A stretch of 35,319 nucleotides of DNA, from positions 1 through 35,319 of the forward strand of contig CAMCQH010000018.1 in the NCBI GenBank assembly GCA_945877035.1, in the 5' to 3' direction. The stretch's first letter is position 1. Each line of letters begins with the position of its first letter. The stretch is from an uncultured Clostridium sp. GTDB taxonomy: Bacteria > Bacillota > Clostridia > TANB77 > CAG-508. The notes under the pieces were generated by a model, which was not told where the DNA came from, did no database searches, and worked only from the letters and a program-made list of their open reading frames with translations. Below, piece by piece: positions 1 to 35,319 of this stretch. A program made the translations under genes and the position numbers.

Positions 1-192
1 CTATTTAAGTGCATTACAGGCTTTTTACTTCTTTAAAACTGTCAAACTCGAGATAATATCATAAATCGACATTTTTCTCAATAAATTCATGCAAATTTGC
101 TTTACAAATTTTTCTACTTTTTTCGACATATTTTTACTTTTCAAAAAGGGATTGGGATTTCATCCCATTGAATAGAATTTGAGACAAACAGA

Positions 193-281
193 AATTTCGG
201 TCTCCCAATTTCAGTGCTTGCTGGGACAGAAAGTTGAATTTTCGGTCTACCAAATTCATTGCTTGCTAGGACAAGAAAATG
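193..281. repeat. Two imperfect tandem repeats, about 44 bases each
   Basis: Copy 1 begins at 193 and copy 2 at 238. They share the pattern TTTCGGTCT, then CCAA, TTCA, TGCTTGCT and GGACA in the same order and spacing, with roughly one difference in six bases. A weak third echo (CCAATTTAGGTGC followed by TTGTCC) lies at 303-328. The repeats are non-coding and lie beside replication genes. Confidence 0.7.
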
Positions 282-298
282 ACTTTATTGAATTTTTT

Positions 299-318
299 AT
301 GCACCAATTTAGGTGCAT
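299..318. other. Perfect 7-bp inverted repeat (hairpin)
   Basis: ATGCACC (299-305) and GGTGCAT (312-318) form a perfect stem around a 6-base loop. There is no T-run suited to a terminator next to it. It lies right after the tandem repeats and before the 3' end of the ParB-like gene. Confidence 0.6.
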
Positions 319-395
319 AAATTGTCCCTTTTTATGTTCCAATAAGACGGAAAAAAATACCTGGACTTTTCCAAATCCAAGTACTTTTTATCTCA

Positions 396-713
396 TTATT
401 TGATTTCTTTTAGTTTATGATCTCTTCTATAAAAGTTCAAATGTTGTATCTTTAAGTTCATCATTTTATTACTTATAACTTTGCATGGCACTGTTCTTAG
501 CCCTGCATTTTTTGCTGCAGTAAATGTATTTAAGCAATTATAAAGTACATAATCTTCTCCTATTTTAGTAACGATAAATGGTCTTTTAACTCCAGATATT
601 TTTATTTTTGTTTCCATACGTTTTATCACGTCATTATACTTAACTTCAAATTCTTCGTCTCCTATTTTTATTTTTTCTACTGGTATATTTTTAATTTCTA
701 TATTTTTGTTCAT
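396..713 (-). CDS. Small ParB N-domain-like protein
   Basis: A 105-residue protein that keeps the outline of the ParB/Srx N-terminal domain: IPVEKIKIG near the start, then ISGVKRPFIVTK and AAKNAGLRTVPCKVI. The central GERRxxA box that binds nucleotide in true ParB is replaced by CLNTFTAA, so CTP binding is doubtful. There is no helix-turn-helix or C-terminal domain, so it is a stand-alone domain rather than a full partition protein. It is the last gene of a leftward block after the helicase loader. A role in copy maintenance of the element is inferred from context; family assignment is moderate. Confidence 0.6.
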   Translation of the reverse strand: MNKNIEIKNIPVEKIKIGDEEFEVKYNDVIKRMETKIKISGVKRPFIVTKIGEDYVLYNCLNTFTAAKNAGLRTVPCKVISNKMMNLKIQHLNFYRRDHKLKEIK

Positions 714-789
714 AAATTATTTCTCTCTTTCTATTTACTTTTTTTATTTTTTATATTAAAATATATTTAACTTGATTGGGTTAGTATTT

Positions 790-1620
790 TTAGTTTTGCG
801 GACTTTTTACTAACTCTTTTTTTGTGCCTTTTAATAATATTCCAAAGCACATTTGATACAATTTTGATATCATTGCATCTACTAAATCTGAATCCTTACT
901 ATAACTAAATCTTTCAATTAATCCATCTTTATTGAACCTAGTTGTTATAATTATTGGTAATCCATTTTCATATCTATTTTGAATTATAGTGTACAATTTT
1001 TCTAATGCCCAACTACTTATCTTTTCAGTTCCCAGATCATCAATTATAAGCATATCAACATTGGAATAAATCTCTATTAATTCATTTTCTGATTTAGTAT
1101 TATTCTCGTAAGTTTTTCTTATTCTGTCTAATAAATTGGTTAATCTCTCCATTAGAACCGTTTTATCATTCTCTATTAGTTTGTTTGCAATAGCTGCTGC
1201 TAAATGAGTTTTACCTACATCTGACTTGCCCATTATTATCAGACTATCGGATTTCATTGTGTCTTTATTCTTATTAATATAATCATTTACAACATCTAAA
1301 ACATACTTGTTACTAGAGTCAAAATAAAAGTTTTCTAGGTTCATTTTTTGTAATTTTCTGCCTATATAGTTTTGTTTATAAATTGTATTTATAATATTTC
1401 TAATTCTATTTCTTTTTTGCTGTTCATATTCTTTATTGTCTATTTCTTTCCAATACTCTTTAGATTTACTACAATCACATCTTTCATATTCAATACTATC
1501 TTCAGATATATTTGCATAGAGATAATCAAGTCCAATTGGTTGTAATTCTTTACCACAAAATCCACATTTTTTGAGTCTATTGTGTATAACATCATTACAA
1601 CTTGTATTCTCTGAATCCAC
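790..1620 (-). CDS. DnaC/IstB-like helicase loader ATPase
   Basis: A 276-residue AAA+ ATPase. An N-terminal cysteine cluster (CGFCGKEL near 20, then ERCDC near 48) looks like a zinc finger. Walker A is GKSDVGKTH (about residues 131-139), Walker B is MLIIDDLGTE, and a sensor-like IIITTR follows. These are the features of DnaC-type proteins that load replicative helicase, usual in phages and integrative elements. The start is a GTG at 1620 preceded by GAGGAGGAAG at good spacing. It overlaps the end of the upstream replisome organizer by 26 bases, which suggests translational coupling. The C-terminus (TTRFNKDGLIERF) is also typical. Confidence 0.88.
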   Translation of the reverse strand: MDSENTSCNDVIHNRLKKCGFCGKELQPIGLDYLYANISEDSIEYERCDCSKSKEYWKEIDNKEYEQQKRNRIRNIINTIYKQNYIGRKLQKMNLENFYFDSSNKYVLDVVNDYINKNKDTMKSDSLIIMGKSDVGKTHLAAAIANKLIENDKTVLMERLTNLLDRIRKTYENNTKSENELIEIYSNVDMLIIDDLGTEKISSWALEKLYTIIQNRYENGLPIIITTRFNKDGLIERFSYSKDSDLVDAMISKLYQMCFGILLKGTKKELVKSPQN

Positions 1621-2119
1621 TTTCTTCCTCCTCTCTTATATTCTCTTCTTTTCTTACTTCTTTTGTTATCTTTTCTTCTCTTTTCTCTTCTGTAGCGTTA
1701 TCTAACGTTAGACTAACGTTAGTTTTTTCCTGTTCTTTTTTCTTTTTTTCACTAAAACGTCTTTGTCTTTCACGATTATTAATTTGATAAGTCTCTTGTC
1801 TATCAAGACTTTGATACTTATTCCAATTTTTTATAACATATACTTCTCCATCTTTTGTAAGCATTTCTAATTCTAGAAAATTTTCCAATATTTTGCTCAT
1901 TTTTTTCGAAGATTTTCCCATAATTTTCGAAAATTCTTTAACTGAAATCGGATTATTACCAATTATTAATCTTCCACCATCTCCACATTCTACTGCTAAT
2001 GATAATAATTGCATCCATACTCTAAAATATGTATCTCCATCTTTCAGTCCCAAGAGTAATTGAATCTTTCTATTATAGAAGATGTTCTTTTCTACCTTGA
2101 ACCACTGAATATCATACAT
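1595..2119 (-). CDS. Phage-type replisome organizer / DnaD-like initiator
   Basis: A 174-residue protein with the N-terminal winged-helix domain of phage replisome organizers: MYDIQWFKVEKNIFYNRKIQ at the start, a helical stretch around FRVWMQLLSLA and a recognition region with FSKIMGKSS. The last 60 residues are highly charged (KKKKEQEK, REEKITKEVRKEE) and probably disordered. Such proteins bind origin repeats and recruit a DnaC-like loader, which is exactly the next gene. The start has AAGGAGGAT upstream. The coding sequence carries tandem palindromic repeats in its second half, at 1692-1722, which may be its own binding site. Confidence 0.8.
   Translation of the reverse strand: MYDIQWFKVEKNIFYNRKIQLLLGLKDGDTYFRVWMQLLSLAVECGDGGRLIIGNNPISVKEFSKIMGKSSKKMSKILENFLELEMLTKDGEVYVIKNWNKYQSLDRQETYQINNRERQRRFSEKKKKEQEKTNVSLTLDNATEEKREEKITKEVRKEENIREEEESGFREYKL
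1692..1722. repeat. Iteron-like palindromic repeats inside the initiator gene
   Basis: CTAACGTTAG occurs twice at 11-base spacing (1702-1711 and 1713-1722), and a degenerate third unit (GTAGCGTTA) precedes at 1692-1700. Each full unit is a 10-base palindrome. Several phage replisome organizers bind repeats located inside their own gene; that is known biology, and its use here is inference. Confidence 0.55.
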
Positions 2120-2146
2120 ATCCTCCTTTCCTCTCTTTCTATTAAA

Positions 2147-2347
2147 TTAGTAATTAACTGATTCTTGTTCTTTATTACTTAAATATTCATCTAATACTTG
2201 TACTCTAAACAAGAATTTTCCACCAACTTTTGAGCAAGGTATTTGTTTTCTTCTAACTAATTGATTTATTAACCAATAAGATACTCCTAAATACTCAGCT
2301 GCTTCTTTCATAGTTAGTGTTGTTCTTTGTACTTTTTGTGATTCCAT
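2147..2347 (-). CDS. Excisionase-type MerR-like DNA-binding protein
   Basis: A 66-residue protein with the excisionase/AlpA helix-turn-helix pattern: LTMKEAAEYLGVSYWLINQLVRRKQIPCSKVGGKFLFRV is read here as motif segments MKEAAEYLGVS, RRKQIP and GGKFLF. This winged-helix domain bends DNA at attachment sites or acts as a regulator. It is the first gene of the leftward block, preceded by AAAGGAGG, and pairs functionally with the integrase at 4387-5580. It is probably expressed from the TTGATT/TATAAT promoter in the divergent control region. Confidence 0.85.
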   Translation of the reverse strand: MESQKVQRTTLTMKEAAEYLGVSYWLINQLVRRKQIPCSKVGGKFLFRVQVLDEYLSNKEQESVNY

Positions 2348-2376
2348 AATTTTTTCCTCCTTTTTTTAGATTTTAG

Positions 2377-2520
2377 TTGACATCTGTTTCATAATGTTGT
2401 ATATTATTGTTAACGATGTTCTGGTTGAATTATAATTGTTAACTTGTAAAAAATCAAGTTTTATTAGTTGTTTTTGATATCAATTTAGAATTCAACTTTA
2501 GCATTTAAAATTGTTAACGA
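2377..2520. promoter_or_regulatory. Divergent promoter region with three GTTAAC operator boxes
   Basis: On the + strand TTGACA (2377-2382), a 17-base spacer and TATATT (2400-2405) form a promoter toward the cargo genes. On the - strand TTGATT, a 17-base spacer and TATAAT form a promoter toward the excisionase. AATTGTTAAC-like boxes lie at 2406-2414, 2434-2443 and 2509-2518. The first follows the + strand -10 and the second lies in the - strand spacer. This is the layout of an operator that represses both directions. The cognate repressor is not visible in the window. Confidence 0.7.
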
Positions 2521-2530
2521 GGTGAAACTA

Positions 2531-3715
2531 TTGATATTTCCGTATTTTTTACTTGACTTTACTAATAAAGAAGAAAATATAAGTACAAATTTTTTTAAGA
2601 TAGAATCATTTATATATAAACCTAATTCAATATCTAATTTTCAACCTATACTTACTAGCGATAATTTTAAAACATCCAAAGAATATCATGAATATCTTTT
2701 TAAAAATGATATTCATGATATTGAAGAACGTTATGTACAAGAATCTCACTCATTTAGGAACCCACTTGGAAATTTTTTATTTGATTTTTTAAACGCTAAT
2801 TCAATTGATAAAATATTCATTAAAAAATTATTGTTTAAATATGGTATCGCTGCTTTAACAGATCCAGTTGGTAAATCATTTAGTGAAGATTTTAATTTAT
2901 TTTATGAGGATCCTCGTGCAAGTAAAAATGACGATAGTATTGACATAGATTATTTCCAATTAAAGATGAGTGCTGGAATTAAAGATATTATGGACTCTTA
3001 TATTGTTTTACAAAAAGCCTTAAGGGATGTTATTAATTTTTCTTATAATATTAATAAAGAAAAATACTTAAATGGTTTAACTCCTACACAAAGATACTAT
3101 ATATATGTTCATTCATATAAAGAAGATTCATATATGGAGCTATTCAAGTATTTAACAGATGTAAGTTTTAGTCAAGAGTTTGATTTTTCAGAGTATGATA
3201 AATCAATAAAGGAATCCAACTTCAATTCTCCAGAATCTCTTTCTAAATATATAAAAAATGAATGCAAAAAAAATCAAAATTTTCAAATTAAAAATTATAT
3301 GTATTCTTTTAGTTCACTTTTAAGTGCATATTATTTTTGTGTTTTATATTTTGTAGAAAACAATATACCAATTAAAATATGCAAAAATTGTGGAAAATAT
3401 TTTATACCTGAAAATAGAGTTTCTTCAGTATATTGTAATAGAATATTTGAAAATAATAAAACATGCAAAGAAGTTGGAGCTAATAATGCATATAATGAAA
3501 AACTAAAAAAAGACGAAGTAAATTTATTATATAGAAAAACATTATCTGCGAAAAAAATGTTAGCAAATAGAAATCCCGATATTCCAATGTATCTTGAAAA
3601 ATATGAAGCATGGAAATCAGAAGCAAATCAATTTAAACAAGATATTAAATCTGGTAATAAAACACAAGAACAATTTAAGGAATGGCTTGAAGAAACTAGA
3701 AAATATAATGTTTAG
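2531..3715 (+). CDS. Cargo protein with C-terminal zinc-finger domain (DUF6076-like)
   Basis: About 394 residues. Most of the protein is unassigned and helical. Around residues 285-320 it has CKNCGKYF, then YCNRIF and NKTC, a treble-clef-like zinc site that resembles the CxxC...C...C end of DUF6076 proteins. The tail is charged and helical (KYEAWKSEANQFK). A TTG at 2531 is preferred as start because GAGGTG lies 8 bases upstream; a GTG at 2522 is possible but overlaps that ribosome site. The stop (TAG 3713-3715) nearly abuts the next gene. It sits between excisionase and integrase, so it is cargo of the element. Function unknown; nucleic-acid binding is only a guess. Confidence 0.7.
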   Translation: MIFPYFLLDFTNKEENISTNFFKIESFIYKPNSISNFQPILTSDNFKTSKEYHEYLFKNDIHDIEERYVQESHSFRNPLGNFLFDFLNANSIDKIFIKKLLFKYGIAALTDPVGKSFSEDFNLFYEDPRASKNDDSIDIDYFQLKMSAGIKDIMDSYIVLQKALRDVINFSYNINKEKYLNGLTPTQRYYIYVHSYKEDSYMELFKYLTDVSFSQEFDFSEYDKSIKESNFNSPESLSKYIKNECKKNQNFQIKNYMYSFSSLLSAYYFCVLYFVENNIPIKICKNCGKYFIPENRVSSVYCNRIFENNKTCKEVGANNAYNEKLKKDEVNLLYRKTLSAKKMLANRNPDIPMYLEKYEAWKSEANQFKQDIKSGNKTQEQFKEWLEETRKYNV

Positions 3716-3728
3716 GAAGGATAAAAAT

Positions 3729-4328
3729 ATGCATTTTTTTAATACAATTTTGGATTCACCATATATTATAGATAAAAATGAAGATGTTATTTTAAAATTT
3801 CAAGTTGAACCTATTAATAAACAAACTTATAATTTTTACCTAGTAAGAAATAAAGATAATATGTATTATTTGACCTATTCTATTATAAATGTTTCTTACA
3901 TATTGAATGAACTAAGAAAAAATCATACTGAAGAAATAAAGAATAAATATAACCAAATGTCAAGTAAAGATAAATCTTTATACTTTGAAAAACTATTAAA
4001 TGAAACATCAAATAATGAAGATTTTCAATCGTATATAAAAAATAATCATTGTTACACCATAGATATTTTAGATAATACCAAGATTTCAAAAATAATCGAT
4101 AAAATCAAAAATTTAGATTTTACTCATAAAAAAACTAGAGCTCAAGGATTAGATGGGTTTAGTTTTGATTTTGAGTATAATAATAACTATATTCACTCTT
4201 GGTGTATATGTAGTGAAATTTATTTTAAACCAATAGTTGATTTAATTAATTATTTTTTAGATTTAGCTAATGTAGATTCATCATATAGATTTGAAATAGT
4301 CGAAAACTACTTCTCAATTAAAGAATAA
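3729..4328 (+). CDS. Hypothetical cargo protein
   Basis: About 199 residues starting at ATG 3729, with AGGAAGG at 3714-3720 at correct spacing; the reading frame stays open further upstream but there overlaps the preceding gene. No motif recognised. The sequence is rich in Asn, Lys, Tyr and Ile, with no signal peptide or membrane segment. The central part (DNTKISKIIDKIKN) is helical, and GFSFDFEYNNNYIHSWCI suggests a beta region. It follows the zinc-finger gene by 13 bases, so the two are very likely one transcript and may act together. Confidence 0.65.
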   Translation: MHFFNTILDSPYIIDKNEDVILKFQVEPINKQTYNFYLVRNKDNMYYLTYSIINVSYILNELRKNHTEEIKNKYNQMSSKDKSLYFEKLLNETSNNEDFQSYIKNNHCYTIDILDNTKISKIIDKIKNLDFTHKKTRAQGLDGFSFDFEYNNNYIHSWCICSEIYFKPIVDLINYFLDLANVDSSYRFEIVENYFSIKE

Positions 4329-4386
4329 AAATAATAATACATCCCCTCCCACCCATAGGTATGCCTGAAAGGAGGTGAAAAAGGTA

Positions 4387-5580
4387 ATGGCTGGGAGTAT
4401 TAAAAAAAGAGGAAAGAATAGTTACAGACTAGTATGTCTTGCAGGATATGACTTGCAAGGAAAGCCTATTAAAAAAACAAAAACAATACACGGAACAAAA
4501 AAGGATGCTGAAATAGAACTTGCTAAATTTGTTGCAGATGTTCAAAACGGTCTTGTAATAGAGGGTAAATCTCTTAAATTCTCTGAATTTACTGAAATAT
4601 GGAAAAGAGATTATGGTTCAAAAGAACTTGCACCTTCAACTTACAAGAGATATTGTAGAATGTTAGAAACAAGAATCTTACCATACTTTGGACATTTCTA
4701 TATTAATAAGATTAAACCAACTGACATTATGCAATTCTATGATTTACTTAGTAGAGATACTCAGTTAATTAGAAAGAAAAGCAACAATGGTAAGAAAACT
4801 CTAAAACCCTTATCTGGTAAAACTATATTAGAGCATCACAGACTACTTCGTGCAATGCTACACAAAGCTATATATTGGCAATTAATTGTATCTAACCCTG
4901 CAGAACGTGTTCAACCACCAAAGGCAATGAAACCAAAAAGAAGATATTACGATGATGAGCAATGTAAAGTATTATTAGAAAATTTAACAACACTTGGTGA
5001 AGATCAAATAAAATATAAAGTTGCAATAATCTTAACAGTATTTACTGGTGTAAGACTTGGTGAGCTAATGGGATTAGAATGGCAAGACATTGATTTTAAA
5101 ACTGGCATTATAAGTATAAATCGTTCAAGTCAATATTTAGCAGACAAAGGTGTATTTACAAAAACACCAAAAACAGAAAGCTCTATCAGAGAAGTAGCAA
5201 TTCCAGATTTCGTGATTTCTCTGCTTGAGGAATATAAGTTATGGTATGAAGAACAAAAATCCATCTACGGCGAATTATGGACTAATTCTGATAGGTTATT
5301 TGTACAAGCTGATGGCAAACCTATGCACCCTTCTACAATTAGCAAATGGTTTGTAAAATATGTTGCACAAATAGGACTACCTGTAATTAACTTTCACGGA
5401 TTAAGACACACAAATGCTACACTTTTAATATCACAAAACATTGATGTAGCAGTTGTAGCAGCAAGACTAGGACATGCACAAATTACAACAACATTTAACT
5501 TTTATGTGCATCCAATTATTTCTCACAATAGAAATGCAGGAAATGTATTAGAAAACTTGCTACTACCATCAAAAAATTAG
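4387..5580 (+). CDS. int: Tyrosine recombinase / integrase of an integrative element
   Basis: About 397 residues. It has an N-terminal arm-binding domain (GSIKKRGKNSYRLV), a core-binding SAM-like domain (FTEIWKRDYGSKELAPSTYKR region) and a C-terminal catalytic domain. Catalytic residues are visible: TGVRLGELMGLEW (first Arg), HGLRHTNATLL (His-x-x-Arg), LGHAQITTTFNFY (His and the Tyr nucleophile). This is the Tn916/phage-type integrase family. ATG 4387 is the preferred start, with AAAGGAGGTG upstream. The gene points at the tRNA-fMet fragment 267 bases beyond its stop, the usual position of an integrase beside its attachment site. Confidence 0.95.
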   Translation: MAGSIKKRGKNSYRLVCLAGYDLQGKPIKKTKTIHGTKKDAEIELAKFVADVQNGLVIEGKSLKFSEFTEIWKRDYGSKELAPSTYKRYCRMLETRILPYFGHFYINKIKPTDIMQFYDLLSRDTQLIRKKSNNGKKTLKPLSGKTILEHHRLLRAMLHKAIYWQLIVSNPAERVQPPKAMKPKRRYYDDEQCKVLLENLTTLGEDQIKYKVAIILTVFTGVRLGELMGLEWQDIDFKTGIISINRSSQYLADKGVFTKTPKTESSIREVAIPDFVISLLEEYKLWYEEQKSIYGELWTNSDRLFVQADGKPMHPSTISKWFVKYVAQIGLPVINFHGLRHTNATLLISQNIDVAVVAARLGHAQITTTFNFYVHPIISHNRNAGNVLENLLLPSKN

Positions 5581-5646
5581 TCTAAAATCTTTTTTCAGAT
5601 TTCACTAAGGCAAATCAAAAGCCATTAAACTTTTCACGATAAAAAA

Positions 5647-5694
5647 AGTAAAAGACTACTAAAAAATATTTTAGGTTTCCCATAGTCTTTTACT
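5647..5694 (+). terminator. Long stem-loop after the integrase
   Basis: AGTAAAAGACTA (5647-5658) and TAGTCTTTTACT (5683-5694) form a perfect 12-bp stem with a 24-base loop, 67 bases after the integrase stop. There is no clean T-run on the + side, so it may be a transcript end or a processing structure. Confidence 0.5.
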
Positions 5695-5733
5695 GGAAAT
5701 TTATTAGAAATATAAACGTTTTTTGAGGATTTC

Positions 5734-6031
5734 TTCCCCAACTTTTCCCCAATTCTACATAAAAAGGCTGTTTTTGAGCGTTATTGTTAACTAATTGTAG
5801 AATATAAAAAATCGCTACAACTTAGATAGCTGTAACGATATAAGTTTGGTTGCGGGGGTAAGACTCGAACTTACGACCTTCGGGTTATGAGAGTTACATA
5901 ATATACTTTATTAAGTGTATTGAATTGTGTTGTATGTTAGTGAAATATGGACTTTAGTGGATTTTGATTTAGTGAACAAATGTGTTAAATTTTGCCCTTT
6001 TTTGAAAAATTGATCCCAAATTTCTCCCCAA
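5734..6031. repeat. TCCCCAA repeats on both sides of the attachment-site scar
   Basis: TTCCCCAA occurs at 5734-5741 and 5745-5752 to the left, and ATCCCAA (6013-6019) and TCCCCAA (6025-6031) to the right of the tRNA fragment, all in the same orientation. Paired repeats of this kind are expected for integrase arm-binding sites. The spacer also has a hairpin (ATCG-c-TACA 5811-5819 with TGTA-a-CGAT 5831-5839). The rest of 5581-6083 shows no gene. Confidence 0.5.
5847..5891 (-). other. 3' half of an initiator tRNA gene (attachment-site scar)
   Basis: Read on the - strand this is a tRNA-fMet from the anticodon (CTCATAACCCG) through the variable loop and a perfect T arm (GTAAG, TTCGAGT, CTTAC) to the acceptor end CCCCGCAACCA. 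The 5' half is missing: beyond the anticodon the sequence diverges at once. It matches the intact tRNA-fMet at 23839-23914 except in the T stem and a few bases. A 3' tRNA remnant next to an integrase gene is the classic footprint of site-specific integration. Confidence 0.85.
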
Positions 6032-6083
6032 TTTTTTACTAGCATATTTTGGAAAATTTATTTATATTTTAGGAGGAATTTTT

Positions 6084-6392
6084 ATGGAATTTAATAAAGA
6101 TAAAATACAAGATTTAATGAACGAGTGGATAATTTTTAGAGATGAAACATTGTGTAGTCTTACTAAAGAAGATAAAGAACATTTAATTGATTTTGATAAG
6201 TATTCTGAAAATATTTTAAGGAATGTTTCACCTAACAATAAGAAATATGTTCAAAAACAATTGGACAAGCTTGATGAGAATTATCTTGATTATATTGGTT
6301 ATTGGAATGATAAATATTATAGAGCTGGTTTTGGAGATTGCTTAAATTTAGTTATTATGAGTCTTGGAGGTAATGGAATTGAAACTAGGTAA
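6084..6392 (+). CDS. Small hypothetical protein (DUF6809-like)
   Basis: A 102-residue soluble protein, with AGGAGGAATTTTT before the ATG. The central region (YVQKQLDKLDENYLDYIGYWNDKYYRAGFGDCLNLV) has the 'helix, then G-x-x-x-G-x-x-x' ending of DUF6809-type proteins that travel with mobile elements; that match is from memory and weak. No catalytic residues are evident. The last 29 bases overlap the start of the next gene, which suggests coupling. Confidence 0.55.
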   Translation: MEFNKDKIQDLMNEWIIFRDETLCSLTKEDKEHLIDFDKYSENILRNVSPNNKKYVQKQLDKLDENYLDYIGYWNDKYYRAGFGDCLNLVIMSLGGNGIETR

Positions 6393-6657
6393 ATATGGAA
6401 TTTTAGCAAAAAAATATTTGGAAGAGTATAAGCCTTTTAAATTTTCTCGTTTGGTGATGGATGGTTCAATTATGGATTATTTATTGGATTTTGAAAATCA
6501 TTTAAAAGGTTATGCTAATTTGATTGAGATTGAACTTAAACAAAAGTATCCTGCTCCTTCTGAAAAAGAGAGTTTTATTGAACAAGTTAAGTATTTAAAT
6601 ATGATTCAAGAAATGGTTGATGAGTTTGTGAAAGAGGAAATTACGAAGATTGTGTAG
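6364..6657 (+). CDS. TnpV-like transposon-encoded protein
   Basis: About 95 residues with the TnpV pattern: LGKYGILAKKYLEEYKP, then SRLVMDGSIMDYLLDFENH, then a helix ending in NMIQEMVDEFVKEEI. TnpV is a small protein of unknown function encoded by many Firmicute transposons and integrative elements. The start is uncertain: TTG 6364 or ATG 6373; GGAGG sits only 2 bases before that ATG, so translation probably depends on coupling to the preceding overlapping gene. A bidirectional terminator follows. Confidence 0.6.
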   Translation: MEVMELKLGKYGILAKKYLEEYKPFKFSRLVMDGSIMDYLLDFENHLKGYANLIEIELKQKYPAPSEKESFIEQVKYLNMIQEMVDEFVKEEITKIV

Positions 6658-6663
6658 ATGTTA

Positions 6664-6690
6664 AAAGCCGAGACTTAGTCTCAGCTTTAT
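6664..6690. terminator. Bidirectional terminator between convergent genes
   Basis: AAAGCCGAGAC and GTCTCAGCTTT form a stem with a TTA loop and one mismatch, with A-tract and T-tract flanks. It separates the rightward TnpV-like gene from the leftward TIR gene. Confidence 0.75.
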
Positions 6691-6691
6691 A

Positions 6692-7207
6692 TTAGGGTCT
6701 ATTATACTTATATAATTTTCTAGAATTGTCCACTTTTGATCCATCTTCTTTTTGTTCATATGCTTTATCTATCCATTTTTCCAATTCTAAATGTGGATAT
6801 GTTGGATATTCATATAATTTTGCATAACCAGAATCAATATTATCTTGTAATCTTTCTGGAACAGTTGTATTTCTATTATTTTTATTTGGAAGAAAAATAC
6901 CAATTAATCCACTTCTTTTATTATTAGAATCATTTCTTAAAGTTGAAGCTATTTCCCAATCTACATATTTTCTTTTATATGTTTCACTTCCTATTAGCAC
7001 TATTGTTACAGTAGAGTCCGTTAAATAATCTTCTCTTATTCTTCTCATTATGTATTCAGGATCATCACTATCAATTGTAGTATCATAGTCATCTCCGACT
7101 ATTTTTGCTGTAAAAATTTTTTCTTCATTTGCAAATTTATTAACAAATTCATTTACAGCATTTGCATCTGCATGATAATGAGATATAAATACTTTATGTT
7201 TAGCCAT
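6692..7207 (-). CDS. TIR-like domain protein (DUF1863 / ThsB-like)
   Basis: About 171 residues of a single TIR-like domain of the DUF1863 (MTH538) type: HKVFISHYHADANAV at the start, the strand TVTIVLIGSETY, and KYVDWEIASTLR, which contains the glutamate expected in the NAD-processing pocket. Thoeris ThsB proteins share this layout and make a cyclic-ADP-ribose-type signal on phage infection (family knowledge). ATG 7207 is preferred because AAGGAGGTGAT lies 7 bases before it. It follows a small membrane-anchored protein by 13 bases, so a two-gene signal/effector pair is plausible. Confidence 0.8.
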   Translation of the reverse strand: MAKHKVFISHYHADANAVNEFVNKFANEEKIFTAKIVGDDYDTTIDSDDPEYIMRRIREDYLTDSTVTIVLIGSETYKRKYVDWEIASTLRNDSNNKRSGLIGIFLPNKNNRNTTVPERLQDNIDSGYAKLYEYPTYPHLELEKWIDKAYEQKEDGSKVDNSRKLYKYNRP

Positions 7208-7220
7208 TTTTATCACCTCC

Positions 7221-7832
7221 TTAAATTAATTTCTTAAGTTCTTGAGCGAACTGTACCATTTTTTCATTTGTATCTTTTAAGTCTTTAACTAAACTATCAT
7301 ATTCTTCATATCTCTTCTGGATTTCTTGTGGTGGTACTTTATTATTTTCTTCTTTTTTCAATTCAATATCATACCATCTTCTAAATTTAGCTTGCCATTT
7401 TGTTAGATGTGGCCTTAATCCTTCATTTAATGTTTTTATTAAAATATTTTCTAAATTTTCAACATTTTTATCTTTTTTATTAGGTTCCGCATTTTTTAGT
7501 AGTTCTCTTATTATTTCAAACAATTTATACCACGAATTATATACTTCTACTATAACATCTTTATCTTCTTCAAATGTTAATCCTACTTTTCTAGTCATAA
7601 TTTCAACCCAAGTTTTATGTGCAATTTTTGATACTTCTTTATTCAATTCAATAGTTATATTTCCTATATTCCCTATTTCTATGTTTAAATTTACAATTTT
7701 AACTTTTTTTCTAAAAAAAGAAAAAAGAAATTTTAAAACTGCTAACAAAAAAAATAGTAAGATAGTTCCTATTAATAAGTTATCTATTGTTATACATATA
7801 GATTTAGAATGCAAATAATTCAATATATCCAT
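7221..7832 (-). CDS. Membrane-anchored helical protein paired with the TIR gene
   Basis: A 203-residue protein with one strong membrane segment near residues 18-40 (LLIGTILLFFLLAVLKFLF), followed by RKK and then a long, mostly helical cytoplasmic part with a conserved-looking core (KTWVEIMTRKVGLTFEED) and a coiled-coil tail. No macro, SLOG or SIR2 motif is visible, so it is not a standard ThsA. Its tight linkage to the TIR gene suggests it is the membrane effector or the sensor of the pair. Function is inferred from context only. Confidence 0.7.
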   Translation of the reverse strand: MDILNYLHSKSICITIDNLLIGTILLFFLLAVLKFLFSFFRKKVKIVNLNIEIGNIGNITIELNKEVSKIAHKTWVEIMTRKVGLTFEEDKDVIVEVYNSWYKLFEIIRELLKNAEPNKKDKNVENLENILIKTLNEGLRPHLTKWQAKFRRWYDIELKKEENNKVPPQEIQKRYEEYDSLVKDLKDTNEKMVQFAQELKKLI

Positions 7833-7897
7833 ACTTTATATCCTTTCAATTAATCTACTTTATTATTTTATCAAAACATGCTAAGTTTTTACATACC

Positions 7898-7943
7898 AAA
7901 AATGCGACATTTTAGCTGTATTACAACTATTTTGTCGCATTTT
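7898..7943 (-). terminator. Hairpin at the end of the regulator gene
   Basis: AAAATGCGAC and GTCGCATTTT form a perfect 10-bp stem around about 26 bases, overlapping the last codons of the regulator at 7927. On the - strand the stem runs into TTTTT, as in an intrinsic terminator. Confidence 0.55.
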
Positions 7944-8298
7944 GTATCATTTTAAAATTTTCATAAAATTCATTAATATTATTTTGCTTTAAACTATCTC
8001 GAAGTGATTCTATAATTTTAACTTTCTCTTCTAGAGTAATATTTTTGCTTTTTAAAAATTTATCAGATATTTTCACATATTCTTCTTCTGTTATTTTGTT
8101 TATTTCGAATAAATTATCTAAGCTGACTTCATATATATTAGCTAATTTTATTGCTTCTGTTATACTCATATCTCTTCTATTTGTTTCCCAACTTGAAACC
8201 TTCGAACGACTTATATCTAATTTTTCAGCTAATTGTTCTTGTGTGATTTTTTTATTTTTTCTTAATTCTTTCAATTTTTCTATTATTGTATAGTCCAT
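7927..8298 (-). CDS. Cro/CI-type (Xre) transcriptional regulator
   Basis: About 123 residues. A canonical helix-turn-helix fills the first 60: LKELRKNKKITQEQLAEKLDISRSKVSSWETNRRDMS, shown here by ITQEQLAEKLDIS and SSWETNRRD. The C-terminal half is helical and charged, perhaps for dimerisation. ATG 8298 is favoured since AGAGGG sits about 9 bases upstream; an ATG at 8307 directly abuts that site. It lies upstream of the membrane/TIR pair in the same direction with a terminator-like hairpin between, so it may control that pair or itself. Confidence 0.85.
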   Translation of the reverse strand: MDYTIIEKLKELRKNKKITQEQLAEKLDISRSKVSSWETNRRDMSITEAIKLANIYEVSLDNLFEINKITEEEYVKISDKFLKSKNITLEEKVKIIESLRDSLKQNNINEFYENFKMIQNATK

Positions 8299-8368
8299 AT
8301 ATTTCATCCCTCTGGTTACTTATAACATATCTTTTATGCATTTCTTGTCGAAATTTGTCACTAAATAT

Positions 8369-8420
8369 AAAAAAACAAAATAATTCTGTAAAACTAATTA
8401 CATTATTATTTTGTTTTTTT
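8369..8420. terminator. Terminator after the DUF4143 ATPase gene
   Basis: AAAAAACAAAATAAT and ATTATTTTGTTTTTT form a long AT-rich stem around about 20 bases, with T-tracts on both strands. It lies between the leftward ATPase gene and the regulator. Confidence 0.65.
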
Positions 8421-8423
8421 TAA

Positions 8424-9653
8424 TTAATCATTTTTTTCAAGTAACCAATCCAATACATTTATCTTCTTTATTCCATCAAAATCAGCATCTAAATCATCAT
8501 CTAAAGTCAAAATATATTTAGGATAATTATCATTTATCTTCTTTAATGGAGTTAGCTCTCTATCTAAAATTCTATTATCTTCTTCATTTTCACCTCTAGT
8601 AGTTAATGCAACTTGATAATAAACCGTATTTTCAGGTTTTCTTGCTACGAAATCAACTTCTAAATCATCATATTTTCCAATATAAACATCATATCCTCGT
8701 CTCAACAATTCAAGATACACAACATTTTCTAATATATGTCCCATATCTCTACCAGAGCCTTGACCTAGCATATAATATCTAAGTCCTATATCTACTGCAT
8801 AATATTTTTCTTGAGTTTTTAAAAATTCTTTTCCTTTTATATCATATCTATTTGCTTTAAATATTAAATAGCTATCTATTAAGCTATCTACATAATTCGA
8901 GATTGTATTGTATGATGAATTTTTTTCTATGCCCTCTATATTATCACTTATACTTTTCATGCTTGTTCTGTTTCCTATGTTATCATACATATATTTTGTA
9001 ACTCTTTCTAAAACATTTTTATCTGTTATACCTTTTCTTTGCATTACATCTTTAAATAAAATTGTATTATATATACCATCTAAGAACATATTTATATTGT
9101 CTGGATTTACTTTATATAACTCTACTGCTTGTGGAAAAGAACTATATCTTAAATAATCTCTAAATTTTCTTGATAAATCTGTTTTATCTTCAAAAGCAGA
9201 AATATATTCTTTAAATGATAATGGTAACATTTTTATTTCTATATATCTTCCTGTAAGTAATGTTGCTAGCTCTGAAGATAGTAAATAAGCATTTGAACCT
9301 GTTATATATAAGTCTACATCTTTATTTATAAATAAACTATCAACTGTTTTTTCAAATTCGACTACATTTTGAATTTCATCTAAAAAAACATATGTCTTTT
9401 TTCCTTTTACTAGTCTTTCTTTTATATATTCATATAATTTTTTTCTATCTTGTAATTCTTCATAATCTGCATTTTCAAAATTAATTGATATTATTTGTTT
9501 TTCTTCTACTCCACACTCTCTTAAATGGTCTTGAAATATTTCAAGTAATGTAGATTTTCCGCATCTTCTAATACCTGTGATAACTTTTATTATTTGTTGA
9601 TCTTTGAAATTTTTTAATATGGATAAGTAATTTTCTCTATTTATTCTTTCCAT
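8424..9653 (-). CDS. AAA+ ATPase with C-terminal DUF4143 domain
   Basis: A 409-residue protein. Walker A is GIRRCGKST (about residues 27-35), Walker B is KTYVFLDEIQNV, and ITGSNAYLLSSELATLLTGR gives the sensor region. From about residue 200 onward is DUF4143, which includes a nuclease-fold-like stretch (YDVYIGKYDDLEVDFVARK). These ATPases are very common in anaerobes and their role is unsettled; toxin-antitoxin or DNA-linked functions have been proposed. It has its own strong promoter and AGGAGGAG before the ATG, and a terminator on the far side, so it is a single-gene unit. Confidence 0.9.
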   Translation of the reverse strand: MERINRENYLSILKNFKDQQIIKVITGIRRCGKSTLLEIFQDHLRECGVEEKQIISINFENADYEELQDRKKLYEYIKERLVKGKKTYVFLDEIQNVVEFEKTVDSLFINKDVDLYITGSNAYLLSSELATLLTGRYIEIKMLPLSFKEYISAFEDKTDLSRKFRDYLRYSSFPQAVELYKVNPDNINMFLDGIYNTILFKDVMQRKGITDKNVLERVTKYMYDNIGNRTSMKSISDNIEGIEKNSSYNTISNYVDSLIDSYLIFKANRYDIKGKEFLKTQEKYYAVDIGLRYYMLGQGSGRDMGHILENVVYLELLRRGYDVYIGKYDDLEVDFVARKPENTVYYQVALTTRGENEEDNRILDRELTPLKKINDNYPKYILTLDDDLDADFDGIKKINVLDWLLEKND

Positions 9654-9677
9654 AAAATCTCCTCCTAACTATTATAA

Positions 9678-9706
9678 TTATATACTCTTTTAATATTATA
9701 GTCAAG
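9678..9706 (-). promoter_or_regulatory. Promoter of the DUF4143 ATPase gene
   Basis: On the - strand TTGACT (9701-9706), a 17-base spacer and TATAAT (9678-9683), about 25 bases before the ATG. Confidence 0.8.
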
Positions 9707-9817
9707 TTTTTTCAAAATTATGAAAAAACTTTTGAGTTTTAGAAACTTTTTTCATATTCTATTTAATATGTTTTTGTGAATATTTATTTATAATTTTAAA
9801 AATCTATTAAAAACAAG

Positions 9818-9868
9818 AAAAAATATCAATATTTTTGAGATTTTTTTCAAATTTTATTGATATTTTTT
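9818..9868. terminator. Perfect 13-bp AT stem downstream of hsdS
   Basis: AAAAAATATCAAT (9818-9830) and ATTGATATTTTTT (9856-9868) are perfect complements around 25 bases. It is the probable end of the leftward hsd transcript. The remainder of 9710-9979 is extremely AT-rich and I see no gene in it. Confidence 0.65.
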
Positions 9869-9979
9869 GATTTTTTATTTTTCTATATTATATTTCAAAA
9901 TGATATTTTTAAAATTTACATATAGTATATTTTCTTTCAATTCAATTTTAATTTATTAACTAAGTCACAATTTATCTGA

Positions 9980-11233
9980 CTAAATTTCTATGTCATCTAC
10001 ATTAATTTGTCCATCCATTAGCATCGGTAATAGGAATTCTTTTAGTTCTGTTAATTTATTAATTTCTTCCTGATTAGATAATATTAATTTTCTCATAGTA
10101 GTTATTTTATCTTGAAATTCATTTAATATTTCTTCATTTGGTATAACAATATTTAATGATTTCAAGTTTTCTTCACTTAACGAAGCTCTTGTAGAAGCCA
10201 TACATGAATTATGTAGATAATTATAAATTTCATTACTATTTAAATATGAACGAATATATTCTAAAAATTTATTTTCAATCGGTTTGATTTTTGCTAAAGC
10301 AACATTAAATACTCCTTCTATACCATATCTTACCTTGCCTGCATCACCATATTTATCAATTAATATGTCTAATTTAGATACTGCCTTTAAGCTTTTTTTA
10401 TATGGTATATATGTAATATAGCTATTAGAATCATAATCTCTATTTTGTATAAATCTAACATACCCTTCTCTTTTTTCATATATAAATTGACTTTTAGGTG
10501 GTTGACTATTACTTTCCCAACTTGCAATATCTAATAATTTTTTCACTTGCCATCCTTCTGGAATATTTCTTTTTATTGTATTATTCCATTCCATTTTTCC
10601 ACCTGACAATGCATAAGGCATATTATTATCATTTAAGAAGTTATATTGCATAAACCAATAATTATAAATTAATTGTATTTGCTCTTCTAAATTATTATTT
10701 ATCTTATTATTATTTTCAATTTTATTATCAATATTTGTTAAAAATCTTTCTATTTTATTTTGTTCCTCAATTGTATCGTGTATTTTAAATTCTAAATTCC
10801 TAACTTCATCTTTTGTTATAGTTTTAGTTGTTGTCCCATGAGCTTTACTTTTTATATATTCTTCAGAATTTTTCATAACATAGTACATATATCTTTGATT
10901 TATATTTTTAAATCGAATTAAAAATAAATTCATACCACATGTACATTTATAATTAGTATGTGGCATTATATATACACTACCAGGATTTGCTATCTTATTC
11001 ATCAATATATCATTTTCATTAACATGTGAGTAATTCAAAAAATCATATGATTGTTTATCACAATATATTAAATCATTATTAAAATCATTTCTTTCAAAGT
11101 TTAATGTTCTAATCATTACTGCATAATCTGGTTTATATAATATTTTAGTATTTTCTTTTAATGTTTTATAACTCCCCCCTGAATGATAATCAGTTAAAGT
11201 TTCTATATAATCCCCTAATTTTATATTTTTCAT
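9980..11233 (-). CDS. hsdS: Type I restriction-modification specificity subunit HsdS
   Basis: A 417-residue protein with two target-recognition domains separated by helical conserved spacers. The first TRD covers about residues 1-150; the spacer EEQNKIERFLTNIDNKIENN follows. The second TRD begins at IPEGWQVKKLLDIASWE and ends in a second spacer NEEILNEFQDKITTM with ELKEFLLPMLMDGQI. The DNA sequence recognised cannot be read from this. It lies downstream of hsdR and hsdM, but separated from hsdM by a broken recombinase gene whose stop is 5 bases before the hsdS ATG; in related loci that recombinase inverts alternative hsdS segments. Confidence 0.92.
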   Translation of the reverse strand: MKNIKLGDYIETLTDYHSGGSYKTLKENTKILYKPDYAVMIRTLNFERNDFNNDLIYCDKQSYDFLNYSHVNENDILMNKIANPGSVYIMPHTNYKCTCGMNLFLIRFKNINQRYMYYVMKNSEEYIKSKAHGTTTKTITKDEVRNLEFKIHDTIEEQNKIERFLTNIDNKIENNNKINNNLEEQIQLIYNYWFMQYNFLNDNNMPYALSGGKMEWNNTIKRNIPEGWQVKKLLDIASWESNSQPPKSQFIYEKREGYVRFIQNRDYDSNSYITYIPYKKSLKAVSKLDILIDKYGDAGKVRYGIEGVFNVALAKIKPIENKFLEYIRSYLNSNEIYNYLHNSCMASTRASLSEENLKSLNIVIPNEEILNEFQDKITTMRKLILSNQEEINKLTELKEFLLPMLMDGQINVDDIEI

Positions 11234-11238
11234 TTAAT

Positions 11239-11453
11239 TCACCCTATATACTTTCTATGTGATATTTTTACATTATTTTGATTTATCATAGCATAATGCA
11301 TGGTAGTTTCTATTTTTACATATCCTAATAATTTTTGTACTTGTTCTATATTGGCATACCCTTATCAATTGTCATTGTTGCTAAAGTTCTTCTAAATTTA
11401 TGAGGATATGCTTTATCTATATTGGTATTTTTTCTAAAGTTGTTGTTATATAT
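11239..11453 (-). pseudogene. 3' remnant of the hsdS-associated tyrosine recombinase
   Basis: On the - strand, directly after the hsdM stop, one frame reads KAYPHKFRRTLATMTIDKG followed by MPI and a stop; shifting frame by two bases continues with EQVQKLLGYVKIETTMHYA and NQNNVKISHRKYIG, then TGA. That is the C-terminal catalytic part (HKFRR box, LGY/LGH box and Tyr nucleophile) of the Xer-like recombinases found in type I restriction loci. The N-terminal two thirds are gone and a frameshift interrupts the rest. Confidence 0.85.
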
Positions 11454-13115
11454 TTATTCATATTTCAATTTCTCCAAATTATCTTTTATTTCTTTCTCTA
11501 AAATTTTATTTTTCTCAAATAAATCATTCAATTCGTTTCGATAAGAATTTATCTTGTTTTTAAATTCTTCTTCAGTCATTTCAATATATTCAATTTTTAT
11601 TTCAAAATATTGACCTGCACTAAATGAATAATTTTTTTCTTTTATTTCATCAAATGATACTAAAACACTAAAATCTTCAATCTCTTTTTGATTAATAAAA
11701 GTATCCTCTATTTTTTGAACTTCTTCACTTGACAATACAGTTTTTTGATTTTTTCCTTCTTTTACTTTACTTCCCAAATTAGACGCATCTACTAATATTA
11801 CTTTTTCAGATTTATTTGCCTTATCAATAAATAAAACTGATACATTAGTTCCTGTATTGGCAAAAATATTACTTGGCATCGAAATAACACCTTTTAGCCA
11901 CATATTATCAATAAGTTTTGTTCTTATTTCTTTTTCTATTTTACTTTGAGCCGTTAAAAATCCAGTTGGTACAACTATTGCAGCTTTGCCATTCTCTTTT
12001 AAACTATATAAAATATGTTGGATAAAACATAAGTATATAGCCATTTTAGATTTATCTTTATTTGGAACCTTTGGTATTCCTGCAAAAAATCTATCAGTAT
12101 CATCCCATCTTCTTTCTATGCTATCTCTAGTTGATGAAAAATCTGTTTTAAAAGGTGGATTTGCCGTTATATAATCAAATTGTTTTAATCCGCTATCTGG
12201 ATCTAATGGTATTTTAAAATGTGTAGGGCTTAAAAGTGTATCTCCCTCAATTATATTGTCTAAACTATTGGTTAAGCCATTTAATATCATATTAATTCTT
12301 AGAAATCTTGATGACTTATTTGAAATATCTTGAGTATAAACCTGAGCTTTATCTCCAAAATTACCTTTTCCAAGTTCATTAGCTAAATGTAAAACAAGAG
12401 ATCCTGAACCTGCAGCAGGGTCATATACTTCATATATTTTATCTTCTACTGGTGACATATTTACTAATATTTTAGCTATTGTACTTGAAATAACTTGTGG
12501 TGTAAAGTATTCAGCATAAACTCCACTTGCTACATTGTAATCTTTTATTAAATATTCAAATATTGCACTATAAAAGTCAAAATTGTTTTTAAATGCTTCT
12601 CCGAATGAAAATTTATCTTGACTTATTATTCCGAAAATATTTTTAGCAAAATTATTTCTTTTAGCTGATTCAACATTTTCAGTTATTCTTGTAAATAAAG
12701 GTTTTCTTCCCCCATCTGCTGTATCAATGCTAAACTCATCATTTTCTGGATAGTTTGAAATTCTTTCTAATGCATCATCAAATAGTTCATAAAATTTATT
12801 ATTTGTACTTTTATTAATTAAATATTCAATTGTATCCTCATATTTAAATGCTACATCTTGAGGATATGTATTATAAAAAGCATTTAACTCTTGATGTTCA
12901 TTTTTTAATATTGTTTCCAATAACATTCCTGTCTTTTCAGAAAAGTCATTTAAATTAGCCATAAATTTATCATTTAGAAATTTATAAAGAAATACTGATG
13001 TTATAACTACTTCTTCACTAGCTTGGTTTGATAATCCATTTGTTTGACACAAACCTTTTAATTCATCTATCATTTCTTTAATCTTGTTTTCAAGTTGTGT
13101 AACTATTTGTTCCAT
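11454..13115 (-). CDS. hsdM: Type I restriction-modification DNA methyltransferase HsdM
   Basis: A 553-residue N6-adenine methyltransferase. The N-terminal helical HsdM domain is followed by SAM-binding motif I YDPAAGSGSLVLHLA (about residue 230) and catalytic motif IV DYITANPPFKTDF (NPPF, about residue 315). The C-terminal part is a coiled-coil-like helix that contacts HsdS. With HsdS it forms the modification enzyme, and with HsdR the restriction enzyme. A GGGGGA ribosome site precedes the ATG, and it begins 9 bases after the hsdR stop, so the two share a transcript. Confidence 0.95.
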   Translation of the reverse strand: MEQIVTQLENKIKEMIDELKGLCQTNGLSNQASEEVVITSVFLYKFLNDKFMANLNDFSEKTGMLLETILKNEHQELNAFYNTYPQDVAFKYEDTIEYLINKSTNNKFYELFDDALERISNYPENDEFSIDTADGGRKPLFTRITENVESAKRNNFAKNIFGIISQDKFSFGEAFKNNFDFYSAIFEYLIKDYNVASGVYAEYFTPQVISSTIAKILVNMSPVEDKIYEVYDPAAGSGSLVLHLANELGKGNFGDKAQVYTQDISNKSSRFLRINMILNGLTNSLDNIIEGDTLLSPTHFKIPLDPDSGLKQFDYITANPPFKTDFSSTRDSIERRWDDTDRFFAGIPKVPNKDKSKMAIYLCFIQHILYSLKENGKAAIVVPTGFLTAQSKIEKEIRTKLIDNMWLKGVISMPSNIFANTGTNVSVLFIDKANKSEKVILVDASNLGSKVKEGKNQKTVLSSEEVQKIEDTFINQKEIEDFSVLVSFDEIKEKNYSFSAGQYFEIKIEYIEMTEEEFKNKINSYRNELNDLFEKNKILEKEIKDNLEKLKYE

Positions 13116-13124
13116 ATATTCCCC

Positions 13125-16100
13125 CTATTTATATAATTGAATGTTTTTATATAAGTCATTTAACATTCTATCATATATACTACTTACTTTTTCAAATAAA
13201 CCTTCTTGTAGTAATTTTATTGTTATTTTTTGTTTAACAGAATCAACAAAGTTTTTCTTTCCTTGTACTAAGAATATATCTCTATTGTAAAATACTGCTA
13301 TTTCCTCATAAACAATTCTTAATACTCTCTGAATTACTGATTGGTCTATATCTTCATCTTCAGTTAAATCTTGATATGTCTTAACAAAAGCGAAGTTTCC
13401 ACCATAAGTATTTGAAAGTTCATCATTCTTCTCATTAATTTCTTTAGCTTTTTCAAGAGCTTCTTTTAATTGTTCTGTAAGCTCATCCATATTATCTAAA
13501 TCAGATATATTTAATTTATCAAATACCTCTTCAAGTAATTCATTAAGTTTTCTTACTTGAATGTCTTCTTTGTTCTTATTATTTTTAATAACATTTTGTA
13601 TTTCTGTTGCTATATCAACAAATTTCCTTATTCTTGGATCACTTTTAATATCTAATTTTGATAAATCCAATATAGATATTTTTGTTTTTATAAAATCATA
13701 TAATATTTCTACTACTTCTTCATTTGAAATTACATCCATCATTCCAACAGTATCAGAAGATAAATTTATAAAATCTATTCTTTCTTGAACAGCTCTTTTT
13801 AATGCTTTATATTTTTCTGATTCTTCGGCTGTTATATATTCATCTTTTACTCTGGAAATAATAAATTCTGTTTCACAATCTTTAATTCCATTTAAAAGTC
13901 TTCTAATTTTTAATAGAGCATCTCTATTTAAATTTATTAAGTGCTTTGAAAATCTTTCAAGATTTTCTATATCTATAATATCTTTTAATTCTTCTAAATA
14001 TTTTTGATATTTCTTATTAATATCATCTATTCCAATAACAAGACCAGATAAAGATCCTTCATTCTCTCCATTATCATTCATATCTGCTTCAAGTTCTCTT
14101 ATATATGCTTCAATAGTATTGTTATATTCTTTCTCTATATCTACAAAATCAACTATATAACCATATCTATAAATCTTTCCATTTGGCGATTTATAAGGTC
14201 TATTAACTCTCGAAATTGTTTGTAAAAGACTTTGAGCATGAGGTCCTCTTAGTAAATACATTTTCTTTAATCTTTTTACATCATAACCAGTCGTTAACAT
14301 TAAATTAACAACTAGTAAATCTGGAAAATTGTCATTTCTAAAGTTTAATTGATTTTCTTTGTTAATCTTATTTTGTGCAGGATCTGTAGTATCTGTAATA
14401 ACTAAGCCAGTTTTTAATTCTGAATTTTCTTCAAACCATTTATGTACTTTTCTAGCCTGAGTATTTGTTTTACAAACTATCATTCCACCTATTGTATTAT
14501 CTGTATTTTGAAATCTAAAGTTTTTAAAGTCCCTTTCTATAAACTTTCCTAGTGCTAAAACATAGCTATCTGATTCATATATATCTTTGTTTTCTAATTT
14601 ATTATCTTCTATATCAAGATTTTGCTTTATCTCTTTTTTTGCTACTGTATCTATGTCCTCTTTTTTTATTCTTAATGTATATCCATCAGCAATAGACTTA
14701 TCATAGAAGTATTTATGAATATAATCTCCAAATTTCAAATTAGAACGTTCTTTCTTTGAAAGCAATGGTGTTCCTGTTAAAGCAATATATACACCGTCAT
14801 TATCACAAACCATTAAATTTTTAAAAAATTCCCCATTAGTTGAATAACTTCTATGTGCTTCATCTACAAAGAATATTCTTTGAACATTAGCATTATAATC
14901 ATTTTTTACATTTGGCATTTCACCTTCAAATTTTTGAATATTTACTACGCAATATTCTCCTATTGAATCATTTAAGTTTTTAGTTGAAAGTGATTTATTT
15001 AATTCAGCAGAAAATTCAGCTTTGTTGTTACAATTTATAACACTAAATCCTCTATTTTCAAATTCAGTACTAGCTTGCCTTAATAAATCTATTCTATCAA
15101 CTACAAAGAAGAATCTAGCAACAATATTCTTCTTTGCATAATAATCTTTTATAACTCTATTACTATATGCTGCTAATGCTGTCTTTCCACTTCCTTGAGT
15201 ATGCCAGATTATTCCTCCCTTTCCACCATTTTCAAGTCTTTCAATAATTTTTCTTGTTGCAAAAAATTGAGGATATCTCATTATATGCTTTTGAGGTATT
15301 TTTTCATTAATATATAATATTCCATAATATAAGAAATATAGAAATCTCTCTTTATCATAAACTGATGTAACAAATTTATTGCAGGGAGTAGTCGTTTTCA
15401 TATTCTCCTTAAATTCTTCTGTATCAACTACTTTCTTATCATACCCTAAATCTTTTGTTATATCTTTTATTTCTTCTTCAGTTATTTCTTTATATGTATA
15501 GTTTATATGATATAGTTCATCATCTTCTCTAAAAAATGAAAAACTTGTATTGTTTCCATTAGGAGTGGTATAAAATGAACCAGCTCTCACATCTTCCGCT
15601 TCATCAGATTCTTCGTATTCCATATTGTTTGAAAAAGATACCATTTGTATAAGGTTAAAATATTTTTTAAATTCAGAATTCTTTAGTCTATCATTTATCA
15701 TTCTTTTAAATTCTTTATGAATGCCTCCTTCATTATTAGGTTTTTTAACTTCTAGAAATGCTAAAGGCATTCCGTTAATTAATATATTAATATCTGGTCT
15801 AAAAGAACCCAAATCTGATTCTGGAGTAATACTAAATGGTAATTCATCAACAATTGCAAAATCATTGTTTTCAATATTTTCAAAATCAATAAGTTTTAAT
15901 TTATCTTGTGGATTTATTAATCTATAATAAAATTCTTTTCCCAAGTCATTATTCCTTATTAAATTGTTTATTTCATCTAACAATTGTTTTATATCATCAT
16001 AAGATAATTTTTTATTATTAATTTTCTCAATTGCAGGTTTAAATCTATTGATAAATATTTTGGTATTAAAATCTAAATCTAACTTATCATCTTTTAGTGA

Positions 16101-16178
16101 TTGATAATTATATCCTAGCTTTAAAAATTGAATTGTTGCGGGTATTTTTACTCTTGTATCCTCATTAAATTTTAACAT
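13125..16178 (-). CDS. hsdR: Type I restriction enzyme endonuclease/translocase subunit HsdR
   Basis: A 1017-residue protein. The N-terminal nuclease domain shows the PD-(D/E)xK pattern in RPDINILINGMPLAFLEVKK (Asp, then Glu-x-Lys). The helicase motor follows: Walker A THTQ-type IIWHTQGSGKTALAAY near residue 325, DEAD-like FFVDEAHRS, motif III ALTGTPL, and motif VI-like QTISRVNRPY. The C-terminal helical domain joins the methylase core. It cuts foreign DNA after ATP-driven translocation. It is the first gene of the hsd operon, with AGGAGAG before the ATG, and all key residues are present, so it looks functional. Confidence 0.95.
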   Translation of the reverse strand: MLKFNEDTRVKIPATIQFLKLGYNYQSLKDDKLDLDFNTKIFINRFKPAIEKINNKKLSYDDIKQLLDEINNLIRNNDLGKEFYYRLINPQDKLKLIDFENIENNDFAIVDELPFSITPESDLGSFRPDINILINGMPLAFLEVKKPNNEGGIHKEFKRMINDRLKNSEFKKYFNLIQMVSFSNNMEYEESDEAEDVRAGSFYTTPNGNNTSFSFFREDDELYHINYTYKEITEEEIKDITKDLGYDKKVVDTEEFKENMKTTTPCNKFVTSVYDKERFLYFLYYGILYINEKIPQKHIMRYPQFFATRKIIERLENGGKGGIIWHTQGSGKTALAAYSNRVIKDYYAKKNIVARFFFVVDRIDLLRQASTEFENRGFSVINCNNKAEFSAELNKSLSTKNLNDSIGEYCVVNIQKFEGEMPNVKNDYNANVQRIFFVDEAHRSYSTNGEFFKNLMVCDNDGVYIALTGTPLLSKKERSNLKFGDYIHKYFYDKSIADGYTLRIKKEDIDTVAKKEIKQNLDIEDNKLENKDIYESDSYVLALGKFIERDFKNFRFQNTDNTIGGMIVCKTNTQARKVHKWFEENSELKTGLVITDTTDPAQNKINKENQLNFRNDNFPDLLVVNLMLTTGYDVKRLKKMYLLRGPHAQSLLQTISRVNRPYKSPNGKIYRYGYIVDFVDIEKEYNNTIEAYIRELEADMNDNGENEGSLSGLVIGIDDINKKYQKYLEELKDIIDIENLERFSKHLINLNRDALLKIRRLLNGIKDCETEFIISRVKDEYITAEESEKYKALKRAVQERIDFINLSSDTVGMMDVISNEEVVEILYDFIKTKISILDLSKLDIKSDPRIRKFVDIATEIQNVIKNNKNKEDIQVRKLNELLEEVFDKLNISDLDNMDELTEQLKEALEKAKEINEKNDELSNTYGGNFAFVKTYQDLTEDEDIDQSVIQRVLRIVYEEIAVFYNRDIFLVQGKKNFVDSVKQKITIKLLQEGLFEKVSSIYDRMLNDLYKNIQLYK

Positions 16179-16250
16179 TTTTGTACTCTCCTATTTATTA
16201 CATATTTTCTTTTCTAACCTGTGCTACCATTGATATTGATATTGATAAAT

Positions 16251-17420
16251 TTATTTGTTATTATTTAATTCATCCGCCAACTCTTCCAATTCTTTTACAT
16301 TATTTTCCTTAATAGCAGACTTAATTGTAATTGTTCTATCAAGTAAATTTATATTTTTCATATTATCAACAATTTCTTTCATACTTCTTGCTGCGCTAGG
16401 TGCCCAAGAACCATTTTCAATTATAGCCATAGTTCTATTTTGATAATTTCTATCTTTCAACTTATTTAAGAAATGTTCCATTGGTGGAAATACTCTTCCA
16501 TTATAGCTTGATGCTGCCAAAACAACTTTGCTATATCTAAATGCATCTTCTACTGCCTCATCTATGTCATCATTTGCTAAATCTGTTAATACTACTTTTT
16601 CTACGCCTTTTTCTTTTAATATTTCTTCTAATTTTTTAGCTACCTCCATTGTGTGACCATAAATAGAAGCACATGCTATTAAAATTCCTTCATCTTCTGG
16701 TTGATAGCTACTCCAAATATCATATTTGTTTATATAATATTCTAAATTTTCTTTTAATACTGGTCCATGTAATGGACAAATTATTTTAATATCTAAGTTT
16801 TTAACTTTGTTTAATAATGTTTGTACAGGTGCACCAAATTTTCCAACTATTCCGAAATAATATCTACGAGCTTCACATGCCCAGTCATCCTCATCTTCTA
16901 TTATTCCAAATTTTCCAAATGCATCTGCTGAAAATAGTACTTTTTCAGTCTGTTCGTATGTTACCATTACTTCTGGCCAATGTACCATTGGTGCCATAAT
17001 AAATTGTAAAGTATGTTTTCCTATATTTAGTGTATCTCCTTCTTTTACTACTATTTTTTGGATGTCTGGATTTATATCAAAAAATTGTGGTAACATTTCA
17101 AATGTTTTGCTATTTCCAACTATTGTGGTTTCTGGATACTTGTCCAAGAAAATTTTTATGCTTCCTGCATGGTCTGGTTCCAAATGTGAAATTACTAAAT
17201 AATCTATATTTCTTCCTTGTAATTCATTTTCTAAATTTTTAAGCCATTCATCTGTTTTTCTTCTGTCTATTGTGTCCATTACAACTACTTTTTCATCTTT
17301 TATTAAATATGAGTTATATGCCATTCCTTTTGGTAAATCATATTGATTTTCAAATATTTTTAATTCTTCATCATTTGCTCCTATATATTTAATTGTTTCT
17401 GATATTTTTGTGCTTTCCAT
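16251..17420 (-). CDS. fprA: Flavodiiron protein (A-type flavoprotein), oxygen/NO reductase
   Basis: A 389-residue protein with the two-domain layout of flavodiiron proteins. The metallo-beta-lactamase-like domain carries the iron ligands His79, Glu81, Asp83 and His84 (SHLEPDH), His147 (MVHWPE), Asp166 (SADAFG) and His218 (PLHGPV). The flavodoxin domain starts near residue 245 with the FMN loop SIYGHT. It reduces O2 to water (or NO) with electrons from rubredoxin, protecting anaerobes; a rubredoxin gene lies at 26.4 kb. AAGGGAGG precedes the ATG. All ligands are intact. Confidence 0.95.
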   Translation of the reverse strand: MESTKISETIKYIGANDEELKIFENQYDLPKGMAYNSYLIKDEKVVVMDTIDRRKTDEWLKNLENELQGRNIDYLVISHLEPDHAGSIKIFLDKYPETTIVGNSKTFEMLPQFFDINPDIQKIVVKEGDTLNIGKHTLQFIMAPMVHWPEVMVTYEQTEKVLFSADAFGKFGIIEDEDDWACEARRYYFGIVGKFGAPVQTLLNKVKNLDIKIICPLHGPVLKENLEYYINKYDIWSSYQPEDEGILIACASIYGHTMEVAKKLEEILKEKGVEKVVLTDLANDDIDEAVEDAFRYSKVVLAASSYNGRVFPPMEHFLNKLKDRNYQNRTMAIIENGSWAPSAARSMKEIVDNMKNINLLDRTITIKSAIKENNVKELEELADELNNNK

Positions 17421-17536
17421 ATTTTTTTCCTCCCTTTAATCTATTTTTATCTAGTCTAAGTATAATATTTTCAAATTTTTCTATCTCTATTATTCTTTTT
17501 ATATTTATTGCATTTTTTGCACAATTTCTCTGCATT

Positions 17537-17559
17537 ATTCTGCAGAATTCTCTGCAGAG
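17537..17559. repeat. Adjacent palindromes upstream of fprA
   Basis: ATTCTGCAGAAT (17537-17548) and CTCTGCAGAG (17550-17559) are perfect palindromes side by side, with a further half-site TCTGCA at 17529-17534. They lie about 120 bases before the fprA start in the region expected for its promoter and could be a regulator site. Confidence 0.4.
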
Positions 17560-17561
17560 TT

Positions 17562-17884
17562 TTATTTTCTCTTCCATAGCGATTTTGTATCAGAGCCAGA
17601 ATTTTCAATTAATTCTTTTTTTCTTAAATAAGTTAATGTAGTTCTAACTCTATTATTCATAATTTCCTTAGAATTATTTAAAATTGGATATATATATTCA
17701 TTTATCTCCTGTCTACTTCTTCCATCACTCTCTTCTATAAAATCTAAAACTAATTTTCGTAACTTTTGCACTGATACATATTCATCTTTTTCTACTTTAT
17801 TTAACAAAGGAATTTTTACCTTAAATATCTCATCATCTTTAAATTCTGGAATAGTACCACTATATATTTTAGTGTATTTTATTT
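17562..17884 (-). pseudogene. C-terminal remnant of an AlbA_2/RecG-like ATP-binding regulator
   Basis: From a stop at about 17882 the frame reads IKYTKIYSGTIPEFKDDEIF and on through VKIPL to the end at 17562 with a winged-helix tail (RTTLTYLRKKELIENSGSD). The xxxG-x-PxPEF...DxxFKVxIP stretch followed by a helix-turn-helix is the typical C-terminus of large AlbA_2 / HATPase_c_4 proteins ('RecG-like'), which are normally 400-500 residues. There is no ATG, only an internal TTG at 17807, and the N-terminal DNA-binding and ATPase domains are absent. A functional 81-residue product from that TTG cannot be excluded. Confidence 0.6.
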
Positions 17885-18034
17885 AAATTTAATTTTGTCG
17901 AATATTAATTTTTTTATAATTTATTATATATATTTTTTTAATTTTTTACATTCTCCTTATTTTATATTCTAAAACTTCACAACTATCCCCTAATAAAAAC
18001 TTTCCTTCAAATTGTTCAGCAGTATAAATAAATA
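17885..18034. other. AT-rich gap with a possible short gene remnant
   Basis: Mostly AT-rich. On the - strand a short open stretch from about 18018 to 17938 reads IIFIYTAEQFEGKFLLGDS and ends in EVLEYKIRRM and a stop. This resembles the end of a Nudix-type protein but is too short to classify. No start codon or ribosome site goes with it. Confidence 0.25.
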
Positions 18035-18691
18035 TTATTCTACTTCAATACTTTCTTCATTTTCTAATATTTCATATTCTGCATCATATTTATTAAACAT
18101 TTCTTCTATAAATTTAAAATCTGGTGGAAATGCTGGATTATCCATATGAATTGGTATTGTTAATGTTGCTCCTACTTCTTTTGAATATAAAGCTGCTTCA
18201 AATGCTGACATTGTTAATCCATATCCTGTTACTGGAATGCACAAAATATCTGCTTTATAATCATTTTTAAAGCAGATTGTATCACTTGTTGTATATAATC
18301 TGTTCTCTCCATCATCTATGATATATCCTACATTTTCGTTTATCTCTTTTGCACCTTTTAATAATGGTTGATAACCATGCAACGCATGTACTACTTCTAC
18401 TTTTATACTATCTAATTCTATAATATCATTTTCTTTTATAACATTTACATTTAAAGTTTGATTTGCATCTTGTACTTCTTTGGTTGAATATATTTTTGTA
18501 TTATCACTTATTTTTTCTAATATTTCTATATTACAATGGTCCGGATGTTTATGTGTTATTAATATAATATCAACATTATTCCAAACATCAAAATATTCTT
18601 CTTTATATTTTAGTGTACCAGGGTCTATTAGTATTTTCTTTCCTTTTGTTTCAACTAATAAACATGATTGTGGGTATTTGGTAATTTTCAT
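18035..18691 (-). CDS. Metallo-beta-lactamase-fold hydrolase (UlaG-like)
   Basis: A 218-residue MBL-fold protein. THKHPDH (residues 46-52) gives the HxHxDH metal-binding motif, preceded by KILIDPG, the usual first strand. Later metal-ligand positions are plausible in VVHALHGY, DTICF and IPIHMDNP. This is the compact 'beta-lactamase superfamily hydrolase' type related to UlaG and YtnP-like enzymes; the substrate is unknown. GGAGAA lies before the ATG. It follows the dehydrogenase gene by 19 bases and is the last gene of the leftward string. Confidence 0.85.
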   Translation of the reverse strand: MKITKYPQSCLLVETKGKKILIDPGTLKYKEEYFDVWNNVDIILITHKHPDHCNIEILEKISDNTKIYSTKEVQDANQTLNVNVIKENDIIELDSIKVEVVHALHGYQPLLKGAKEINENVGYIIDDGENRLYTTSDTICFKNDYKADILCIPVTGYGLTMSAFEAALYSKEVGATLTIPIHMDNPAFPPDFKFIEEMFNKYDAEYEILENEESIEVE

Positions 18692-18710
18692 AGTTTTTAT
18701 TCTCCTATCT

Positions 18711-19454
18711 TTATTTTAATAATGATCCACCATTTACATTTATATTTTCTCCATTTATATAGCTTGCTTTATCTGATAATAAAAACAATACTGCATTTGC
18801 TATATCAATTGTTTCTCCTAATCTTTTTAATGGATTATTTTGCTTATGTTGTTCTATTTCTTGTTCTGTCCATCCTTCTAATGCCAATGGTGTTATTGTT
18901 AAACTTGGGCTTACTGTATTTACTCTAATTTTATATTTTGAAAGTTCTAGTGCACTTGCTTGCGTAAAGTTTATAATCCCTGCTTCTGCTGAGCAATATG
19001 CACTTGCTTCTACACATGGTTTTGTTCCTAATCTTGATGCTATATTAACAATACTTGCATTTTCACTTTTCTTTAATAATGGAATTGCATGTTTTGTACA
19101 GATTACTTTTCCCACTAAATTAACATCTAATATTTTTCTAAAATCTTGTATTTCAAATGTTTCTATGTAACTATCTATATTAGTACCTGCATTATTTATT
19201 AAGTAATCTAATTTTTCTATTTTATTAAACATTTTTATTACATCATCTTCATTAGATATATCTGCTTTTATGAATATGACTTTATCTTTATATTCTTCAA
19301 ATTCTTTTTTAGTTTTTTTATAATTTTCTTCATTATGGCCATAATTTATAATTACTTTTGCACCATTTATTAATAATTGTTTAGCAATTTCTTTTCCTAT
19401 TCCTGATGTTCCTCCTGTTACTAATGCTGTTTTATTTTCAAAATTATAATCCAT
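18711..19454 (-). CDS. Short-chain dehydrogenase/reductase with altered catalytic Lys
   Basis: A 247-residue classical SDR of FabG-like build. The cofactor motif TGGTSGIG is at residues 13-20, NNAG at 87-90, the catalytic serine in VNIAS (Ser140) and Tyr153 in AYCSAEAG. The YxxxK lysine is replaced: the fourth residue after Tyr153 is Glu157, read directly from a GAA codon. Lysine at that place binds NAD(P) ribose and lowers the tyrosine pKa, so activity may be reduced or changed. The C-terminus (INGENINVNGGSLL) is normal. GGAGGA precedes the ATG. Confidence 0.9.
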   Translation of the reverse strand: MDYNFENKTALVTGGTSGIGKEIAKQLLINGAKVIINYGHNEENYKKTKKEFEEYKDKVIFIKADISNEDDVIKMFNKIEKLDYLINNAGTNIDSYIETFEIQDFRKILDVNLVGKVICTKHAIPLLKKSENASIVNIASRLGTKPCVEASAYCSAEAGIINFTQASALELSKYKIRVNTVSPSLTITPLALEGWTEQEIEQHKQNNPLKRLGETIDIANAVLFLLSDKASYINGENINVNGGSLLK

Positions 19455-19599
19455 ACTATCCTCCTATTTTCTAATATATCCTTTTCCTAGCATAATTTCT
19501 TTAAATGCTATATTTTTATATTCTTATTCTGTGTAAAATCCTTGTCCTGTCCCATCTTTTCAGTAGACTTTATCTAACTTTCTCATTTTATTTCTCATT
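19455..19599. other. Gap with a possible decayed coding stretch
   Basis: On the - strand, two short open pieces interrupted by a stop read DGTGQGFYTE and EYKNIAFKEIMLGKGYIRK. The codon-like texture suggests a decayed gene fragment between the PNPOx-like gene and the dehydrogenase, but no family can be named. Confidence 0.2.
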
Positions 19600-20004
19600 C
19601 TAAAATTTATAATTTGCTATTATTTCGCCATCTTCATTATAAATAGTTGAATTAGCATTAGCAATATATAAAACTTGAAAATCTGGATTATCTAGTGTAT
19701 ACCCTGCTTCAATAGCCCAATCAAATTCATCTATAACTGCTTTCTTTGCTTCAACATTATCACTATCATCAATTAATTGACAATTTATTCTAATCCAATT
19801 TTCATTATCATAAGCAACAATACAAACATTGTTATTTTCAGCTATTTGTTTTGATACATTCTTTTGCTTATTTGTAATCACATATATTTTATTATCAAAT
19901 AAAATTGGATCTCCAAATGGTCTACAACTTGGTTTATCTCTATTTATCGTACTTACAAAATTTACTTTTGTATTTTCTTTTAAAAATTTATAAGTTTCTA
20001 TCAT
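19600..20004 (-). CDS. Pyridoxamine 5'-phosphate oxidase-like (flavin-binding) protein
   Basis: A 134-residue split-barrel protein of the PNPOx-like group. The start (YKFLKENTKVNFVSTINRDKPSCRPFGDPILFDNKIYVITN) follows the family pattern: helix, strand with 'STINxDKPxxRPFG', strand with 'KIYVxTN'. FMN or a related flavin is the likely ligand, and the substrate is unknown; many such proteins act as general flavin reductases. GAAAGGATGG precedes the ATG. It lies 2 bases after the acetyltransferase stop, so the two genes are co-transcribed. Confidence 0.8.
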   Translation of the reverse strand: MIETYKFLKENTKVNFVSTINRDKPSCRPFGDPILFDNKIYVITNKQKNVSKQIAENNNVCIVAYDNENWIRINCQLIDDSDNVEAKKAVIDEFDWAIEAGYTLDNPDFQVLYIANANSTIYNEDGEIIANYKF

Positions 20005-20006
20005 CT

Positions 20007-20495
20007 TTATTCCATCCTTTCCAATATATCTTTTATATTTCCATTAATTACTTTCCAGTCTTCAATAACTTCAAAACCTAATTTTTTATACCAATTTAAA
20101 GGATAACCATTTTCATCTGCATAAGTATGTGCTTCCATTATAGTTACACCAAATTCTTCTACTGCAATTTTATAATGATACTTATATAAGTCAGTACCAA
20201 TTCCCTTTCTTTGATAATTTTTAGCAACAAAAATTTCTGTATCTTCTAAATGCATTCCATCCCACCATGGTTTTATTACTGACATTATCGCACCTATAGG
20301 TCTATCTTCACAATATGCAACACAAAATAATCTAGAATTTAAATCATAAAAGTATTCAAATAATTGCTTTGCTAACTCTGGAGTCCACTTTTCTTGTAAA
20401 ACTGAATTATTATACAGATTAGAATATTCAGTAGCAAGAATTTCTAAATCTTTTTTATCTCTTAAATTTTCTATTTTATATTCTGTATTTTGCAT
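20007..20495 (-). CDS. GNAT-family N-acetyltransferase
   Basis: About 162 residues. The acetyl-CoA loop is QRKGIGTDLYKYHY, preceded by the beta-4 strand region HLEDTEIFVAKNY; the end LNWYKKLGFEVIEDW is the typical GNAT C-terminal motif ('YKKLGF'). The acceptor substrate cannot be told. ATG 20495 is preferred: GGAGG lies 13 bases upstream, inside the end of the preceding gene. The frame is open 15 codons further but that would overlap the neighbour. It is part of the leftward string of small enzymes. Confidence 0.85.
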   Translation of the reverse strand: MQNTEYKIENLRDKKDLEILATEYSNLYNNSVLQEKWTPELAKQLFEYFYDLNSRLFCVAYCEDRPIGAIMSVIKPWWDGMHLEDTEIFVAKNYQRKGIGTDLYKYHYKIAVEEFGVTIMEAHTYADENGYPLNWYKKLGFEVIEDWKVINGNIKDILERME

Positions 20496-20503
20496 TTTGC
20501 ATA

Positions 20504-20836
20504 CTAATCCTCCATATACCATTGTTTTAGAAATATACATTTATTTTCATCATTTAATTTTATTTGATAAATCATGTCATAAGATACTTGGTCTTTTAAT
20601 ACAAAGTTAACTATACAACATTCATCATTTTGGCATATTATATTGAATTCTATATTATCTGTGTTTTGACTTTCTATTTCTTCCCACATTTGTTTTACTT
20701 CTTGTATAGTATTTATCTTTATTGTAGGTGTTTCATAATATTCGACTTTTTCATCAAATAATTCCATAATCTGCTCTACATCTTTTAATTGCAAATTTTC
20801 TTTTAATTTCAAACACCAATTATAATAATCAAACAT
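20504..20836 (-). CDS. SnoaL/NTF2-like small protein
   Basis: A 110-residue protein with the cone-shaped NTF2-like pattern: an N-terminal helix pair ([29 protein letters not shown]), then four strands ending in [16 protein letters not shown]. These proteins bind small ligands or act as cyclases; nothing here fixes the role. Its 3' end provides the GGAGG ribosome site for the next gene, so expression of the two is linked. Confidence 0.6.
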
Positions 20837-20863
20837 TTTATTTTTCTCCTCGTATAATATATC

Positions 20864-21577
20864 TTAAAAATATTCTTCAATTACCTTTAATAATTTTCCC
20901 TTATTTTCTTCAAATTGATTTTTTCTATGTCCATTTGCACCTGATGGATGTGGAAAACCTAATAAACATTGTTCTTTTTTTATTAACTTGTTTTCTATCA
21001 TTCTTTCTAATACTTCTTCAACAGATTTTCCAAGTGGAATAATCAAAGCTTCTGGTAAAGCTTCAATTTCTTTATAGAAAAACTTTTCAACATAAGACCA
21101 TAATGTTTCACTTTCTATTATCTTTGGATTAGAACCTGTATAATTTTTATTGTTTATGAACACTGGATATGGAATTAATGAAGTAGTATGTAGCAAATTA
21201 TCATTTTCTTCAAATAATTTTGAGCATGATTTAATTTGTAATTTATTATTTAATTTTAGCTCATCTAACATTTCAATTAAGTTTTTTCTCATACTTCCTG
21301 CAAATCTTGAGTTTCTTTTGCATTCTTTTTTTATTTGCTTATAATCTAAACCTTTTATTAGTCCTTCATGTGCTGTTTTATAAGCAATACTTGTTTGAGT
21401 CCATCCAGGAGTAATTCCAACAATAAAAACTTTTGCTTTTTTATTAATTATTTCATTATGTGGTGCATAAAAGATTTTCATATTTGATTCACTATGTAGT
21501 TCAAACTTTTTATTTAAAATATCTTCTTTTTCAAATTTATTCATTTCACTAATTAATTTAGCATATCTATCAAACAT
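20864..21577 (-). CDS. Uracil-DNA glycosylase-superfamily protein
   Basis: A 237-residue protein with the marks of the UDG fold: a first strand and turn KVFIVGITPGWTQ (the GxTPG water-activating loop position) and, near the end, FPHPSGANGHR, equal to the 'HPS' leucine-loop motif of the superfamily. The family-typical catalytic Asp is not evident in the first motif, so substrate or activity may differ from UDG. Likely role: removal of a damaged base or a related nucleic-acid function. A second, broken UDG-like gene lies at 23.3 kb. Confidence 0.7.
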   Translation of the reverse strand: MFDRYAKLISEMNKFEKEDILNKKFELHSESNMKIFYAPHNEIINKKAKVFIVGITPGWTQTSIAYKTAHEGLIKGLDYKQIKKECKRNSRFAGSMRKNLIEMLDELKLNNKLQIKSCSKLFEENDNLLHTTSLIPYPVFINNKNYTGSNPKIIESETLWSYVEKFFYKEIEALPEALIIPLGKSVEEVLERMIENKLIKKEQCLLGFPHPSGANGHRKNQFEENKGKLLKVIEEYF

Positions 21578-21641
21578 CTTTATCTCACTTTCAAAGTGTA
21601 ATTATTAAATATATCTCCATATTTAATTCTTTTATTTATTC

Positions 21642-22241
21642 TTATTCATTTTTCAAAATATCTTTTACTTGTTTTATATCATTAAATAATATAGTTTTAA
21701 ATCCTATTTCATCTGCACTTATTATATTTCTTTTTGTATCATCTATAAACATTGATTCTTCAATATTTAAATTATACTTTTCAATTAATTTATTATAAAT
21801 TTCAACATTTGGTTTGCTTATATGTTCAAAACAAGAAAATACTCCACCATCTGATATTTGTATTATTTCAAAATTATCTCTAATGTAGTTATAAGTATCT
21901 TCTGTTATATTAGAACATAAATATATTTTATATCCTTTTTGTTTTAATTCTTTATAAGATTCAATCATATCTCTTTTAGGTGGTAACATATATTTTAGAT
22001 TATCTTTACTAAGTATTTCTTTTATTTCCTCTTTATATTTTGGGTTTACATTACTTAAATATTTTATTAATTCATCATTTGTTATAAGACCATTTAAACA
22101 ATCTCTCCATTTTTCATTATGGAAAATTATATCATTTAAATCTTTTCTTTTTTCTTCTTTAATATTTAATTTATCTAAGTATGTTTTTGGATTATATTCA
22201 AGTAATACTCCACCTATATCAAATATTATATTCTTTATCAT
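21642..22241 (-). CDS. HAD-superfamily hydrolase (YihX/epoxide-hydrolase-like)
   Basis: A 199-residue HAD phosphatase. Motif I is IFDIGGVL (Asp8; the usual second Asp is Gly, as in the YihX group), motif II is LCSN, motif III Lys is in HISKPNVEIY, and motif IV is MFIDDTKRN. A helical cap covers residues 15-85. A sugar- or nucleotide-phosphate phosphatase is likely; the substrate is unknown. It begins 10 bases after the EEP gene in the same direction. Confidence 0.88.
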   Translation of the reverse strand: MIKNIIFDIGGVLLEYNPKTYLDKLNIKEEKRKDLNDIIFHNEKWRDCLNGLITNDELIKYLSNVNPKYKEEIKEILSKDNLKYMLPPKRDMIESYKELKQKGYKIYLCSNITEDTYNYIRDNFEIIQISDGGVFSCFEHISKPNVEIYNKLIEKYNLNIEESMFIDDTKRNIISADEIGFKTILFNDIKQVKDILKNE

Positions 22242-22251
22242 TATATTCCCC

Positions 22252-22992
22252 TTAATCTATAGTTAATTCTGCCACACATAGTTTATGATCAAATCGTGTA
22301 TCTATAATTTTATAATTATCATGTTTTATATTTTTTGTTGTTAATATATAATCAATTTGTTTATCTTTTCTAGTATTTTCATTTTCATAAACACATCTCA
22401 TCTTGTCTTTTAATTTTGAAAACAATTCAAATATATTTGTATAATTAAAATCTCCTACCAATACAACATTTTTTTTAGTTTTAATTATATTTAAAATTTT
22501 ATCTTCTAACTTTTCATATATTTTTTTATAATTTAATGGTGTTTCTCCGAATATATGAAATGGCAAACAATGTCCTCCAATAACTATTGTATCTATTTCT
22601 TCAATTTCAGATATATTAAATCCTTTATCGTGTGACCAATATGTAACTGTATCTGTCTTTTTATAAACCAAATTAGGATTTTCTAATATATATTTTTCAT
22701 TATTACTTATTTTAAATTTTGAACATATTGCTACTCCCATTTTATCATTTTCATTCATATCTGATGGAGATAGTGAAATTTGTTCGTTATATTTTAATTT
22801 AGTATTCTCACTTATATAATTTGCTAATGCTTCAAGATTATCAGATTCTGTAATAGCTTCTTGAAATGCAATTATATCAATTTCATTTTGTTCTATTTGT
22901 TCTTTTATATATTCATAAGAATCTTTATTAATTTCGTTATTTTTTAGGTCTTGTCCAATATTCCATGTAGCAATTTTTATTATCTTACTCAT
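22252..22992 (-). CDS. Endonuclease/exonuclease/phosphatase-family hydrolase
   Basis: A 246-residue EEP-fold enzyme. Motifs in order: ATWNIGQD (Asn), IIAFQEAI (Glu, metal ligand), GGHCLPFH (catalytic His), VLVGDFNYTN (Asp and Asn), DYILTT and FDHKLCVAEL (Asp-His pair). All are metal-dependent active-site positions of the DNase I / exonuclease III / inositol-phosphatase superfamily. The full set is present, so it should be active; whether it acts on nucleic acid or a small phosphoester is open. GAGGAG precedes the ATG. Confidence 0.88.
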   Translation of the reverse strand: MSKIIKIATWNIGQDLKNNEINKDSYEYIKEQIEQNEIDIIAFQEAITESDNLEALANYISENTKLKYNEQISLSPSDMNENDKMGVAICSKFKISNNEKYILENPNLVYKKTDTVTYWSHDKGFNISEIEEIDTIVIGGHCLPFHIFGETPLNYKKIYEKLEDKILNIIKTKKNVVLVGDFNYTNIFELFSKLKDKMRCVYENENTRKDKQIDYILTTKNIKHDNYKIIDTRFDHKLCVAELTID

Positions 22993-22994
22993 AT

Positions 22995-23306
22995 TTACTC
23001 CTCAAACATATTCTTTCTATTATATTTCTTACTATTTAGCTTTTCCTTTAAGTATAAACATTCTTGTAAATCTATATCATTTATATTAGCTAAACAAACA
23101 ATATAATATAACACATCTGAAAGTTCTTCTTCTATAGTTCCTTTTATAGTTTTCTCTTCTTCCATTCGTTTGTTTTTTCTTATAACTTCTGCAAGTTCTC
23201 CTACTTCTTCTACTAATTTTAGCATATATTTATCATTTAAGTCTTTTTTGTTATCTATATTTTTTATACATTCTTGTAATTTTCTTATAGTTAATTCATT
23301 TTCCAT
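22995..23306 (-). CDS. MazG-like nucleotide pyrophosphohydrolase
   Basis: A 103-residue all-alpha NTP pyrophosphohydrolase. Metal-binding residues are visible in LVEEVGELAEVI (ExxE) and TIEEELSDVLYYI (ExxD). Proteins of this size hydrolyse dNTPs or modified nucleotides and have a house-cleaning role. It is the first intact gene of a leftward run that includes EEP, HAD and UDG-like genes, which all fit nucleotide or DNA hygiene. Confidence 0.85.
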   Translation of the reverse strand: MENELTIRKLQECIKNIDNKKDLNDKYMLKLVEEVGELAEVIRKNKRMEEEKTIKGTIEEELSDVLYYIVCLANINDIDLQECLYLKEKLNSKKYNRKNMFEE

Positions 23307-23321
23307 ATTAATTCTCCATTA

Positions 23322-23590
23322 TTATTTAATTATTTTCTTTATTAATTCTCTTATTTCATAAATTCTTTTCTCTAAAAACTGTGGATGATCTTTAATCCAT
23401 TTTTTGTTTAATGGAGATGGATGTGGTAATACGATAGCTAATTTATTATTCCAGTAATTATTTTTAAAAACTAAATCTTCGAAATTATCATTTGGAAAAA
23501 ATCTCTTTGCCGCTTTTGCTCCAATAATCACATTTATCTATTTCACTTTTCAATTTTTCAAACACATATATCACCTTTTCAATTACTATT
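23322..23590 (-). pseudogene. Frameshifted remnant of a uracil-DNA glycosylase family gene
   Basis: The 3' part (GTG at 23531 to 23322) encodes IIGAKAAKRFFP, the strand-turn LAIVLPHPSPLNKKWIKDHP and a final helix, the typical C-terminal third of a 190-residue UDG-family protein. Just upstream in another frame EKLKSEIDKCD can be read (about 23570-23533), which is what should precede VIIGAKA; so a frameshift lies near 23531. The N-terminal half with the active-site loop is missing. Confidence 0.75.
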
Positions 23591-23756
23591 TATCTGCATA
23601 AATAATATCACAAAAATCATTATTCTTCAACTAGAAATAATACTTTACAATTAACTTTATTAAAGAAATTTCTACTATAATATGCACATCCATGTTTTCA
23701 AATTTTGCTAATGGCAAATTTAAAAAGTATGAAAGTGATTTATAAACAATAAAAAT

Positions 23757-23786
23757 AGAGACCTTACTATTTCTAGTAAAATCTCT
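23757..23786. other. Stem-loop in the gap before tRNA-fMet
   Basis: AGAGA and TCTCT, then TTACTA and TAGTAA, form an 11-bp stem with one 2x2 internal loop and a TTTC tetraloop. It may be a terminator or part of a decayed element. The rest of 23591-23800 shows no gene. Confidence 0.4.
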
Positions 23787-23803
23787 GTATTAAAAATTAC
23801 TCT

Positions 23804-23821
23804 TAAAGGGACATCCCTTTA
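23804..23821 (-). terminator. Terminator of tRNA-fMet
   Basis: TAAAGGG and CCCTTTA form a stem with an ACAT (+) loop 17 bases beyond the tRNA 3' end; on the - strand it runs into AAGAGTAATTTTTAA. Confidence 0.6.
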
Positions 23822-23838
23822 GATAAAAAATTTTGAAT

Positions 23839-23914
23839 TGGTTGCGGGGGGAGGACTCGAACCTCCGACCTTTGGGTTATGAGCCCAACGAGCTGCCAAC
23901 TGCTCCACCCCGCG
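23839..23914 (-). tRNA. Initiator tRNA-fMet (CAT)
   Basis: The - strand gives a full cloverleaf of 76 bases including encoded CCA. The acceptor strand is CGCGGGG against CCCCGCA with the C1-A72 mismatch that marks initiator tRNA. The anticodon stem has three G-C pairs (GGG CTCATAA CCC) and the anticodon is CAT. The T arm is GGAGG TTCGAGT CCTCC. A consensus promoter lies upstream. Confidence 0.97.
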
Positions 23915-23931
23915 ATATATGAACAATTGTT

Positions 23932-23960
23932 ATTATACAACTTAAGATTATTTATGTCAA
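23932..23960 (-). promoter_or_regulatory. Promoter of tRNA-fMet
   Basis: On the - strand TTGACA (23955-23960), a 17-base spacer and TATAAT (23932-23937): perfect consensus, ending 17 bases before the tRNA 5' end. Confidence 0.92.
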
Positions 23961-24029
23961 TACCTTTTACCCATTTTTTATAAATTTCCGGAATTTCCAT
24001 TACAGTTCAGTCTTAATATTATAGAGTAG

Positions 24030-24268
24030 TTCTAGATGTTTATATATTAAAATATAAAATTTGTTTTGACCTACTGTTTTAAACAGTTTCTCCAGAACGG
24101 TTACCGTAGCGATAAACTCCTTATTTTTTCTTGGTATTGCGTTTGGAAAAATGAATTTTAAATTTTAATATATAAACATTTAGAAGGGGCAATTTTTAAT
24201 GCGTTACTAAACTGTAACCCCTAAGTTGCTACTTAGATTCTAAAACACAAAAATATTTAGAGAATCTA
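24030..24268. other. Heavily folded 240-base intergenic sequence
   Basis: A 31-base inverted repeat (24030-24060 and 24155-24185, 29 of 31 matching) encloses about 94 bases that hold smaller palindromes, ACTGTTT-T-AAACAGT and ACGG-TTA-CCGT. Next come AGGGG/CCCCT (24185-24222) enclosing GTTAC/GTAAC, then CTAAG/CTTAG (24221-24236), then TAGATTCT/AGAATCTA (24234-24268). It lies between tRNA-fMet and the acyl-CoA ligase. No reading frame fits. It may be a structured RNA or a MITE-like insertion; no target duplication is evident. Confidence 0.6.
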
Positions 24269-24319
24269 GCATACTTTAATTATATTATATGCCAAACTCT
24301 CTAAAAAATTCCTAAAAAA

Positions 24320-26170
24320 TTATTTATTTAACTCTTTATATCTCTTAATTTTCATAGTAGAAGTCTTCTCAAACTCGCCTTCTTTAATTTCCAAAGATTT
24401 AATAGCTTTATAAGAAGTCAATTTTTTATTTACCTCTTTAACATTTTTCCAAATCAAATCATAAATCTCTTTTTCAGAAAGTTTACCATGTAACTCCTCT
24501 ATTTTTTCATAATCTGGTAAAATTCTAGCAGTAATAATCAATTCTTTTTCTTCCTTCTTACTATTAGCCTCTGGCTTTTTACCATAAACCATAGATTCTT
24601 TTATTTCATCAACTTTATCTAAAAGCATTTCAATTTCTTCAGGATAAATGTTTTTTCCATTTTGAGTAACAATAACATTTTTGCTTCTACCTGTTATAAA
24701 AACATATCCTTCATCATCAACATATCCAATATCTCCTGAATGGAAATATCCTTCTTCATCTATTGCTTTTTTAGTTTCCTCTTCATCTTCATAATAACCT
24801 ATCATTAAAGTTGGTGTTTTTATTAATAATTCACCTTCACCATCTTCATTTGGATCTTTTACTTTGATGTCTGCTTGCACAATTGTTTTTCCTGCTGAAC
24901 CAACACATGTTTTATATTCTGGTGTTACTGCTGATATTGGTGCTGTTTCTGTTAGACCATATCCTTGTAAAAATGTAATTCCTATATCTTCTAGCCAGTT
25001 TCCTACTTTTTTATCAATTGGTGCCGCTGCTGAAACTATTATTCTTAGGTTTCCGCCTAAGTTATCATATATTTCTTTGAATACTTTTTTCTTTATATCT
25101 ATTCCTGCACCTTTTAAAGCATTTGTAACAGATATCATTGTATTTACCATTTTGTCTTTTTTGCTTTTTACTATTTTTTCATTTATTTTTTTGTATAAAC
25201 TTTCTACTAAAAGTGGAACTGTTAAAATTGCTGTTGGTTTTGCTTCTTGTAAGTTAGGTACTATGTATCTTAATCCCTCACATATTGCTACAGATGCTCC
25301 TGTTGCCATAGGAAGTAAAAATCCTATTGTTGATTCGTAACAATGATGTAATGGTAATACTGAAAATAGCATATCTATTGGATATAATTTTACATATGCT
25401 GATACAGCATTTATGTTTTCAGCTAAATTTCTATTGTTTAGCATTACACCTTTTGCATTTGATGTTGTTCCTGATGTGAAAAATAATATTTTGAATTCTT
25501 CTGGGTCTATTTCTATTTTTTCAAAGCTATTGTCTCCTGATTTTATTATAGCTTTTCCTAAATCTATTAAATATTGCAATCCTACATCTTTTTCTTCTAA
25601 CTTTTTGTCAGATTTCATTTCAATAAAATATTCTACTTCTGGAATCTTTTCTTTTATTTTTTTGATATCTTCTTCTTTTTTTGGTGAATATATTATTGCA
25701 GATGCTCTTGATCTTCTTACTATATTCTCTAATTCATTTATTGGTAATTCTTTGTCTGTTGGTACTGCAATTCCTACTCCGCAAAGCATTGCCATATATG
25801 ATACATACCATCCGTATTGTGTTTCACCTATAATAATTACTTTTTTATCTTTTAAATTTAGGACATTTATTAGAGCTGTTCCTAGCCCAAATACATCTTC
25901 TTTGAATTCCTTATATGTTGTTATTTTGTATGGTGTTTTATGGTCTGGTTTTTCTAATATACAATCTTCATTTGGATATTTTTCTACTGATTGCATGAAA
26001 AATTCTTTGACTGTTTTATAATGTGTCATATCTTCATATGGTGTTTCTCTTTTCTTTTTTAAATTCTTTTTCTCTAATTTTTCATAGTCTATTTCATTTA
26101 GTTCTTCAACTACATCCAATTTCATTTTTTTGAATTTCATCTTTGGAATTTTAATGTCTCTTAACCCCAT
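24320..26170 (-). CDS. Long-chain acyl-CoA synthetase (AMP-forming ligase)
   Basis: A 616-residue ANL-superfamily enzyme. The phosphate-binding loop FFTSGTTSNAKGVML is at about residues 230-245, the A5 motif is GYGLTETAP, A7 is YFHSGDIGYVDDEGYVFITGR, and the C-terminal catalytic lysine lies in TSTMKIKRYK. It activates a fatty acid with ATP to acyl-AMP and passes it to CoA. The first 35 residues (KIPKMKFKKMKLD) are basic and may dock at the membrane. The next gene on this strand is rubredoxin upstream, but the two are separated by a terminator and are not an operon. GAGGTAATG precedes the ATG. Confidence 0.92.
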   Translation of the reverse strand: MGLRDIKIPKMKFKKMKLDVVEELNEIDYEKLEKKNLKKKRETPYEDMTHYKTVKEFFMQSVEKYPNEDCILEKPDHKTPYKITTYKEFKEDVFGLGTALINVLNLKDKKVIIIGETQYGWYVSYMAMLCGVGIAVPTDKELPINELENIVRRSRASAIIYSPKKEEDIKKIKEKIPEVEYFIEMKSDKKLEEKDVGLQYLIDLGKAIIKSGDNSFEKIEIDPEEFKILFFTSGTTSNAKGVMLNNRNLAENINAVSAYVKLYPIDMLFSVLPLHHCYESTIGFLLPMATGASVAICEGLRYIVPNLQEAKPTAILTVPLLVESLYKKINEKIVKSKKDKMVNTMISVTNALKGAGIDIKKKVFKEIYDNLGGNLRIIVSAAAPIDKKVGNWLEDIGITFLQGYGLTETAPISAVTPEYKTCVGSAGKTIVQADIKVKDPNEDGEGELLIKTPTLMIGYYEDEEETKKAIDEEGYFHSGDIGYVDDEGYVFITGRSKNVIVTQNGKNIYPEEIEMLLDKVDEIKESMVYGKKPEANSKKEEKELIITARILPDYEKIEELHGKLSEKEIYDLIWKNVKEVNKKLTSYKAIKSLEIKEGEFEKTSTMKIKRYKELNK

Positions 26171-26261
26171 TTTTCATTACCTCTTTTATTTTATATTTTT
26201 TTACATTGTATATTATACATAAAATCAACAATTTTTTCAAGTCTAGAACAATTGGTCAAAA

Positions 26262-26305
26262 AATAAACCCAAATATTAAATATCTGCTTAATATTTGAGT
26301 TTATT
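26262..26305 (-). terminator. Intrinsic terminator after rubredoxin
   Basis: Two 18-base arms (26262-26279 and 26288-26305) pair with one mismatch around an 8-base loop; on the - strand the stem is followed by TTTTTTGA. Confidence 0.85.
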
Positions 26306-26336
26306 ATTTATATTTTTTAATTCTGCATTATTTTAA

Positions 26337-26474
26337 TTATTCTTCTACTTTTTCAAACATATCTTTTCCAACTCCACACATTGGACAAGTCCAGTCTTCT
26401 GGTAAATCTTCAAATTTTACTCCTTCAACTTCTTCATCATAAACATATCCACATGCTATACATACATATTTCAT
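26337..26474 (-). CDS. Rubredoxin
   Basis: A 45-residue iron protein. [13 protein letters not shown] at the start and [20 protein letters not shown] at the end give the two CxxC pairs that hold the single iron (C5, C8, C30, C33 approximately). It is shorter than the usual 52-54 because the loop before KFEDLP is reduced, like the rubredoxin domains fused to rubrerythrins. It is probably the electron donor to the flavodiiron protein at 16.3 kb. AAGGAGG precedes the ATG. Confidence 0.93.
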
Positions 26475-26583
26475 AATAAATACCTCCTTAAATTTATTTT
26501 ATATCATTTTATCAAATTTTAATCATTACTGCAATAGTTGTTAATTATTTTTTATTATATATCAGTATTTTATATCACATAAT

Positions 26584-26638
26584 ATTACTAAAAAAATATT
26601 GTAAATTATTTGACATTACTAATAAAATATAGTAAACT
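26584..26638 (+). promoter_or_regulatory. Promoter and twin operator boxes of the type II restriction cluster
   Basis: TTGACA (26610-26615), a 17-base spacer and TAAACT (26633-26638) face the methyltransferase genes. Two 22-base direct repeats of pattern ATTACTAAxAAAATAT lie at 26584-26605 and 26615-26636, centres 31 bases apart, and the second covers the promoter core. Each has dyad symmetry (TTACTA and TAGTAA in the second). The same ATTACTAA half-box occurs in the endonuclease promoter at 30664. Confidence 0.7.
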
Positions 26639-26670
26639 AACTAATGTAAATTATTTTAAGGGAGAAAAGT

Positions 26671-26997
26671 ATGGAAAAAGAAGATTATAGAAAATATTTA
26701 GAAAATATTTCTGAATACTTAAACGTTTGGTCTATATGTTCTTTATATAACAAAGAACATCCATCAGATAAAATTGATTATGCGAACTTAAAAAATTTTA
26801 TTAATAAAAAAATGTATGAAAAGTTAAGTATAAAAAGATTAGAAAAATTAACTTTTTTTATAAAGCAAAATGTTGGAATGAATCTAATTTTAGAAAATAA
26901 TAATGAAAAGCATTTAATTGAAAAATCTAAAAAAGAAATGAAACAAGAACTATTAAAAATAATTAAAGATTATGAAGGAGAGAATAAAAATGTTTAA
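26671..26997 (+). CDS. Small protein upstream of methyltransferase, possible controller
   Basis: A 108-residue helical, Lys-rich protein. Its middle (NVWSICSLYNKEHPSDKIDYANLKNFINKK) has helix-turn-helix texture but no family match from memory. It is the first gene after a promoter with repeated boxes and overlaps the methyltransferase start by 8 bases, which is how controller (C) proteins of restriction-modification systems are often placed. The controller role is inference from position and the boxes; it could instead be an accessory subunit. Confidence 0.6.
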   Translation: MEKEDYRKYLENISEYLNVWSICSLYNKEHPSDKIDYANLKNFINKKMYEKLSIKRLEKLTFFIKQNVGMNLILENNNEKHLIEKSKKEMKQELLKIIKDYEGENKNV

Positions 26998-28264
26998 AAT
27001 AAATAACAATAGCAAATTATCCAAAGGACTAGACAAAGAAAAAGAAATTGAAAGAGCTGACATTCATTCATTTCATAGGTATTATGGAAAACTTATTCCA
27101 GCAATTCCAAGTTATTTTATAAAAGAATTTACAAAAGAAAATGATATTGTATTTGATCCATTTTCAGGATCTGGTACCGTAGCAGTAGAAGCAAAAAGAT
27201 TAAAGCGTAACTTTGTAGGTGTAGAAATAAATCCTTTATCAGTAGAAATTGCAAAAACTAAAACATATAATTTAGATGTTGAAATATTAGATAAAATCAA
27301 TAATGAATTAGTAGAAATAATTGAAAACGATAATTCTGATATTAGAGAAGAAGAAAAACCTTATATTATGAATAGAGATCACTGGTTTAAAGATTTTGTG
27401 CAAAAGGATTTAATAAGAATTAAAAAAGATATTGATACATACTTTGATGAAAATCAAAATTATAATATTGAATATAAAAAATTTTATTTATTAACTTTAT
27501 CAGCAATAATAAAAAATGTAAGTAATGCAGATACAAGGCATGTATTCCCTGGATTTAGTAAAAGAATGCATCAATTAGAAGAAGAAGGAAAACTTCATAT
27601 AGATGTAAAAGCATCTTTTAAAAGAGCTGTAAAGTCCAGAAGTAAAGCATACTCAATATACAAAAATAATCAAAACTATACAGAAATATTAGAAGGAGAT
27701 TCAACAGAAATCGATTTATCTAAATATGAAAATAAAATTGATTTAATTGTTACAAATCCACCATATATCTCATCAGTTCGTTATATTGAAACATTAAAGC
27801 TTGAAATGTATTGGATGGAAGTTATAAGAAGCCTTGATGAATACAATACTTTAGCTCATGAAATGATAGGAAATGACAAATTAAAAAAAGAAGAATGTAA
27901 AGATATAGAACTAACTAATTATCAAGAAATAAATGATGTTATTAACGATATGTATAATATTGATATAAAAAGTGCTAAAATAATTGGAGAGTTTTTCAAC
28001 AAAATGGAAAAAGTCATAATAAAAATGTCAAAATTACTAAAGAAAAACAAGTATTTAGTCATGAAAATATCAGATAGTAAAATGAAAAAGAAAAAAATTT
28101 CTACTGGTGAATTTTTAAATTTGATTGCTGAAAAAAATGGACTTAAGCTAAAAGATGTATTTTTAGATGAAATAAATAACAATAGTAGATCATTAACAAC
28201 AGCAAGAAATACATATAGTGATATAATAACACATGATTATATAATAATTTGGGAGAAAATATAA
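26990..28264 (+). CDS. DNA methyltransferase (type II, DPFSGSGT/NPPY)
   Basis: About 424 residues. HSFHRYYGKLIPAIP near residue 20 is followed by the SAM-binding motif IVFDPFSGSGTVAVEAKRL and GVEINPLSVEIA. Catalytic motif IV is LIVTNPPYISSVRYIE near residue 250. The order (SAM motif first, NPPY after a long insert) resembles N4-cytosine or N6-adenine methylases of type II systems; the target base cannot be decided. ATG 26990 is preferred, with AAGGAG at 26974-26979. Its TAA stop shares a base with the ATG of the second methylase (TAATG), so the two are coupled. Confidence 0.85.
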   Translation: MFKINNNSKLSKGLDKEKEIERADIHSFHRYYGKLIPAIPSYFIKEFTKENDIVFDPFSGSGTVAVEAKRLKRNFVGVEINPLSVEIAKTKTYNLDVEILDKINNELVEIIENDNSDIREEEKPYIMNRDHWFKDFVQKDLIRIKKDIDTYFDENQNYNIEYKKFYLLTLSAIIKNVSNADTRHVFPGFSKRMHQLEEEGKLHIDVKASFKRAVKSRSKAYSIYKNNQNYTEILEGDSTEIDLSKYENKIDLIVTNPPYISSVRYIETLKLEMYWMEVIRSLDEYNTLAHEMIGNDKLKKEECKDIELTNYQEINDVINDMYNIDIKSAKIIGEFFNKMEKVIIKMSKLLKKNKYLVMKISDSKMKKKKISTGEFLNLIAEKNGLKLKDVFLDEINNNSRSLTTARNTYSDIITHDYIIIWEKI

Positions 28265-29295
28265 TGTATGATAATATTCAAACAATAAGATATATGGGAA
28301 ATAAAAATAAACTTTTAGATTTTATAATTCCTGAAATAGAAGAAATAACACCAGAAGGAACTATTATATGTGATTTAATGAGTGGGACTAATTCTATAGG
28401 ATATGCCTTAAAAAGCAGATATACAATATATGCAAATGATGTTCAAAAATATAGTGAATGTATAGCTAAAGCTTTGATTGAAAATAATACAGTTACAATC
28501 AATCAAAAATCAGCAAAAAAAGATCTAGAAGAAAATTACAAAAAAAATCTTGAAGAAAAAAAGTACAATTTCTTTTATAAAACATACTCAGATACATATT
28601 TTTCTGAAACACAATGTCTAGATATTGATTCAATTAGATATGCAATAGAACAGATACAAAATGAAAATAAGAAAAATTTATACTTAACTGTATTAATGAG
28701 TGTCATGTGTAAAGTTGAGTCTACAACTGGACATTTTGCACAATATATGCCTAAAGATCATAAAAGAGTTATTCCTTTAAGGAATATGAATGTATGGGAT
28801 GAATTTTTAGAAAAATGTACTGATTTTAAAACTATTATAAATAATAATATGCAAAACAAATCATTTAATTTAGATTATAAAGAATTGATAAAATTAGATG
28901 AAATTAGGAATGTTGAAACTTTTTATTTAGACTCACCATATTCTGGAGAGCAATATTCTAGATTTTATCACATTTTAGAAACGATAGTTAAATATGATAA
29001 TCCAATTGTCTCATATAAAGCAAAATATAGAAATGACAGATTTATGTCAGGCTTCTGTTACAAAAGTAAAGTAAGTAACGAATTTGAAAATATTATTAAA
29101 TTCTGCAAACAAAATAATTCTAATTTAGTAATAAGTTATTCAAATAAAGGAGTAATTGATTGTGAAAAATTAGAAGATTTATGTAGAAAATATTATGAAA
29201 ATGTTGATATTAAAACATATGATTATAAACATTCTACACAAGGTAAAGGAACTAATGAATTATTAGAATATTTATTTATATTAAGAAGAAACTAA
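28264..29295 (+). CDS. DNA adenine methylase, D12/Dam class
   Basis: About 343 residues. IRYMGNKNKLLDFI is the typical first motif of D12-class N6-adenine methylases, CDLMSGTNSIGYAL is SAM motif I, ANDVQ follows, and motif IV is FYLDSPYSGEQYSRFYH (DSPY in place of DPPY). It starts at ATG 28264, overlapping the preceding stop. Two methylases of different classes beside one endonuclease fit a system with an asymmetric site in which each strand needs its own enzyme. Confidence 0.88.
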   Translation: MYDNIQTIRYMGNKNKLLDFIIPEIEEITPEGTIICDLMSGTNSIGYALKSRYTIYANDVQKYSECIAKALIENNTVTINQKSAKKDLEENYKKNLEEKKYNFFYKTYSDTYFSETQCLDIDSIRYAIEQIQNENKKNLYLTVLMSVMCKVESTTGHFAQYMPKDHKRVIPLRNMNVWDEFLEKCTDFKTIINNNMQNKSFNLDYKELIKLDEIRNVETFYLDSPYSGEQYSRFYHILETIVKYDNPIVSYKAKYRNDRFMSGFCYKSKVSNEFENIIKFCKQNNSNLVISYSNKGVIDCEKLEDLCRKYYENVDIKTYDYKHSTQGKGTNELLEYLFILRRN

Positions 29296-29324
29296 AAAAG
29301 GATTATATTTGAATAATCCTTTTT
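29295..29324. terminator. Bidirectional terminator between methylase and endonuclease
   Basis: AAAAAGGATTAT and ATAATCCTTTTT form a perfect 12-bp stem with a 6-base loop, with A and T tracts for use in both directions. It overlaps the stop of the leftward endonuclease gene. Confidence 0.9.
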
Positions 29325-30630
29325 AATCCTTTATATCTATTTTTGAATACGTTAAATTCTTCCAGTCTACTTCGTAAGCCTCTTTTTCTTTTGTTGTATC
29401 ATTAGCACATAAGAAAACTTTTGGAATATTATCTCCATATTCAGTTAAGTATGGGCTAAATATTTTTTTAATATTGTCAAAATCCCATTTCTCATCAGCA
29501 TACAACCAGGCATCTTTCCATACCGGGTCTTTATAATGATTATGTAAAATATAATTTTTCCATTTATGTTCTAACTCTAGTTTTTGCGTAGTACCACCAG
29601 AAAACTTTAAAGTTACATCAACTCCTCCAGAAGATGAAACTTCATAATCAACTACTTTTTTATCATAAATAAAAAATGTCCTTTTCCAGTCTAAAAAGTT
29701 TTTAAGAAATACCAAAAATTCTTCTTGCTCTGTTTCTGATTTTTGTACTATACTATCATCAGCTATCTGTGTTCTTACTGTTTTCCAATCATAAGCTAGT
29801 CTTTCTTCAATATTTCCATTTTGACCTGATATTTTTTCTAAACTTTCATCTAATGTCAAATAAGGATATACATTTCCCTTATTATCATAAAATTTTTTGG
29901 CTTTCTTGTCAAAACACATGAACAATGGTGTCTTTGTTAATATTTCTTTACTATCTATTACATAAAATTCTTCCCAATAGTTGTCATATGATGGAATTGC
30001 AAATAACGGATGAATGTTAAACTGTTTTATTTTTGGTCCTTTTAAATAATCTAACATATTAAATTCAACTACATCATCAGATGTAAATGTGTTAAATAAT
30101 ATTCTTAAAAAATATTTATCATCTTTAGATTTTAAAACTGCTATTTTCTTAAAATTAGTATTATCTCTAACAAGTTTAAAATCTTTATTTTTTTCTAAAA
30201 ATTTTTTTATATGAGCCTGATCTTCTCTTATAGAAAAGTTTTTAGCTTCTTTTTCTAGTAATTTTTTTAATTCGATATTATTTGTATAAGCACAATATTT
30301 TTCTGCATCTAAAATAATTTCTCCCTTTTTAAATGCATTAAATAATCTGTCAGTTTTACCGATTCCATAATAACATGTATACTTATTATTCTTTTTAATA
30401 TAACCTCTTAATGTTACTAGTGTTGAAAAATTACCTCTTAATCCTCCTAAATTAGTATCATCTAAAAATTTATAATCTTTTTTATCTTTTCTAGTTCTAA
30501 CTAATTCAGGTTTTATTTCATGTGCAATTTTAATTAAATCATTTGTATTATAATATTTTGCTTCTTTAGCAAATTTAGATATAAATAAAGCTAAATATAA
30601 TATTTTAGGCAAATCAATAGCAAATTTCAT
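29323..30630 (-). CDS. Probable type II restriction endonuclease
   Basis: A 435-residue soluble protein with no family I can name. About residues 340-365 read SSGGVDVTLKF then QKLELEHKW, which fits a PD-(D/E)xK nuclease core (Asp, a strand, then Glu-x-Lys). It lies convergent with two methylases and has a strong promoter containing a half-box shared with theirs, so it is very probably the cognate endonuclease. ATG 30630 is preferred since GAGGTGAT lies 7 bases before it. The cut site is unknown. Confidence 0.75.
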   Translation of the reverse strand: MKFAIDLPKILYLALFISKFAKEAKYYNTNDLIKIAHEIKPELVRTRKDKKDYKFLDDTNLGGLRGNFSTLVTLRGYIKKNNKYTCYYGIGKTDRLFNAFKKGEIILDAEKYCAYTNNIELKKLLEKEAKNFSIREDQAHIKKFLEKNKDFKLVRDNTNFKKIAVLKSKDDKYFLRILFNTFTSDDVVEFNMLDYLKGPKIKQFNIHPLFAIPSYDNYWEEFYVIDSKEILTKTPLFMCFDKKAKKFYDNKGNVYPYLTLDESLEKISGQNGNIEERLAYDWKTVRTQIADDSIVQKSETEQEEFLVFLKNFLDWKRTFFIYDKKVVDYEVSSSGGVDVTLKFSGGTTQKLELEHKWKNYILHNHYKDPVWKDAWLYADEKWDFDNIKKIFSPYLTEYGDNIPKVFLCANDTTKEKEAYEVDWKNLTYSKIDIKD

Positions 30631-30652
30631 AACTATCACCTCTCACCCCTAT

Positions 30653-30681
30653 ATTATAGCATTATTACTAATTTTTGTCAA
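30653..30681 (-). promoter_or_regulatory. Promoter of the restriction endonuclease gene
   Basis: On the - strand TTGACA (30676-30681), a 17-base spacer and TATAAT (30653-30658). The spacer contains ATTACTAA on the + strand (30664-30671), matching the boxes at 26584 and 26615. Confidence 0.85.
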
Positions 30682-30719
30682 AAATACGAAAAAAATGTTA
30701 GTTCAAATAATATCTCTTT

Positions 30720-31697
30720 TTACCAACAAACAATACTTACCAAATACACTATATATGTTAAAACAAATACAATTCCATTACCCCTAGTCATTTCATTTTT
30801 CTTACCTACAAATGGGAATAAGCCTAAGATAATTGAACCCACAATTAAAAGTATTATATTACTATCATAACTTTTTGAATAGTTTATAGGTGTCAATGCA
30901 GCTGATACCCCTATTATTAGCAATATATTAAATAATTGTGAACCTAAAATATTTCCAATTGCCATATCTGTTTCGCCCTTTCTAGTTGCTGCAATAGAAG
31001 TTATTAATTCTGGTAAGCTTGTACTAAAAGCTACTATTGTCAAGCTTATCAATTTTTCACTTATGCCTAAAATTTTTGCTATTTCTACACTATTATTTAC
31101 TACTAAATCTCCTCCTAATTTTAAACCTACTATTCCTATAATAATTCCAAATAATGACTCCCATAATGGTACCTTTTTATTTTCTTCTGTTCTTATTTCT
31201 AATATTCTATCTTCTTTGTCAAACTCTTCTCCTTTTTTTGCCATTATTAAATTGTAAATTATAAACAAAATGCAAAATACTAATAATATTATTCCTTCTT
31301 CTCTTGTGATAATATTTATTTGTTCTCCTGTCCCATTTATGCATAAAAAGAACAATAATATTGTTGCTAATATAGTAAATGGGATTTCGAATAATCTTGT
31401 TTCTTTTTTAAATACTAATGGTCTAATTATAGAACACACACCTAATATTAAAAACATATTTGCAATATTGCTTCCTACAACATTTCCAATTGCTAAATCT
31501 GAATGACCTTCTAATGCTGATGTTACACTTACTACTAATTCTGGCATTGATGTTCCTATTGCTACTATTGTTAATCCTATTACTATCTCTGGTATATGGA
31601 ATCTTTTCGCAATTTCACTTGCTCCATCTACTAAAAAATCTGCACCTTTTATTAGTAAAACAAATCCTATTATTATCATTATAATATTTAAAAGCAT
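30720..31697 (-). CDS. Calcium/sodium antiporter (YrbG-like)
   Basis: About 325 residues, ten or so membrane segments in two inverted halves. Each half has the exchanger alpha-repeat: EIVIGLTIVAIGTSMPELVVSV in the first and LISLTIVAFSTSLPELITSIAA in the second, plus NVVGSNIANM and NILGSQLFNI. These are ion-binding motifs of the Ca2+:cation antiporter family. A charged loop (KKGEEFDKEDRILEIRTEE) links the halves. ATG 31697 is preferred (AAGGAAG 9 bases upstream). It follows the ZIP gene by 20 bases, so the two form a metal-transport operon. Confidence 0.92.
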   Translation of the reverse strand: MLLNIIMIIIGFVLLIKGADFLVDGASEIAKRFHIPEIVIGLTIVAIGTSMPELVVSVTSALEGHSDLAIGNVVGSNIANMFLILGVCSIIRPLVFKKETRLFEIPFTILATILLFFLCINGTGEQINIITREEGIILLVFCILFIIYNLIMAKKGEEFDKEDRILEIRTEENKKVPLWESLFGIIIGIVGLKLGGDLVVNNSVEIAKILGISEKLISLTIVAFSTSLPELITSIAATRKGETDMAIGNILGSQLFNILLIIGVSAALTPINYSKSYDSNIILLIVGSIILGLFPFVGKKNEMTRGNGIVFVLTYIVYLVSIVCW

Positions 31698-31717
31698 ATT
31701 TTTCATCTTCCTTTTTT

Positions 31718-32461
31718 CTATAATTTAGTAGCAAAAATTCCAATAATAAAACCCAACATATTGCCAATAGCTGACATTCTTCCTTTATATAGTTTATTTG
31801 ATTCTGGTATTAATTCTCCTGATACGATATACAACATTGCACCTGCTGCAAAGCTTAAGCAAACAGCAATTACAGCTTCTGATATTGATCCAACAATTGC
31901 TCCAAAAAATGCTCCTATTCCTGTTGTTATTCCTGATAAAATTACATAAAAAATGACTTTTGATTTCTTCATTCCACCATTTTTCATAGGCACTGACATT
32001 GATATTCCTTCTGGTATATCATGCAAACAAATTGCTATTGCTAAACCTAACCCTAATCTTAATGATGCTTCAAAACCAGAACCTATTGCTAATCCTTCAG
32101 GGAAATTATGTATTGCTAATCCTATAGATACAATTATTCCTGTTCTTAGCAAATCATTTTTACTACTGTATTCTTTTTGTTTTTTATTAAATTTATTTTG
32201 AACAAATATATCACAAAAAATCATTGATATAACACCAAATATTACTCCTAAAACTACTCCATAAATGTTGCTTATCCCTAAGGCTTCTGGCACTAAATCA
32301 AAACATATTACTGCCATCATTAATCCTGATGCAAATGATAATATAAAGCTTAAGAATTTATTTGAATTCTTTTTTATGACTATCCCTAGTATTCCACCTA
32401 GTGTAGTTCCAAATGTACCAAAAAATAATCCTAATAATGTTGTTTTTAAAATCTCATTCAT
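31718..32461 (-). CDS. ZIP-family metal transporter
   Basis: A 247-residue membrane protein with about eight segments. Metal-binding helices IV and V are HNFPEGLAIGSGF and HDIPEGISMSVPM; both keep the His-x-x-Pro-Glu-Gly signature of bacterial ZIP proteins (ZupT group). It imports zinc or another divalent metal. AAGGAG precedes the ATG. A cytoplasmic loop rich in Lys (QNKFNKKQKEYSSKN) lies before helix IV. Confidence 0.92.
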   Translation of the reverse strand: MNEILKTTLLGLFFGTFGTTLGGILGIVIKKNSNKFLSFILSFASGLMMAVICFDLVPEALGISNIYGVVLGVIFGVISMIFCDIFVQNKFNKKQKEYSSKNDLLRTGIIVSIGLAIHNFPEGLAIGSGFEASLRLGLGLAIAICLHDIPEGISMSVPMKNGGMKKSKVIFYVILSGITTGIGAFFGAIVGSISEAVIAVCLSFAAGAMLYIVSGELIPESNKLYKGRMSAIGNMLGFIIGIFATKL

Positions 32462-32575
32462 TGCAAAACTCCTTAAAATTTACTTTATTCAAGTATATTT
32501 TAGAGAGATCCCTTTTATTCACATTTATATAATTGTTATAATTTAAAACATTTTATATTAATTATGTTTGTTCGC

Positions 32576-32660
32576 TTGATTTTGAAGTAAAAATATTGTA
32601 ATATGTTAGCAACCTTACGCTAAGAAAGGCTAGCCCCTTCTAAAGGGCGGAAAGGGGGTT
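32576..32660 (+). promoter_or_regulatory. Promoter and folded leader of the 46-residue peptide gene
   Basis: TTGATT (32576-32581), a 17-base spacer and TAATAT (32599-32604). In the leader, CCCCTTC (32634-32640) can pair with GAAAGGGG (32650-32657), which is part of the ribosome site before the ATG, so the site is likely folded away. A competing pair GCCC/GGGC lies inside. Confidence 0.8.
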
Positions 32661-32801
32661 ATGATTTTGAATACTAGCGATCTAATTCTTCATTTAGTTG
32701 ATAAGTACATAGCTGAAAAAGAAAAAAACTTTATGTTACAACAAAAGTTAGAGCAACAAAATCAACAAATGCAAGATGACAACAAAGTTAAGACTATCTA
32801 G
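32661..32801 (+). CDS. 46-residue peptide of an antisense-controlled module
   Basis: ATG 32661 with AAAGGGGG 2 bases before it; TAG at 32799-32801. The N-terminal part (MILNTSDLILHLVDKYIAEK) is amphipathic and the rest is Gln/Lys-rich (LQQKLEQQNQQMQ), with a coiled-coil look. No membrane segment is strong enough to call. DRa (32667-32680) and DRb (32689-32696) lie inside the first 12 codons. Fst-type toxins from this kind of locus are hydrophobic with a charged tail, so this peptide is a different kind of product; function unknown. Confidence 0.75.
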   Translation: MILNTSDLILHLVDKYIAEKEKNFMLQQKLEQQNQQMQDDNKVKTI

Positions 32802-32921
32802 CAGTATTTAGTCGTAGAGCAGATTCGTGGTCTGCTCTATTTTTTTGCATAAAAAAGTATGTGCATTCGTGGTACACATACTGCTATGACTTGAATACTA
32901 GCGACATTCAAAGTTCATTTA
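32667..32921. repeat. Direct repeats DRa and DRb of the module
   Basis: DRa TTGAATACTAGCGA occurs exactly at 32667-32680 and at 32891-32904. DRb TTCATTTA occurs at 32689-32696 and 32914-32921, in the same order and at nearly the same distance. The left pair is at the 5' end of the peptide coding region and the right pair at the 5' end of the convergent RNA, so the two RNAs are complementary there. Confidence 0.9.
32815..32846 (+). terminator. Terminator of the peptide transcript
   Basis: TAGAGCAGA and TCTGCTCTA form a 9-bp stem around the loop TTCGTGG, followed by TTTTTTT. The loop sequence ATTCGTGGT (with flanking bases) recurs in the convergent terminator, so the loops of the two RNAs are complementary. 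Confidence 0.95.
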
Positions 32922-32927
32922 ATTTGT
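32850..32927 (-). ncRNA. Predicted convergent antisense RNA (RNA II-like)
   Basis: Transcript predicted from the promoter at 32934-32962 to a terminator made of GTATGTG (32857-32863) and CACATAC (32875-32881) with T6 on the - strand (32851-32856). Length is about 75 bases. It carries the complements of DRb and DRa and ends in a stem-loop whose loop (ACCACGAAT) complements the loop of the peptide transcript. Expected action: kissing through the loops, then pairing at DRa/DRb near the start codon to block translation, as in the pAD1 par locus. Existence of the RNA is inferred. Confidence 0.8.
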
Positions 32928-32933
32928 AACTTA

Positions 32934-32962
32934 ATAATAACACATTATTTTAAATTTGTCAA
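32934..32962 (-). promoter_or_regulatory. Promoter of the antisense RNA
   Basis: On the - strand TTGACA (32957-32962), a 17-base spacer and TATTAT (32934-32939): near-perfect and stronger than the opposing promoter. Confidence 0.9.
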
Positions 32963-33012
32963 ACACTTTTCAAAGCCATATTACAACATAATATATCAAA
33001 ATTTTAATATTA

Positions 33013-34074
33013 TTATTCTTCATCGCCTTTTAGTCTTTCAGCTCTATCTGCTGCAATTAAATTGTCAACCATTTCATCAATATCCCCATTTAAGAAATTC
33101 TCCATTTGATAAATGCTCATACCAATTCTATGGTCTGTAATTCTTCCTTGAGGATAATTGTAAGTTCTTATTTTTTCACTTCTATCCCCAGAACCAACTT
33201 GAGATTTTCTTGCATTTGCAACTTCACTATCTTGTTTTTGTTTCTCTATTTCATAAAGTTTAGTTCTAAGCATTCTCATTGCATTATCTCTATTTTGGAA
33301 TTGAGACCTTTCAGTTTGACATTCAACTACAATTCCTGTTGGTTCATGTATAAGTCTTACGGCTGATGATGTTTTATTAATATGTTGTCCACCAGCGCCT
33401 GAAGAACGGAAAACTTCCATTTTTATATCTGCTGGGTTTATTTCTATTTCAACATCTTCAACAACTGGAAGCACTGCAACCGTAGCTGTTGATGTATGAA
33501 TTCTACCACTACTTTCTGTATCTGGAACTCTTTGAACTCTGTGTACACCACTTTCAAATTTTAACCTACTATATACACCTTTTCCAGTAACCATAAAAGT
33601 TATTTCTTTATATCCACCAAGACCTGTTTCATTTTCATTTAAAACTTCCACTTTCCAATGTTTTCTTTCAGCATACATTGTGTACATTCTAAATAAGGTT
33701 CCAGCAAATAGTGCTGCTTCTTCTCCACCAGCACCTGCTCTAATTTCACAGATAATATTTTTATCATCATCTGGGTCTTTTGGAATTAACAAAAATTTTA
33801 ATTCTTCTTCTAATTTTGGTAGTTTTTCTTTATTATCATAATATTCCATTTCAGCCAATTCTTTAAGTTCTTTGTCCTCCATCATTTCTTTGGCTTCTTC
33901 CATTGCTTGCTTTGCTTTTTTATATTCTCTAAATTTTAATACTACATCTTCAATGCTTGCATGTTCTTTCATCAATTTTTGCCATTCTGATTGATTTGAT
34001 ATTACTTCTGGGTCACTTATCATTTTTGTTAATTCTTCATATCTTTTTTCTACTGCTTCTAATTTCTCAAACAT
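33013..34074 (-). CDS. prfA: Peptide chain release factor 1 (RF1)
   Basis: About 353 residues. The GGQ catalytic loop is [16 protein letters not shown], the codon-recognition region lies around residues 185-195 ([18 protein letters not shown]), and the N-terminal helical domain starts [15 protein letters not shown]. It reads UAA and UAG and triggers peptide release. ATG 34074 is preferred, with AGGAG 8 bases upstream; the frame is open 14 codons further with no site. It has its own promoter, which overlaps the end of the reverse transcriptase gene. No neighbour forms an operon with it. Confidence 0.97.
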
Positions 34075-34124
34075 AAAAATTCTCCTTTCACTACGCTTCG
34101 CTCCGTTCATCGTCATCCAAAATT

Positions 34125-34162
34125 AAGATAGTTGTTGAGGCTTCGCCGATTACAAATATCTT
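34125..34162. other. Stem-loop in the prfA leader
   Basis: AAGATA-g-TTGT and ACAA-a-TATCTT pair with one G-A mismatch around a GC-richer loop containing GGC-TTC-GCC. It lies in the region between the prfA promoter and its start, so it would be in the mRNA leader. The flanking AGCGAAGCG-like sequence on the - strand is also GC-rich compared with the surroundings. Confidence 0.5.
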
Positions 34163-34200
34163 ATGCAAATTTTGTCTGCCAAGTCTTTTATTCTCTTGGT

Positions 34201-34229
34201 ATTATACTATATTTTCCTTTATTTTACAA
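34201..34229 (-). promoter_or_regulatory. Promoter of prfA
   Basis: On the - strand TTGTAA (34224-34229), a 17-base spacer and TATAAT (34201-34206). The -35 box lies just before the end of the reverse transcriptase gene. Confidence 0.75.
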
Positions 34230-35160
34230 GTAAATTTTTATAACAATTAATGGTGCTAATATATTGCATCAAATTTATTTTATTGCAGTTATACAAATAT
34301 CTCCTATACTTTATCTTTCGTTTTATATTTCTATACCTTGCATATTTTCCTTTGTTATTTCTGCCTAAAAATATAAAATTATTTGTATTTTTATATATTC
34401 TACTTTTTCCATTTAATTGTAAATGTTCTTTTTCTAAAAAATCTTTAATTTTTTCAAAACAGTATTTCAAATATTCTTTTGATTCATTAAATAATAAGAA
34501 ATCATCTTGGTATCTAACATAATATTTAATTTTTAGTTCTTCTTTTATGTAATGGTCTAAGTCATTCAAATAAAATATTGCTAATGCTTGGCTTGTCATT
34601 GTTCCAATGCATAAACCATTTTCTTCACTATCTATTATTTTAAACACTATATCTATTGCATCTTTATCTTTTATTTTTCTTTTTAGCTTTTCTTTTAATA
34701 TTTCTTTATCAATACTTGCAAAAAATTTTGAAACATCACATTTTAATATATAATAATCTTTATACTTAATTTTGCACTTTCTGTTATATTCTTTTGAATA
34801 TTCTAATCCTTTATGTGTTCCCATACCTTTTCTACTTGCCACGTTTTGGTCTATTAAGCATGGCATTATTGATGGATATAAAATGTGTCTTGCTACTAAA
34901 TGATTTATAACTTTATCTTGTAAGTTTTGGCTTACTATTCTTCTTTGTTTTGGGTCATATATTGTAAAAACATTATATTTTCCAACTTCATATGTTTTAC
35001 TATTTAATATATTATATATTCTTGATATATAAATACATTTATATTGTTTATAGTTTTGTACTTTGTTTTTATTTTTTACATTTTTACATACTTCATCAAA
35101 TGCTGATATTATATTTTCCATTTTACAAATTTCTTGATATAAATTATTTTTTCTTTTCAT
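34219..35160 (-). CDS. Reverse transcriptase of the diversity-generating-retroelement type
   Basis: A 313-residue RT with complete palm motifs: LYQEICKMENIISAF at the start, CDVSKFFASID (Asp142) for motif A, IGTMTSQALA (residues 185-194) and YVRYQDDFLLF with YQDD at 217-220. SQ after IGxxx, in place of the SP seen in group II intron enzymes, is the hallmark of DGR reverse transcriptases, and there is no maturase or endonuclease domain. The end INCYKNLLVK resembles DGR RT tails. No good ribosome site precedes the ATG. A broken Avd-like frame lies just upstream. No template/variable repeat pair is evident in the window. Confidence 0.8.
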   Translation of the reverse strand: MKRKNNLYQEICKMENIISAFDEVCKNVKNKNKVQNYKQYKCIYISRIYNILNSKTYEVGKYNVFTIYDPKQRRIVSQNLQDKVINHLVARHILYPSIMPCLIDQNVASRKGMGTHKGLEYSKEYNRKCKIKYKDYYILKCDVSKFFASIDKEILKEKLKRKIKDKDAIDIVFKIIDSEENGLCIGTMTSQALAIFYLNDLDHYIKEELKIKYYVRYQDDFLLFNESKEYLKYCFEKIKDFLEKEHLQLNGKSRIYKNTNNFIFLGRNNKGKYARYRNIKRKIKYRRYLYNCNKINLMQYISTINCYKNLLVK

Positions 35161-35182
35161 ATTTTTTTATTTTAAAACAAAA

Positions 35183-35209
35183 AGTAGTAAATCTATGATA
35201 TTTACTACT
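35183..35209 (-). other. Perfect stem-loop between the Avd-like frame and the RT gene
   Basis: AGTAGTAAAT (35183-35192) and ATTTACTACT (35200-35209) form a perfect 10-bp stem with a 7-base loop. On the - strand it is followed by TTTTGTTTT, as in a weak terminator. It lies 23 bases before the RT start. Confidence 0.65.
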
Positions 35210-35247
35210 AAAAACAGTTCTAAAATATACTCCTTTTCAATTTTATT

Positions 35248-35319
35248 TTACTCACAAATATATTTATCTTTTTTAGGAAAGTTTTCCATATTTTTATCTA
35301 TGTTTACTATTAATTCTCT
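35248..35319 (-). pseudogene. Avd-like (four-helix-bundle) gene end, apparently broken; runs off the window
   Basis: The - strand frame entering at 35319 reads RELIVNIDKNMENFPKKDKY then ICE and TAA. The stretch 'ENFPKKDKY' matches the start of Avd-type four-helix-bundle proteins (first helix, then FPKxxKY), which are 110-130 residues long. Here a stop follows at once, yet the same frame goes on after it with KIEKEYILELFLVVNI, which resembles the next helix. So a nonsense change and a 3' deletion are likely. Only 23 residues are inside the window, so assignment is tentative. Confidence 0.45.

Follow-up and report, generated by a model that had tools for sequence, protein, structure and literature searches.

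The locus at positions 32569-32963 of the window, by which we mean the whole stretch of 35,319 nucleotides from an uncultured Clostridium sp. that was analysed, probably belongs to a new family of compact, mobile modules that resemble type I toxin-antitoxin systems. Comparison of the copies revealed a conserved layout, covariation between the two predicted RNAs, coding selection on the peptide, movement of the module and one-sided losses. The sequence-only reading had proposed that a small peptide is encoded here under par-like antisense control and that the locus may form a new branch, and this was supported: the module has two terminators and complementary loops and is conserved as a unit.

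In the 395-base module, a promoter and leader precede a small open reading frame (ORF); two terminators that face each other follow, and the opposite strand carries another promoter. The convergent promoters, both terminators, the 14-base and 8-base repeats and the 9-base loop element described earlier were all found on the sequence, and their coordinates were confirmed. The predicted RNA I promoter (TTGATT-17-TAATAT, plus strand, 32576-32604; aligned in 39 modules) has its boxes at 32576-32581 and 32599-32604, separated by 17 bp, and is preceded by the family-conserved TGTTCGC at 32569-32575. A LexA box was considered for TGTTCGC and rejected, as only a half site was seen by eye. RNA I, the predicted peptide mRNA of about 236 nt, would run from 32611 to 32846 on the plus strand, with its ends placed by the -10 box and terminator I. 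It contains a leader structure (32613-32658, from fold and alignment) over the Shine-Dalgarno sequence GGAAAGGGGG (32649-32658, conserved in set A2), followed by the ORF for a 44-residue peptide with a TTG start (32667-32801) and by terminator I (32815-32846, arms 32815-32823 and 32831-32839).

On the minus strand, the predicted RNA II promoter (TTGACA-17-TATTAT, 32934-32962) has its TTGACA box as the complement of 32957-32962 and its TATTAT box as the complement of 32934-32939; TGTCAA is invariant in 40 aligned modules. The predicted antisense RNA II of about 80 nt would extend from about 32927 back to 32849, its ends being placed by the promoter and by terminator II (32851-32882, arms 32856-32863 and 32875-32882). 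The two terminator hairpins are 15 nt apart in the window and their T runs point toward each other. With these ends, the predicted RNAs do not overlap. RNA II is complementary to RNA I at two places. One is the start region, where the 14-mer TTGAATACTAGCGA (direct repeat a, supported by sequence and covariation) lies over the start codon in RNA I (32667-32680, plus strand) and recurs in RNA II (32891-32904, minus strand), as does the 8-mer TTCATTTA (direct repeat b, 32689-32696 on the plus and 32914-32921 on the minus strand), which was seen on the sequence and not scored apart from repeat a. The other is the terminator loop: the 9-mer ATTCGTGGT is present in both hairpins, at 32823-32831 and at 32865-32873, and the loop of terminator II is thereby complementary to that of RNA I.

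The folding of the RNA I leader was consistent in part with the stem that had been proposed over the ribosome site. The Shine-Dalgarno G run was paired in the minimum-energy fold of the window RNA I, and the inner leader hairpin showed compensatory changes in three of its four pairs. The outer family helix CCUU/AAGG (32613-32655), for which the window minimum-energy fold has the alternative of AGCCCCTT with the G run, was conserved, with 83.6% of cells paired compared with 44.5-71.1% in slid controls, but covariation was sought and absent, and the helix was no better than shuffled columns (83.5%). The 5' stem-loop predicted for RNA II (32890-32912, minus strand), whose loop displays the repeat a core, had a mean score of 16.3 in 40 modules versus 12.1 for shuffles. 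It was above the shuffle mean in 38 of the 40, and in 19 no more than 5 of 60 shuffles scored as high; the window's own stem-loop was moderate (7 of 60).

Covariation was analysed in 40 non-redundant modules with less than 90% identity. The loop windows were taken from alignment columns, and both terminator loops were found at aligned places in all 40. These windows replaced two hairpin-picking rules, an earlier one that found both terminators in 36/40 modules and a second one that failed in 5/40 and mispicked others (own mean 7.4 over 35). The two loops of one module share 6 to 10 letters with a mean of 7.85, versus 4.24 between modules, and the own 5' and 3' repeats scored 30.2 versus 14.4 (repeat b included with a), whereas the reversed control gave no signal (13.55 versus 13.33). 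The observed own means were reached by none of 20,000 permutations, for loops and repeats alike, nor by any of 20,000 permutations restricted to the three peptide subfamilies. When 14 more distant modules were analysed, the repeats scored 27.2 with their own partner versus 14.2 (0/20,000 permutations), and the own partner was best in 11. Among the 40 modules, the own partner was the row maximum in 27 for the loops and in 32 for the repeats; for the others, we read the rivals mostly as relatives with alike addresses. By manual count, the modules use about 17 different loop addresses, whereas they have a nearly constant terminator II stem. The loops and the repeats thus both covary from one copy to the next.

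The predicted 5'-arm duplex showed the same preference, with -33.9 kcal/mol for own and -16.8 kcal/mol for cross pairs in the 40 modules, and -42.0 kcal/mol in the window. The own duplex was the row minimum in 26 of the 40 modules. Within the window's genome it was best of its row in four of six modules, and the modules on contigs C19 and C1 have the same loop word. Insulation between the modules of this genome is incomplete.

The length of the peptide, given earlier as 46 residues, had to be revised. The in-frame ATG at 32661 that would give 46 residues lies only 2 nt past the GGGGG of the Shine-Dalgarno and is absent from several close relatives (e.g. L007, L025), and the TTG at 32667 aligns with the ATG of other subfamilies. 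The peptide therefore probably has 44 residues, and TTG 32667 is most likely the start in the window's subfamily. The family motif, approximately M-T/S/N-x-x-D/E-L-I-L-x-L-V-x-x-L-L-x-E-K/R, is kept across genera. Substitutions in three subfamilies indicate purifying selection on the peptide, with pN/pS values of 0.12, 0.22 and 0.51 for codons 2-7 and of 0.31, 0.38 and 0.48 beyond codon 7. A rule-based call found the ORF in 73 of the 75 full modules. It was shortened or broken in L009, G155 and L235 although RNA I and RNA II were retained. In L235 (G174:C19:19000-19772), an inversion in place seems to have affected the ORF tail together with terminator I.

The N-terminal helix had a hydrophobic moment of 0.50-0.73 over 11 residues in the 15 family peptides measured, of which the window peptide is the least hydrophobic. 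The latter is charged, amphipathic and glutamine-rich, and no transmembrane helix was found in it (best 15-residue Kyte-Doolittle mean 0.41). The more distant modules have the same RNA layout with mostly shorter peptides, some of them more hydrophobic, such as the 29-residue LIWRLIVLLLL-type peptides of L210, L215 and L216. With its amphipathic N-terminal helix and its hydrophobic relatives, the peptide, described earlier as hydrophilic and coiled-coil-like, is not simply hydrophilic. No relative that points to a toxin was found in Pfam, NCBIfam, PADLOC, PHROGs or the PDB sequences. The best Pfam matches were NUFIP1 (E 0.034-0.042; 14.4 bits at a cut-off of 23.3), Sas-6_C_CC (0.015) and MerR_2 (0.014 in 3 of 18 members). 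The best value was 0.022 in NCBIfam (set A1) and 2.7 in the PDB sequences, and neither PHROGs, searched with the window peptide, nor PADLOC, searched with set A5, gave a match. These matches were read as chance. Rfam yielded no matching family.

The distribution of the module was followed with DNA, peptide and RNA searches. The DNA search gave four matches in the window's own genome, including the window's module. At E 0.01 it matched 164 of the 194 genomes in the genus, and the weakest of these matches could be chance. The first 125 loci yielded 75 full modules distinct from one another. In the order, the peptide profile matched 81 of 287 genomes, the window's genome among them, and 16 of 45 genera; among the matches listed, every genome is from one family. 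At the class level, a second profile matched 5 of 391 genomes, namely that of the window, three more from its genus and another that was a chance match; under stricter filters, the RNA II model matched 3 of 291 genomes, all of the genus. G401, the sole match that fell outside the family, sits in a frame resembling that of an ATP synthase b subunit and was discounted as chance. Within one family of uncultured Clostridia, the module is common and present in multiple copies per genome. The 51 named stretches with the RNA II pattern are from metagenome assemblies of uncultured Clostridia, Clostridium or Eubacteriales, with two isolates named Chicken and ten named Lapin (rabbit). From these isolate names, the family apparently consists of animal-gut bacteria. 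Type I toxins are often found on phages and plasmids. The phage search gave no module (two matches of 9-11% coverage) and the plasmid search no match, and the exact RNA II pattern was not found in IMG/VR.

The window's genome has six modules, on contigs C18, C12, C10, C19, C1 and C9, and one lone RNA II on C10. Several module pairs are 96-99% identical between unrelated flanks. For example, the modules of L066 and L070 have an identity of 0.992, and their flanks of 0.56 and 0.48, where the random mean is 0.51. In such pairs, the shared part is bounded approximately by TGTTCGC and TTTGTCAAA, in some cases extended by a few tens of bases, and so comprises little beyond promoter to promoter. Other pairs have one or both flanks in common. 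The module moves as a cassette.

Several rearranged copies were observed. L041, L042 and L266 contain inserts of about 100-250 nt between terminators I and II, with TTGTATA/TATACAA-like ends seen by eye, and RNA I and RNA II are still separate units there. What is left of the module in L197, L200 and L258 is RNA II together with terminator I and the very end of the former peptide frame. These remnants stand behind other sequence, which in L197 and L200 is apparently another reading frame; terminator I may now end the RNA of that upstream gene. In L223 (G024:C33:2830-2900, minus strand), the conserved TGTTCGCTTG promoter and the leader start precede a different, strongly hydrophobic peptide of 35 residues, which may be a further type I toxin served by this kind of promoter. 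Its relative L222 (G055:C50) is without this ORF.

The losses of the two RNA genes were compared in 78 genomes with a model of the RNA I leader (R1) and a model of RNA II (R2). The tool drew 39 of these genomes as a first set; the other 39 were hand-picked for a match in the genus search and at least 90% completeness and are therefore not a random draw. The thresholds, E 3e-12 or better for R1 and 1e-10 or better for R2, were set after the first set had been seen, and pairing (same strand, within about 700 nt) was read by eye from the tables. After three matches each had been dropped at contig ends, 62 of 65 R1 and 87 of 90 R2 matches were kept, weaker R2 matches being left out; in six R2 cases (e.g. 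L225, L231, L232, L268), a weak R1 match, a peptide match or reading of the sequence was taken as sufficient for RNA I. RNA II adjoined 61 of the 62 strong RNA I leaders. The sole exception, L115, has lost the ORF and both terminators by a deletion spanning from one direct repeat to the other. In contrast, the RNA I gene was absent beside 20 of the 87 strong RNA II genes, and the sequence of all 20 was read; in one of them, L260, only the RNA I promoter and the leader start are left. Beyond these 20, the ORF is deleted in G155. The Fisher test gave p 9e-5 for 1/62 versus 20/87, p 5e-6 for 0/61 versus 21/87 when the scar L115 is excluded, and p 0.007 for the tool-drawn genomes alone (0/24 versus 9/34), values that are optimistic because the modules are related to one another. 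Homologous peptides without repeats and paired loops, which the sequence-only reading had named as evidence against it, were looked for, with the result that all leaders were paired except the ORF-less one. RNA I is thus rarely without RNA II, the pattern expected if the peptide is harmful or costly alone.

In L115 (G136:C35:1-300) and L112 (G121:C41), the direct repeats have apparently recombined; the promoters face each other and the ORF and terminators are gone. Lone RNA II genes were seen in L003 (G000:C10:3705-3853, minus strand), L263 (G163:C6), L059 and L060, and in the last three they adjoin another RNA II of a different address. The lone RNA II genes are candidate anti-addiction RNAs.

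The antisense control could also act on a non-toxic regulatory small protein, e.g. a coiled-coil partner, whose dose is tuned by RNA II. We regard this as rather unlikely. The charged, amphipathic and glutamine-rich window peptide without a transmembrane stretch would suit such a role, as would the lack of a toxin-pointing relative in the five libraries, but the unequal losses, the cassette movement, the several copies per genome and the hydrophobic relatives fit a toxin better. Even less probable is an RNA-only or repeat-like mobile element in which the ORF is incidental. Short, dispersed, near-identical copies at unrelated sites and the existence of lone RNA II copies would be expected of such an element, whereas the motif kept across genera, a pN/pS below 1 and an ORF in nearly all full modules speak against it.

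The type I reading is supported by the covariation, the duplex energies, the pN/pS values, the one-sided losses, the unrelated flanks and the hydrophobic relatives. It is weakened by the window peptide not being transmembrane, by own partners that are not always best, by the ORF-broken modules, by phage, plasmid and IMG/VR searches that gave no module and by the outer leader helix that lacks covariation. According to this type I reading, RNA I would carry the leader, a weak (TTG) start and the 44-residue peptide with its amphipathic N-terminal helix, and the antisense RNA of about 80 nt would be made in the opposite direction from its conserved promoter, each RNA ending at its own terminator. 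RNA II would pair with RNA I in trans. A loop-loop contact of the two terminator hairpins would likely come first and the repeat pairing second, by analogy with par; the 5' stem-loop of RNA II and the stretch of RNA I from the Shine-Dalgarno to about codon 6 would then form a long duplex that blocks ribosome binding. The variable loops and repeats would serve as addresses that match every antisense RNA with the mRNA of its own module. Without RNA II, the peptide would most likely be harmful, probably because its amphipathic helix acts at the membrane or through helix-helix binding.

The par locus of pAD1 is the closest in layout. Its pairing begins by loop contact and translation is blocked by repeat pairing (PMC7472228, PMC4147584); the first of these papers describes convergent RNAs, repeats over the start, complementary terminator loops and an RNA I of about 230 nt. 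The module shares with par/Fst the predicted convergent promoters for RNA I and RNA II (window, sets A2/A3) and direct repeats over the translation start that are read in opposite directions and covary (40 and 14 modules), and also complementary terminator loops and a similar RNA I length. A leader structure near the Shine-Dalgarno, a feature of par, is predicted for the module as well, with compensatory changes in the inner hairpin and no covariation in the outer helix. Unlike par with its one shared bidirectional terminator, it has two separate ones, so that its RNAs do not overlap; its loops stay complementary via covariation and those of par via overlap, and its RNA II of about 80 nt with its own predicted 5' stem-loop compares with about 40 nt in par. 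The peptides of Fst/Ldr have a transmembrane helix, a tryptophan, the P/D/S/T-x-x-x-G motif and a charged tail, whereas both W and G are absent from the window peptide, as is a transmembrane stretch. That the module is a diverged Fst/par member with the usual membrane toxin is hardly credible, since the par-like promoters, repeats spanning the start, loops and RNA I size (PMC7472228) are opposed by the two separate hairpins, the missing Fst/Ldr signature and the lack of an Rfam or Pfam family; membership was rejected on the shared terminator and the peptide signature, and the module, working like par yet failing these two defining features, was not filed under par.

As in type I systems in general, where the antitoxin RNA is complementary to the toxin mRNA, covariation and duplex energies point to complementarity of RNA II to RNA I. 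The type I pairs of Clostridioides difficile, e.g. CD0977.1-RCd11, are likewise from Clostridia and convergent, and their antitoxin is specific and able to act in trans (PMC7699646). The same paper describes their peptides as hydrophobic with lysine-rich, positively charged tails and as prophage-borne, unlike the different peptide of the module and its lack of a phage match. Type I toxins have been grouped into hydrophobic membrane toxins and two cytosolic nucleases, RalR and SymE (PMC8309996). The window peptide fits neither group well. A search of open-licence papers found no description of the module family. The trans-encoded shoB/ohsC and zor/orz of E. coli pair by short complementary stretches and their ends do not overlap, as in the module. 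We know of no paired direct repeats or covarying terminator loops in these systems, and the peptides of the module are unrelated to theirs.

More tentatively, the modules of this one family of Clostridia may represent an undescribed superfamily of mobile two-address RNA modules. Address changes would allow several copies to coexist within a cell, lone antisense RNAs that stay behind would give immunity against incoming copies, and the toxin would be a soluble amphipathic or coiled-coil peptide and not a membrane pore. The host bacteria are so far known from uncultured assemblies. Their dozens of natural antisense-mRNA pairs with two co-changing contact sites are a good data set on the specificity of RNA pairs. 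If the peptide is toxic, it would represent a new toxin class, and the lone antisense RNAs are suggested to be anti-addiction genes.
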